Positions 1 to 48,107 of a stretch of DNA of 48,107 nt are shown here, in pieces. The stretch spans positions 1 to 48,107 of the forward strand of contig JAILDV010000044.1 in NCBI GenBank assembly GCA_024688885.1. Reading direction: 5' to 3'. The notes beneath the pieces are model-generated. The model made no database searches. It saw only the letters and a list, made by a program, of their open reading frames with translations, and had not been told where the DNA came from. This stretch comes from Bacteroidaceae bacterium. GTDB lineage: Bacteria > Bacteroidota > Bacteroidia > Bacteroidales > Bacteroidaceae. Numbering within the stretch: the stretch's first letter is position 1; the number at the start of each line of letters is the position of its first letter. The position numbers and the translations under genes were made by a program.

Positions 1-618
1 GGTTACAGACTTCGAAATCCAGTTGGTACTGCCTGACTTCAAATAAAACGCACCTTTCCATGACGAAGAACCATTGTTCTTCACCTTTACCGTGAAAGTG
101 TATGACTTTCCCTTGGTCAGGATTGTTGTACCGAAAGATGGGGTGCTGGCTAAAGCAAGATTTACAGTTGAAGAAGATGATGATGAAGCCTTGATAGTAA
201 TAGGGTTAGTATAATAAAATATGTCCCCTGATTTAATAATAATAACATATGTCTTACTACCACTTGTGAAGTCAAGATCTACATCTACTGTTGGATTATA
301 TATACCTCCGTTATATCGTATATTACTCTTGACCGTGGTTCCATCATAGCTGTCATTCTTAACTACAATGTTTCCGCTGTTCTGGAACTTACTTCCGTCT
401 TTCTTTTTCAAAGTGAAAGTTGCGGTTTGGCCTGAAACCGTAGCCTTGGCTTGCAATAAGTCGCCATGGAAGGTACGACTTCCTTGGGTCACATTTGAAG
501 TTGGTACGCTCGTGTATCCCGAAGGAGATACAGTATAAGTCTGTGCATAAGCCATCATGGATGGCAACAATCCTATGAGAATTGTCAATAGGATGGTAAA
601 GGATAATCTTTTTTTCAT
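1..618 (-). CDS. Secreted protein, C-terminus outside the window
   Basis: The reading frame is open from the ATG at 618 down to base 1 (206 codons, no stop), so the C-terminus is missing. The N-terminus is a clear Sec signal peptide: MKKR, a hydrophobic run of Leu/Ile, then a cleavage-like AYAQ at about residues 23-26. The mature part is rich in Ser, Thr and Gly. From about residue 150 it runs into a beta-sandwich-like segment (VKNNGSSSWKGAFYLKSG), resembling the Ig-like or CARDB domains of Bacteroidetes surface proteins. It lies 37 bases after the cohesin/dockerin-like gene on the same strand and is probably the third gene of that operon. The specific role is unknown. The domain assignment is an inference from motif style only. 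Confidence 0.7.
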   Translation of the reverse strand, partial: MKKRLSFTILLTILIGLLPSMMAYAQTYTVSPSGYTSVPTSNVTQGSRTFHGDLLQAKATVSGQTATFTLKKKDGSKFQNSGNIVVKNDSYDGTTVKSNIRYNGGIYNPTVDVDLDFTSGSKTYVIIIKSGDIFYYTNPITIKASSSSSSTVNLALASTPSFGTTILTKGKSYTFTVKVKNNGSSSWKGAFYLKSGSTNWISKSVT

Positions 619-655
619 AACTTATTGGGTTTTTAGGTTTGTTTTACTTGTTTTG

Positions 656-1315
656 TCAATTCTTTGGTTTCTCTATCGTGCCATACAATAATAAATGTGC
701 GACACCTATATAATCTGCCATATTGATTTGACCATCTCCATTTACATCAGCCGCCTTCTCATTGAAGTTCTCTGGAACCTTGCCCAATATATAATGGGCT
801 ATGGCGGTATAGTCAGCGATAGTAAGCTTACCATCATTGTTGGCATCGCCAAGTACAACATCTAATCCAGATACCACAATATTAAAGTTGATGTCTGATC
901 CTGTTATGAGTTTTGTGTCGACAGTTGCATACTCAACATTCGAGATCTTTCCTTCAAATGTTCCTTCTTTCACACCCGCTTTGAAAAGCAATGTAATGGT
1001 TGCACCCTCTCCCTCTTTGAAAGGTGTATTATCCATAGAATACAAAGCAATCTTCATAATATTGTTAGACAACAGATTAAAACCTGATTCATGATTTGCA
1101 GCGGCAAAACCATTGTTTCCCATAAATGTGAAACCTTCTGGCAAAGTAATTATAAAACCTGATGCCGTCATTGCATTTGCATCGTTGATAGAAAGTTCAA
1201 TGCTTGACGTTCCATTTGCTGTAACAGAAATGTCACTTATGGTAATGGTTTGTGCAGATACAGAAACACTCACCATCAAAAGGGAAACAGCTGATAATAA
1301 AAAGATTCTTTTCAT
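656..1315 (-). CDS. Secreted cohesin-like protein with C-terminal dockerin repeat
   Basis: This is a 219-residue protein with a signal peptide (about residues 1-21, ending VSVSAQ). Residues 22-150 look like a cohesin or related beta-sandwich: alternating hydrophobic strands and a segment (TASGFIITLPEGFTF) typical of cohesin-fold proteins. Residues about 153-213 hold two EF-hand-like dockerin segments, DANNDGKLTIAD and DVNGDGQINMAD, with the calcium-binding D-x-N-x-D-G-x5-D spacing, joined by a linker of about 30 residues. Dockerins bind cohesins in cellulosomes. In Prevotella, dockerin repeats are common on secreted proteins without a proven scaffold. It lies 27 bases downstream of another dockerin gene and 37 upstream of a secreted protein. 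The signal peptide and dockerin are directly visible; the cohesin call is weaker. Confidence 0.8.
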   Translation of the reverse strand: MKRIFLLSAVSLLMVSVSVSAQTITISDISVTANGTSSIELSINDANAMTASGFIITLPEGFTFMGNNGFAAANHESGFNLLSNNIMKIALYSMDNTPFKEGEGATITLLFKAGVKEGTFEGKISNVEYATVDTKLITGSDINFNIVVSGLDVVLGDANNDGKLTIADYTAIAHYILGKVPENFNEKAADVNGDGQINMADYIGVAHLLLYGTIEKPKN

Positions 1316-1342
1316 TTTAGTCTGAATTTAAGTGGTGAGAAA

Positions 1343-2932
1343 TTATTTGTTGATAGAATCAAGGAGAACAACTGGTCGAACAGATCTTCCATAACATCTA
1401 TCTGTGGATCCAGAACCAGGCCCCTTTGGTGTAAAAAACAAGTAGAGAGCCTCATGCGAGATTTCATAGTCTGTGTCAAGTTCAGAAGAAAGATATGCTC
1501 CATTTTGGCCAGCGCGATTCACTTTTGAGGCATCATGTTCACCTGCAGCAGGGAGGAAAATACTGTTATTTGTAAATCCTTCCATTTTACTTGTTACAAG
1601 GAAACCTTCTACTCCATTAATAGTGGTCCATTCCCATGAAGTATACCTCGAATTTTTTAGTTCTGTAATTTGTTTCCATGTGGGGATGCGCCATTCACCC
1701 CTCCAATTAGCAGCTGCTGCATCATCTTCGACTTCTAACTTGGTTAAATTATCCACAAAACCATATTCAGTATTATAATTATATTTTGTTATCCCTGATC
1801 CAAGATGGTCTGTATAGAATTTATAAGTTGCACTTTTAAAAGATTCTTTTCCATCACAACTGCCTTCCGTTTCACCCCATGCATAATAACAACCATACTC
1901 TTCAGGAGAAGATGCACCTATGTTGCAAGTTGCCCAAAGTGTTCCACTTGGTAAACCCAAATCCACCAAATCATGTCCCATGTAACTTGGCGGAGCTGTT
2001 TCATCATGAACTATTGGCTTGAGTTCGGAGATAACAGGGCGTATGGTCTGTCCATGATATCTTAATGATCCAGAAATGCTTAATTCGCCATCGAAACGTT
2101 CTATATTATTTGCATTTGTTCCATGCGCATCGGGTCTTAAAGAACTTGTCCAATATTCAAAAGAATTCTGAGACACAGATGTGCCACTTCGAGAATCACC
2201 AACAGGAATAAATATATTCTTTCCAGTCGAACCCGTAAAGCGATAACCTCTAATACCATTCATCCGGGTCCATTCTACTATGCAATTATCCACCAGCTCC
2301 TGAAATTCCATATCTGTTGGAATATGCCAAGAACCTCCCCATTTCACGTTTGCAACATCATCCGCGGCTTCGAGGGTCATCTTACCATCAAGTGAACCAT
2401 AAGCTCCTCTGTCACAATATTTCGTGAGGTTATGTGCATCTTTTGTTGGTTTACCATTCGCCCATTTATAAGTGTCCCATGTATATTCTTCTTTCAACTC
2501 AATTTCTCCCCATGCATAAACACCTCCTCCTTGTTCTGGGGAGTCCGCATCCATATTACATGTTGCCCATAATGTTCCACTTGGAAGCCCTAAATCCACA
2601 TAGTCATGCCCATTGTGAATTCCTGAAGCATTATACATACTTATCATTGATATAAGGGAGACCACATCTGCAATAGTCAGATTGTTATCTCCATCCAAAT
2701 CCGTAATGGTTGATAAAGGATCATTTTTCAGATAGCTGTTGACCAAAGCAGAGGCATCTGCTTCATCCACCTTGCCATCACCATTTACGTCACCACGCAA
2801 AGTTTGCGCAGACCCTATTAATGGTATGAATAGTAATGCCACAAGCCATAGTGCTTGACAATTATGCCGAATCCAATAATACGAACCTTCTATACAGTTG
2901 TATTTGACTAATAAAGAAAACTGTTTTTTCAT
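1343..2932 (-). CDS. Secreted protein with N-terminal dockerin and two FISUMP domains
   Basis: The chosen start is the ATG at 2932 (MKKQFSLL). A longer frame runs up to 3034, but its first 34 residues are low-quality and precede an obvious signal sequence (WLVALLFIPLIGSAQ). The signal is followed at once by a dockerin pair, DVNGDGKVDEAD and DLDGDNNLTIAD. Two copies of a FISUMP-type domain (Fibrobacter succinogenes major paralogous domain) follow, each opening with YVDLGLPSGTLWATCN or VDLGLPSGTLWATCN and containing YAWGE and a WRIPT or WHIPT element. The copies are about 190 residues each and end in RPVI or RPVV. These domains are abundant in Bacteroidales surface proteins and their ligand is generally unknown. 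It is the first gene of a three-gene minus-strand group. A dockerin at the N-terminus rather than the C-terminus is less usual. Confidence 0.82.
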   Translation of the reverse strand: MKKQFSLLVKYNCIEGSYYWIRHNCQALWLVALLFIPLIGSAQTLRGDVNGDGKVDEADASALVNSYLKNDPLSTITDLDGDNNLTIADVVSLISMISMYNASGIHNGHDYVDLGLPSGTLWATCNMDADSPEQGGGVYAWGEIELKEEYTWDTYKWANGKPTKDAHNLTKYCDRGAYGSLDGKMTLEAADDVANVKWGGSWHIPTDMEFQELVDNCIVEWTRMNGIRGYRFTGSTGKNIFIPVGDSRSGTSVSQNSFEYWTSSLRPDAHGTNANNIERFDGELSISGSLRYHGQTIRPVISELKPIVHDETAPPSYMGHDLVDLGLPSGTLWATCNIGASSPEEYGCYYAWGETEGSCDGKESFKSATYKFYTDHLGSGITKYNYNTEYGFVDNLTKLEVEDDAAAANWRGEWRIPTWKQITELKNSRYTSWEWTTINGVEGFLVTSKMEGFTNNSIFLPAAGEHDASKVNRAGQNGAYLSSELDTDYEISHEALYLFFTPKGPGSGSTDRCYGRSVRPVVLLDSINK

Positions 2933-3082
2933 TTTAATACCAGATCTAGGCTTTGTGCTTACTCGTCCAACTCCGACTTTCGACATTAAAGTTAACAGAT
3001 ATGAAAAGGGCGTGAGTTGCTGTACTTCTGCCAATCCCTGTTTCAGGCTCTGGTAAACCGCATTCTTAGGATCAGCAACCAG

Positions 3083-3490
3083 TTAGCCCACGCCGGGGGA
3101 TAATATGCACAGAAGCACAAAGACACCACATGCGTATAGATACAAATTTCTATACAATGATAGCATCAAAGTGACTTTTGGATAAATCACCCACGTGGAC
3201 GTTCCGATTGCGCTATCTTCAAAGAATGCTTCTAAATTTACCAGATTTTGAAACATGAAGACCAACGTTCGTAAACGTCCTTTTGACGTATGGCAGTCAA
3301 ATGCCTCACGAGGCACACACCGCGATAGCGTCAAACCATCAATGTGAAGACAATCCCGCTCTCCCTGAGTTGACGGACACTCATGCAACCACTGTCGCAA
3401 TCGTCCATCGGGCTAACTGGATTCATGTCTCTACAACACCCCGAACTAGTTATCGGACACATTCGAGGTCTGCAAGACAATGGCAAAGTA
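3083..3490. other. Gene-free, hairpin-rich region upstream of the FISUMP gene
   Basis: No convincing gene is seen here. Short frames on both strands (for example 3083-3400 minus) lack a recognisable domain. The DNA can form several small hairpins: GTATAGA/TCTATAC at 3134-3155, TTTGAC/GTCAAA at 3282-3301, and directly adjoining it TGCCT/AGGCA at 3302-3315. The palindrome CCACGTGG lies near 3193. The base composition is more balanced than in the neighbouring AT-rich spacers. It may be a long structured 5' leader of the minus-strand operon, or a copy of a dispersed repeat. The hairpins are seen; the role is inferred. Confidence 0.4.
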
Positions 3491-3815
3491 AATAAATATA
3501 TGTGAAACTTCCAAACTTTCTTTCACATTTTTTTATTTTTCATAGAAACATTTTTCTGTGTGTGCACAAAATAACCTTTAATCCTACGCTACGCTGGAAT
3601 GAAAAAATGAATTTAACCTTTTAACCAATTAACTTTAACCTTTTTGCGCTTCGCTAAATGATAAACCATTTTAATTAGGAATTAGGAGTTAGGAACTTAG
3701 AGCTCGGCGAAGCCAATTAGGAGTTGCCATGCGGGATGTAAGAATCGCGAGATAAAAAACTGGAGAAACTTTTTGAGTTGACAGTTAACGACTACAGCCG
3801 ACCTACGACCTTACC

Positions 3816-3890
3816 ACTACGAACCTGCGACCTTTCCACTACGAACCTGCGACCTTATCACTACGAACCCAAGGAGCACTAAAGGAGGAC
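3816..3890. repeat. Tandem array, 22-bp period
   Basis: The word ACTACGAAC recurs at 3816, 3838 and 3860, a 22-base period, with unit approximately ACTACGAACCTGCGACCTTW. A related, more degraded block lies at 4101-4170, where ACTACGAAC recurs at 4128 and 4161. No gene overlaps it. Confidence 0.75.
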
Positions 3891-3900
3891 CGAAGGAACA

Positions 3901-3988
3901 TCTATGAGTGAGACCTCGTTGGGTGTATGGGTGAGATACAAACACATGTATGGGTGAGACACCGACACCTGTATGGGTGAGATACCTC
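3901..3988. repeat. Tandem array, 23-bp period
   Basis: The word TGTATGGGTGAGA recurs at 3924, 3947 and 3970, with a degraded copy (TCTATGAGTGAGA) at 3901. All are exactly 23 bases apart, making four copies. It directly follows the 22-bp array. Confidence 0.75.
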
Positions 3989-4188
3989 AACGACTGTGAG
4001 CGAGCAAATGGGAAGCCGCAGGATAGGTTTAGTGCTAACCCTAATGGAGCACCAAGAGTAATATGAAACAGAATTGGATGAAAATGTGTAATATTAGAAG
4101 GTGACAGTTGTTAACTACCACCTTACTACTACGAACCTACTACCTTACCACTATCTTACCACTACGAACACAAGGAGTGCTAAAGGAG

Positions 4189-4220
4189 CACTAAAGGAAC
4201 ACTAAAGGAACACTAAAGGT
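4189..4220. repeat. Tandem array, 11-bp period
   Basis: The word CACTAAAGGAA recurs at 4189, 4200 and 4211 (the last copy ends GT). The same word appears singly near 3877 after the 22-bp array. So the two blocks 3776-3900 and 4101-4220 share the order ACTACGAAC words followed by AGCACTAAAGG words and may be ancient duplicates of each other. The rest of 3491-4288 is AT-rich with no gene seen. Confidence 0.7.
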
Positions 4221-4288
4221 CAAGGGAAGGAAATGCGCTGCGCTGAAATGAAAAATGAAAAAAGAGATTGATTGAGTGATATTGTTAC

Positions 4289-4696
4289 TTATTTATCTTT
4301 ATCAGCAATATACCGTTTGATCTTCTCAATAAGTTGACGGGTGGGTTCAATCTTCTCTTCCACCTCGTCTTGCTCCACATCTATAGAACAATTATAATCA
4401 CCATCTTCGCGTAGTCTTTGTAGTCTTGAATAGAGTCGTCCCTCTTCTTTGGTGAAAACGCCCTCTTTCACATAATACAAACTGAATTTATTAACTGCCC
4501 CACGATGTGTGCCCACCTCATGGTGGTCACTGATAAGCAAGGCACTCACTGCATGGAAAAGAGAATAATACAAGCGATTAGCGGCCATTTCCCACAATTG
4601 CGCCTGTAATTGTACATCTAATTGGATAAGAGTTTTTTCAGCCTTTTCCAATTCGAGCATAACGAGTACTTTTCTGTCTTCCTCTTTAAGACTCAT
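4289..4696 (-). CDS. HEPN-domain protein (partner of nucleotidyltransferase)
   Basis: This 135-residue, mostly helical protein carries the HEPN signature RLYYSLFH at residues 41-48 (R-x6-H, R41 and H48). It is followed by the usual second helix pair, including a conserved-looking GTHRG segment. HEPN proteins paired with minimal nucleotidyltransferases are either RNase toxins or substrate-binding partners. This one resembles the HEPN class found with HI0073-like nucleotidyltransferases more than the classical HepT with its Rx4-6H plus Tyr motif. The start overlaps the end of the upstream nucleotidyltransferase gene by 11 bases, which implies translational coupling and a two-subunit complex. 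The surrounding DNA is repeat-rich and gene-poor, typical of accessory cargo. Toxin activity is possible but not shown by the sequence. Confidence 0.85.
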   Translation of the reverse strand: MSLKEEDRKVLVMLELEKAEKTLIQLDVQLQAQLWEMAANRLYYSLFHAVSALLISDHHEVGTHRGAVNKFSLYYVKEGVFTKEEGRLYSRLQRLREDGDYNCSIDVEQDEVEEKIEPTRQLIEKIKRYIADKDK

Positions 4697-5009
4697 ATAT
4701 CAGCTTCTTGTCTTGTTCAACATTGAAATAGAACATGGAATGTGGTCCATTACGCCACTGGCTCTTGGTGTATGCACGGGCATTGATGTCCTCTCCTATG
4801 TCCCATCCCATATCCGTGAAAGAAAACTCTAAGTCATCTTTCTCTTTATAACTTGCACTCGGCTTATCCAACAGCAACAGCAAGTCCCAGTCGCTGCCTT
4901 CATGGTAGTCACCACGGGCACGAGAGCCATAGAGATAGAGGGCGCTGCCTTTGGGCAGTACCTTCTTCGCCACCTCCTTGATGCTGTCAATAACTTGTGA
5001 ATGCCTCAT
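4686..5009 (-). CDS. MNT-type minimal nucleotidyltransferase
   Basis: This 107-residue protein has the polymerase-beta-superfamily signature GSRARGDYHEGSDWD at residues 28-42. It is G28-S29, ten residues, then D40-x-D42, which provides the metal-binding catalytic pair, followed by LLLLL. In HEPN/MNT modules the nucleotidyltransferase can act as antitoxin by adding AMP to the HEPN partner; that activity is known for MntA-HepT pairs and is only inferred here. It is the first gene of the pair, and the HEPN gene starts inside its last codons. Upstream on the minus strand is a plausible promoter. It reads away from trmD, from which it is separated by the 87-bp tandem repeat. Confidence 0.88.
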   Translation of the reverse strand: MRHSQVIDSIKEVAKKVLPKGSALYLYGSRARGDYHEGSDWDLLLLLDKPSASYKEKDDLEFSFTDMGWDIGEDINARAYTKSQWRNGPHSMFYFNVEQDKKLIYES

Positions 5010-5029
5010 ATATAATCCATTAGTATTTG

Positions 5030-5061
5030 CAAATTAACTATATTTTTTACTACATACCAAA
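5030..5061 (-). promoter_or_regulatory. Probable promoter of the MNT/HEPN pair
   Basis: On the minus strand TTTG (5058-5061) is followed after 20 bases by TTAATTTG (5030-5037). This is one base off the Bacteroidetes TAnnTTTG -7 element, 21 bases before the MNT start codon. Confidence 0.45.
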
Positions 5062-5093
5062 CAAATTCCAAACTTTTTTCACTTTTACATTAT

Positions 5094-5316
5094 TTTTCTT
5101 TCAATTTTGTATTGTCCTCGCTTAATCGTAGCGTGGGCTGCGCCGAACTTAGGCTGCATCTCGGAAATAAAAATGAAAAAATGTTTTTTCATTTTGTATT
5201 TCGCTCGATTAATCGTAACGTTGGCTACGCCGAAGGTACTCACGCTCGACAATAAAAATGAAAAAAGTTTTTCTTTCACTTTGTATTGTCCTCGCTTAAT
5301 CGTACCTTTGCCAAAG
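5094..5316 (+). repeat. 87-bp tandem repeat carrying promoter copies
   Basis: TTGTATT recurs at 5107, 5194 and 5281, exactly 87 bases apart, giving about 2.5 copies. Each copy contains TTTG, then 19 bases, then a TTAATCGTA or ATTAATCGTA segment. The -7 position reads TAGCGTGG (5129-5136), TAACGTTG (5216-5223) and TACCTTTG (5303-5310), so only the copy nearest trmD matches the consensus fully. Copies 1 and 2 continue with GGCTGCGCCGAA or GGCTACGCCGAA and an AATAAAAATGAAAAAA segment. Confidence 0.85.
5280..5310 (+). promoter_or_regulatory. trmD promoter
   Basis: TTTG (5280-5283), 19 bases, then TACCTTTG (5303-5310) is a full match to the Bacteroidetes sigma-ABfr promoter. Transcription should begin near 5316. 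That excludes the upstream ATG at 5286 and supports the trmD start at 5337. Confidence 0.85.
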
Positions 5317-5336
5317 AAAATACAAAAAGGTTATTT

Positions 5337-6044
5337 ATGCGCATTGACATCATCACGGTTCTACCTGAACTGATTGAACCGTTTACACAAGAGAGTATTC
5401 TCGGACGTGCTCAGAAGAAAGGACTGGCAGAAATACACGTACATAACTTGAGAGATTACACGGCAGACAAGCACCGACGGGTGGATGACTACCCTTTTGG
5501 CGGTGCTGCAGGTATGCTGATTCAATGTCAACCGTTGGATGCCTGCATTTCGGCATTGAAGGCTGAACGGCATTATGATGAGATTATCTTCACTGCTCCT
5601 GATGGCGAGAAGTTTGACCAACCCATGGCAAACGAACTGTCACTGAAGGAGAACATCATCATCATCTGCGGACACTATAAGGGTATTGATTACAGAATCA
5701 GGGAACACCTCATCACTCGAGAGGTGTCAATTGGGGATTATGTATTGACAGGTGGAGAATTGGCTGCTGCCGTGATGGCTGACAGCATCGTACGAGTCAT
5801 TCCCGGTGTGATTGGTGATGTGGAGAGTGCGCTCAGCGATTCCTTCCAAGACAACCTGTTGGAGCCACCCGTTTATACTCGTCCTGCGGAGTACCACCCC
5901 GTAAGCAATCCGGAAGAGACATGGGCTGTTCCGGAAATTCTCCTATCTGGTCATGAAGCGAAAATTAAGGAGTGGGAATACGAACAAGCATTGAAACGCA
6001 CGAAAACCCTTCGCCCTGACCTGCTGGAAAGTGACGTTAATTAA
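5337..6044 (+). CDS. trmD: tRNA (guanine-37-N1)-methyltransferase
   Basis: TrmD methylates G37 next to the anticodon of tRNAs reading CNN codons, using S-adenosylmethionine, and prevents +1 frameshifting. The 235-residue length is typical of the family. Visible hallmarks are the N-terminus [12 protein letters not shown], the segment [11 protein letters not shown], the trefoil-knot cofactor loop ([12 protein letters not shown]) and [14 protein letters not shown], followed by VIPGVIG. The ATG at 5337 is preferred over an in-frame ATG at 5286 because the latter lies upstream of the predicted transcription start, and because family proteins begin at this Met. Unlike many bacteria, no rpsP, rimM or rplS neighbours are present. 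It appears to be a single-gene transcript converging on the transporter gene at 6339. Confidence 0.96.
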
Positions 6045-6080
6045 CTCAACTTTCGGAAGTGATTGCTGCGCTGGAAGTAC

Positions 6081-6307
6081 AGATTCACAGTTTTTTTACA
6101 ACGAATAGAACTAATGAAACGAATCTTTTTCTTTTCAATGCCGTGGGACGGCAACGAAGGAAAACGAATGGCGGGCGTTCCGCATTCGGAGAAATCAGAA
6201 GGATTTCATTCGTCGGGCTTGCCCATTAAAAACGATTCGCCACATTCGGAATATTCGTTGTTGAAAAACACTCGCCAGTTATAAAACCATAGATTCACAG
6301 TTTTTTT
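6081..6307. repeat. MITE-like element between direct repeats
   Basis: A 17-base direct repeat, AGATTCACAGTTTTTTT, lies at 6081-6097 and 6291-6307. Between them 6098-6261 has inverted ends: ACAACGAATA at 6098-6107 and TATTCGTTGT at 6252-6261. The inner similarity extends about 34 bases on each side (AATG and CGAATC words in the same order). Internally there is a hairpin TGCCGT/ACGGCA at 6139-6153. A 73-residue frame at 6063-6284 has no protein-like character. It lies between convergent trmD and the transporter gene. Confidence 0.6.
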
Positions 6308-6338
6308 CACTTTTCACTCTTCACTTTTCTCTATAAGA

Positions 6339-8108
6339 TCACACTCCCCTCAGACGTGTACCCATACGAGCCTCAACTACATTCACCACGTAGTCACCAA
6401 GTTTCTCACATTCGTTGATAAGGTCCATATAGATGGTACCAACTGCATAGGTGTACTTGTGGTTATTCACATCGTTGATGTTTTGCGACTTAAGCTGATT
6501 GCGGAAGTTGTTAATCTCATTCTCTGTGTTGAACGTACGGTTCACGTCGAATGCTTCCTTGCGACCAGAGATCAACGCATTCATCTGTGTGAGTGCAGTG
6601 TCCGTCAGATCCATCATCTGGTGGATGCACTCATACTGCCGTTCGTCAAAGTGATCTTGCTTACCATTGAACTTACGGTTGATGGTACGAGCCATATTGA
6701 AGCAAGCATCGCCAATACTCTCCAATTCAGAGATTTCACGGAGCATGGCACGGATTTTCGCCTTGGTCTCGTCAGACAAGTGCGCATCACTGACTTGGTC
6801 AAGATACTTGGCGATTTCCAATTCCATGCTATCCGAGATTTCCTCATATTTCTCAATGCGAGTGTAAAGCTTGTTGAAATCCTTGTTCTGGGTGCCTTTC
6901 TTGGAGGCCAAAGCCGTACTTGAGAGCATGAGCAATTCGCGTACCATACTGAACATACGTTGCATACGGTCGGCAAACGACTGGATTTCTTTCTGTGCTT
7001 CATACACCGAAAGTTCGGGAGTCTTCATGATGCCCGCTGTGATGAAATGCAGACGGAAATCCTCCTCTTCATCCACCTTCTTAGACTTGATGACCCTGCA
7101 GACAAATTTTTCAATCTGTGGAATGAACCAAATGAGAATGGCAGTGTTGACCACATTGAAGGTGGTGTGGAAAGCAGCCAACACGAAATTCAGTTTGGCG
7201 GCGTTGGCAAGGAACGCGGCGCTGCTGGCATTACTCTTCGTCATTTCCGTATCATAACCAACCCATCCGCACACCATATCAATGAAGTAACGGAATACGA
7301 ACAGAATCCACAGAACGCCAAACACGTTGAAGAACATGTGGGCAAGGGCTGCACGGCGGGCTTGCGTGTTTGCCGAAAGAGCCGCGAGGTTTGAAGTGAT
7401 GGTGGTTCCGATATTCTCACCCAACACCAAAGCTATACCTTGATATATGGGCATCGCACCCGTAGAACACAGCAACATGGTGATGGCCATCACCGCTGCA
7501 GACGACTGCACACAGAAGGTCATGACACCACCCAAAACGAGGAATATGAGTGTGGTCCAGAAGGAGTCGGGATCAAATGATTTGAAGAAGGAAGTGACGG
7601 CTTCGTTGTTTGCCAAATCCATTGACATACCCGTCGCTTTCAAGGTTGTGAGACCTAACAGCAAGAGACCAATACCAAAAAGGAAATCGCCAAGGTAGCG
7701 ATGCTTCTTCATGTAGATGAGAACGATACCGATGAAGAAGCCCACATAGGAAACGATGCTGATGTCAAATGGAGATGTTTCGCTTCCCGATGTACCTACT
7801 GCCATAATCCATGCGGTAAGCGTTGTACCGATATTGGCACCCATGATGACAGAAATGGCTTGTGCCAAAGTAAGCAGACCTGCGTTGACGAACGACACGG
7901 TCATCACCGTTGTAGCGGTTGATGACTGAACGGATGCTGTGACCAAAGTACCTGTCAGCATTCCAGTAAAGCGGTTGGTGGTCATCGCACCTAAAACATG
8001 ACGTAACTGTGGGCCTGCCATCTTCTGGAGAGCTTCACTCATTGCTTTCATACCGAACATGAGGAGTGCGAGCGAACCCAGAAGTTTCAATATAATCCAA
8101 ATTGACAT
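6339..8108 (-). CDS. Na/Pi-cotransporter-like membrane protein with PhoU-like domain
   Basis: This 589-residue protein belongs to the Na/Pi cotransporter family II-related group (YjbB/NptA-like). The first about 330 residues are membrane-embedded and contain the duplicated hallmark: QSSTATTVMT...GANIGTTLTAW in the first half and QSSAAVMAITML...GENIGTTITS in the second. The last about 220 residues are soluble and helical, with PhoU-like character (repeated E-x3-IGD motifs such as LESIGDACF and CEKLGDYV). It probably moves sodium with phosphate across the inner membrane, with the PhoU-like tail regulating it. The transport direction is not evident. A TATCTTTG -7 element lies 46 bases upstream. 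It is transcribed divergently from the GH35 gene and convergently with trmD. Confidence 0.9.
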   Translation of the reverse strand: MSIWIILKLLGSLALLMFGMKAMSEALQKMAGPQLRHVLGAMTTNRFTGMLTGTLVTASVQSSTATTVMTVSFVNAGLLTLAQAISVIMGANIGTTLTAWIMAVGTSGSETSPFDISIVSYVGFFIGIVLIYMKKHRYLGDFLFGIGLLLLGLTTLKATGMSMDLANNEAVTSFFKSFDPDSFWTTLIFLVLGGVMTFCVQSSAAVMAITMLLCSTGAMPIYQGIALVLGENIGTTITSNLAALSANTQARRAALAHMFFNVFGVLWILFVFRYFIDMVCGWVGYDTEMTKSNASSAAFLANAAKLNFVLAAFHTTFNVVNTAILIWFIPQIEKFVCRVIKSKKVDEEEDFRLHFITAGIMKTPELSVYEAQKEIQSFADRMQRMFSMVRELLMLSSTALASKKGTQNKDFNKLYTRIEKYEEISDSMELEIAKYLDQVSDAHLSDETKAKIRAMLREISELESIGDACFNMARTINRKFNGKQDHFDERQYECIHQMMDLTDTALTQMNALISGRKEAFDVNRTFNTENEINNFRNQLKSQNINDVNNHKYTYAVGTIYMDLINECEKLGDYVVNVVEARMGTRLRGV

Positions 8109-8154
8109 ATTGGTAAATCTCTACTAAGGGGTAAATAATTAGTTTATCGTTGTG

Positions 8155-8162
8155 CAAAGATA
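8155..8162 (-). promoter_or_regulatory. -7 element for the Na/Pi transporter gene
   Basis: TATCTTTG on the minus strand matches TAnnTTTG. No good TTTG is seen 19-20 bases upstream. Confidence 0.5.
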
Positions 8163-8178
8163 ATAAAGAATTAGGAAT

Positions 8179-8268
8179 TAGGAATGAGGAAAGGGGAATT
8201 ATTTCCATAAAAATACTTTTTTTTATTAATAAAAGCAAAAAATCCTAAATCCTCGTTCCTCATTCCTA
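8179..8268. repeat. 13-bp inverted repeat in divergent spacer
   Basis: TAGGAATGAGGAA (8179-8191) and its exact reverse complement (8256-8268) bracket an AT-rich 64-base loop between two divergent promoters. The arms belong to the GGAATTAGGAAT low-complexity type also seen at 3676-3695. They could form a hairpin, but no T tract follows. Confidence 0.6.
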
Positions 8269-8279
8269 TTTAAAATTAC

Positions 8280-8287
8280 TACCTTTG
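8280..8287 (+). promoter_or_regulatory. -7 element for the GH35 gene
   Basis: TACCTTTG, 33 bases before the start codon at 8321, matches TAnnTTTG. The -33 region is inside the inverted repeat and does not match TTTG well. Confidence 0.55.
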
Positions 8288-8320
8288 TCGAAAGAAAACT
8301 AATATAAACCTATTTATACA

Positions 8321-10723
8321 ATGAGAAAAATCATTACTTTGTTTTCCCTCATGGCTGCCTTGTTGGTGGCGATTCCTTCTTTTTCCCAAAAAGCCAAGGG
8401 AACATTCGAGGCTGGCAACGGCACGTTTCTGCTGAACGGAAAGCCTTTCGTGGTGAAGGCTGCCGAGATTCACTATCCCCGCATTCCCAAACCTTATTGG
8501 GAGCATCGCATCAAGATGTGTAAGGCATTGGGTATGAACACTGTATGTATCTACATCTTCTGGAATATCCACGAACAGCAGGAAGGTCAGTTTGACTTCA
8601 CAGGAAACAACGATGTGGCTGAATTCTGCCGTCTGGCACAGAAGAACGGCATGTATGTCATTGTTCGTCCTGGTCCCTACGTTTGTGCTGAATGGGAAAT
8701 GGGTGGTCTTCCTTGGTGGTTGCTGAAAAAGAAAGACATCAAGCTCAGAGAGCGTGACCCTTACTTCATGGAGCGTGTGAAGATATTCGAGCAGAAGGTA
8801 GGCGAACAATTGGCAGGTCTCACCATTCAGAACGGTGGTCCCATCATCATGGTGCAGGTGGAGAATGAGTATGGTTCCTACGGTGAGGACAAACCTTATG
8901 TGAGTGAGATTCGTGACTGTCTGCGTGGCATCTATGGCAAGGAGTTGGCACTCTTCCAGTGCGACTGGTCTTCCAACTTTGAGAAGAATGGACTTGATGA
9001 CCTCGTATGGACGATGAACTTCGGTACGGGCGCCAACATCGACGACCAGTTCCGTCGTCTGAAGCAGTTGCGACCCAACACCCCACTGATGTGCTCTGAG
9101 TTCTGGAGCGGATGGTTCGACAAGTGGGGTGCCCGTCATGAGACCCGTCCTGCCAAGGATATGGTGGACGGTATGGACGAAATGCTCTCGAAGGGTATCA
9201 GTTTCTCGCTCTACATGACGCACGGAGGTACTTCGTTCGGTCATTGGGCTGGAGCGAACTCTCCTGGCTTTGCACCTGATGTTACGAGCTATGACTATGA
9301 TGCTCCTATTAACGAGTATGGACAAACTACGCCCAAATACTTCGAGTTGCGCAAGATGATGGAAAAGTACAATGACGGCAAGGCTTTGCCTGCTGTGCCT
9401 AAACCTGCAGCGCCAATCATCACGATTCCGAAGTTTGAACTGACGGAGTTCTCTTCAATATTTAATGGTACAGATTCTGAGTTCAAACTGCCCATTTGCA
9501 AGGATGGTGGCTTGATGACATTCGAGGAGATGGATATGGGTTGGGGATCGATGCTCTACACAACCACAATGCCTGAGATTCCCGCACAGAGCGTTATCAC
9601 TGCTGATTTCCACGACTTTGCGCAAGTGTTCATCAATGGCAAATACATCGGAAAGATTGACCGTGTGAAGAACGAGAAGAGCCTCACACTGCCTCCTGTA
9701 AAGAAGGGTGATGAATTGGAAATCCTTGTTGAAGCGATGGGACGCATCAACTTTGGTCGCGCCATTAAAGACTTCAAGGGCATTGTGGGCGAAGTAGCCA
9801 TCACTGCAGAAGTGGAAGGCATCGAAACCACATGGAAACCACAAAATTGGGTTAAATTCGGATTGCCTGACTCTTACGAGAAAGCTGCAGATGCTTTTGT
9901 CCACAACAATGATTACACAAAAGCTGAAAATGAAGGCCAGCGATTGGGTAAGAAGCCACAATGGAACGTTGATGGACATGATTTGGTGAGCAAGCGTGGC
10001 TACTATCGTGGCTACTTCAACCTCACCAAAGTGGGCGACACCTTCCTGAATTTCGAGACATGGGGCAAGGGACAAGTATGGGTGAACGGTCACGCTTTGG
10101 GCCGCATCTGGAGCATCGGTCCCCAACAGACACTCTATGTGCCTGGCTGCTGGCTGAAGAAAGGGAAGAACGAAATCATTGTGCTTGATGTGGTAGGTCT
10201 CAAGGAAGCTGTGGTTTGGGGACAGGCAGAGCCTGAACTCAACAAGCTCCAGTTGGAGAAGTCGAACAAACACAATAACATTGGTGACAAGCCCGACCTC
10301 AACAGTGCCACACCTGCAGCCACAGGAGCTTTCAATGCTGGCAATGGTTGGCAGACCGTCAAGTTCAACACTCCACAAAAGGGTCGTTATCTTGCCATCG
10401 AATGTACTTCCACGCAAGACGGAAAGGCGCAAGTTGCCATTGCAGAACTCTATCTGCAAGGAACTGACGGCAAGCGCATCTCACGCGAACCTTGGACCAC
10501 CAAGTACGCCAACAGCGAAGAGGAGAACGGCAACCATACTGGTGACAAAGTGTATGACCTGCAAGAGAGCACCTACTGGCAGACGGAGAAGAGTGCCACC
10601 CTGCCCCACCTCCTCGTCATCGACCTTGGCAGCGAGCAGACCATCTCAGCACTCGAATATCTGCCACGTGCAGAACAAGGAGCCCCTGGCAGTGTGAAGA
10701 ACTACAAGATTTATCTCTACTAG
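8321..10723 (+). CDS. GH35 family glycosidase (beta-galactosidase type), secreted
   Basis: This 800-residue protein has a signal peptide (residues 1-22, ending IPSFSQ). The GH35 TIM barrel begins at about residue 30 (FLLNGKPFVVKAAEIHYPRI) and continues through YIFWNIHEQQEG and VRPGPYVCAEWEMGG. The acid/base motif ENEYGSYG places E183 as donor, and CSEFWSGWFDKWG places E260 as nucleophile. The barrel is followed by beta-sandwich modules (about 370-620; WVNGHALGRIWSIGPQQTLYVP is the usual jelly-roll of this family). A C-terminal F5/8 type C-like carbohydrate-binding domain covers about 665-800. The expected activity is removal of terminal beta-galactose from plant or mucin glycans in the periplasm or outside. 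The gene stands alone, with a terminator downstream and a -7 element upstream. Confidence 0.94.
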   Translation: MRKIITLFSLMAALLVAIPSFSQKAKGTFEAGNGTFLLNGKPFVVKAAEIHYPRIPKPYWEHRIKMCKALGMNTVCIYIFWNIHEQQEGQFDFTGNNDVAEFCRLAQKNGMYVIVRPGPYVCAEWEMGGLPWWLLKKKDIKLRERDPYFMERVKIFEQKVGEQLAGLTIQNGGPIIMVQVENEYGSYGEDKPYVSEIRDCLRGIYGKELALFQCDWSSNFEKNGLDDLVWTMNFGTGANIDDQFRRLKQLRPNTPLMCSEFWSGWFDKWGARHETRPAKDMVDGMDEMLSKGISFSLYMTHGGTSFGHWAGANSPGFAPDVTSYDYDAPINEYGQTTPKYFELRKMMEKYNDGKALPAVPKPAAPIITIPKFELTEFSSIFNGTDSEFKLPICKDGGLMTFEEMDMGWGSMLYTTTMPEIPAQSVITADFHDFAQVFINGKYIGKIDRVKNEKSLTLPPVKKGDELEILVEAMGRINFGRAIKDFKGIVGEVAITAEVEGIETTWKPQNWVKFGLPDSYEKAADAFVHNNDYTKAENEGQRLGKKPQWNVDGHDLVSKRGYYRGYFNLTKVGDTFLNFETWGKGQVWVNGHALGRIWSIGPQQTLYVPGCWLKKGKNEIIVLDVVGLKEAVVWGQAEPELNKLQLEKSNKHNNIGDKPDLNSATPAATGAFNAGNGWQTVKFNTPQKGRYLAIECTSTQDGKAQVAIAELYLQGTDGKRISREPWTTKYANSEEENGNHTGDKVYDLQESTYWQTEKSATLPHLLVIDLGSEQTISALEYLPRAEQGAPGSVKNYKIYLY

Positions 10724-10781
10724 GCTAGAAAGACTAGCGAAACTAATATAACTAGTAAAACTAGAAAAGCTAGATAACTAG
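10720..10781. repeat. CTAG-dense spacer
   Basis: CTAG occurs seven times in 62 bases (10720, 10725, 10734, 10752, 10761, 10770, 10778), including the stop codon of the GH35 gene. The loose unit is AACTAGAAA. A similar patch occurs at 14348-14377. Confidence 0.75.
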
Positions 10782-10791
10782 AAACAAAAGA

Positions 10792-10829
10792 CCTCGACAG
10801 GACGATTTCCTGCCGAGGCTTTCTTTTTG
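10792..10829. terminator. Bidirectional terminator between GH35 gene and ilvC
   Basis: The stem CCTCGaCAGGA / TCCTGcCGAGG (10792-10818) is followed on the plus strand by CTTTCTTTTTG. On the minus strand it is followed by TCTTTTGTTT, so it can serve both convergent genes. Confidence 0.85.
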
Positions 10830-10854
10830 TTTGTCTATGTGTGTTCGGAACAGA

Positions 10855-11898
10855 TTAGTTGTTCTCAGGACGAAGCTGACGAACGACCTCTGCAGTGCGC
10901 CACATCTCAGAATCGTGGAGAGCAGCGAGCTCCTTCTCGAGACCTACGCGGTAGTCTGGCTTAGAGTTAGCGTCGATAGAGATCTGAGCCTCATGACCAG
11001 ACTTCACAGATGCATAGAGCTTCTCAACAACTGGCTTGATGGCATCGTGGAAAGGACCCATCCAGTCAAGAGCACCACGCTGTGCAGTAGTTGAGCAGTT
11101 AGCGTACATCCAGTCCATACCCTTCTGAGCGAAGAGAGGCATGAGTGACTGAGTGAGCTCTTCAACTGTCTCGTTGAATGCCTCAGATGGAGTGTGACCG
11201 TTCTCACGGAGCACTTCGTACTGAGCGAGGAGAAGGCCCTGGATTGCACCCATGAGTGAACCACGCTCGCCAGTGAGGTCAGAAGTGGCCTCGCGCTGGA
11301 AAGTCGTCTCGAACAGGTAGCCAGAACCGATACCGATACCAAGAGCAAGAGTACGGTCAAGTGCCTTGCCTGTAGCGTCCTGATATACTGCGTAAGAAGA
11401 GTTCAGGCCACGGCCTTCGAGGAACATAGTGCGGAGTGATGTACCAGAACCCTTAGGAGCCACCATGATGACGTCGATGTCCTTAGCAGGAACACAACCA
11501 GTGCGGTCGTTCCAAGTGATAGCGAAACCATGAGAGAAGTAGAGAGCCTTACCAGGAGTGAGGTACTTCTTGAGAGTTGGCCATACAGACATCACAGCAG
11601 CGTCTGAAAGCAGACACATCACGATAGTACCCTTCTCAGCAGCCTCCTCGATAGAGAAAAGAGTCTCACCAGGTACCCAACCATCCTTAATTGCCTTCTC
11701 GAAAGTCTTGCCCTGACGCTGACCGACGATTACGTTGAAACCGTTGTCGCGGAGGTTGCAAGCCTGACCAGGACCCTGAACGCCATAACCAATCACTGCG
11801 ATAGTCTCGTCCTTCAAAATCTCACGAGCTTTCTCCAGTGGGAATTCTTCACGTGTCATTACCTCTTCGATAACGCCACCAAAATTCATTTTTGCCAT
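10855..11898 (-). CDS. ilvC: Ketol-acid reductoisomerase
   Basis: IlvC converts 2-acetolactate to 2,3-dihydroxyisovalerate, and the isoleucine-branch analogue, using NADPH and magnesium. It is the second step of valine/isoleucine synthesis. The 347-residue protein has the N-terminal nucleotide-binding motif (IAVIGYGVQGPGQACNLRDN, about residues 33-52). It is followed by a segment matching the cofactor-specificity loop (GQRQGKTFEKA). The magnesium-binding acidic region includes DLTGERGSLMGAIQG, and the later ATTAQRGALDW segment belongs to the C-terminal knotted domain. It is the last gene of ilvD-ilvB-ilvN-ilvC, 59 bases after ilvN, and is closed by the terminator at 10792-10829. Confidence 0.97.
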   Translation of the reverse strand: MAKMNFGGVIEEVMTREEFPLEKAREILKDETIAVIGYGVQGPGQACNLRDNGFNVIVGQRQGKTFEKAIKDGWVPGETLFSIEEAAEKGTIVMCLLSDAAVMSVWPTLKKYLTPGKALYFSHGFAITWNDRTGCVPAKDIDVIMVAPKGSGTSLRTMFLEGRGLNSSYAVYQDATGKALDRTLALGIGIGSGYLFETTFQREATSDLTGERGSLMGAIQGLLLAQYEVLRENGHTPSEAFNETVEELTQSLMPLFAQKGMDWMYANCSTTAQRGALDWMGPFHDAIKPVVEKLYASVKSGHEAQISIDANSKPDYRVGLEKELAALHDSEMWRTAEVVRQLRPENN

Positions 11899-11957
11899 TT
11901 TGTTTTTGTTTTTATTTGTGCAAGGAAGATCCTTGCTGGTTATTATTATAAAATGTA

Positions 11958-12638
11958 TTATTTTGTAGCTTTTCTCTTTGCTTCACGAACAGCCAACCAT
12001 TCATCCAGATGTTCCACACGACTCTTGGTGATGCAGATACGTCCAGAACGGACAAACTGCAAGACACAATCCATCTTCTTCAACTGGTCGAAGAGGGAGA
12101 TGATTACATCGGGGAAACATGTGATCTCCACCACAGAGTAAGTGCTGTTCACCTCAATGATACGTGCATCATAAGAGCGCACCAAACTGCTGACTTCGCG
12201 GTTCTTCATCATCGCAGGCGTACTGAGTTTGAACAATGCCGTCTCATTGATGAACAATTCCTCGTCCGTATAGAAGTGCGCCTGAAGCACGTCAATACGT
12301 TTCTCCACCTGTGATGTAAGGATTCGAGCCATGCGTTCATCGCAGTAGGCTGTGACAGTGTACTTATGCGCACCAGGCGTGCTGGATGCACACACATTGA
12401 GCGACTCGATATTAACCTGACGACGTGTGAACACAGCCGTGATCTGTGAAAGCAGACCTGGCACATTCTCTGAATAAATCAGGAAAGTATAGAGCTTTGT
12501 TGTATCTTGTTCCATTGTTGGAGTTTGTACTTTTATTTCCTTTTCTTTGGCGGGATGCGCTCCGAGCAGACGCTCACATTTTCCGCATGAGGAACACTCG
12601 CCGCACTGACCACCAAAGGTTTTCTTTGTCGTTTGCAT
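11958..12638 (-). CDS. ilvN: Acetolactate synthase small subunit with Cys-rich N-terminal extension
   Basis: This regulatory subunit of acetohydroxyacid synthase senses valine through an ACT domain. The ACT fold begins at about residue 48 (LYTFLIYSENVPGLLSQ) with the typical FTRRQVNIESLNV motif. A second regulatory domain follows. The start at 12638 overlaps the ilvB stop by one base (TAATG), which argues for translational coupling at this start. The first 41 residues are then an extension not usual for the family, with four cysteines at residues 12, 15, 18 and 21 (CGECSSCGKC). Starting instead at Met42 would give 185 residues, close to the normal length. The CxxCxxCxxC motif suggests a metal or iron-sulfur site. 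That role is inferred only. Confidence 0.93.
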   Translation of the reverse strand: MQTTKKTFGGQCGECSSCGKCERLLGAHPAKEKEIKVQTPTMEQDTTKLYTFLIYSENVPGLLSQITAVFTRRQVNIESLNVCASSTPGAHKYTVTAYCDERMARILTSQVEKRIDVLQAHFYTDEELFINETALFKLSTPAMMKNREVSSLVRSYDARIIEVNSTYSVVEITCFPDVIISLFDQLKKMDCVLQFVRSGRICITKSRVEHLDEWLAVREAKRKATK

Positions 12639-14332
12639 TATAACTCAAGCAGCATCTCATCAATGTTAGCTCCAGGAGGAGTCATCGGAAGCACATTATC
12701 TTCTTCCTTGATGGCACACTGCAAAAGATATGGACCTGGTGTTGCCAACATCTCGGCAATCGCTGCGTCAAGGTCTTTACGTTCAATCACCGTCTTGGCT
12801 GGAATGCCATAACCCTTTGCTATCAATTCGTAGTTCGGATTGACCATCGGGGTGAATGAATAACGATGAGCGAAGAACATCTCCTGCCACTGGCGCACAT
12901 TACCAAGGAAGTTGTTGTTCAGGAGAATAATCTTCACAGGGGCTCCTTGTTCCATGATGGTGCCGAGTTCTTGAATCGTCATCTGCAAGCCACCATCGCC
13001 CACGAAAAGACAAACGGTTCTGTCGGGTGCTCCGAAAGTGGCACCGATGGCTGCAGGAAGTCCGAATCCCATCGTTCCCAGACCGCCTGAAGTGACCACC
13101 GAACGCTTTTGGGTGAACTTGAAGTAACGGCAAGCCATCAACTGGTTCTGTCCCACATCGGTCACCATGATGCCTTCGTTATGCGCTGCTTCGCTCACCT
13201 TGCGAATCACCTCACCCATCAAAAGTGGTCCTTCTGTTGGATGGAGTGCCTTGTCTATCACCTTCTCATATTCTTTCTCAGCGTATGGTTTGAAACCTTC
13301 AATCCAAGATGTATGCTTGGATGTATCCAACAATTTCGTCACAGCTGCAAGCGTTTCCTTACAGTTGCCCCACACTTTCAAATCAACAGGAACATTCTTG
13401 TTGAACTCTGCATGGTCTATGTCAAAATGGATAATCTTAGCCTGTTTGGCATAAGTGGCAAGATTGCCCGTCACACGGTCATCAAAACGCATGCCGACAG
13501 CAATGAGCAAGTCACACTGATTGGTCATCACATTAGGACCAAGATTACCGTGCATGCCCAAGATACCCATGTTCAGACGGTGGTCGGAAGGAATGGTGGA
13601 AAGTCCCATGAACGTAGTTCCGCATGGAAGGTCAGCCTTTTCCAAGAACGTGCGAAGTTCCTCTGTGGCATTACCCAGTTCCACACCTTGTCCCACCAGA
13701 ACAAAAGGTTTCACGCTGTTATTGATCATCTTGGCGGCACGCTCAATGTCCGTCATGTTCAAATCTGGATCAGGGTCATAACTGCGAATGAAATCCACCT
13801 CTGCAGGTTCAAACTCCACCATGCCCGTCTGCGCATTCTTGGCAAAGTCAAGCACCACAGGACCAGGGCGACCACTCTTGGCGATATAGAACGCACGAGC
13901 CACAGCCCAAGCCACATCTTCCGCACGACGAATCTGATAGCTCCACTTGCTGATAGGTGAAGTCACACCCACCACATCGACTTCCTGAAAGGCGTCTGTA
14001 CCCAACATAGCCACACCCACCTGACCACAGATGACCACCATCGGAGTGGAGTCAATCATGGCGTCAGCGATTCCTGTCACCGTATTGGTGGCGCCAGGAC
14101 CTGAGGTCACGATGGCACAACCCACTTTGCCACTCACACGGGCATAACCCTGAGCAGCATGAACGGCTCCCTGTTCATGGCGAACAAGAATGTGATTCAG
14201 TGTCTTCTTATGATCATAAAGTGCATCGTATGTAGGCATGATGCTTCCGCCTGGATAGCCGAAGAGGACATCCACCCCCTCATGCTCCAAAGCTCTCATC
14301 AAAGCCTCTGCACCTGTTATCTTTTCACTCAT
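12638..14332 (-). CDS. ilvB: Acetolactate synthase large (catalytic) subunit
   Basis: This thiamine-diphosphate enzyme condenses two pyruvates, or pyruvate and 2-ketobutyrate, to open the branched-chain amino acid pathway. The 564 residues show the full domain order. The N-terminal pyrimidine-binding domain has the catalytic Glu in RHEQGAVHAAQGYA (E53). The central FAD-associated domain follows, then the C-terminal cofactor domain with the GDG motif (FVGDGGLQMT) and the downstream NNNFLGNVRQWQEMFF motif. It is 52 bases downstream of ilvD and overlaps ilvN by one base, matching the standard operon in which both subunits are made together. Confidence 0.97.
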   Translation of the reverse strand: MSEKITGAEALMRALEHEGVDVLFGYPGGSIMPTYDALYDHKKTLNHILVRHEQGAVHAAQGYARVSGKVGCAIVTSGPGATNTVTGIADAMIDSTPMVVICGQVGVAMLGTDAFQEVDVVGVTSPISKWSYQIRRAEDVAWAVARAFYIAKSGRPGPVVLDFAKNAQTGMVEFEPAEVDFIRSYDPDPDLNMTDIERAAKMINNSVKPFVLVGQGVELGNATEELRTFLEKADLPCGTTFMGLSTIPSDHRLNMGILGMHGNLGPNVMTNQCDLLIAVGMRFDDRVTGNLATYAKQAKIIHFDIDHAEFNKNVPVDLKVWGNCKETLAAVTKLLDTSKHTSWIEGFKPYAEKEYEKVIDKALHPTEGPLLMGEVIRKVSEAAHNEGIMVTDVGQNQLMACRYFKFTQKRSVVTSGGLGTMGFGLPAAIGATFGAPDRTVCLFVGDGGLQMTIQELGTIMEQGAPVKIILLNNNFLGNVRQWQEMFFAHRYSFTPMVNPNYELIAKGYGIPAKTVIERKDLDAAIAEMLATPGPYLLQCAIKEEDNVLPMTPPGANIDEMLLEL

Positions 14333-14347
14333 GTCTCTATCAATTGT

Positions 14348-14377
14348 CTAGTTATCTAGTAATGCTAGTTTACCTAG
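14348..14377. repeat. CTAG-dense spacer between ilvD and ilvB
   Basis: CTAG occurs four times in 30 bases (14348, 14356, 14365, 14374), like the patch at 10720-10781 beyond the end of the same operon. Confidence 0.7.
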
Positions 14378-14384
14378 TTTTCTT

Positions 14385-16187
14385 TTAGTCAATAATTCTC
14401 ACACCACCCTTATCGGCGCTTGCCACACTCTGGGCATAAGCACGGAGGGCTTTGGATACCACACGATTGCGTTTCAGCGGTTGCTGTGGACGCGCTACCA
14501 ATTCCTCGTCGCTGAGACGTACGTTGATGCTGCGGTTCGGAATATCAATGTCGATGATGTCGCCATCCTTAATCTTACCGATATTGCCACCCGATGCTGC
14601 TTCTGGAGAAATATGTCCGATGGAAAGACCTGATGTGCCGCCAGAGAAACGACCGTCAGTGATAAGGGCACATTCCTTACCCATGTGCATACTCTTGATG
14701 TATGAGGTTGGATAAAGCATCTCCTGCATGCCAGGACCACCCTTCGGTCCCTCGTGTGTGATGACGACCACGTCGCCCTTCTTCACCTTGCCGCCAAGGA
14801 TGCCCTCGCAAGCATCTTCCTGTGAGTCGAACACCACAGCTGGACCAGAGAACTTCCAAATGCTCTCATCCACACCAGCTGTCTTCACCACACAACCATC
14901 CTGTGCGATGTTGCCAAAGAGGATTGCCATACCGCCATCCTTTGTATAAGCATGTTCGATATCACGAATGCAACCATTCGCACGGTCAGTGTCAAGTGTC
15001 TCATAATTGGTGTTCTGAACACCCAACTGATTGCAGAACACACCAGCAGGAGCGCTGCTGTAGATGCGTTTTGCCTCAGGGTCGATGTTATCTTTCAAAA
15101 TAGAATACTTCTCAATGTCCTCTGCCAATGTGGCACCATTCACACGCTTTACATTCGTGTCAATCAGTCCACCCTTAGCCAATTCACCCAACAGATTCAA
15201 CATACCGCCTGCACGACCACACTCCTGCACAGAGTACTTCTGAGAGTTTGGCGCAAGTTTGCAGAGGAAAGGAGTCTTGCGGGAAAGCTTGTCAATGTCA
15301 GCCATCGTGAAGTCCACCCCAGCCTCTTGAGCCACTGCCAAAAGGTGCAGCACCGTATTAGTTGAAGCACCCATTGCAATGTCAAGCGTCATTGCATTGA
15401 GGAAAGCCTTGCGGGTGGCTATTGAACGAGGAAGGACTGACTCATCACCATCTTCGTAATAAGCGAATGCGTTCTTCACAATCTGGCGGGCAGCTGCCTT
15501 CATCAGTTCCTTACGGTTCACATGGGTGGCAAGAATGGTTCCGTTGCCAGGAAGAGAAAGACCGATGGCTTCAGTCAGGTTGTTCATAGAGTTAGCTGTA
15601 AACATACCAGAGCAGCAACCACAACCTGGACATGCACGGTTTTCCACCTCTGCCAATTCCTCATCGTTCACTGTGGGATCAGCACCCTTAATCATCGCAG
15701 CAATCAGGTCGAGGTTCTCGCCCTTGTACTTACCAGCCTCCATAGGACCACCACTGACAAAGACAGCGGGGATGTTCAGACGCATGGCAGCCATCAGCAT
15801 GCCCGGTGTGATCTTGTCACAGTTGGAGATACAAATCATTGCATCAGCCTTGTGTGCATTGCACATATACTCCACAGAGTCAGCGATGATGTCGCGAGAA
15901 GGCAGTGAATAGAGCATGCCGTCATGTCCCATGGCAATACCATCATCAATGGCGATGGTGTTGAACTCTGCCGCATAACATCCCATCTTTTCAATCTCCT
16001 CTTTCACAATCTGTCCAGCCTCATGCAGATGAGTGTGACCAGGAACAAACTGAGTGAAAGAATTGACGATGGCGATGATAGGTTTGCCGAATTGTTCACG
16101 CTTCATGCCGTTGGCTACCCACAGAGCACGTGCTCCAGCCATACGGCGACCTTCAGTGCAGACAGCACTACGTAACTGATGTTTCAT
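14385..16187 (-). CDS. ilvD: Dihydroxy-acid dehydratase
   Basis: IlvD dehydrates 2,3-dihydroxy acids to 2-keto acids, the third step of valine and isoleucine synthesis, with an iron-sulfur cluster. The 600-residue length suits the bacterial enzyme. Cluster-binding cysteines are visible in [11 protein letters not shown] (C119 and C123) and in the [16 protein letters not shown] motif (C186 to C192). The C-terminal half has [21 protein letters not shown], a family signature. It is the promoter-proximal gene of the ilv operon, with a leader of about 100 bases that can fold a hairpin. Confidence 0.97.
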
Positions 16188-16306
16188 ATTGTATGTTAGA
16201 GTTCTAATATCTTTTTACGCTTTAGGGAACAATAATGCCCCATTCTTCATTACGACAAAACACCTCTCCCAACGAGTGGGAAAGGAGTAAAACGGTTGCA
16301 AAATTA
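16188..16306 (-). promoter_or_regulatory. ilvD promoter and leader
   Basis: TAATTTTG on the minus strand (16299-16306) fits the -7 consensus; the -33 match is weak. The predicted leader holds a hairpin at 16263-16285 (CCTTTCCCA/TGGGAGAGG in the RNA, one G-U pair). It also has a tiny open frame at 16215-16250, MKNGALLFPKA then stop. Attenuation is possible, but the peptide has only two Leu codons. Confidence 0.45.
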
Positions 16307-16334
16307 CAAAATTCAGATGACATTTGACACATCT

Positions 16335-16380
16335 TTTTAAATAAAAACAAGCGGAACCTTGCAATTGGCAAAGATTCCGC
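16335..16380 (-). terminator. ribE terminator
   Basis: Read on the minus strand, GCGGAA/TTCCGC with an inner TTTGC/GCAA pairing (16351-16380) is followed by TTGTTTTTATTT. It lies 38 bases after the ribE stop codon. Confidence 0.85.
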
Positions 16381-16418
16381 CCTATTTTTGCACAAAAAGA
16401 AATGATTTGAGAACACAG

Positions 16419-17024
16419 TTATTGGTTGAATGACTGAATACGGGCAATGTATTTCCCGATGATGTCAAACTCCAGATTCACCTTCGTACCCACCTCTATC
16501 GTGTGGAAATTGGTGTTATCATAAGTGTAAGGAATGATGTTCACCTCAAAGCTGTCATCCTGCGAATTGCACACCGTCAGGCTGACACCATTCACCGTCA
16601 CACTACCCTTGTCAACCGTCATATAGCCCTTCTTGGCCATTTCCTTGTCAAACAGATATTTGAAACGGAATGTGTAACTGCCCTGTTGGTCAATCTTAGC
16701 CACACACTCAGCAGTCTGGTCAACATGTCCCTGCACGATGTGTCCATCCAAGCGTCCGTTCATCATCATGGAGCGTTCCACATTCACCTTGTCACCCACT
16801 TTCAGCAATCCAAGATTACTCTTCAACAGGGTTTCCTTCATAGCCGTGACCACATACTTTCCGTCAAAAATCTTCACCACCGTAAGACACACACCATTGT
16901 GCGCAACGCTCTGGTCTATCTTCAATTCGTCCACAAATGAGCAAGTGAGGGTGAAGTGCACGTTCTCCTGTTCCTTCTCTATCGCCACAACTGTGGCAAA
17001 TTCTTCAACGATTCCGCTAAACAT
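16419..17024 (-). CDS. ribE: Riboflavin synthase alpha chain
   Basis: This enzyme dismutates two 6,7-dimethyl-8-ribityllumazines to riboflavin. The 201-residue protein has the duplicated lumazine-binding fold. The first copy starts MFSGIVEEFATV with HNGVCLTVV, and the second has GHIVQGHVDQ and VNGVSLTVC. The start at 17024 is chosen over an in-frame ATG at 17054 because family members begin MFTGIVE and because 17054 lies inside the predicted promoter. It is a single-gene transcript ended by the hairpin at 16351-16380. It is divergent from the lipoprotein/GH51 operon. Confidence 0.95.
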   Translation of the reverse strand: MFSGIVEEFATVVAIEKEQENVHFTLTCSFVDELKIDQSVAHNGVCLTVVKIFDGKYVVTAMKETLLKSNLGLLKVGDKVNVERSMMMNGRLDGHIVQGHVDQTAECVAKIDQQGSYTFRFKYLFDKEMAKKGYMTVDKGSVTVNGVSLTVCNSQDDSFEVNIIPYTYDNTNFHTIEVGTKVNLEFDIIGKYIARIQSFNQ

Positions 17025-17051
17025 AGTCTTAATAATTATAAAATATGTATG

Positions 17052-17059
17052 CAAAGGTA
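17052..17059 (-). promoter_or_regulatory. -7 element for ribE
   Basis: TACCTTTG on the minus strand lies 27 bases before the ribE start codon. Confidence 0.6.
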
Positions 17060-17081
17060 CTCATATTTCCATAATAATCCA

Positions 17082-17089
17082 TAACTTTG
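17082..17089 (+). promoter_or_regulatory. -7 element for the lipoprotein/GH51/CE2 operon
   Basis: TAACTTTG followed by CAAC lies 42 bases before the start at 17132. Its -33 position falls on the ribE -7 element, so the two divergent promoters overlap. Confidence 0.6.
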
Positions 17090-17131
17090 CAACAAAAATA
17101 AAAGAAAACGACCAAAATCGCGAGACAAACA

Positions 17132-17581
17132 ATGAAACGAAACATGCTTTTGTGGGCAACATTCCTGATTGTTGTAAGCCCACTCCTCTTTACCAACTGT
17201 AGTAATGACCCTGAGATGGACGCAGTTCCTCCTGTATTCAAGGAAGTGGTGATTAACCCCACAACTGTACAAGCGGGAAAGTCTGTGAATGCCACACTCA
17301 AAATCCAGTCGATGGGTAAATCATGGTATAAAGTCAAATACTCATGGATGCTTGCCAACTATGCCACGGATCCTGTCTATTCCATCAAGGGGGAAGGCTC
17401 GTCTTTGGAGATGAAGGAACCCACCTTTACAATCCCAATACCAAGTGAGGCACCTACTGGTAGATACACACTAAGAATCACCCAGATAACAGTGGAGGCG
17501 TCAACCCTTTTTGGCAACGGCAGCCCCTTTGGAGCTTCCTCCATCGAAAGCAACAGCGCCAACCTCACTGTAACTGAATAA
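17132..17581 (+). CDS. Putative lipoprotein, Ig-like fold
   Basis: This 149-residue protein has a lipoprotein signal: a basic start, a hydrophobic stretch and the lipobox LFTNC with Cys at residue 23. It is therefore likely anchored in the inner or outer membrane. The mature part is a single beta-rich domain (VINPTTVQAGKSVNATLKI and later APTGRYTLRITQITVEA), in the style of Ig-like or CARDB domains. It is first in a group with GH51 (44 bases downstream) and a CE2-like esterase, so it may help bind or present arabinoxylan. No specific family is recognised. Confidence 0.75.
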   Translation: MKRNMLLWATFLIVVSPLLFTNCSNDPEMDAVPPVFKEVVINPTTVQAGKSVNATLKIQSMGKSWYKVKYSWMLANYATDPVYSIKGEGSSLEMKEPTFTIPIPSEAPTGRYTLRITQITVEASTLFGNGSPFGASSIESNSANLTVTE

Positions 17582-17625
17582 AGAATAACGACACACTCCC
17601 ACTGATTAACTAATTATTAACCTAT

Positions 17626-20094
17626 ATGAAACATCTTTTCCTGACTGCATCATTGGCTGTGGCATCGCTGTCGGCATTAGCCAACCATCCTGATTCTGTG
17701 TGGGTACGCCCCGAAGTGAAAAATGGCACACGCAGCATGCAGATTGCCTATTCCATCGACAAACAACATTGGACACATGTGAATTGTAGCCTCTTCGAGA
17801 GTGACTACGGCACATGGGGCAACGAGAAGAAGCTCTACCACCCTGTCCTCTCCTACGATGGAAAGACCTATCGTGCCGTATTTATTCCCAACCTCAAGAA
17901 TGGGCAGATGGGTGTGACCGAATCGGAAGATTTCGCCCTTTGGAAGCCACAAGACTACCCTTATGTGGCAGAGAACGAGTTTCCAAACATTGTGGCGAAG
18001 CAGGAGAAGGCTTCTCAAGACAACATCATCCGCATCCCTTATGCAGGATTGCAAAACCTATTCAACAAGCAGATGCTTGCCAATCAGAACAACGCATGGG
18101 AGCGTGACGACTTCTTGGGCGCAACCGATGTGTTGAAGACCGCCAAAAGCATCAACGCCACTCTCAAGGTGAACATGAATGACGTGAAAGACATTTCACC
18201 CGACCTCATGGGCATCTTCTTTGAGGACATCAGTTACGCTGCCGATGGAGGTCTCTATGCGGAGCTCATCCAGAACCGAGATTTCGAATACACCGCTGAC
18301 GACCATCGTGGTTGGGACGCCAAAACCGCATGGAAACTGGAAGGAGAAGGCACCACATGGACCATCGAGACGCAAGCACCCATCCACAAGAACAACGCCC
18401 ACTACGCTGTACTCAAAACCACAACACCTGGAGCAAAACTCATCAACGAGGGTTGGGATGGCATACCCCTTCAGAAAGGCAAGAAATATGATTTCAGCCT
18501 CTTCACCAAGGGAGCCGGTCCACTCCGTGTTTCATTGGTTGACGGCAAGACCATCATCGCATCAAAGACCTTCAAGGCAACAAAAGAATGGCGTCAGCAA
18601 AAGGTTGTTTTAACCGCCTTACAATCAGCCGACAAGGCAAGTCTTGTGATAGAGCCACTTGAAGCCAGTAACATTCATCTGGACTTTATCTCCCTCTTTC
18701 CTCAAGAGACCTTCAAAGGTCACCCTAACGGACTGCGCAAAGACCTTGCCGAAGTGATTGCCGACCTTAAACCACGCTTTGTCCGTTTTCCAGGAGGATG
18801 TGCCACACATGGTCAAGGCATCGACAACATCTACCACTGGCAAGCCACTGTGAGAGAACTTTGGGAACGCCAACCCGACATGAACATCTGGAGCTACCAC
18901 CAAACACGTGGATTGGGTTTCCATGAATATTTCCAATTCTGTGAAGACATAGGAGCAGAACCACTTCCCGTACTGGCGGCATGTGTTCCTTGCCAGAACT
19001 CTTGGAAAGGAGGAGCAGGTCAACAGGGTGGTCTTCCTTTTGAGGCAGACCTGAAAGGCAAGCCATCGCCTTACACATACATGGGCAAACCACTCACGAT
19101 GGAGAGTTATTTGCAAGAACTCCTTGACCTCATCGAATGGGCAAATGGTGATGCCAAAACATCAGAACTCGCCCAAATCCGCGCGAAGGCAGGTCACCCC
19201 AAACCTTTCAACTTAAAATATTTAGGTATCGGAAATGAAGACCTCATCAGCGACACATTCCTGAAGCGCTACCATTTCCTCATTGAGGGCATCCAGAAGG
19301 TTCATCCCGAAATCACCATCATAGGAACAGTCGGTCCTTTTTGGGAAGGAAGTGACTACGAATATGGTTGGAGAGAAGCAAAAGCCAAGAACATCCCCAT
19401 CGTGGATGAGCACTACTACAACTCCATCAACTGGTATTTCCATCATCGCGACTACTATGACAACTATGACCGCCAAGGCACCAAGGTGTATCTGGGAGAA
19501 TGGGCATCCAAGGGCAACAATGTCATCAATGCACTGATGGAGGCAGCCTACCTTGCCAACGTGGAACGAAACGCCGACGTGGTGGTGATGTCCTCCTATG
19601 CACCCTTGCTCGCCAAAGAAGGACACACCAGCTGGAATCCAGACCTCATCTACTTCAACAACAAAGAAGTGAAGCCAACAGCCAACTATTTCGTACAACG
19701 GGCTTATGGACAGAACGCAGGCGACAAGTATGTGTATTCAGACCTTCAGGCATCTTACACCTCCACTGACGGCAAGCTCACTTTACAGAGCGACCGTTTG
19801 ACGGAATATATCGACAAGTCTGTAGTCATCGACAGCCGCACAGGCGACCTCATCATCAAGGTGGTCAGCCTCCTTCCCAAAGAGACAGACCTCAACATCG
19901 CTTTGGGAGAGGAAACACTGAAAGGCTATGACACCATGGCAGATTTCACAGTGATGGCTGGTGACGTCAATCCCAAGGGTGAACGTGACTGGAAAACGAA
20001 CGAAACCAAGACAATCACTGTCGGCAACACATTCGATACAAAAATACCTGCCAACTCCTTCTCCATTATCAGAATCAAAAAGAACAAAAAATAA
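17626..20094 (+). CDS. GH51 alpha-L-arabinofuranosidase, secreted
   Basis: This 822-residue protein has a signal peptide (about residues 1-19). Residues 24-115 are an N-terminal module with repeated short motifs such as MQIAYSIDKQHWTHV, resembling a piece of a five-bladed propeller. The GH51 enzyme begins at about 180 (SPDLMGIFFEDISYAADGGLYAELIQNRDFEY). It continues with a carbohydrate-binding insert and the catalytic barrel (RFVRFPGGCATHG). The acid/base motif is LGIGNED, with E538. The nucleophile is E625 in YLGEWAS. The C-terminal beta domain ends in NSFSIIRIK. It should release arabinose from arabinoxylan or arabinan. It is co-transcribed with the lipoprotein before it and the esterase six bases after it. 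Confidence 0.94.
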   Translation: MKHLFLTASLAVASLSALANHPDSVWVRPEVKNGTRSMQIAYSIDKQHWTHVNCSLFESDYGTWGNEKKLYHPVLSYDGKTYRAVFIPNLKNGQMGVTESEDFALWKPQDYPYVAENEFPNIVAKQEKASQDNIIRIPYAGLQNLFNKQMLANQNNAWERDDFLGATDVLKTAKSINATLKVNMNDVKDISPDLMGIFFEDISYAADGGLYAELIQNRDFEYTADDHRGWDAKTAWKLEGEGTTWTIETQAPIHKNNAHYAVLKTTTPGAKLINEGWDGIPLQKGKKYDFSLFTKGAGPLRVSLVDGKTIIASKTFKATKEWRQQKVVLTALQSADKASLVIEPLEASNIHLDFISLFPQETFKGHPNGLRKDLAEVIADLKPRFVRFPGGCATHGQGIDNIYHWQATVRELWERQPDMNIWSYHQTRGLGFHEYFQFCEDIGAEPLPVLAACVPCQNSWKGGAGQQGGLPFEADLKGKPSPYTYMGKPLTMESYLQELLDLIEWANGDAKTSELAQIRAKAGHPKPFNLKYLGIGNEDLISDTFLKRYHFLIEGIQKVHPEITIIGTVGPFWEGSDYEYGWREAKAKNIPIVDEHYYNSINWYFHHRDYYDNYDRQGTKVYLGEWASKGNNVINALMEAAYLANVERNADVVVMSSYAPLLAKEGHTSWNPDLIYFNNKEVKPTANYFVQRAYGQNAGDKYVYSDLQASYTSTDGKLTLQSDRLTEYIDKSVVIDSRTGDLIIKVVSLLPKETDLNIALGEETLKGYDTMADFTVMAGDVNPKGERDWKTNETKTITVGNTFDTKIPANSFSIIRIKKNKK

Positions 20095-20100
20095 ATTGTC

Positions 20101-21216
20101 ATGAAACAATCTTTCATTGTAGCTTTCTTTGCCATGTTTTCACTTTTCACCACTCAGTGTGCTCACTCTCAAGAGAAGAGATCCTCTCAAGGGAAAAGCA
20201 CCGACATGACACTGTTCCATCCAAGCGACACTAACATCCAATACATTGGGCGCATTGAGGATTCTGACCCTGACCACATCGTGTTCACCTATCCTGGTGT
20301 ACAGATACGAACAGGATTCACAGGTACAGCACTCGACATGATGTGCAAACTCCACAGTGGCTACTTCATGGCAGAGATTGACGGGGGCGAACCTTTCAAG
20401 ATTTCATTCATCGGCAACACCATCGTATCCCTTGCAAGAGATTTGTCAGCAGGCACCCATCAAGCCGTCATCACCTACATAGGTGAAGGATATGAGAACG
20501 TACCGGAGTTTCATGGTTTCTTCGTGAAGAACGGAGAAAAACTTGTACCAGCCACTCCCCTTCCTCAACGCAAGATAGAGTTTATCGGCAATTCCATCAC
20601 TTGTGGCTATGGAATCGAAGCCAATTCCGAAGCAGAACACTACGAGGAAAAAACTGCCAATTACTACTATACTTATGCCGCCCGAACGGCACGTAACCTC
20701 AATGCACAGGCAGTTGTGGTGGCTCGTAGTGGCATTGGCGTGTATCGAAGCTACAATGGTCCAAAAACGGGTGACAAGGTGAACATGAACACAGAGTACC
20801 CCTATACATTATTATATAATGACCAATACAAGTGGGACTTCTCTCGCTACACCCCCGATTTGGTGTGCATCAACCTTGGCACTAACGACACTTCCACTCA
20901 AGGAGCAGACTCTCTCTTGCTGCTCAATGGTTTCAAGAACCTCTACCGCCAAGTTCGTTCTCACTATCCCCAAGCAAAGATTGTACTCCTTTGTGGCTGC
21001 ATGATGTCTGGTGACCAACTCCGCTCTGCACAACAGGCGATGAACACCACCACAGAATATGCACATCAACAAGGAGACAAAGAAGTCTATCGTTTCGACT
21101 TCACCCCTCACGATGGTTCTCTTGGATATGGAGCCGACTGGCATCCTTCCATGCGTCAACACGAAAAGATGGCTAACGAACTCACCCCATTCCTGAAGAA
21201 ACTCATGAACTGGTAA
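20101..21216 (+). CDS. SGNH-type carbohydrate esterase, CE2-like
   Basis: This 371-residue protein has an N-terminal signal (cleavage or lipobox near TTQCAHSQ, Cys at residue 20). A beta-sandwich domain covers about residues 35-150, and an SGNH hydrolase follows: block I FIGNSITCGYG with S165, block III LGTNDTS, and the catalytic D346-x-H348 in ADWHPS. A jelly-roll followed by an SGNH domain is the arrangement of CE2 acetyl esterases, which deacetylate xylan or glucomannan. Only six bases separate it from the GH51 gene. The pair could remove arabinose and acetyl groups from xylan. The absence of a nearby SusC/SusD pair means this is not a full polysaccharide utilization locus. Confidence 0.88.
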   Translation: MKQSFIVAFFAMFSLFTTQCAHSQEKRSSQGKSTDMTLFHPSDTNIQYIGRIEDSDPDHIVFTYPGVQIRTGFTGTALDMMCKLHSGYFMAEIDGGEPFKISFIGNTIVSLARDLSAGTHQAVITYIGEGYENVPEFHGFFVKNGEKLVPATPLPQRKIEFIGNSITCGYGIEANSEAEHYEEKTANYYYTYAARTARNLNAQAVVVARSGIGVYRSYNGPKTGDKVNMNTEYPYTLLYNDQYKWDFSRYTPDLVCINLGTNDTSTQGADSLLLLNGFKNLYRQVRSHYPQAKIVLLCGCMMSGDQLRSAQQAMNTTTEYAHQQGDKEVYRFDFTPHDGSLGYGADWHPSMRQHEKMANELTPFLKKLMNW

Positions 21217-21264
21217 TCATCACCCATATCCATACGGCTGCATGTCCGTTCACATCGCCAATTT

Positions 21265-22512
21265 CTATTCGTAGCGAAGGGTTTCTGAAGGCTTTCCGAT
21301 ACTGATGAGGTGAGAACTTCCCCAAATGACAAGTGCGGAGATGAGAAATGTCACTGCATTGACAGCAAAAATGAGCCACCAGTTGAATTGGATGGGCACA
21401 GAGTCAATGTAATAGACGGTGGCATCTAATGAAATGAGGTGAAAGCGTTGCTGAATCCAACAAAGAAGCAAGCCGGACACATTGCCCCACAGCAACCCTT
21501 GCCCCACCAGCATAAGACTGAACTGGATGAATATCTTTCTGACTGAAACGTTGGTCGCACCCAACACTTTCAGTGTACCAATCATGTTGACCCGTTCAAG
21601 CATGATGATGAGCAACCCGCTAACTACGGTGAAGGCACTCACCAATATCATCAGCACAAGTATCATCAGAACATTCATGTCAAGCACGGACAGCCATGCG
21701 AATGTGTGTCCTGCAATGTCCTTGATGCTGAACACACCATAAGTGACGCCATTACGGTCTGTACCTTGATGGATGAACTGAAGTCGCTGCGTCAACTCAT
21801 CCACTTTGTCGAAATTGTTGACCGTCACTTCCAATCCAGACGACATCTCTTCATCCCATGAATTCAGTTTGCGGACGGTGTAGATGTCTGTGATAACATA
21901 GTTTTTGTCATAGTCATTCATGTTGGTGGCAAAAACACCCGCAACCTTGAAGCGACGTGCCCGCATGGATTCCTCTCCCATGAAGTAGGCAAATATCTTG
22001 TCACCCACTTTCACACCAAGGTCACCTGCCACTTTCTCTGAAAGAAGTATTTCGTTGCTGCCTTCTTTGGCAGAGAACTTAGGCATCTTCCCTTCTTTCA
22101 GACTGTTTTGGAAAAACGAAAGGTCGTAATCTTCTCCAACACCCTTGAAAGTCAGCCCACGGAAGTTCTCCTCCGTCTTCAAAATGCCAATTTTCGTGGC
22201 AAACTTCTGGATGTGCCCGACACCCTGCACTTTCTTCACTTTCCGTATCAGTGTGTCGTTGGTAAGCACAGGCAACATTTCGTAATTCTGATTCTGCGTC
22301 AGACTCAACACCTGAATGTGACTGCCGAATCCTATGACCTTGGAACTCACTTCATGCTTGAAGCCCAACACAACAGCAAGACTCACCAGCATCACTGCCA
22401 CACCAATTGCCACACCAAGCATCGCTATACGAATAGCAGGACGGGAAAACCTTTCCCCGTCCTCTGCCTTGTCCGCATAAATACGCTTTGCTATGAAAAG
22501 TTCAAAACTCAA
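21265..22512 (-). CDS. LolC/LolE-type ABC transporter permease
   Basis: This 415-residue inner-membrane protein of the FtsX/MacB/LolC-E family has one N-terminal transmembrane helix (IRIAMLGVAIGVAVMLVSLAVVLGF). A large periplasmic domain covers about residues 50-265. Three helices follow (LSVLDMNVLMILVLMILVS and two more), ending in a short tail. In Gram-negative bacteria this family extracts lipoproteins from the inner membrane for transfer to LolA. The ATPase is encoded elsewhere. It lies 42 bases after the aminotransferase on the same strand and is probably co-transcribed. It is convergent with the CE2 gene, with no clear terminator in the 48-base spacer. Confidence 0.88.
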   Translation of the reverse strand: MSFELFIAKRIYADKAEDGERFSRPAIRIAMLGVAIGVAVMLVSLAVVLGFKHEVSSKVIGFGSHIQVLSLTQNQNYEMLPVLTNDTLIRKVKKVQGVGHIQKFATKIGILKTEENFRGLTFKGVGEDYDLSFFQNSLKEGKMPKFSAKEGSNEILLSEKVAGDLGVKVGDKIFAYFMGEESMRARRFKVAGVFATNMNDYDKNYVITDIYTVRKLNSWDEEMSSGLEVTVNNFDKVDELTQRLQFIHQGTDRNGVTYGVFSIKDIAGHTFAWLSVLDMNVLMILVLMILVSAFTVVSGLLIIMLERVNMIGTLKVLGATNVSVRKIFIQFSLMLVGQGLLWGNVSGLLLCWIQQRFHLISLDATVYYIDSVPIQFNWWLIFAVNAVTFLISALVIWGSSHLISIGKPSETLRYE

Positions 22513-22554
22513 AATTGAGAATTGATAAGTGAATTGTTAATTATGAATGTTGAA

Positions 22555-23757
22555 TCAAGAAATAACTCTTCCCGGATAAGTCTCCAATGCTTTTCTCAAA
22601 ACGAAGAGAGCCCTCACAAGGTCTTCTTTTTTCAGAACGTAGGCAATACGCACCTCATTCTTTCCAGCACCAGGTGTGGTGTAGAAGCCTGCTGCAGGAG
22701 CCATCATCACCGTCTCACCTTCATAATTGAAATCAGAAAGGCACCAAGCACAGAACTTCTCACAATCGTCAACCGGCAGGCGAGCAACCGTGTAGAATGC
22801 ACCCATAGGGATAGGAGAATAAACACCAGGGATACGGTTCAAACCATCGATGAGACATTTGCGTCGTTCCACATATTCATCGTAGATGTCACGGCTATAC
22901 TCCTCTGGTGCATCAAGACTTGCCTCTGCAGCAATCTGTCCAATGAGTGGTGGAGAAAGACGAGCCTGACAGAACTTCATCACTGCCTTACGAATTTCCT
23001 CATTCTTCGTGATGAGCGCACCGATACGGATGCCACACTCACTGTATCGCTTTGAAACGGAGTCAATCAGCACCACATTCTGCTCGATGCCCTCGAGGTG
23101 ACAAGCGGAAATGTAGGGAGAACCTGTGTAGATGAACTCACGATACACCTCATCGGAGAAGAGATACAAATCATATTTCTTCACAAGGTCTCGAATCTGG
23201 TTCATCTCACGACGTGTATAGAGATAACCTGTGGGGTTGTTGGGGTTGCATATCAGAATAGCACGAGTGCGCTCATTGATGAGCTCCTCAAATTTCTCCA
23301 CTTTGGGAAGTGAGAAGCCCTCATCAATAGTGGTGGCAATGGTACGGATGACCGCACCTGCTGAGATGGCAAAAGCCATATAGTTTGCATATGCTGGCTC
23401 TGGCACAATAATCTCATCGCCAGGATTGAGGCAAGCCAAAAACGAGAACAACACAGCTTCCGAACCACCACTGGTGATGATGATGTCATCTGCCGTAAGG
23501 TTGATGTCATATTTCGCATAATAATTCACCAACTTCTCACGATAGCTGCGATAGCCCTGTGAGGGGCTGTACTCCAGAATCTTGCGGTCGATGTTCTTGA
23601 TGGCATCAAGTGCCACCTGCGGTGTGGGCAGGTCTGGTTGTCCAATGTTCAGATGATAGACTTTCACACCACGCTTCTTGGCTGCTTCTGCCAAAGGTGC
23701 CAATTTACGGATAGGCGAACTTGGCATCTCCGTTCCTCGTATGGATATTTTGGGCAT
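22555..23757 (-). CDS. PLP-dependent class I/II aminotransferase
   Basis: This 400-residue fold-type I enzyme resembles aspartate or aromatic aminotransferases. The visible residues are the SGGSEAV cofactor loop (about 96-102), the NPNNPTG motif (171-177), D202 in SDEVYREF, and the Schiff-base lysine K236 in SVSKRYS. The arginine for the substrate carboxylate falls in the C-terminal domain. The start at 23757 (MPKISIRGTEMPSSPIRKL) is chosen because the longer frame up to 23811 would begin inside the -7 element at 23809-23816. The exact amino acid substrate cannot be told from the sequence. It is followed by a LolC/E-type permease in the same direction. Confidence 0.9.
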   Translation of the reverse strand: MPKISIRGTEMPSSPIRKLAPLAEAAKKRGVKVYHLNIGQPDLPTPQVALDAIKNIDRKILEYSPSQGYRSYREKLVNYYAKYDINLTADDIIITSGGSEAVLFSFLACLNPGDEIIVPEPAYANYMAFAISAGAVIRTIATTIDEGFSLPKVEKFEELINERTRAILICNPNNPTGYLYTRREMNQIRDLVKKYDLYLFSDEVYREFIYTGSPYISACHLEGIEQNVVLIDSVSKRYSECGIRIGALITKNEEIRKAVMKFCQARLSPPLIGQIAAEASLDAPEEYSRDIYDEYVERRKCLIDGLNRIPGVYSPIPMGAFYTVARLPVDDCEKFCAWCLSDFNYEGETVMMAPAAGFYTTPGAGKNEVRIAYVLKKEDLVRALFVLRKALETYPGRVIS

Positions 23758-23808
23758 CTCTAAAAGATATAAAATGATTTTACCTCTGAAAAAATTACAA
23801 TAATCGTG

Positions 23809-23816
23809 CAAAGGTA
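23809..23816 (-). promoter_or_regulatory. -7 element for the aminotransferase gene
   Basis: TACCTTTG on the minus strand, followed by CACGATTATTG, lies 51 bases before the start at 23757. Confidence 0.6.
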
Positions 23817-23910
23817 GTGATTATTTTTCAATTAACTATCAGAACGCCCCTTTTATTTTCAGAGAAGAGGACTAAATGGGCACTTTTACCAATGGGCACA
23901 ATAGAAGAAA

Positions 23911-25830
23911 TCACAACGGCAGGGTGAGGACAAACCGGGCACCCTCTTTGTAGGATGAATCGAGGATGAAAGTACCACCCATCAACTCTGCCCCCCTACG
24001 GATGAGTGTAAGTCCGATGCCCAGTCCTTCACTGTAATAGTCGAGTTTAAGGAATGGGATGAAGACACGCTGGGCATCCTCTTCTGCAATACCGATACCT
24101 GTGTCGGTCACAATGAACTGGACATTCCGTTCATCCTTCAATCGGCACTCCATGGTGATGCTTCCCTGCTTAGTAAACTGATTGGCATTGTCAAGCATTT
24201 GCCGCAACATCTTCGGTAAGGCATCTGCGATGGCAGGAACTGTCAGTGAATCGGGCACTGAAGTCACGTAGTTAATCTTGACTGTATCTGGACATTTCAC
24301 CCTGACACCGCTGATAATCTTACGGCAAAGATCATTGCATGCGAACATTATGTTTTTCGGCACACTCGTCGTACTCTCCAAGAATGAAGCCGTAATCAAT
24401 TTGTCAACAATTCCCTTGATATTTAGAGAGTTCTCTTGCATAGCATCAAGAATGGTCTCCATCTCTTCTTCAGGAATCTCTTGATGTCCCATACGAAGCA
24501 CCTGTGAAAAACCGATGATGATATTAAGAGGAGTGCGCACCTGATGAGTCAAGTCCTGCATGAAGGCAGTCTTTTTCTCCAGTGCCACCTGTGCCTGCTG
24601 GTTGGCTTGGTCGAGTGCATCATTCCGTTTCTGTATCTCGGCATTCATCTGATGAATGTCCTGAATGTAGCCGGAGATGTATTGCTGCATGGTGCCGAAC
24701 ATGTTCTGTAACTGACCCACAGGGTCTATACGATCACTATGCGGCATCCTATCATCAAAATTACCTGCAGCGATATGGGTTGCCTGTATGGCCAATTGAT
24801 TGACTGGTTCTATAGCCTTATTCACTATCTTCCAACACATAAAGAACAACAGCAACAAGCCAAAGACTATGATGGCGAGGACGATGTAGAAGAGTCGGTT
24901 GTAACCTCGGAAAATCTCACTCTCCGGGTAGATGATGGCAAGACTCCACCCTGTTTGTGTCAACTGGCGATAGAACACATAACATGGCTCGTCGTCAAAA
25001 AGCATTTGACGCACACCCTCATGTCCCTCAATCATATCGGTGCCAAGCGCAATGAGGTCGGCATCAAGGTCGGGGTCTGTGTCTGAGAAAATGGTTTGAG
25101 ATACCAGTTTGGTGGTGTCAGGATGAATGTAATAGGTACCAGTACTGCCAAGCATGATGCAAAACGAACGTTCTGAAGGCATCTTCTCCATGATTGTCTG
25201 AGAAAGCCACTTAACAGAGAGGTCGGTAGAAATAACGCCGATGTACTGACCATTGTCATCAAGCAACGGACGACAATAAGATGTAATCATCTCACGTTCC
25301 TTACTTACCTCTTCTTCCACATAATAATCGAAGAAAGGATCCACCCAACATGGCTTGTTACGTTGTTTGGGCGTCGTGTACCATTCCATGTCGTAGTAGC
25401 GGAATTCTTCGTCACCCACCTGTTCCGTCACCACGGTGGCACCCTCATGGTGGGAATAAACGGAATAGTACTTACCTTTTTCTTGGAAGAAATTAGGTTC
25501 GAATGCGATGGAGCAGCCATTGAATATCGGGTTCTGCTTAATCATACGGTGAGAATAAGCTTCGATTGAGTCAGGCTGCAGATGAGTTCGGACAAGCCAT
25601 TCGGTATTATTGGTGGCAATCTCCACCTCATTCAGATATTCCGTCACACGCAGCACCGTATTGTTCAGCACCTGGGTTGCCCTTTGCATGGCATCCTGAC
25701 GCACATACTCACGGGTCTTGAAATAGAGAAATCCGAGAGATATGACGAAGATGATGACAGTAAAGGACATTATCAAGAGACCAAGTCTCAATGATAGTGA
25801 ATGCCGTATGTATGTGATTGGATTTTTCAT
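23911..25830 (-). CDS. Membrane sensor histidine kinase, Cache-HAMP-HisKA-HATPase
   Basis: The order in this 639-residue kinase is transmembrane helix 1 (about 12-34), a periplasmic double-Cache-like sensor (about 35-305), helix 2 (about 312-335), HAMP (about 336-390), a coiled coil, HisKA with phospho-acceptor H429 in DLTHQVRTPLN, and HATPase. The HATPase motifs are DNANQFTK (N box), DTGIGIAEED (G1) and GLGIGLTLIRRGAELMGG (G2). The start at 25830 (MKNPITYIRHS) is chosen because the longer frame above it runs through the preceding gene and gives unnatural sequence. It has no receiver domain and no response regulator is adjacent. It is the last gene of a minus-strand trio with a kinase-like partner 43 bases upstream and an NMT1-type binding protein. 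The ligand is unknown. Confidence 0.93.
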   Translation of the reverse strand: MKNPITYIRHSLSLRLGLLIMSFTVIIFVISLGFLYFKTREYVRQDAMQRATQVLNNTVLRVTEYLNEVEIATNNTEWLVRTHLQPDSIEAYSHRMIKQNPIFNGCSIAFEPNFFQEKGKYYSVYSHHEGATVVTEQVGDEEFRYYDMEWYTTPKQRNKPCWVDPFFDYYVEEEVSKEREMITSYCRPLLDDNGQYIGVISTDLSVKWLSQTIMEKMPSERSFCIMLGSTGTYYIHPDTTKLVSQTIFSDTDPDLDADLIALGTDMIEGHEGVRQMLFDDEPCYVFYRQLTQTGWSLAIIYPESEIFRGYNRLFYIVLAIIVFGLLLLFFMCWKIVNKAIEPVNQLAIQATHIAAGNFDDRMPHSDRIDPVGQLQNMFGTMQQYISGYIQDIHQMNAEIQKRNDALDQANQQAQVALEKKTAFMQDLTHQVRTPLNIIIGFSQVLRMGHQEIPEEEMETILDAMQENSLNIKGIVDKLITASFLESTTSVPKNIMFACNDLCRKIISGVRVKCPDTVKINYVTSVPDSLTVPAIADALPKMLRQMLDNANQFTKQGSITMECRLKDERNVQFIVTDTGIGIAEEDAQRVFIPFLKLDYYSEGLGIGLTLIRRGAELMGGTFILDSSYKEGARFVLTLPL

Positions 25831-25873
25831 CTGGCTTTGTCTTTTACGTTCTTGAAAGGCTTGACTCCGCAAG

Positions 25874-27373
25874 TCATTCCTGCGGTTGGGTTTCAGCACT
25901 CGGAGGGTTCGCCATTGAATCCACATTGCCCTGAGAGGCCTCCAGCAACTGGTTGAGCAGATTGGTGACGTCATCCGTGCTTGCCAACATGCGGTCAACG
26001 TGCTGTGCCATCTCTTCCTCAGAGTAGTTCTTGTATTCCGTACGAATCAAATCACTCTCATGAGCGATGACATCGACAGGATGCACCATCTGGTCAGTCA
26101 TGTTATTGATAACAGCGGTCTTGATGCGGTCATCCTCCTTCGCAAGTTCACTTGCCTTAAGCAGTTCCTCGTTACGTTGGGTCAAGGTCTCTGTGGAATG
26201 GCGTATCTTGTTGATATATTCAGACAAGGAATGCTGCATCTTGGAGAAGCTGCGTTGCAACTGTCCTATCTCGTCGCGACGTTTGCTGTCCGGTACTGAC
26301 ACATTGAAGTCACCCTCCGACATCTTCTCAGCCGATTCACCTAACTGCTTGAGTGGACGCAGATTGTAGCGAATAATGAATGCACAGAAGAACAGCAGCA
26401 GAAGGAGTCCAACGACGGTGATCGTTATCAGGTTTTTCTGCAAACGGTAATACGGCTCAAGAATGTCGTTCTCGGGACAAACAATGGCCACGCTCCAATC
26501 CGTGTGGGAGAGGGGTTTGTAGAATACATACTCGTCCTCGTCGCCATTATGTAGCACCTTATACCCACTTCCACCTGCTATCATCGCCTTACCAAGAGCA
26601 GTCCTCACAGAGTCGGGCTGCTCCAATGTCGGGGTGAAGATGGACTCATAAAACTGCTTGGTAGTGTCAGGATGCACCAGAAACGTGCCACCCTTACCGA
26701 GCAACATACTGTATGAATTGGGGAATGGCTTTGCTGCCAACACCGTCTGAGTGAACCACGGGAGAGCCAAGTCAACCGACAGGACACCCACCATCTTACC
26801 CTCCTTGTCGCGGATGGGCTGGCAATAAGAAGTAGTATATTCGTCTACAAGGATGCCGCCAACATCTGGGTCGTGGTACGGCTCCACCCAATAGGGTTTG
26901 TTGAGCAGTTTGGGGATGAGGTACCAATCCATGTAATAATACTCATACTTATCACTTCCCTCCTGCTCCGTCTGTATCGAGTCGCCTCCGTTGCGGGAAT
27001 AGGCTGAGAAATACCGTCCCTTCTCCTCATAGAAATAAGGTTCGAAAGCAATGGAACAGCCATAGAGGTTAGGGTTGTTCTCCAATATCTTTCTGCTGAA
27101 GGTAAACATGGAGTCAGGCGTTTCCAGATGCTGTTCCACCAACCATCTCATGTTGTCAGCCGCCACCTCTGCATCGTGCAGTGTATTACCCACATGCAAC
27201 AACGTACTCTCCAGTGTCTGCGTGGCTCTTTCCATGGCTTCCTCTCTCACTGCCTGACGAGAATAGTAGAACAGGATACCCTGAGCGGTAATGAAGATAA
27301 ACACCACACAGCCTACCACCCAGATACTGAGCCGGGCTGCAAGTGAACGCTGTATGTAGGTGATAAGATTCAT
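25874..27373 (-). CDS. Cache-HAMP receptor with degenerate kinase helix, no ATPase domain
   Basis: This 499-residue protein is a clear paralogue of the kinase that follows it. It has helix 1 (12-37), a Cache-like sensor with the same motifs (GCSIAFEPYFYEEKGRYFSAYS against GCSIAFEPNFFQEKGKYYSVYS, differing mainly in aromatic and acidic residues), helix 2 (about 313-335), HAMP and a coiled coil. Residues 418-480 align with the kinase HisKA region, but NMTDQMVHP stands where the kinase has DLTHQVRTP. The phospho-acceptor His is therefore replaced by D427, and the protein stops where the ATPase domain would begin. It cannot be an active kinase. It could pair with the kinase as a heterodimer or act as a regulatory receptor. 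It starts 17 bases after the binding-protein gene. Confidence 0.88.
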   Translation of the reverse strand: MNLITYIQRSLAARLSIWVVGCVVFIFITAQGILFYYSRQAVREEAMERATQTLESTLLHVGNTLHDAEVAADNMRWLVEQHLETPDSMFTFSRKILENNPNLYGCSIAFEPYFYEEKGRYFSAYSRNGGDSIQTEQEGSDKYEYYYMDWYLIPKLLNKPYWVEPYHDPDVGGILVDEYTTSYCQPIRDKEGKMVGVLSVDLALPWFTQTVLAAKPFPNSYSMLLGKGGTFLVHPDTTKQFYESIFTPTLEQPDSVRTALGKAMIAGGSGYKVLHNGDEDEYVFYKPLSHTDWSVAIVCPENDILEPYYRLQKNLITITVVGLLLLLFFCAFIIRYNLRPLKQLGESAEKMSEGDFNVSVPDSKRRDEIGQLQRSFSKMQHSLSEYINKIRHSTETLTQRNEELLKASELAKEDDRIKTAVINNMTDQMVHPVDVIAHESDLIRTEYKNYSEEEMAQHVDRMLASTDDVTNLLNQLLEASQGNVDSMANPPSAETQPQE

Positions 27374-27390
27374 TATACTATGTCTTTTGT

Positions 27391-28338
27391 TTATTTCCCC
27401 ATCAGTTCGTTATACGTCACGTCCCTGTCAATCATGCCAAAATCCTTCATCAGTGTGCTGGCTTTCTTCACCATATCGGGGCGCACACGGAATTCACGCT
27501 TGCCAGAATTGGGATCTTTCTGCAGACGAAGAATCTCCTCCAGCATCATCCGTTGGATGAAACGGTTCGTCTGCACATGCCCATCCCGCACATATTTCAT
27601 CACGATATCCAATGCTTCTTCCTGATGAGTGGCAGCCCACTCCCATCCCCTCTTGCTGGCTTCTGCAAAACGCTTCACCTGGTCACGGTGAGAGATATAA
27701 TAATCTCGCTTCACATACACCCCGTTTTCTTGAATATTGTAGCCGTTGTCCTTAAAACGGAAAATACACTCCTCTGGCATGTCGAATCCAGCCTGCTTCA
27801 GTAACAGATACTCGCTATAACTCACCATAGTCATCGCATCGACACCACCAGAAAGAAACACGTTAATATTTCCCGTATAGAACACCCATTCATAGTTCAT
27901 CTTTTGTTTCCTGTCCAAAATGAATGACAGATAGTTTGGCTCTGACATATACACAGCCAACCTATCCCGCTTCTGCATTAACGGATTCTTACCCCATCGC
28001 GATACGATGACGTAACTGCTATTCATCGAAGTCTGGAAAATATTCACCAGTGGTTTTCCGCTGGCAATGATGTCGATAGCGGACATCAGCGAAAATAAAC
28101 TAGCATCACACTCGTCTGTATCCATACGATAATGCACTGAAGCTGACAAGGAATGGTAGTGCATTTCCACATCCAGTCCCGCTTCCTTGTAAAACCCTTT
28201 CTCTTTCGCCACATAATACCCGGCAAATTCTGCCTGAGGTGTCCAGTTCATAGTAAGCACAAACTTCTCCGCCTTCAGCATACAGGAACAAAACATCAGT
28301 ATGCTGAAAAGGTAAAAGCCTATTTTGTGATTTCTCAT
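27391..28338 (-). CDS. NMT1/THI5-type solute-binding protein
   Basis: This 315-residue protein has an N-terminal signal that may be a lipoprotein signal (FCSC at residues 16-19). The mature part starts with the hallmark of NMT1/THI5-like periplasmic binding proteins, MNWTPQAEFAGYYVAKEKG and onward through FYKEAGLDV. Further family features are CDASLFSLMSAIDIIASGKPL and a second lobe ending about residue 300. Relatives bind thiamin-pyrimidine precursors, nitrate, sulfonates or other small molecules. No ABC permease or ATPase is next to it. Instead two Cache-HAMP sensor genes follow at 17 and 43 bases, which suggests it presents a ligand to the sensors rather than to a transporter. The ligand is unknown. 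Confidence 0.88.
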   Translation of the reverse strand: MRNHKIGFYLFSILMFCSCMLKAEKFVLTMNWTPQAEFAGYYVAKEKGFYKEAGLDVEMHYHSLSASVHYRMDTDECDASLFSLMSAIDIIASGKPLVNIFQTSMNSSYVIVSRWGKNPLMQKRDRLAVYMSEPNYLSFILDRKQKMNYEWVFYTGNINVFLSGGVDAMTMVSYSEYLLLKQAGFDMPEECIFRFKDNGYNIQENGVYVKRDYYISHRDQVKRFAEASKRGWEWAATHQEEALDIVMKYVRDGHVQTNRFIQRMMLEEILRLQKDPNSGKREFRVRPDMVKKASTLMKDFGMIDRDVTYNELMGK

Positions 28339-28414
28339 CGTATTGTCCAGTTATATCATTCGTTCATGTTTTCCACATCTCTCACCCCACATTGATCATC
28401 TGTCAGCCATCCAC

Positions 28415-29143
28415 TCATTTCTCCGTCGTCTCTTCTTCCCTCATAGGGAACCGTCCCAGCCATTTCATCTGTCGAATGCACCATGACTGTCGACGGTACA
28501 TATAATTAGTCGGTGATGCCGAGTTGAACTTGAGTGGGTTGGGCAATGTAATGGCAATCATCGCGCACTGGTTTCTTGTCAAGTCTTTAGCATGACAGCC
28601 GAAATGCTCCTGCGCCACTGCTTCTGCACCATAAATGCCGTCGCCCATTTCAATCGTGTTCAGATACACCTCCATGATGCGCTGCTTGTCCCACATAAAC
28701 TCCATCAGCACCGTGAAGTAAGCTTCCACACCCTTGCGGAACCACGCCAGCTTTCCTGATGAGGAGGTGGGAAAGAGGAACACGTTCTTTGCCGTCTGTT
28801 GACTGATGGTGGAGCCACCACGAAAACGCTTGCCTTCCTCACGCTCATTAATCACCTTCTGAATGGCTTCCCAATCGAAGCCGTTGTGAATAAGGAAATT
28901 CTGATCTTCGCAAGACATAACCGCCAAGGGTAAGTCTGCCGACATTTCCTCAAGCGGCACCCACGAATGGTGCCATCTTATTTTCTCACCCCTGCTCACC
29001 TGCTCGTATGCCCTGATAAACATCAGCGGTGAGGTATAGACAGGGAGATAGCGGAACATCAACACCAGAAGGATACTTCCCGCCAATAAGACGATGAACA
29101 TCCACTTCACTATATTTCCCACCTTGGAAAGGAACTTCCCCAT
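28415..29143 (-). CDS. mtgA: Monofunctional biosynthetic peptidoglycan transglycosylase
   Basis: This 242-residue GT51 enzyme polymerises lipid II into glycan strands without a transpeptidase domain. It has one N-terminal membrane helix (about 14-32), then the five GT51 motifs. These include SCEDQNFLIHNGFDWEAI with the catalytic Glu, the RGGSTISQQTAKNVFL motif, the RKGVEAYFTVLMEFMW segment, and RIMEVYLNTIEMGDGIYGAEAVAQEHFG. It lies between the OmpA-family lipoprotein (68 bases before) and the binding-protein gene (76 bases after) on the same strand. Confidence 0.95.
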   Translation of the reverse strand: MGKFLSKVGNIVKWMFIVLLAGSILLVLMFRYLPVYTSPLMFIRAYEQVSRGEKIRWHHSWVPLEEMSADLPLAVMSCEDQNFLIHNGFDWEAIQKVINEREEGKRFRGGSTISQQTAKNVFLFPTSSSGKLAWFRKGVEAYFTVLMEFMWDKQRIMEVYLNTIEMGDGIYGAEAVAQEHFGCHAKDLTRNQCAMIAITLPNPLKFNSASPTNYMYRRQSWCIRQMKWLGRFPMREEETTEK

Positions 29144-29165
29144 TTCTGCCGTCTTATTGAATGTT

Positions 29166-29199
29166 GCAGGTGCAAGACCTCATTCAGTCCTGCACCTGC
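29166..29199 (-). terminator. Hairpin after the OmpA-family gene
   Basis: A 13-base stem, GCAGGTGCAGGAC/GTCTTGCACCTGC on the minus strand with one mismatch and an 8-base loop, lies just after the stop at 29212. The following minus-strand bases are not T-rich, so it may be an inefficient terminator or an mRNA processing/stability hairpin. Confidence 0.55.
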
Positions 29200-29211
29200 C
29201 ATCATTTGTTG

Positions 29212-29931
29212 TTATTGCAATGTGCCTGCATTTGCAGCGTTAATCATCGCCTCTGATGCATAGAGATAAATCTCCACGCGACGGTTCTGAGCCTTACCCT
29301 CCTTCGTGGAGTTGTCAGCAACAGGATTATTCTCGCCAAAGCCCGTGCTACTCTTGATTTGAGTAGGAGCGGCACCCTGAGCCAACATGTATGACTTCAC
29401 TGCGTCAGCACGCTCTTGGCTCAACTTGATGTTCTTCTGGAAACTCTCTTCAGCAGTAGAGCCCTTGAAACCCGTGTTGTCTGTATAGCCCTGAATAGAA
29501 ACATCGCAGTCGGGATAAGCCTTCAACACATTGTTAGTGAAATCATTCAAGTTGTTCATAGCTGTTCCGCTCAGCGTAGATTTGCCAGAAGAGAACAGGA
29601 TACCTGAATCGAATGTCACTTTCACTGCATCAAGACCATTGGAGTCCTTTACGCTCTCCACCTGGGCATTCTGCACTTGCTCAGCTTGAGCCTTCAGCTT
29701 GTCCATTTTCTTACCAATGAGAAGACCAGCTCCTGTACCCACAGCTGCACCGATTGCTGCACCAGCCAATGTGCCACCAGCATTTCTGCCAATCAGGTTA
29801 CCGACCATTGCACCGATGCCTGCACCTGCTCCGCCACCGATAAGACCACCTTTCGCAGTGTTGTTCATACCACATCCTGAGAGGATGATAAGTGCTGCCA
29901 GCACGACTGCACTAAATTTCATTTTCTTCAT
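29212..29931 (-). CDS. OmpA-family outer-membrane lipoprotein with glycine zipper
   Basis: The start at 29931 (MKKMKFSAVVLAALIILSGC) is chosen because it gives a lipoprotein signal with Cys at residue 20. The longer frame above it is Cys/Tyr-rich and lies upstream of the promoter. The 239-residue protein has a glycine-zipper stretch at about 30-75 (GGLIGGGAGAGIGAMVGNLI). The OmpA C-terminal peptidoglycan-binding domain covers about 105-230, with the GYTDNTG motif, LSQERADAVKSYM, and NRRVEIYL at the end. This class anchors the outer membrane to peptidoglycan, similar to YiaD/Pal-type proteins. It is followed by mtgA, another envelope gene. Confidence 0.92.
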   Translation of the reverse strand: MKKMKFSAVVLAALIILSGCGMNNTAKGGLIGGGAGAGIGAMVGNLIGRNAGGTLAGAAIGAAVGTGAGLLIGKKMDKLKAQAEQVQNAQVESVKDSNGLDAVKVTFDSGILFSSGKSTLSGTAMNNLNDFTNNVLKAYPDCDVSIQGYTDNTGFKGSTAEESFQKNIKLSQERADAVKSYMLAQGAAPTQIKSSTGFGENNPVADNSTKEGKAQNRRVEIYLYASEAMINAANAGTLQ

Positions 29932-29998
29932 AATCTTACGTTTTTTATGTGTATAAATATATAGATTCCCTGTCAACGGATGGCAAGATTCTTGAGTG

Positions 29999-30029
29999 CA
30001 AATATATGAATATTTGTTGATACAACACA
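29999..30029 (-). promoter_or_regulatory. Promoter of the OmpA-family lipoprotein gene
   Basis: On the minus strand TGTG, 19 bases, then TATATTTG (29999-30006) gives a -33/-7 pair with one mismatch in the -33 box. The leader to the start codon is about 60 bases. Confidence 0.6.
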
Positions 30030-30134
30030 TTTTTATGAAAAATAAATGTAAAAAAAACACATTTTTCTTCCTTCTACACCCACAAAACACCCTTATAAAC
30101 GCCATTCGGCAGGATATACATCAAGAGAAAAACG

Positions 30135-30178
30135 AAAAAGTCAAAAGAAAAGCGTAAACAAATCGCTTTGTTTACGCT
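30135..30178 (-). terminator. dapA operon terminator
   Basis: A perfect 12-base stem, AGCGTAAACAAA/TTTGTTTACGCT with loop GCGA (30151-30178), is followed on the minus strand by TTTCTTTTGACTTTTT. Confidence 0.93.
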
Positions 30179-30222
30179 GTCTCTATAATGTCTTTTGAAC
30201 AGAAAACTTCTTACGGAATCTA

Positions 30223-31125
30223 TCAGCATTTGATATTGAGTTCCTTGACAATAGCAGAAATTTTCTCCATGGTGGAAATGCGTGAGGGAACAAGGGGCAG
30301 GCGAAGTTCATTCTCGATAAGTCCCATAGAGTTGAGCATGGCCTTCACGCCTGCTGGGTTGCCATCCACAAATAGAAGTTTGAAGAGTTCCGTGAACTTA
30401 TGATGGATGAGTAGCGCGTTCTGGTAGTCGCCATTGAGGGCGAGACGCACCATGCGGCTAAACTCCTTGGGCAATGCATTACCAATGACAGAGATAACAC
30501 CTACAGCGCCCAATGTGATGAGCGGGAAGGTGATGCCGTCGTCACCAGAAATCACGTCAAAGTTGGCAGGTTTATTCTTGATGATGTCGTCTATCTGTGT
30601 AAAGTTGCCAGACGCCTCTTTGATGGCAACGATGTTTTCACACTCGTTGGCAAGACGAAGTGTAGTTTCTGCTGTCATGTTGACACCCACACGTCCCGGC
30701 ACATTGTAGAGCACGACTGAAAGATTGCGCGTGGCAGCGGCGGCAGCAATAGCTTTAAAGTGCTGGTAAAGACCTTCTTGTGAAGGTTTGTTGTAGTATG
30801 GGCACACGCTAAGGATGCCTTCAATACCATTAAAGTCACCTGCTTGTATCTGTTCCACCACGGCTGCAGTATTGTTGCCTCCGCATCCCATAAGAATAGG
30901 CACCTGTCCGTTGACTTTCTCCACCACCAAGTCTTTCACCTGCTGACGCTCCTCAACAGAAAGTGTAGGTGTTTCTGCAGTGGTGCCCAACAGACAGATA
31001 AAGTCTATACCGTTGGAAAGTTGGTAATCAAGCAAACGGCGAAGAGCGGTGAAGTCCACCTTGCCTTCTTTTGTAAAAGGAGTGACGAGCGCTATGCCCA
31101 ACCCTTTGAATTTATTACGTTTCAT
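30223..31125 (-). CDS. dapA: 4-hydroxy-tetrahydrodipicolinate synthase
   Basis: DapA condenses pyruvate with aspartate semialdehyde, the first committed step to diaminopimelate and lysine. The 300-residue TIM barrel shows the family motifs: GIALVTPFT at the start, the GTTAETPTLS substrate loop, YYNKPSQEGLYQHF with the proton-relay Tyr, YNVPGRVGVNM with the second Tyr, and IKEASGN with the Schiff-base lysine at about residue 166. It is the last gene of glnS-TPR-dapA (27 bases after the TPR gene), and a strong terminator follows. Confidence 0.96.
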   Translation of the reverse strand: MKRNKFKGLGIALVTPFTKEGKVDFTALRRLLDYQLSNGIDFICLLGTTAETPTLSVEERQQVKDLVVEKVNGQVPILMGCGGNNTAAVVEQIQAGDFNGIEGILSVCPYYNKPSQEGLYQHFKAIAAAAATRNLSVVLYNVPGRVGVNMTAETTLRLANECENIVAIKEASGNFTQIDDIIKNKPANFDVISGDDGITFPLITLGAVGVISVIGNALPKEFSRMVRLALNGDYQNALLIHHKFTELFKLLFVDGNPAGVKAMLNSMGLIENELRLPLVPSRISTMEKISAIVKELNIKC

Positions 31126-31152
31126 ATAGCTATGTTATTTATTTTCTTTATT

Positions 31153-32772
31153 CTACGTGAAGTCTTGCAGGAGGAGGTTCTCACCCTTCAGACTCTTCAT
31201 CAGTTTGTCGATGTTCTTCTCTGCATAGTCACACCATTTGCTCACAGGAACATTCTTTGGGAAATGCCCCTCATACACCTTCTTGACGAGGTCAGGTGTT
31301 TCCTTGCATGCCACCTTGAAATACTTGATGAACTGGTCTTTATGCCCCAATTTCAGATAGGTGAGCGACTTGGCTGCAGGAATGTTCTTGACAAATGGAC
31401 TGCTGCTGTTGGCAGCTATCTGACTCACGGCATTCAGCACCTCCAATGCAAACTTGTCAAAATTGTTGAGCACAAATGTGAGTGCAATATCGATGCCCAT
31501 CATCACCTGATCATCAGCCAACTGCAAAGCGATGGCGAAATTGCGTGCAGCTTCATCATAACGTGACAATGCCAGATTATTGATGCCAAGCATGAAGTAG
31601 GCTTCAGAATTCTTCCCGTCAATTTCTGTCAAACATTTGTTGGCCATGATGCTTTCCTCATAGCATTCATTATGGTGACAGAGATCGCTGATGTCTGTGA
31701 GGATGCGTTTATAAAGGTCCATGAATTCCTGGTATAATGCCTCTTCCTCCTTCCTTTCCTTGGAATCGCGACGCAAGGTTGCTCTTGCTCTGCTATATTT
31801 TGCATCAGCTTCTTTCTTTCTGTTTACAAAATACTTCATGAGCCATTCCAGTTCGGATATAGCAAGATTCTTTTCACCATTGGAGAACAAGGCATCAGCA
31901 TATGGAATGATCTGCACGGCTTCCCCACCCCTGTCAAGATATTCTTTGAACACAGGCTGGGATTCCTTCTTCTCACCCATGCAATGGAAGGAATGCGCCT
32001 TGGTCAAAAGCGCTTCAAGGTCGTTGGGGTTGACAGCAAGAGCAAAGTCGCATGATTCCAAAGCTTGCTCATAGCGCTGCAACATGAACTGAGCGAGAGC
32101 AAGATTCGTCCATCCCTTGGGCAAGTATGGCTGCACTTCCAGCACCTGAGTGATCACCTCACACATCAGGTCTGCCAAATCATTATCACGGCAGATATCT
32201 GCCAATTGGACATCCTCTTCATATTCACCCAACGGAGAGAACGTGTCGAGATATTCTCGCACCCATCGACGGGTAGCCTCCACGTCATACACCCTATCTT
32301 TCTGGCTGGTTCCACGCAATTCAATCAAGGAAGAAATGATGTGGATGTAACTCTCACGCCGTTGCTGTTCAGAAGGCTCCTGTCCATTCTCAAGCTTCAT
32401 CCAATCACGCCAAATCTTCTCCGCTTTCTTCACATTCCCGTATTTGACATATTCCAACTGTGCCAACTGGTATATCACGTCGGAATTGGATGCATCCAAG
32501 GTCTTGAGCACAGCCTCTGCTTTGTCATACTGCCTCTCGTAGATGTGGGTGGCACTCAACACAATCAACAGCACCTCATCATCGGGATGAAGCGAAAGAC
32601 CCGCCGCAAGCGTATCCATTGTCAAGTCCGGCCGATCCAAACTGAGGTAGTAATCAGCGATGTCGGCAAAGTCGTCAGCATCCAGATAGACACTTTCTCC
32701 TTTGTCGCGCTGCTCTTCATACAACGTCAGCACTTCCTTGAATTCCTTGGATTGAAAATAGTCTTTTGCCAT
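31153..32772 (-). CDS. TPR-repeat protein, cytoplasmic
   Basis: This 539-residue helical protein has no signal peptide and several tetratricopeptide-like repeats. The clearest are PKGWTNLALAQFMLQRYEQALESCDFALAVNP-like segments around residues 215-250 and another pair around 390-430 (AYFMLGINNLALSRYDEAARNF). Such proteins are protein-protein adaptors; the partner is unknown. It lies 14 bases after glnS and 27 before dapA, all in one direction, so it is probably co-transcribed with them. The functional link to these two enzymes is not obvious. Confidence 0.88.
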   Translation of the reverse strand: MAKDYFQSKEFKEVLTLYEEQRDKGESVYLDADDFADIADYYLSLDRPDLTMDTLAAGLSLHPDDEVLLIVLSATHIYERQYDKAEAVLKTLDASNSDVIYQLAQLEYVKYGNVKKAEKIWRDWMKLENGQEPSEQQRRESYIHIISSLIELRGTSQKDRVYDVEATRRWVREYLDTFSPLGEYEEDVQLADICRDNDLADLMCEVITQVLEVQPYLPKGWTNLALAQFMLQRYEQALESCDFALAVNPNDLEALLTKAHSFHCMGEKKESQPVFKEYLDRGGEAVQIIPYADALFSNGEKNLAISELEWLMKYFVNRKKEADAKYSRARATLRRDSKERKEEEALYQEFMDLYKRILTDISDLCHHNECYEESIMANKCLTEIDGKNSEAYFMLGINNLALSRYDEAARNFAIALQLADDQVMMGIDIALTFVLNNFDKFALEVLNAVSQIAANSSSPFVKNIPAAKSLTYLKLGHKDQFIKYFKVACKETPDLVKKVYEGHFPKNVPVSKWCDYAEKNIDKLMKSLKGENLLLQDFT

Positions 32773-32786
32773 GAGATGGGTTCAAT

Positions 32787-34568
32787 TCACTTGTTGATTT
32801 TCTTCCATGCATCGGTTAAGCCCACGGTACGATTGAACACCAGATGCTCGAGTGTGGAATCAGGATCAACATTATAGTATCCAATGCGTTGGAACTGCAA
32901 GTAATCCATAGGCTTGCGGGTAGAAAGCCATTTCTCCACATATGCCCTTTTCACTTCAAGACTGTTGGGATTGAGGAAAGGACGCATGGCTTCAATACCA
33001 CGCACATCACCATGTTCCTTTGAGTAGTTCGCCACTTCGTCACGAGGATTCTCCACCATCCAAAGACGGTCATAATTGCGCACCTCAGCTTCGAGACAAT
33101 GCTTGCAACTAACCCAGTGGATGGTCTTTCCCTTAATCTTCATGTCGCTATGCGCTTGCCCTGTCTTAGTTTCAGGTATCAGCTCTGCATGAATTTCGAT
33201 GATATTGCCTTCAGCATCTTTCACTACACAGTCTTCAATGTTTTCAGGACACTGAATGATGTAGGAGTTCTTCAGACGCACCTGCTTGCCAGGACCCAAA
33301 CGGAAGAATTTCTTTGGAGCATCCTCCATGAAATCGTCACGCTCTATCCACAACTCACGGCTGAATTCAATCTCATGCGTACCATCAGCCTCGTTTTCAG
33401 GATTGTTGATAGCATTATACACCTCAGTTTCCCCTTCCGGGAAATTGGTGATGACCAGCTTGACAGGATTAATGACAGCACTTACACGCTGTGCACGTTT
33501 GTTCAAGTCATCACGCACAGCCGACTCGAAAAGTGACATCTGATTGAGCGCGTCAAACTTCGTGTAGCCAATCTTGTTGATGAAAGCGAGGATGCCTTCA
33601 GGACTATAGCCTCGACGACGGAAACCACAAATGGTCGGCATACGTGGGTCATCCCATCCGTTCACCACCTTCTCCTGAACAAGAATGAGCAGATTGCGCT
33701 TAGAGAGCAGAATATGCGTGAGGTTCAGTTTATTGAACTCTGTCTGACGAGGACGATTGTCATCTATAGGATTGTCTGTTCCATCCGTCTCTTTTGCCCA
33801 ATCGACGAAGAGGTCATACAAGGGGCGGTGACTCACAAACTCCAATGTACACCACGAGTGAGTCACACCTTCCCAGTAATCACACTGACCATGTGTAAAG
33901 TCATACATCGGGTAGGCATTCCACTTGTTGCCGGTACGCCAATGTGGCATATTCAGCACACGATACAGGATGGGGTCACGGAAGTGCATATTAGGGCTTG
34001 CCATGTCTATCTTGGCACGCAGCACCATCTTGCCCGGCTCCATGTTGCCGGAGTTCATCTCCTGGAACAGACGCAAACTCTCCTCCACTGGACGATCACG
34101 ATAGGGCGAATTAGTGCCAGGTTGAGTGGGTGTGCCCTTCTGCTCAGCTATCTGCTCGGCAGTCTGCTCGTCAATGTAGGCTCTTCCCTGCTTAATCAGT
34201 GCCACTGCCAAATCCCACAACTGCTGAAAATAGTCGCTGGCATAGTAGATGTTACCCCACTTGAAGCCCAGCCACTCAATGTCACGCTTGATGGCTTCCA
34301 CATATTCGGTGTCTTCTTTTTGAGGGTTGGTGTCATCCATTCGGAGGTTACACACACCACCATATTTCTGAGCCATACCGAAGTCGAGTGCAATCGCCTT
34401 GGCATGTCCTATATGCAGATAGCCGTTAGGTTCGGGTGGGAAGCGTGTCTGCATTCTGCCACCATTCTTGCCTTCAGCCAAATCTTTCACCAGCTGTTCC
34501 TCTATGAAGTTGAGAGATTCTTTCCTACCCTCTTCTGTCATGAACTCCTCTGTGTTTTCTACACTCAT
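32787..34568 (-). CDS. glnS: Glutaminyl-tRNA synthetase
   Basis: GlnRS charges tRNA-Gln directly with glutamine. The chosen start is 34568 (MSVENTEEF), 593 residues. The longer frame above it passes through the -7 element at 34622-34629. Class I motifs are visible: PPEPNGYLHIGHAKAIAL with HIGH, and the KMSKS-like loop ILLSKRNL. Discriminating features for GlnRS against GluRS are the RMDDTNPQKED segment and the long C-terminal double beta-barrel (RNYDRLWMVENP and onward). It is the promoter-proximal gene of glnS-TPR-dapA. Confidence 0.96.
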   Translation of the reverse strand: MSVENTEEFMTEEGRKESLNFIEEQLVKDLAEGKNGGRMQTRFPPEPNGYLHIGHAKAIALDFGMAQKYGGVCNLRMDDTNPQKEDTEYVEAIKRDIEWLGFKWGNIYYASDYFQQLWDLAVALIKQGRAYIDEQTAEQIAEQKGTPTQPGTNSPYRDRPVEESLRLFQEMNSGNMEPGKMVLRAKIDMASPNMHFRDPILYRVLNMPHWRTGNKWNAYPMYDFTHGQCDYWEGVTHSWCTLEFVSHRPLYDLFVDWAKETDGTDNPIDDNRPRQTEFNKLNLTHILLSKRNLLILVQEKVVNGWDDPRMPTICGFRRRGYSPEGILAFINKIGYTKFDALNQMSLFESAVRDDLNKRAQRVSAVINPVKLVITNFPEGETEVYNAINNPENEADGTHEIEFSRELWIERDDFMEDAPKKFFRLGPGKQVRLKNSYIIQCPENIEDCVVKDAEGNIIEIHAELIPETKTGQAHSDMKIKGKTIHWVSCKHCLEAEVRNYDRLWMVENPRDEVANYSKEHGDVRGIEAMRPFLNPNSLEVKRAYVEKWLSTRKPMDYLQFQRIGYYNVDPDSTLEHLVFNRTVGLTDAWKKINK

Positions 34569-34621
34569 GTCAACTTTTCTTTTTAATATATAATATGTAT
34601 CATCCACTTCAATATTGGGTG

Positions 34622-34629
34622 CAAAATTA
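34622..34629 (-). promoter_or_regulatory. -7 element for glnS
   Basis: TAATTTTG on the minus strand lies 53 bases before the start codon. The -33 box is not clear. Confidence 0.5.
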
Positions 34630-34714
34630 CTATAAATTTTCCTTGTTTCCATCATGTTGCCCCATAAAAATGGCGAAAAAATGTGATTTATGTTAAAAAA
34701 CACATTTATTAAAA

Positions 34715-34745
34715 CTTGTTTATTCAAAAATAAGCCCTAACTTTG
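34715..34745 (+). promoter_or_regulatory. Promoter pointing into the glnS-uxaC spacer
   Basis: CTTG (34715-34718), 19 bases, then TAACTTTG (34738-34745) is a good promoter match more than 200 bases before uxaC. It would transcribe the structured segment at 34752-34840. Confidence 0.65.
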
Positions 34746-34751
34746 CCATCG

Positions 34752-34840
34752 TTATCCTGAAAACAATCTTTTTACCTTAGAAACTAGTACCTATTAAAGG
34801 AAATTGAAGGCGCCACATTGTGAAATGAGGCGCCTTCTAT
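34752..34840 (+). ncRNA. Candidate small RNA or long uxaC leader
   Basis: Downstream of the promoter at 34715-34745 there is no open frame. After about 55 bases comes a GC-rich stem, GAAGGCGCC/GGCGCCTTC (34806-34814 and 34829-34837), which stands out in AT-rich DNA. No T tract directly follows. A separate promoter for uxaC lies further on. It may be a short RNA or an alternative 5' leader of uxaC. Confidence 0.35.
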
Positions 34841-34878
34841 GCATTTAGGGCACAGAGAGGAATGTTTTTGCCCTTTTA

Positions 34879-34910
34879 TTTGCCAGACGAGAAAATAATC
34901 CCTACATTTG
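34879..34910 (+). promoter_or_regulatory. uxaC promoter
   Basis: TTTG (34879-34882), 20 bases, then TACATTTG (34903-34910), with a leader of about 30 bases to the ATG at 34948. Confidence 0.8.
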
Positions 34911-34947
34911 CAACAACAATAACATTTAACCAAACAATTGATATCTC

Positions 34948-36366
34948 ATGAAACCTTTTATGGACGAGAACTTCTTGCTGCAAAGCGAAACAGCACAGAA
35001 GTTGTATCACGAGCACGCATCCAAGATGCCGATTATTGACTATCACTGTCACTTGGTGCCACAGATGGTGGCTGAAAACAAGCGTTTTGAATCCATCACC
35101 CAGATTTGGCTGGGCGGCGACCACTACAAGTGGAGAGCCATGCGCAGCAACGGTGTGGCAGAGCGTTTCTGCACAGGCAAGGACACCTCCGATTGGGAGA
35201 AGTTCGAGAAGTGGGCTGAAACCGTGCCTTACACATTCCGCAATCCACTCTATCACTGGACTCATCTGGAACTGAAGACTGCATTCGGCATCAACAAGAC
35301 GTTGAATCCTGAGAATGCCCGTGAAATCTATGACGAGTGCAACGAGCAAATCAAGAACGACCCCAAATTCACGCCACGCGGTTTGATGAAACACTATAAC
35401 GTCAAGGTTGTTTGCACCACTGACGACCCCGTTGACTCCCTCGAATACCACAAGCAGGTGGCATCTGACCCCACCATGGAGACCAAGATGCTTCCCACAT
35501 GGCGTCCAGACAAGGCAATGGCAGTGGAAGTGCCAGCCAATTTCAAGGCATACGTGGACAAGCTTTCTGATGTAAGCGGTAAAGCCATCAATAGCTTCAA
35601 CGACTACATCGATGCCATCCAGGCACGTCACGATTTCTTCGCTTCGATGGGTTGCAAACTTTCCGACCACGGCATTGAAGAGTTCTATGCAGAAGACTAC
35701 ACAGATGCAGAGATTAAAGCCATCTTCGATAAAGTATATGGTGGCAAGGAACTCACTCAAGAAGAGATACTTAAGTTCAAGTCTGCCATGATGCACATCT
35801 TTGGTGTGCAGGATGCAGAAGCAGGTTGGGCACAGCAGTTCCATTATGGAGCCATCCGTGACAACAATTCCAAGATGTTCAAGCTGATTGGCCCCGACAC
35901 AGGCTTCGATTCTATCGGTGAGTTCAACACCGCCAAGAAATGCTCCAAGTTCCTTGACAAACTGAACGCTGAAGGCAAGCTGGCAAAGACCATCCTCTAC
36001 AACCTCAATCCTTGTGCCAACGAGGTGCTTGCCACCATGTTGGGCAACTTCCAAGACGGTTCCATTCCTGGTAAGATTCAGTGGGGTTCAGGTTGGTGGT
36101 TCCTCGATCAGAAGGACGGCATGACCAAGCAGATGAATGCCCTTTCCCTCCTCGGATTGCTGAGCCGTTTCGTGGGTATGCTCACCGACTCACGTTCCTT
36201 CCTCTCCTACCCTCGTCACGAGTATTTCCGTCGCATCCTCTGCAACCTCGTTGCCACCGACATAGAGAATGGCGAAGTGCCCTACACAGGCTATGAGGCA
36301 GAGCGTGTGAACCAAATGATTGAAGACATATCCTACAACAACGCCAAGAACTATTTCCAGTTCTAA
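34948..36366 (+). CDS. uxaC: Glucuronate (uronate) isomerase
   Basis: UxaC isomerises D-glucuronate to fructuronate and D-galacturonate to tagaturonate, opening uronic-acid catabolism. The 472-residue protein belongs to the amidohydrolase-like superfamily. It has the N-terminal metal-site motif MPIIDYHCHLVPQMVAEN, WLGGDHYKWRAMR, and VVCTTDDPVDSLEYH, with the family ending RRILCNLVATDIENG. The long antisense open frame over this gene is a codon-usage shadow. It is followed without a terminator by trmN and an HD protein. The substrates fit pectin or glucuronoxylan use. Confidence 0.97.
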   Translation: MKPFMDENFLLQSETAQKLYHEHASKMPIIDYHCHLVPQMVAENKRFESITQIWLGGDHYKWRAMRSNGVAERFCTGKDTSDWEKFEKWAETVPYTFRNPLYHWTHLELKTAFGINKTLNPENAREIYDECNEQIKNDPKFTPRGLMKHYNVKVVCTTDDPVDSLEYHKQVASDPTMETKMLPTWRPDKAMAVEVPANFKAYVDKLSDVSGKAINSFNDYIDAIQARHDFFASMGCKLSDHGIEEFYAEDYTDAEIKAIFDKVYGGKELTQEEILKFKSAMMHIFGVQDAEAGWAQQFHYGAIRDNNSKMFKLIGPDTGFDSIGEFNTAKKCSKFLDKLNAEGKLAKTILYNLNPCANEVLATMLGNFQDGSIPGKIQWGSGWWFLDQKDGMTKQMNALSLLGLLSRFVGMLTDSRSFLSYPRHEYFRRILCNLVATDIENGEVPYTGYEAERVNQMIEDISYNNAKNYFQF

Positions 36367-36403
36367 CCAGCCCGTATGTTGGGCGATAAACGCTAATCAT
36401 TAC

Positions 36404-37108
36404 TTGTCCACACCTTATTTTCAGTTCAAGCAATTCACCATCCGCCACGACCGTTCATCCATGAAGGTCGGGACGGATGGTGTGTTGCTTGGAGCGTGGG
36501 CAGGAAAACTCGCCCATCAGAACATCCTCGACGTCGGCACTGGAACAGGACTGATCGCCCTCATGCTGGCGCAGCGATTTCCAACGGCTGCCATTGAAGG
36601 AATAGACATTGACGAGGCTTCTCTCGAACAAGCAAAAGAGAATGTGGAAGCGTCTCATTTCAAGACACAAATCACACTCAAAAAGGCAAACTTTTCAAAC
36701 ATCAATCCTTGCTTTAATCAATACGATTTAATCGTTTCAAACCCACCCTTTTACAAAGAAGATACTTTAGGAGGAAAAGAAGCGAGAGACAAGGCACGTC
36801 ACACCACGTCCCTGCCGTTCAAGACATTGATTGAAAACGCTGCAAAATTATTGGTGAAAGAGGGTCTGTTTTGTGTCATCATTCCCTATCAAAGTGCCAA
36901 TGATTTCATCAGCATTTGTTTGGAGAACTGCCTCTATCTCACCCGTCGGGTGAACATCCGTTCCACAGAGAGGAAACCCTTCATCCGTGTTCTGTTAGAA
37001 TTCAGCACCTCCATCCAACCATCAGAGACAAGCGCACTCACATTGTATGACGCACAGCAGCAACGCACCGTCGCATACCAAGAACTGACCAACGATTTTT
37101 ATCTATGA
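36404..37108 (+). CDS. trmN: tRNA1(Val) (adenine-37-N6)-methyltransferase
   Basis: This is a class I methyltransferase of the TrmN6/YfiC type that modifies A37 of tRNA-Val. Visible features are the family N-terminus YFQFKQFTIRHDRSSMKVGTDG, the SAM-binding LDVGTGTGLIALMLAQRF motif, and the catalytic NPPF motif (IVSNPPFYKED). The start is uncertain. There is an in-frame ATG at 36320, but it would overlap uxaC by 47 bases and add residues foreign to the family. A TTG at 36404 (then STPYFQFK) gives 234 residues and the expected N-terminus. It ends with a four-base ATGA overlap with the HD gene. Confidence 0.88.
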   Translation: MSTPYFQFKQFTIRHDRSSMKVGTDGVLLGAWAGKLAHQNILDVGTGTGLIALMLAQRFPTAAIEGIDIDEASLEQAKENVEASHFKTQITLKKANFSNINPCFNQYDLIVSNPPFYKEDTLGGKEARDKARHTTSLPFKTLIENAAKLLVKEGLFCVIIPYQSANDFISICLENCLYLTRRVNIRSTERKPFIRVLLEFSTSIQPSETSALTLYDAQQQRTVAYQELTNDFYL

Positions 37109-37641
37109 ACTACCAAGCAATCATCAACAAATATTACCCCGAAGAAAACGAGCTGAAACACATTCTCATGGTGCACAGCCGCAAAGTGGCAGACAAGGCA
37201 CTTGCCATTGTGGACAAGCATCCCGAACTGCAAGCCGACCGTCAGTTTGTGGAAGAAGCCGCCATGCTGCACGACATCGGCATCTTCCGTTGCGATGCAG
37301 CAGGCATTCAATGCTATGGCACCGAGCCCTACATCTGTCATGGTACAATTGGTGCTGAGTTGCTTCGTGCAGAGGGATTCCCTCGCCATGCCCGAGTATG
37401 TGAAAGGCACACAGGGGCTGGACTTTCCCTTCAGGAAATCGAGCGTCAGAACCTCCCCGTGCCTCACCGCGATTTGTTGCCGGAAACCATCGAGGAGCAA
37501 ATCATTTGCTATGCCGACAAATTCTTCTCAAAGACCAAACTCACCACCGAAAAGACCTTGGAGCAAGCCATCCGTTCCCGTTCCAAATTTGGCAAAGAAG
37601 GAATGGAGCGATTCGTTAAATGGTCTAAAAGATTTGAGTAG
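37105..37641 (+). CDS. HD-domain phosphohydrolase-like protein
   Basis: This 178-residue metal-dependent HD-superfamily protein has the HD pair H56-D57 in AAMLHDIGIF, an upstream metal-ligand His (H24 in LMVHSRKVAD), and later ERHTGAG and YADKFFSK with the last Asp. The size and motifs match small HDIG proteins of Bacteroidetes, whose substrates (nucleotides) are mostly unassigned. Translation is coupled to trmN through the ATGA overlap. Confidence 0.9.
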   Translation: MNYQAIINKYYPEENELKHILMVHSRKVADKALAIVDKHPELQADRQFVEEAAMLHDIGIFRCDAAGIQCYGTEPYICHGTIGAELLRAEGFPRHARVCERHTGAGLSLQEIERQNLPVPHRDLLPETIEEQIICYADKFFSKTKLTTEKTLEQAIRSRSKFGKEGMERFVKWSKRFE

Positions 37642-37685
37642 AACACCGTCATGCCCGACAATAAAAGTTAAAACATAAGTTTTAC

Positions 37686-37716
37686 TTTGTATTGTGCCCA
37701 TTTATTCGTACCATTC
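37686..37716 (+). promoter_or_regulatory. Decayed promoter copy upstream of lptD
   Basis: TTTG (37686-37689), 19 bases, then TACCATTC (37709-37716) has two mismatches in the -7 box. The surrounding bases (CTTTGTATTGTGCCC...TTCGTACC) resemble the trmD repeat unit. Confidence 0.5.
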
Positions 37717-37757
37717 GCTTCGCGCAAGTTACTCACGTTCGGAAAAACTCAAATAAA

Positions 37758-37789
37758 TTTGGTTTTTCTCTCACTAAATCGTAACTTTG
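37758..37789 (+). promoter_or_regulatory. lptD promoter
   Basis: TTTG (37758-37761), 20 bases, then TAACTTTG (37782-37789). The ATG at 37800 is only 10 bases after the -7 box, so the 5' untranslated leader is probably five bases or less. Confidence 0.85.
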
Positions 37790-37799
37790 CACCCGTTTT

Positions 37800-40724
37800 A
37801 TGAGAAGTCAAAGGTTCATAGCGTTTTTTCTCGTACTCATCACCGTACTTTCCACGACGGCTTTCAACTTCCCATTGGTCGGCAAATTCCAACAGAATGT
37901 CGACCATCATGTTGTTGACACCCTTCTTGCCGATTCCATCTTTTCAAACGCTGACACCCTTCCTTCAGAAGACGTGACCGACCATCCTGACACCGTTCCC
38001 ATGTCAGAGTCAGATTCCTTGCTGCTCAACCTTGATTCTCTCAAGGCGCAGTTTGACCGTGAGCATGGCATTGAAGCCAACCAGTCAAAAGCCATCCAGT
38101 GGAATGATTCTGTGGCGGCAGCGGAAGACTCCATTCAAAAATCGCAGAAAAAGAGTGCGCTCGACGCCCCTGTAGTCTATACGGCAAAAGACTCCATGAC
38201 CTTCTTCATGGACACCAAGACAGCCTATCTCTATGGTAGTGCAGATGTGAAGTATCAGAACATTGACCTCACATCAGAGAACATCCACATGAACATGGAC
38301 AGTTCCACGGTACATGCCACCTACGGACTTGACTCTCTCGGCAACATGTACGGCAAACCCATCTTTAAGGAAGGCAGCGATGAATACAAAACCAAGACCA
38401 TCTCCTACAACTTCAAGACAAAGAAGGGTTTCATCACAGACCTCTACACCGAACAGGAAGAGGGTTTCATCACTTCAGAGGAATCCAAGAAGAGTGCCGA
38501 TGGTGTTTACTACACCCGTGGTGGCACCTACACCACTTGTGATGAAGAGCATCCGCATTTCTACATCCGTATGTCGCGCATGAAAGTGCGTCCCGGCAAA
38601 AGCGTATTCTCAGGTCCTGCATGGCTTGTTGTGGAAGACGTGCCGCTCCCTTTGGCATTGCCCTTCGCCTATTTCCCCATCACCAGCACCTACTCCAGCG
38701 GATTCATCATGCCCACCTATGGCGACGAGTTCTCACGAGGTTTCTATCTGCGTGACGGTGGTTATTATTTCGCCATCAGCGACTACATGGACTTGAAGTT
38801 GACAGGTGAAATCTTCACCAAAGGCTCATGGGGCATAGGTGCACAAACCACCTACAAAAAGCGCTACAAATATGCCGGCAACTTCTATTTCAACTACCAA
38901 GTGACCAAAGATGGCGAGAAGAACATGCCCGACTATAGTGTGGAAAAGAACTTCAAAGTGCAATGGAGCCACCGCACCGACCCCAAGTCTTCGCCCAACA
39001 GTTCTTTCTCAGCCAGTGTGAACTTTGCCACACAATCCTACGAAAGGAACAACCTCACATCGCTCTACAACCCCACCTCCTATTCACAGAGCACACGTAC
39101 ATCATCTGTTTCTTATTCGCACAATTTCCGCAAGATAGGACTTTCACTTTCCAGTTCTTTCAACATCTCGCAGAACATGCGCGACTCCACCATTGCGCTC
39201 ACCCTGCCCTCCATGTCGTGGTCCCTCTCCACCTTCTATCCCTTCAAACGCAAGGTGGCAGTAGGAAAAGAACGCTGGTATGAGAAAATCAGCATGAAAT
39301 ACACGGGAACACTCTCCAATTCCATCACCACGAAAGAGGACAAATTGCTGCATTCCTCCCTCGTGAAGGACTGGAAGAATGGCATGAAACACAACATCCC
39401 CATCTCTGCTTCCTTCAACATTCTGAAATACATCAACATCACCCCGATGCTCAACTACACCGAGCGTTGGTACACCAACAAGGTCATGCAGAATTGGGAT
39501 CAAGGAACCAACAAGGTGGTGCGCGACACCATATATGGCTTCAATCGTGTGTTCGACTACAACCTCTCCCTCTCTGCCAACACCAAGCTCTACGGATTCT
39601 ACAAGCCCAACCCGAAAGTGTTTGGAGAGAAACTGCAGATGGTGCGTCATGTCGTCACGCCCACAGTCAGTTTCAGCTATGCACCCGATTTTGGTGATGA
39701 CCGATGGGGCTATTGGAAAACCTACACCCGCACCGACGAGGAAGGCAATGTCACATTAGTGTCCTATTCTCCTTATGCAGGTTCCCTCTACGGCACACCA
39801 TCCGTCGGAAAGACAGGTGCCATCAGTTTCAGCCTCTCCAACAATGTGGAGGCAAAAATCAAGGGTCGCAACGACTCCATCAAGAAAGTCAGCATCATCG
39901 ACGAACTCGGTGCCTCCCTCTCCTACAACATGGCAGCCGAACGTCAGCCTTGGTCAAACCTCTCCACACGTTTGCGCCTGAAATGGGGAAAGACCACCTT
40001 CAACATGAGTGCCGTCTTCATGACCTATGCCTATGAGTTCGACAAGAACGGCAATGTGGTTGTGGGCGACCGCACCGAATGGTCTTACGGACGTTTTGGA
40101 CGTTTCCAAGGCATGTCGAAGAACCTCTCCTACACCTTCAACAACCAGTCTTTCAAGAAAATCAAACAAGGCATCATGAAACTCTTTGGACGTGGAAAGG
40201 ACATCGAAGAGGAAGAACCCGACGACAGCGACATAGAGGATGAAGAAGAAGACATGAATGACTTGGAGACCAACATGGATGCCACCGGTAAGCTCAGCAA
40301 GAAGAAAGCCAGCAGCTCATCCGACGGGCTCGATGCTGACGGTTACATGAAGTTCGAGCTGCCATGGTCATTCTCCATCTCCTATGGTCTCACCATGTAT
40401 GAAGACCGCACCAAGGACATCAATGTCAAGACCATGCGCTATCCCTTCTCCTTCACCCAGAACCTCAACTTCTCAGGCAATCTGAAGCTGTCCAGCAACT
40501 GGAACTGCAACTTTGCCTCCGGATGGGATTTCACCACCAAGAAAATCTCCATGACCACCGTCAACATCTCACGCGACATGCACTGTTTCAACATATCCTG
40601 CGGACTCGTGTTCGGCGTTTACACCAGCTACCACATCTCTCTGCGTGCCAATGCCAGCACCCTTACCGATGCACTCAAATACGACAAGAAATCCAGCTAT
40701 TCAAGTTCCATCCAATGGTATTAG
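37800..40724 (+). CDS. lptD: LPS-assembly outer-membrane protein LptD, Bacteroidetes type
   Basis: LptD inserts lipopolysaccharide into the outer leaflet of the outer membrane. The 974-residue protein starts with a hydrophobic signal. A beta-jellyroll OstA-like domain covers about residues 125-290 (repeats such as TAYLYGSADVKYQNIDLTSENI and GTYTTCDEEHPHFYIRM). It is followed by the GPAWLVVEDVPLPLALPFAYFP motif typical of LptD, then a long beta-barrel. Residues about 801-845 are a strongly acidic and Ser/Lys-rich insert inside the barrel, likely an extracellular loop or cytosol-disordered linker. It has its own promoter. Downstream, after a heptamer repeat, lie ruvX and def. Confidence 0.88.
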   Translation: MRSQRFIAFFLVLITVLSTTAFNFPLVGKFQQNVDHHVVDTLLADSIFSNADTLPSEDVTDHPDTVPMSESDSLLLNLDSLKAQFDREHGIEANQSKAIQWNDSVAAAEDSIQKSQKKSALDAPVVYTAKDSMTFFMDTKTAYLYGSADVKYQNIDLTSENIHMNMDSSTVHATYGLDSLGNMYGKPIFKEGSDEYKTKTISYNFKTKKGFITDLYTEQEEGFITSEESKKSADGVYYTRGGTYTTCDEEHPHFYIRMSRMKVRPGKSVFSGPAWLVVEDVPLPLALPFAYFPITSTYSSGFIMPTYGDEFSRGFYLRDGGYYFAISDYMDLKLTGEIFTKGSWGIGAQTTYKKRYKYAGNFYFNYQVTKDGEKNMPDYSVEKNFKVQWSHRTDPKSSPNSSFSASVNFATQSYERNNLTSLYNPTSYSQSTRTSSVSYSHNFRKIGLSLSSSFNISQNMRDSTIALTLPSMSWSLSTFYPFKRKVAVGKERWYEKISMKYTGTLSNSITTKEDKLLHSSLVKDWKNGMKHNIPISASFNILKYINITPMLNYTERWYTNKVMQNWDQGTNKVVRDTIYGFNRVFDYNLSLSANTKLYGFYKPNPKVFGEKLQMVRHVVTPTVSFSYAPDFGDDRWGYWKTYTRTDEEGNVTLVSYSPYAGSLYGTPSVGKTGAISFSLSNNVEAKIKGRNDSIKKVSIIDELGASLSYNMAAERQPWSNLSTRLRLKWGKTTFNMSAVFMTYAYEFDKNGNVVVGDRTEWSYGRFGRFQGMSKNLSYTFNNQSFKKIKQGIMKLFGRGKDIEEEEPDDSDIEDEEEDMNDLETNMDATGKLSKKKASSSSDGLDADGYMKFELPWSFSISYGLTMYEDRTKDINVKTMRYPFSFTQNLNFSGNLKLSSNWNCNFASGWDFTTKKISMTTVNISRDMHCFNISCGLVFGVYTSYHISLRANASTLTDALKYDKKSSYSSSIQWY

Positions 40725-40738
40725 GACAGTTGACAGGT

Positions 40739-40792
40739 ACATCGTACATCATACATCATACATCATACATCATACATCATACATCATACATT
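40739..40792 (+). repeat. Heptanucleotide microsatellite ACATCAT
   Basis: Seven tandem 7-base units run from 40739 to 40787 (the first is ACATCGT), plus a partial ACATT. They fill the spacer between the lptD stop and the ruvX start. The translated look of a longer upstream frame (SYIIHHT repeats) is an artefact of the repeat. Confidence 0.95.
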
Positions 40793-40801
40793 CCTAACAA
40801 G

Positions 40802-41215
40802 ATGTCAAGAATACTCGCAATAGATTACGGACAGAAACGCACAGGCATCGCTGTGACAGACCCCTTGCAGATGATTGCCAACGGACTTGCCACCATCGAC
40901 ACCAAAGAACTTGAGAAGTTCATTGTGGACTATGTGGCAAAGGAAGACGTGTCCACTATCGTCATGGGCAAACCCACCCAGATGAATGGCGAGAACAGCG
41001 AGAACATGAAGCGCATCGAGCCATTCTTCAACAGGCTGAAGAAACTATTTCCCGACAAGGAAATCACCTACTACGACGAGCGCTTCACCTCCGTGCTGGC
41101 ACACCAAGCCATGCTCCAAAGCGGCATCAGCAAGAAAGCCAGGCAAAACAAGGCACTCGTCGACAAGATTAGCGCCACCATCATTCTCGAAGACTACATG
41201 CAAAGCATTAGATAA
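40802..41215 (+). CDS. ruvX: RuvX/YqgF-family nuclease-like protein
   Basis: This 137-residue RNase H-fold protein has the N-terminal catalytic Asp in ILAIDYGQKRTGIAVTD and the second acidic motif around TYYDERFTSV. YqgF/RuvX is proposed to process pre-16S rRNA at the 5' end and to act as a Holliday-junction resolvase in some species. The start at 40802 gives the normal length. A longer frame upstream reads through the heptamer repeat and the end of lptD. Confidence 0.94.
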   Translation: MSRILAIDYGQKRTGIAVTDPLQMIANGLATIDTKELEKFIVDYVAKEDVSTIVMGKPTQMNGENSENMKRIEPFFNRLKKLFPDKEITYYDERFTSVLAHQAMLQSGISKKARQNKALVDKISATIILEDYMQSIR

Positions 41216-41254
41216 ATAAATTGTACATTGTAAATTATTAAATTGTAAATAAAT

Positions 41255-41815
41255 ATGGTACTTCCCATGTACATATTCGGTCAGCCTGTGCTGCGCAAGA
41301 CTGCCGAAGAGATAGACTTCAACGACTATCCCAACCTCAAAGAACTCATCGCCAACATGTTCGAGACCCTCGAACATTCCGAAGGTGTCGGACTTGCAGC
41401 ACCTCAAGTGGGACTGCCCATCCGTCTCTTCATCATTGACCTCGACGTCATCTCCGAAGATGAGCCACAATACAAAGACTATCGTCATGCCTTCATCAAT
41501 CCTGAAATCATCGAGGAGAGCGAAGAGACAGTCACCATGTCCGAAGGATGCCTCTCCATCCCAGGCATCAACGAGAGCGTGAAGCGTCCTGCGAAAGTGC
41601 TCGTCAACTATCTCAACGAGAACGGCGAAGAGCAGGAGCGATGGCTCGAAGGCTTCGAGGCACGCGTCTTCCAGCACGAATACGACCACCTCGACGGCAA
41701 GATGTTCGTTGACCATCTCTCCCCCTTCCGCAAGCAGATGATCAAGTCCAAGCTCATCGCCATGACCAAAGGCAAGTTCTCCGCACACTATAAGTGCAAG
41801 CCCAACAGGGGGTAG
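41255..41815 (+). CDS. def: Peptide deformylase
   Basis: This enzyme removes the formyl group from the N-terminal Met of new proteins. The 186-residue protein contains all three metal motifs: GVGLAAPQVG (motif 1), EGCLSIPGI (motif 2, with the metal Cys) and QHEYDHLDG (motif 3, with two His and the catalytic Glu). The spacer before it (41216-41254) is AT-rich with ATTGTAAA words. It is followed by a TPR lipoprotein-like or secreted TPR protein. Confidence 0.97.
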   Translation: MVLPMYIFGQPVLRKTAEEIDFNDYPNLKELIANMFETLEHSEGVGLAAPQVGLPIRLFIIDLDVISEDEPQYKDYRHAFINPEIIEESEETVTMSEGCLSIPGINESVKRPAKVLVNYLNENGEEQERWLEGFEARVFQHEYDHLDGKMFVDHLSPFRKQMIKSKLIAMTKGKFSAHYKCKPNRG

Positions 41816-41860
41816 TTTAGAGTTAAGAGTTTAGGGTTTAGAGTTTAGAGTTGAGAGTTG
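41815..41860. repeat. Imperfect TTTAGAG repeat
   Basis: Words such as GTTTAGAG, TTAAGAG, TTTAGGG and TTGAGAG follow one another with a 7-8 base period across the def/TPR spacer. Confidence 0.75.
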
Positions 41861-41863
41861 AGC

Positions 41864-43465
41864 ATGAAGAAACTGCATGGCATATCATCCATCGTCACGT
41901 TCATCCGTGTTGTTGCGATAGCCCTCCCACTTTGGGGGATAGGGAGCCTTTCCCATGCCCAAATCAACACAGACCGCATGATGAACATTGCCCGCAATGC
42001 GCTGGCATACGATGACTATGTGCTCTCCATCAGCTACTTCAACCTGGTCATCAACTACAAGCCCCACCTCTACGAACCCTATTTCTATCGGGGTGTGGCA
42101 AAGTTCTATCTCGACGACTACTCTGGCGCTGCACTCGACTGCACCGAAGCTATCCAACGCAACCCCTACTTCCCCAACACCTACGAGCTGCGCGGACTTG
42201 CCTACATCAACATGGAACGCTTTTCCGAAGCCATCCACGACTACCGCATCGCCACCGAGATGTCGCCCGACCTCCGTTCCCTTTGGCACAACCTCGCCCT
42301 CTGCTACATCGAGACAGACAGCCTCGACCGTGCCGACAGCATCTCCGACCTCATCATCAGGCGGTGGGCAAAACAAGCAGACGGCTATTCTCTTAAGGCA
42401 CAAGTCTGTCTGCAGAGGAAAGACACCATCGCTGCAGAAGCCTGCATCGACAAAGCCCTCGAAGTGGACAAATTCAACATCCCCGCCCACTCCGCCAAGG
42501 CAAACATCTTGATGAGTCACGAGCAGTACAGCGAAGCCATCCAGCATTTCGACGAAGCCATCCATCTCAACCCCAAACAGGCAGGAAACCTCATCAATCG
42601 CGCCCTCTGCCATTACCACCTCAACCACTACCGCGAAGCGATGGCAGACTATGACCGCGCCCTCGAACTTGAGCCCAAGAATTTCGTCGGACACTACAAC
42701 CGTGGACTTCTCCGTGCCAATGTAGGAGAAGACAACCTTGCCATCGAAGACTTCAACTTCATCCTCTCCATCGACCCCGACGACATGATGGCAACCTTCA
42801 ACCGCGCCACCCTGCTCGAAAACATAGGCGACTACCGGGGCGCCATCCGCGACTACACCACCGTCATCAACGAGTTCCCCAAATTCCTCTACGGATACGA
42901 ACGCCGTGCCGCCGCCCGTCGCATGATAGGCGACAACGCTGGTGCCAATCGCGACGAAGAGCATGTGCTCAAAGAGCAGATAGCCCATCGTTACGGCTAC
43001 TCCACCCCCACCTCACGTCAGAAGAACAAAACCAGAAAGAAATCCCAAGTGAACCTTGACGACTACCAGAAACTCGTCGAGGAAGACACACAGGAGCAGG
43101 AGCCGCAATACGAAAGCGAATATCGAGGCAGAGTACAGAATCATGAACAGGAAGCCAAGCTCATGCTTCCCAACGAAAACACCATCCAGCTCTACAGGGC
43201 AGCAGGAAGGAACAACCTCCTCAACACCTTCCAGCAAGCCTTCCAGCAAGCCCAAGCAGGCAACGTCAACGAAGCCATCGAAGGCTTCACCCGTGTCATC
43301 CAAGAGAACGAACACTTTGCCGAAGCCTACTTCAACCGCGGCATCCTCCACCTCCTTCTCGACGACACGCCCCATGCCATTCCCGACCTCTCCAAAGCAG
43401 GAGAACTCGGCATCTATCAGGCATACAACATCATCAAGAAAAACCAGAACATCAAGAAGAAATAA
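41864..43465 (+). CDS. Secreted TPR-repeat protein
   Basis: This 533-residue protein starts at the ATG at 41864. It has a signal peptide (about residues 1-34, ending LSHAQ), then about eight consecutive tetratricopeptide repeats (examples: YEPYFYRGVAKFYLDDYSG, AGNLINRALCHYHLNHYREA and FVGHYNRGLLRANVGEDNLA). A charged linker (about 385-430, rich in Glu and Gln) precedes a last TPR unit. It probably acts in the periplasm as a scaffold; the partner is unknown. It follows def in the lptD-ruvX-def direction. The coding strand is very C-rich (ACC, ATC and GAC codons), which produces the long antisense frames. Confidence 0.88.
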   Translation: MKKLHGISSIVTFIRVVAIALPLWGIGSLSHAQINTDRMMNIARNALAYDDYVLSISYFNLVINYKPHLYEPYFYRGVAKFYLDDYSGAALDCTEAIQRNPYFPNTYELRGLAYINMERFSEAIHDYRIATEMSPDLRSLWHNLALCYIETDSLDRADSISDLIIRRWAKQADGYSLKAQVCLQRKDTIAAEACIDKALEVDKFNIPAHSAKANILMSHEQYSEAIQHFDEAIHLNPKQAGNLINRALCHYHLNHYREAMADYDRALELEPKNFVGHYNRGLLRANVGEDNLAIEDFNFILSIDPDDMMATFNRATLLENIGDYRGAIRDYTTVINEFPKFLYGYERRAAARRMIGDNAGANRDEEHVLKEQIAHRYGYSTPTSRQKNKTRKKSQVNLDDYQKLVEEDTQEQEPQYESEYRGRVQNHEQEAKLMLPNENTIQLYRAAGRNNLLNTFQQAFQQAQAGNVNEAIEGFTRVIQENEHFAEAYFNRGILHLLLDDTPHAIPDLSKAGELGIYQAYNIIKKNQNIKKK

Positions 43466-43581
43466 AACAGCGGGGCATCGATGACACCCCGGCTCGCTGC
43501 CCCTTCGAGCTTCACGTCGTAAGGCTCGCGAGGGTAACGACGTAAGGCTGGTGAGCTTTGTGGAAGGAGGGAGGGAGGGAG

Positions 43582-43655
43582 AATTCATAATTCATAATGC
43601 ATAATGCATAATTCACAATTCATAATTCATAATTCACAATTGGACTAACGCGATG
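43582..43655 (+). repeat. ATTCATA repeat with TAACGCGATGC end, left copy
   Basis: AATTCATAATTCATAATGC and further ATTCATA/ATTCACA words end with GACTAACGCGATGCGC. A second copy with the same order (AATTCATAATTCATAATGC ... GGCTAACGCGATGCAC) lies at 47802-47871. The two enclose the accessory genes. Confidence 0.85.
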
Positions 43656-43701
43656 CGCCTTGGGAGGAAAATAGAAGGGAGTGGATTCCAAAGCCCTGCA
43701 G

Positions 43702-43743
43702 TTGTTTGTTGGTTCGCCTATATATAGGCGAACCAACAAACAA
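43702..43743. repeat. Perfect 42-bp palindrome
   Basis: Two 21-base arms meet at 43722/43723 without a loop: TTGTTTGTTGGTTCGCCTATA and its exact reverse complement. No T tract follows on either strand, so it is not a standard terminator. It lies between the convergent TPR and RepA-like genes. Confidence 0.95.
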
Positions 43744-43792
43744 ACAACATTGTAGTGGCTCGACCATATACAAAAGAGGAAATATCTGATTC

Positions 43793-44941
43793 TTATCCAG
43801 CGGGTTCTGGCTTCTTCAAATAGACTATTTCATCAGCAATAAAGAGACCATTACCATTCAGGCTTGTAATCTGAGTTGCCATCCAAGGCTTACTCTTGCC
43901 AGTCTTTGCGGACATCTTCTCACTCAGTTCTGTACGATTGATTGGACCGACTTCCGCGATGATGGATTGAGCCACTTTTAAGTACTCATTTCCCACCTTC
44001 AGGCTATCCTCCTTTTCTTTTTCTTGATTCTTTGCCTGAATATATTGATTATCAGCATTAATGATGTTGCCGTTCGCATCGTACATGAAGTGCCATTCTG
44101 GCATTCCCGAATGACGGGATTCGGTACACTTAACTGTGAAAATTTCACCTTTTTTCTCACATTCAAGAACGGTCTCTGAAGCATTGGTTTCGTTAGTGCC
44201 AAGATGCCCTCTAGGATTATGGTCTTCAGATGCTTTGTTTGTGTGCAAGACCTGTATGATGGAGCAATCGAACTCTTCGCTCAGTGCAAGCAAAATTCGT
44301 ACAAACAGCTTGGATTCTCGCTCATCGTTAAACGACTCCACCATATCAACAACTCCGTCAATAATCACAACGTCTGGACAATTGTCGATAAGAGCAGTGA
44401 CCAGAGAAGCTTTTAACTCATCGCAAAAAAATCTCCGCAGATGATACACCTTCAGACGTTCGTTTACCTCTTGAGGTGACATGCCGCTCAACTTTATGAC
44501 ATCTCTGATAATACCATACGTGTCATTCATCGACTGTTCGGTATCAACCCAGACAATCTTCGGATTTTCAAGCAACGACTTAATCCTAAATTGTTGGCCA
44601 GACAGGATTGCTGCGACGATAATCTTCAGCATGGTCGTCTTACCAGATTTGGCCTTTGCTTTAACCAAGTGTATGTCTGACTTGGTGAAAATCCCATGGT
44701 CATCAATGGCAATGATTGGCTTTTCAGGCGGTGGCAGAGTCTCGCTGGTGACAAGACTATTAGCCAGCTTTTCCCTATACTCATTGAGATTTATCCTCTC
44801 TTGGGGTCTAAATGGGTTTCTCACTGTAGATTGAGCATTGTGTGCTTTCACTTCTTCCACTGATGTCAGCGGTGGAACATTTGTACTTACGTTGTTGTCT
44901 TGCAACAAATCATTGATATCATTATTTATTGTTGTTTTCAT
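43793..44941 (-). CDS. RepA-like AAA-type ATPase of a mobile element
   Basis: This 382-residue protein has a RecA/DnaB-like ATPase core at about residues 75-300: Walker A KAKAKSGKT (94-102), Walker B VVIIDGVVD (about 191-199), and the downstream IIQVLHTNKASEDHNPRGHLG motif typical of the RepA/AAA_25 helicase-like family of plasmids and integrative elements. A C-terminal winged-helix-like region follows (ISEMSAKTGKSKP-type). Residues 1-70 are polar and likely disordered. It is encoded after a small 116-residue gene on the same strand, with a hairpin between them. Together with the divergent repressor-like gene this looks like a replication module. No integrase is seen in the window. Confidence 0.82.
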   Translation of the reverse strand: MKTTINNDINDLLQDNNVSTNVPPLTSVEEVKAHNAQSTVRNPFRPQERINLNEYREKLANSLVTSETLPPPEKPIIAIDDHGIFTKSDIHLVKAKAKSGKTTMLKIIVAAILSGQQFRIKSLLENPKIVWVDTEQSMNDTYGIIRDVIKLSGMSPQEVNERLKVYHLRRFFCDELKASLVTALIDNCPDVVIIDGVVDMVESFNDERESKLFVRILLALSEEFDCSIIQVLHTNKASEDHNPRGHLGTNETNASETVLECEKKGEIFTVKCTESRHSGMPEWHFMYDANGNIINADNQYIQAKNQEKEKEDSLKVGNEYLKVAQSIIAEVGPINRTELSEKMSAKTGKSKPWMATQITSLNGNGLFIADEIVYLKKPEPAG

Positions 44942-44969
44942 ATTTTTTTAATTAAGATTAATAATGTAG

Positions 44970-45007
44970 AGGGGGCATCTTACTATTCGAGCACAATGCC
45001 CCCTCAG
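44970..45007 (-). terminator. Terminator-like hairpin between the 116-residue gene and the ATPase gene
   Basis: A stem GAGGGGGCAT with ATGCCCCCTC (one bulged base) closes a 17-base loop. The downstream minus-strand bases are AT-rich (CTACATTATTAATCTTAATT) but not a pure T tract. It may cause partial termination. Confidence 0.6.
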
Positions 45008-45013
45008 GTTTAC

Positions 45014-45364
45014 TTAGTGCCGGGACTCCTGCTCTAACAAGAATTCGTCAATCTGTTCATAGCAGTTTCCCAGTGCCTCATCCACTGTGGCAATCATCGT
45101 GAAAAGCCGTCCTTTACCACTCAGATAGTCGCTCAGCGCATCAACCATCAGTTGCTGAACACGCACATCAAAGCCAAGAAGGGCACTTTCCATGTTTGCC
45201 AAAAGTTGAAGAGTTACAAAAGGGAGCATGGCCTCCCACAACCGCCTTCGAATGCGCCGTGGAATTTGTATGCGCTTTCGAAGGTCATACACTACGCGGG
45301 TAGAACAATCTGTGTTCACTCGCCTGCTGCCTTGACGGGCAGCCGAATAATCTTTCTTATTCAT
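45014..45364 (-). CDS. Hypothetical protein, basic N-terminus, helical
   Basis: This is a 116-residue protein. The first 45 residues are strongly basic (DLRKRIQIPRRIRRRLW) and the rest is helical and acidic (VDEALGNCYEQIDEFLLEQE). No family is recognised. It reads in the same direction as the RepA-like ATPase and is divergent from the XRE/HicB-like gene, the usual position of small replication or mobilisation accessory proteins. The basic segment could bind nucleic acid. This is inference from composition. Confidence 0.7.
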   Translation of the reverse strand: MNKKDYSAARQGSRRVNTDCSTRVVYDLRKRIQIPRRIRRRLWEAMLPFVTLQLLANMESALLGFDVRVQQLMVDALSDYLSGKGRLFTMIATVDEALGNCYEQIDEFLLEQESRH

Positions 45365-45456
45365 TATTTTAAAAGATTATATGTTACGTGGGAGAAATAT
45401 TCAGCCTCGCATCCCGAACACGTCGGTTATAATGCGTGCGTTTTGTGTGCTGAGGT

Positions 45457-45507
45457 TTACCAAAATTATTTATGACGGTTTTGGCATAGTTTATATTATT
45501 TTGGTAA
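45457..45507. promoter_or_regulatory. Inverted repeat, candidate operator
   Basis: TTACCAAAAT (45457-45466) and ATTTTGGTAA (45498-45507) are exact inverted copies 31 bases apart, in the divergent spacer before the XRE/HicB-like regulator. A further CGGTTTTGG word lies between them. Confidence 0.55.
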
Positions 45508-45516
45508 TATTTTCAT

Positions 45517-45524
45517 TACCTTTG
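45517..45524 (+). promoter_or_regulatory. -7 element for the XRE/HicB-like gene
   Basis: TACCTTTG ends eight bases before the ATG at 45533, so the mRNA should have almost no leader. The inverted repeat ends nine bases upstream of it. Confidence 0.7.
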
Positions 45525-45532
45525 CATCCAAT

Positions 45533-46219
45533 ATGGACAAAGAGCTTAATGAAAGAAGAAGGAAAAAAGTCGGTTTCCTACTCATGAGTGAACGCAAATG
45601 CCAGCATATCAATCAGAAATATGTTGCTCGGAAGATGGGTGTCAGACAAGAACTGATATCTAAAATTGAGGCAAGTAAAAGAAGGATTGATATCATTGAA
45701 TTGATAGGTTACTGCGAAGCGCTGAATCTCACCTTGACAGAATTTGCATGGAAAATAGAAACCTATTTGCACGCAGAAGGACTGCTTCCGCCCCCTAAAT
45801 CTAATATAAGAGACAAGAAGATAGGGATAGAAGTTTCATGGTGTGAAAACAAATTCTCGGCATCTTTTAGAGAGATTGTTCCAAAAACCATAGTGCTTAC
45901 AGCCAACACATTTGCAGAATTACAGAAAGAAGCTAGGAATACGATGAAAAAACTTGTTAAAGCGCTGGATAAAGCTGGGCACAAAGTGCCATGGTGGCTT
46001 AGGAATGAGAAGTATGAGTTTGAATATAAATTCCTTGATGCCAGATCGTTGCTAAATGCCTATAGCCCTTACATTTCGCACGCAGTCATCAGCAAAACTT
46101 CTGAAATTAACCCAAGCCTACTGTCGCAATATGCCAAGGGATTAAAGAAAGCTGGTCCTAATCAGTTGAGACGTATTACGGATGCCATTAATAAAATTGT
46201 CAAAAAAAAAAAGTATTGA
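45533..46219 (+). CDS. XRE-type regulator fused to HicB-like antitoxin domain
   Basis: This 228-residue protein appears to have three parts. Residues about 20-75 form an XRE helix-turn-helix (YVARKMGVRQELISKIEASKR). Residues about 95-150 form a HicB-like RNase H-fold region (IGIEVSWCENKFSASF ... ANTFAELQKEARNTMKKLVKALDK). The C-terminal part (about 160-222) matches the HTH end of Bacteroidetes HicB proteins (YEFEYKFLDARSLLNAY, then INPSLLSQYAKGLKKAGPNQ). HicB is the antitoxin of the HicA mRNA interferase, but no hicA-like gene is adjacent. It may therefore be an orphan used as the element's repressor, acting on the inverted repeat in front of its own promoter. The XRE part is firm; the HicB part is likely. 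Confidence 0.8.
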   Translation: MDKELNERRRKKVGFLLMSERKCQHINQKYVARKMGVRQELISKIEASKRRIDIIELIGYCEALNLTLTEFAWKIETYLHAEGLLPPPKSNIRDKKIGIEVSWCENKFSASFREIVPKTIVLTANTFAELQKEARNTMKKLVKALDKAGHKVPWWLRNEKYEFEYKFLDARSLLNAYSPYISHAVISKTSEINPSLLSQYAKGLKKAGPNQLRRITDAINKIVKKKKY

Positions 46220-46597
46220 TTACACAACTCTTGTCCCTTTGATTTGAATCACTGGGGACAAGAAAACTGATTCATTTTAAAGTGTAGTATATTTTCCCAG
46301 TCCCCATAATTCACGGAAATCACGCCTTGCGCGGCGTGTGGAGGGAGTGTCCTACGGGCAAAAATCGTACAAATCTTTCCAAAATCAAACAAATAGATTT
46401 TCTAACAAGATAATCCCATAAATCCGTTGAATCAGCTTGATCATCCCGAAGGGATATATCTTTTATAAACAAGTTCCTGTGGAACGATTGAACGGATTAA
46501 GCGGACGTGAACAGGAAAAAATTGATGAAAATTGGCTTCGCCGAGCTAAAGGTTGACGTATGAATTGACGTGTAAAAAACAGACCTTCAATGAATCA
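46220..46597. other. Gene-free spacer with three hairpins
   Basis: Hairpins: CTTGTCCC/GGGACAAG (46230-46262), CACGCC/GGCGTG (46321-46338) and ATCCC/GGGAT (about 46444-46456). The first could end the XRE/HicB-like transcript, though no T tract follows. At 46531-46547 is a 17-base exact inverted copy of 3701-3717. No gene is seen. Confidence 0.5.
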
Positions 46598-46870
46598 TCA
46601 TGCTGAGGGTTCATGTCCATATTTTTGGTAGTCACCCAGAATCTGCTCCACATGGATGACTTCAGGACAAGAATCCCATGACACGCCTCCACCCATCAGA
46701 TACCAGTTGGCACGCTCCTTGGAGGGGACTTTCTTGATGCTGGGGAATGCGGAAATAGGCATGATGATCACTCTGCCATCCTGCAATTCCACCTGAAACT
46801 TGCCTCGGCGTGGAAAGCTCACGGATTTGATGCGTGGCTCCACATCCCAATAACCTTCTTTGTTGAACAT
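46598..46870 (-). CDS. DUF2442 protein
   Basis: This 90-residue protein fits the DUF2442 family: VEPRIKSVSFPRRGKFQVELQDGR, then the typical VIIMPISAFPSIKKVPSKERANWYLMGGGVSWD and a short acidic end. DUF2442 genes commonly follow a DUF4160 gene, and here the upstream neighbour is exactly that, although broken. The pair resembles toxin-antitoxin-like modules, but a function is not established. It starts three bases after the pseudogene's stop. Confidence 0.85.
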   Translation of the reverse strand: MFNKEGYWDVEPRIKSVSFPRRGKFQVELQDGRVIIMPISAFPSIKKVPSKERANWYLMGGGVSWDSCPEVIHVEQILGDYQKYGHEPSA

Positions 46871-46873
46871 AGC

Positions 46874-47164
46874 CTATTTCTTTATTTTTATGATACGAAT
46901 TGTTTTACCTTCCTTGAAATTCTTCCACTGAGCCAGCAATTTGTCTTTGTATGTCTCCGCCAATTTCAGCACTTCTTTGGCTTGAGCATCAGTCAAATCC
47001 CCCTATTTGGCAATCTCCACCGTTGGTTCAAGCCATATCTTGCAGAGAGTCTGTGTGTCCTTCTTGCCAACATGCACATGGGCGCGGTTTTCATTGAAAT
47101 CCTTGTTGTAAAAAAGGAACAGCCACATGACTTTTGCTGTAATATACAATAGCACCTTGGGCAT
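46874..47164 (-). pseudogene. DUF4160 gene broken by an in-frame TAG
   Basis: On the minus strand the frame MPKVLLYITAKVMWLFLFYN... reads 53 codons to TAG (47003-47005). It then continues in the same frame with GDLTDAQAKEVLKLAETYKD up to TAG at 46874-46876. The whole 97-codon frame matches the DUF4160 pattern (AHVHVGKK, KIWLEPTVEIA, GDLTDAQ, QWKNFKEGKTIRIIKIKK). A single base change of AAG to TAG would explain the stop. Its promoter is still intact. The upstream piece alone might still be translated. Confidence 0.85.
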
Positions 47165-47195
47165 AATCACTCAATGTATTTATTTGTTCTGCTTG

Positions 47196-47227
47196 CAAAG
47201 ATACAACACATTTATTTATGAACCAAA
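47196..47227 (-). promoter_or_regulatory. Promoter of the DUF4160/DUF2442 pair
   Basis: On the minus strand TTTG (47224-47227), 20 bases, then TATCTTTG (47196-47203), 32 bases before the pseudogene's ATG. Confidence 0.75.
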
Positions 47228-47253
47228 AAAAACTGAAAAAAACATGAAAAAAG

Positions 47254-47281
47254 TTCCCGAATTGCTTGCACAGTTCGGGAA
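47254..47281. promoter_or_regulatory. Hairpin between divergent promoters
   Basis: TTCCCGAA (47254-47261) and TTCGGGAA (47274-47281) form an 8-base stem, preceded by A6 and followed by T5, the shape of a bidirectional terminator. Yet it sits between two outward promoters, overlapping the spacer of the plus-strand one. It may be an operator or a relic. Confidence 0.45.
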
Positions 47282-47296
47282 TTTTTCGTAACTTTG
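47265..47296 (+). promoter_or_regulatory. Promoter of the DUF5675-like gene
   Basis: CTTG (47265-47268), 20 bases, then TAACTTTG (47289-47296), 65 bases before the ATG at 47362. Confidence 0.65.
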
Positions 47297-47361
47297 TAAC
47301 AGAAATGAGAGCAGCGGTAAAAGGCTGTTGATGAGGTGAAAGGATTGTTTGACTTTGATTT

Positions 47362-47817
47362 ATGATTGAACCATTTATGAACATCGTTTTGGAACGGTAT
47401 TTTGGCGACAGCTACATCACGAAGAGCGTGATGAGAGTCGTGGGAGAGGCAGGTGAAGAGCTTCTCCGATGTGAGGCTCGGGAGCCTCGGTTTGCTCAGT
47501 ATGTCGAGGCGTTTCCCGGGTGCTCACGTTTCTGTCTGGCTTGCGGACGCTGGCAGTGCAAGGTGACTGCCACGGAGCTGTCGCCCATGACGCTGACGGT
47601 GGTGAAAAGTCCCGGTCACAGGTGTTGCCGCATCGGATGGGACTACACCGCCCAGGTGAAGGCGAACATGGTGCTGGTGGGCGAGTCGGACGGCTATGAG
47701 GATCCTGAGTTCAGGGACATCGTGCAGTCGAAAGAGACGTTCGACAAACTGACTCAACTGGTGTACCGGGCTTTCGGCACAGGAGAAGAGATTTGGATTT
47801 TAATTCATAATTCATAA
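47362..47817 (+). CDS. Conserved hypothetical protein, DUF5675-like
   Basis: This is a 151-residue protein. It starts either at 47362 or at a second Met (MNIVLERYFGD) at 47377, the latter looking more family-like. The segment CEAREPRFAQYVEAFPGCSRFCLACGRW, the later TELSPMTLTVVKSPGHRCCRIGWD and the final ANMVLVGES resemble the phage-associated DUF5675 family. It has six Cys residues, four of them in CRFCLAC/RCC-like positions. The stop codon and the last residues (ILIHNS) lie inside the ATTCATA repeat, so its C-terminus may have been set by repeat insertion. Such genes often sit near lysis functions, but none is seen here. Confidence 0.65.
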   Translation: MIEPFMNIVLERYFGDSYITKSVMRVVGEAGEELLRCEAREPRFAQYVEAFPGCSRFCLACGRWQCKVTATELSPMTLTVVKSPGHRCCRIGWDYTAQVKANMVLVGESDGYEDPEFRDIVQSKETFDKLTQLVYRAFGTGEEIWILIHNS

Positions 47818-47871
47818 TGCTTAATTCATAATGCTTAATTCATAATTCATAATTAGGCTAACGCGATGCAC
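47802..47871 (+). repeat. ATTCATA repeat with TAACGCGATGC end, right copy
   Basis: Same order of words as at 43582-43655, and the same orientation. The 19 bases AATTCATAATTCATAATGC and the 11 bases TAACGCGATGC are identical in the two copies. Confidence 0.85.
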
Positions 47872-47895
47872 GTAATGAGCAACCAGCAGCATGAC

Positions 47896-47966
47896 AATTA
47901 TGAATTATGAATTAAAACCTGGCCGCATGGCAATTATGAATTATGAATTATGAATTATAAATTGTG
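47896..47966 (-). repeat. ATTCATA repeats in inverted orientation
   Basis: CAATTATGAATTATGAATT words (at about 47898 and 47931) are the reverse complement of the preceding array. The whole stretch 47802-47966 is therefore an imperfect inverted repeat. Confidence 0.75.
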
Positions 47967-47996
47967 AACACTAGTGTCCACTAAAAATGGACGAGT

Positions 47997-48107
47997 TTAA
48001 AAATTAAATAAATTAGGTTCACTTGAACCGCTTCGGTCTTTGTCATTTTTGAATATAGTTTTGTCGAAGAGATCTCTGAGATGCGTTGTGTCAGTGAGTG
48101 ACATGCT
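47997..48107 (-). CDS. C-terminal end of an insertion-sequence transposase (IS4-like)
   Basis: The minus-strand frame from the window edge reads 36 residues, SMSLTDTTHLRDLFDKTIFK then NDKDRSGSSEPNLFNF, then TAA at 47997-47999. This ending resembles the C-terminus of IS4-type (DUF4372) transposases of Bacteroidetes. Just beyond the stop is GTCCA...TGGAC (47976-47992), probably part of the element's terminal inverted repeat, followed by the ATTCATA repeat array. Most of the gene is outside the window. The family is a recollection of pattern, not a search result. Confidence 0.6.
   Translation of the reverse strand, partial: SMSLTDTTHLRDLFDKTIFKNDKDRSGSSEPNLFNF

Follow-up and report, generated by a model that had tools for sequence, protein, structure and literature searches.

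A putative sensory operon joining an NMT1-type solute-binding protein, a pseudokinase receptor and a histidine kinase in rumen Prevotella-type bacteria

Results

Gene organization and conservation

Rumen Prevotella-type bacteria carry a conserved, apparently sensory three-gene operon, in which the gene of a solute-binding protein of the NMT1/THI5 type (SBP) is followed by those of a pseudokinase receptor (PSK) and a complete histidine kinase (HK). With some reserve, we lean towards a sensory function in which SBP carrying its ligand docks on the Cache receptors, with PSK gating HK in a hetero-oligomer.

The three genes lie on the minus strand of the window (the whole analysed stretch of 48,107 nucleotides) and read, 5′ to 3′, SBP (27391..28338; 315 aa; PF09084, E-value 2.2e-20), 17 bp, PSK (25874..27373; 499 aa), 43 bp and HK (23911..25830; 639 aa; start set at 25830, the longest mechanical ORF beginning at 25998). 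These exact coordinates and gaps, together with the Pfam domain matches, bear out the layout proposed in a sequence-only reading of this DNA, which had also described PSK and HK as paralogous Cache-HAMP proteins, the second being a full histidine kinase; the two share ~39% identity over ~480 aa. Outside this core, the neighbours on the same strand are a monofunctional transglycosylase (28415..29143; TIGR02070), 76 bp before SBP, and, downstream, a PLP aminotransferase (22555..23811; NF005744), so that neither an ABC component nor a response regulator adjoins the trio, as had been stated. The transglycosylase, found 5′ of the trio in 8/16 orthologous loci, is possibly co-transcribed with it, and the PLP aminotransferase, found 3′ in 15/16, is a syntenic anchor.

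Candidate promoter elements are present 5′ of SBP (scored without a shuffle control). A sigma-70 scan of the trio region gave nothing above shuffled sequences (16 promoter-like elements for a shuffle mean of 12.8), and terminator-like elements numbered 3 for a shuffle mean of 6.0. The Bacteroides -7 promoter consensus is TAnnTTTG; a promoter-like element at 23809-23838, with one mismatch, belongs to the PLP aminotransferase. Megablast returned no match to plasmids.

The trio proved to be conserved across genomes. Orthologues of SBP and HK occur in the identical 17 of 61 genomes, and gene order and strand are the same in the window and in all 16 other loci that were read. Among 80 named loci, 23 have the trio form, and a Cache receptor stands directly 3′ of SBP in 78, the contig ending at that point in the remaining two. 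Chance adjacency is ruled out by these 17 genomes, the constant order and the 78 Cache neighbours. The PSK and HK genes overlap by 4 bp in 14 of the 23 trio loci.

Pairs of PSK and HK also occur without SBP elsewhere in the genus, where they form two further families. A sister family of pairs (P2), present in the same genomes, has a 'kinase' with ATP-binding motifs that has lost its own acceptor histidine in 16/19 loci and a pseudokinase with a histidine one helical turn upstream, kept in 19/19; in a reading that we regard as quite unlikely, labour would be divided still further here, and one paralogue may phosphorylate the relocated histidine on the other. In a mirror-tree comparison of distance matrices for the trio, the two DHp regions correlated best with each other (r 0.92), and the best partner of SBP was the Cache of PSK (r 0.89), both being weak indications given shared ancestry. 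This set comprised 20 loci: L098 and L122 (near-duplicates) and L127 (short SBP) were dropped, and L100 is absent, its kinase running off the contig.

A solute-binding protein in a genome without BPD_transp_1 permeases

SBP is the only protein of its genome with a PF09084 match. It has an N-terminal hydrophobic signal segment (aa 4-20) and is probably periplasmic. Both Pfam and Foldseek place it in the NMT1/THI5 fold (AF2 model, pLDDT 89.9), and the closest folds, at TM-scores of 0.76-0.78 and 16-17% identity, are a thiamin-bound SBP (4nmy) and a formyl-aminopyrimidine SBP (3ix1). At the level of fold, the model thus points to a possible thiamin-pyrimidine-like ligand. Rfam gave no match in the window, and so no hint of thiamin from a TPP riboswitch at the gathering score.

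Most NMT1 proteins are importer SBPs, which favours a reading of SBP as an ordinary importer part that uses an unlinked permease and stands beside the sensors incidentally. Against this, the permease family expected to be cognate, BPD_transp_1 (PF00528), has no match in the genome itself (controls positive 14/14), none in 15 of 17 trio genomes and none in 19 of the 23 genomes from which the named trio loci come, a set that overlaps the 17; such proteins are present in 2/17 and 4/23, respectively. Nor did blastp with five proteins at PF00528 hits find any match among the ORFs of the 80 loci. The claim that no ABC partner consistently accompanies SBP holds in these 80 near loci, one of which (L175) carries an ABC-like gene of 911 aa at 2.3 kb upstream. 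Exceptions come from the wider surroundings of L057 and L058, two distant loci from other families of the order that have an ABC ATPase and a permease of the BPD_transp_2 family, though the L057 SBP near this permease is of another family, PF04392. These cases speak for the importer reading, which we nevertheless reject as very improbable because the BPD_transp_1 family is absent from the genome. Since this genome, like 15 of the 17, is devoid of such permeases, SBP probably serves signalling exclusively.

The two Cache receptors

PSK has the architecture TM-dCache-TM-HAMP followed by a DHp-like hairpin, with no ATPase domain. Pfam detects MCP-like_PDC_1 (1.7e-20), dCache_1 (3.7e-13) and HAMP (5.6e-14), a HisKA match of merely 0.0025 (18.3 bits, under the cut-off of 26.9) and no HATPase. 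A profile of PSK orthologues matches the Cache domains 3li8/3lib and, over aa 408-490, the DHp region of HK853 (2c2a; E-value 3.2e-6). The acceptor-histidine column of this degenerate DHp (aa 416-484; 25922..26128, minus strand) holds D427, and histidine is missing from it in 31 PSKs plus that of the window, in the 24 rows of alignment A3 and in 13 further PSKs. PSK, which thus has neither the acceptor histidine nor the ATPase domain of a HisKA-type kinase, cannot pass a signal alone and would therefore work through HK.

Despite the lost histidine, the DHp-like part of PSK is under purifying selection, with dN/dS values of 0.04-0.25 (20 of 25 pairs computable). Among the folded parts of the protein it has the lowest conservation (52.6% identity), the most conserved being the dCache domain (~aa 46-300; 26474..27238, minus strand), with a mean identity to the window of 69.0% over 23 orthologues; within the subgroup L117-L127, dN/dS is higher in the DHp-like part than in the PSK Cache. 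The AF2 model of PSK is of moderate quality (pLDDT 74.8, pTM 0.50).

HK is organized as TM-dCache-TM-HAMP-HisKA-HATPase_c, with Pfam matches to MCP-like_PDC_1 (1.5e-18), dCache_1 (3.2e-12), HAMP (1.2e-5), HisKA (1.3e-10) and HATPase_c (7.2e-18). It has the acceptor histidine (His429 in the motif THQVRTP; codon at 24544..24546, minus strand) and the N, G1 and G2 boxes of HisKA-type kinases, and residues H429, N548, D576, G578, G580, G602, G604 and G606 are invariant in 23/23 rows. Its DHp is more conserved (66.1%) than the DHp-like part of PSK.

The Cache domains of PSK and HK resemble ligand-binding dCache domains (3lib, PacA, TlpQ, PctD). By fold, as distinct from the full amine motif of dCache_1AM sensors, amine receptors are among their nearest relatives. 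Both proteins retain aromatic residues and Asp of Cache pockets that hold small ligands (W150, Y151 and an Asp close to 201/203 do not vary), and both Caches may therefore bind ligands directly. In the amino-acid sensor PctA, R126 is the arginine that contacts the amino acid (PMC10104139). The equivalent position for a dCache_1AA sensor, placed by eye, is a Met here, in a stretch M-D/E-W-Y; in PSK this M148 (M-D-W-Y) is invariant. A Cache tree, computed by a quick method with SH-aLRT support only, left 25 of 81 inner branches open.

Signal output

The possibility that a response regulator is recurrently linked to the trio did not hold up: blastp with six receivers found a receiver protein in the flanks of only 1/23 trio loci, at a distance of ~6 kb and on the opposite strand, and none lies beside the trio in the window. 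The genome encodes 10 receivers and 12 HisKA matches. A search among these receivers for a specific partner of the trio found none. The best free candidate, a stand-alone receiver of 141 aa (C30) encoded beside a TackOD1 protein, is shared by 34 of the 37 genomes in the genus group whether the trio is present or not, so it provides no specific link to the trio.

Behind the constant SBP-Cache input, several outputs are found: HK alone, PSK plus HK, a Cache-TPR-kinase and SpoIIE-RsbW/STAS. In other genomes, fusions of NMT1 to a kinase were found in 8/8 long open frames tested, as well as at L060 and L061.

Discussion

In the mechanism that we favour, whose docking step, hetero-oligomer, direction of regulation, ligand and regulator we infer, SBP would capture a small ligand in the periplasm without handing it over to an ABC importer. 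The loaded SBP would dock on the dCache receptor or receptors encoded behind it, most likely that of PSK first. PSK would then act through HK, most likely in a PSK-HK hetero-oligomer formed via the HAMP/DHp helices, and would set the kinase/phosphatase balance of HK, which would phosphorylate an unlinked response regulator.

The Caches could instead sense small ligands themselves, SBP merely buffering or concentrating the ligand without contacting a receptor. The resemblance of both Caches to ligand-binding dCaches, including amine receptors, and their invariant pocket residues fit this idea, and adjacency is no proof of binding: the SBPs whose genes adjoin those of AgtS and AruS did not bind these proteins (PMC11113362). 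The Met in place of the PctA contact arginine, the SBP-Cache adjacency kept through changes of output and the fused kinases in which NMT1 is itself the sensor all argue against it, and we regard direct sensing as unlikely. It also seems rather unlikely to us that HK is an ordinary homodimer and PSK a separate SBP receptor competing for loaded SBP as a decoy, or a relic. In favour of this, HK is complete, PSK has lost both histidine and ATPase domain, and its DHp-like region has diverged more quickly than the DHp of HK; the recurrence of PSK-HK pairs in two further families of the genus, the purifying selection on the DHp-like part and the 4-bp gene overlap speak against it. Quite unlikely, in our view, is a four-layer sensor working as an obligate hetero-oligomer, with the import-type SBP as true receptor, PSK as adaptor and HK as output.

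Like CuaDSR, XylFII-LytS and LuxP-LuxQ, the trio encodes a non-transport SBP beside a membrane kinase; it differs from them in the NMT1 family of its SBP, in its pseudokinase receptor as third member and in having no linked response regulator. LuxQ also has a double-PDC sensor. The NMT1-histidine kinase fusions (L060, L061, L191-L198) likewise use NMT1 as extracytoplasmic kinase input, but as one polypeptide without a Cache receptor, whereas the trio has a separate SBP and Cache-bearing receptors. Other operons of the same bacteria (L048 type) encode SBP, Cache-HAMP-SpoIIE(-HATPase_c_2) and STAS proteins: their SBP is 47-50% identical to that of the trio, and their Cache-HAMP input shares 45-51% identity with PSK and HK, but their output, in place of a kinase, is the partner switching of STAS and a PP2C phosphatase that bears a kinase domain of anti-sigma type. 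DivL, and the ChrS pseudokinase variant with HrrS, resemble PSK as dead kinase-like proteins tied to an active one (PMC9491836), although no heterodimer was detected there for truncated ChrS. Neither is linked to an SBP, whereas PSK is SBP-linked, has no CA domain at all and persists as a stable gene in many genomes.

The earlier suggestion that no system of such a layout has been described thus stands for one part only. The SBP-plus-kinase three-component design is already known, the SBP of CuaDSR binding the extracellular part of its kinase (PMC10384115); the new part is the pseudokinase as third member. We found no description of the trio itself in the open-licence literature, subscription journals lying outside the search.

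The trio would represent an importer-type SBP re-used purely for sensing in a bacterium without a matching import permease. One SBP-Cache input is wired to a kinase, to a pseudokinase plus kinase and to PP2C/partner switching, a ready-made set of variants in which to study how the binding of SBP passes through Cache and HAMP. PSK, conserved, gene-encoded and paired, offers a testable pseudo-histidine-kinase partner, and this in bacteria that are dominant rumen fibre degraders and whose regulatory inputs are mostly uncharted.

Gene organization and conservation

The three genes of the trio lie on the reverse strand of the window and encode a solute-binding protein (SBP; 28338-27391, Pfam NMT1), a pseudokinase receptor (PSK; 27373-25874, Pfam dCache, HAMP and a weak HisKA match with E 0.0025, under the Pfam cut-off, without an ATPase domain) and a histidine kinase (HK; 25830-23911, Pfam dCache, HAMP, HisKA and HATPase_c), separated by 17 bases (SBP-PSK) and 43 bases (PSK-HK). 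The source genome, of which the window is contig 14, measures 3.03 Mb and is 98% complete. The closest named locus, whose SBP shares 97% identity, belongs to the uncultured rumen Prevotellaceae genome RUG204.

Adjacency of the three families across genomes, a check proposed by the sequence-only reading, is conserved. Among 61 genomes, an SBP match was found in 24 at E 0.001 and orthologues (at least 59% identity) in 17; the HK orthologues (at least 48%, top 17 rows) occur in the same 17 genomes, and all 16 loci inspected besides the window present the order SBP-PSK-HK on a single strand. An aminotransferase is located downstream of the trio in 15 of these 16 loci and a transglycosylase upstream in 8. 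Contigs from named genomes were also scanned for relatives; of the best 80 loci, retained out of 539 relatives, 23 contain the trio, five (L111-L114, L116) combine the SBP with one long Cache/TPR-like/HisKA-HATPase_c protein (the TPR match being weak or missing in some of them), two (L121, L123) combine it with a Cache-TPR-SpoIIE protein, and the remaining 50 are of the SpoIIE type or are truncated or disrupted. The ORF immediately downstream of the SBP encodes a Cache receptor in 78 of the 80 loci; in the other two (L147, L156), the contig stops at the SBP. The long single chains, e.g., L111 7918-10938 from Xylanibacter ruminicola, and likewise L112-L114 and L116, exhibit a lipobox-like stretch after the Cache domain and before the TPR-like part. 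Computed from mechanical starts, a 4-bp overlap is present at the PSK-HK junction in 14 of the 23 trio loci and at the SBP-PSK junction in 11.

A TAnnTTTG element, the Bacteroides -7 promoter consensus, occurs no more than 250 bp ahead of the SBP gene in 13 of the 20 trio loci examined, a count made without shuffle control. It was not found there in L099-L103, where a transglycosylase is located upstream, nor in L107 and L119. Since this element is also missing from the 900 bp preceding the SBP gene of the window, the trio there may be transcribed by read-through from the transglycosylase. Over the whole window, the pattern TTG-N19-TAnnTTTG (at most one mismatch) occurs 32 times versus 16.85 expected.

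The binding protein is probably not an ordinary importer component

The trio of the window is flanked by a monofunctional transglycosylase and a PLP aminotransferase, in agreement with the previous statement that no ABC component is adjacent. The source genome encodes a single PF09084 protein and no BPD_transp_1 protein (14/14 controls were detected). BPD_transp_1 proteins are also absent from 15 of the 17 trio genomes (G007 encodes one and G018 three), and from 23 of the 30 genomes behind loci L098-L127, a set overlapping with these 17, including 19 of its 23 trio genomes; those behind trio loci L107, L110, L117 and L125 encode such proteins. An ABC partner consistently located beside the SBP elsewhere, which would favour an import role, was not recovered in the 80 loci: five PF00528-hit proteins gave no blastp match with their ORFs, and phmmer weakly matched a single gene, which is ABC-like, encodes 911 aa and lies upstream in L175. 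ABC genes do occur near the SBP in two distant loci: on the same strand of L057, the downstream genes include BPD_transp_2, ABC_tran and a binding protein of family PF04392, and L058 has BPD_transp_2 and ABC_tran nearby on the other strand. An ABC ATPase also adjoins a further NMT1 gene, L210. The sets of L057 and L058 may be linked to their SBP, although that of L057 has a binding protein of its own. The trio SBP is probably not part of an ordinary importer.

A F-A-G-Y-Y type motif is present in 106 of the 108 SBP relatives found (one exception lacks the N-terminus, the other reads FAGFY). The SBP model (pLDDT 89.9) is closest to the thiamin-bound SBP 4nmy and the formyl-aminopyrimidine SBP 3ix1, at 16-17% identity; this modelled likeness assigns the fold, not the ligand.

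The suggestion that no such system had been described stands in part. SBP activation of kinases is established, with the genes together in 10 of 11 characterised couples, and two neighbouring SBP/kinase sets gave no binding (PMC11113362); CuaDSR is a worked case (PMC10384115), SBP-fold sensor domains inside kinases are noted (PMC3831638) and the principle of a pseudokinase partner is known (PMC9491836). A search of openly licensed papers found none describing a pseudokinase-kinase pair combined with an NMT1-type SBP.

Related binding proteins with other outputs

A second SBP of the same genus, 47-50% identical, is encoded upstream of a Cache-HAMP-SpoIIE-HATPase_c_2 protein and a STAS protein, and several SpoIIE-type loci also encode a RelA_SpoT-domain protein. 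L048 (5177-9951) and its kin L052, L053, L143, L151 and L154 present all four genes in a row, a partner-switching receptor tied to a possible alarmone enzyme. The SpoIIE-type receptors of L050 (8958-9995) and L051 (7990-9925) are apparently interrupted, their open frames spanning domain parts only. L058, from another family of the order, encodes an SBP, a Cache-HAMP-GAF-HK, a receiver-SpoIIE protein and an RsbW-like ATPase. A possible bridge between kinase and partner switching is offered by the receiver-SpoIIE proteins that are encoded after SBP-receptor operons in L157 (5559-6722) and L058 (5106-6332). In a wider phylum sample, NMT1 was detected at 1e-15 in 51 of 198 genomes, eight of which have open frames above 600 aa, all eight proteins combining NMT1 with HATPase_c; L060 and L061 are two further NMT1-kinase fusions, and SBPs lie beside Cache proteins in L206, L207 and L208.

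PSK and HK as a pair

The acceptor-column histidine is missing in 31 PSKs plus that of the window, in the 24 rows of the PSK alignment and in 13 further PSKs (partly overlapping sets); His431 of the window's PSK is present in just 4 of the 24 rows. The HK motif residues are complete in 23/23 rows. The PSK model is of moderate quality (pLDDT 74.8, pTM 0.50). Its Cache domain resembles dCache domains that bind ligands, including those of several amine receptors, and the PSK profile matches the HK853 DHp over residues 408-490 (E 3.2e-6), with chemoreceptor helices matching overlapping stretches. The dN/dS values of the DHp-like part (0.04-0.25; 20 computable of 25 pairs), compared with those of the HK DHp (0-0.18; 13 pairs), indicate that this part is constrained, less so than its HK counterpart.

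Tandem PSK-HK pairs without an adjoining SBP exist elsewhere, including contig 61 of the source genome (L078, 7775-11172). We grouped 19 such loci by their DHp motif into a sister pair family (L078, L081, L082, L084, L086, L087, L093, L094, L096, L097, L211-L218 and L223). In 16 of them the HK acceptor histidine is replaced by L, I, M or R, with the N, G1 and G2 boxes kept; all 19 PSKs contain a histidine four residues upstream of the acceptor column, as do the HKs in 13 of those 16, and this pattern makes a relocated or shared acceptor possible. In the Cache tree, the HK Caches of trio and pair form one clade (SH-aLRT 100), sister to the SBP-linked SpoIIE receptors (SH-aLRT 100). The pair PSKs form another clade (95), and the trio PSKs are placed near Cache-TPR receptors, with open forks, so that this tree does not bear out a single simple duplication as the origin of the PSK-HK pair.

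No response regulator was recurrently linked to the trio, as the sequence-only reading had observed for the window: one of 23 trio loci (L106) has one in the flank covered, about 6 kb away on the other strand. The source genome encodes ten receivers. A stand-alone receiver is present in 17/17 trio genomes, but also in 34/37 of the genus group overall. This 141-aa receiver, strongly conserved in the genus group, adjoins a TackOD1-domain protein in L178 (3754-5707; contig 30 of the source genome). On contig 41 of the same genome, a single open frame (about 11461-13935; about 1580 aa) has two HisKA matches but none to a receiver.

Over 20 loci, the strongest distance correlations link the two DHp parts with each other (0.92) and likewise the two Caches (0.90); the SBP correlates best with the PSK Cache (0.89), and much of this is explained by common descent. 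Mean Cache conservation is higher in PSK than in HK (69.0% versus 55.6%), and mean DHp conservation is lower (52.6 versus 66.1). These opposite trends in the alignments would fit a division of labour in which the PSK is the main receptor and the HK the main output.
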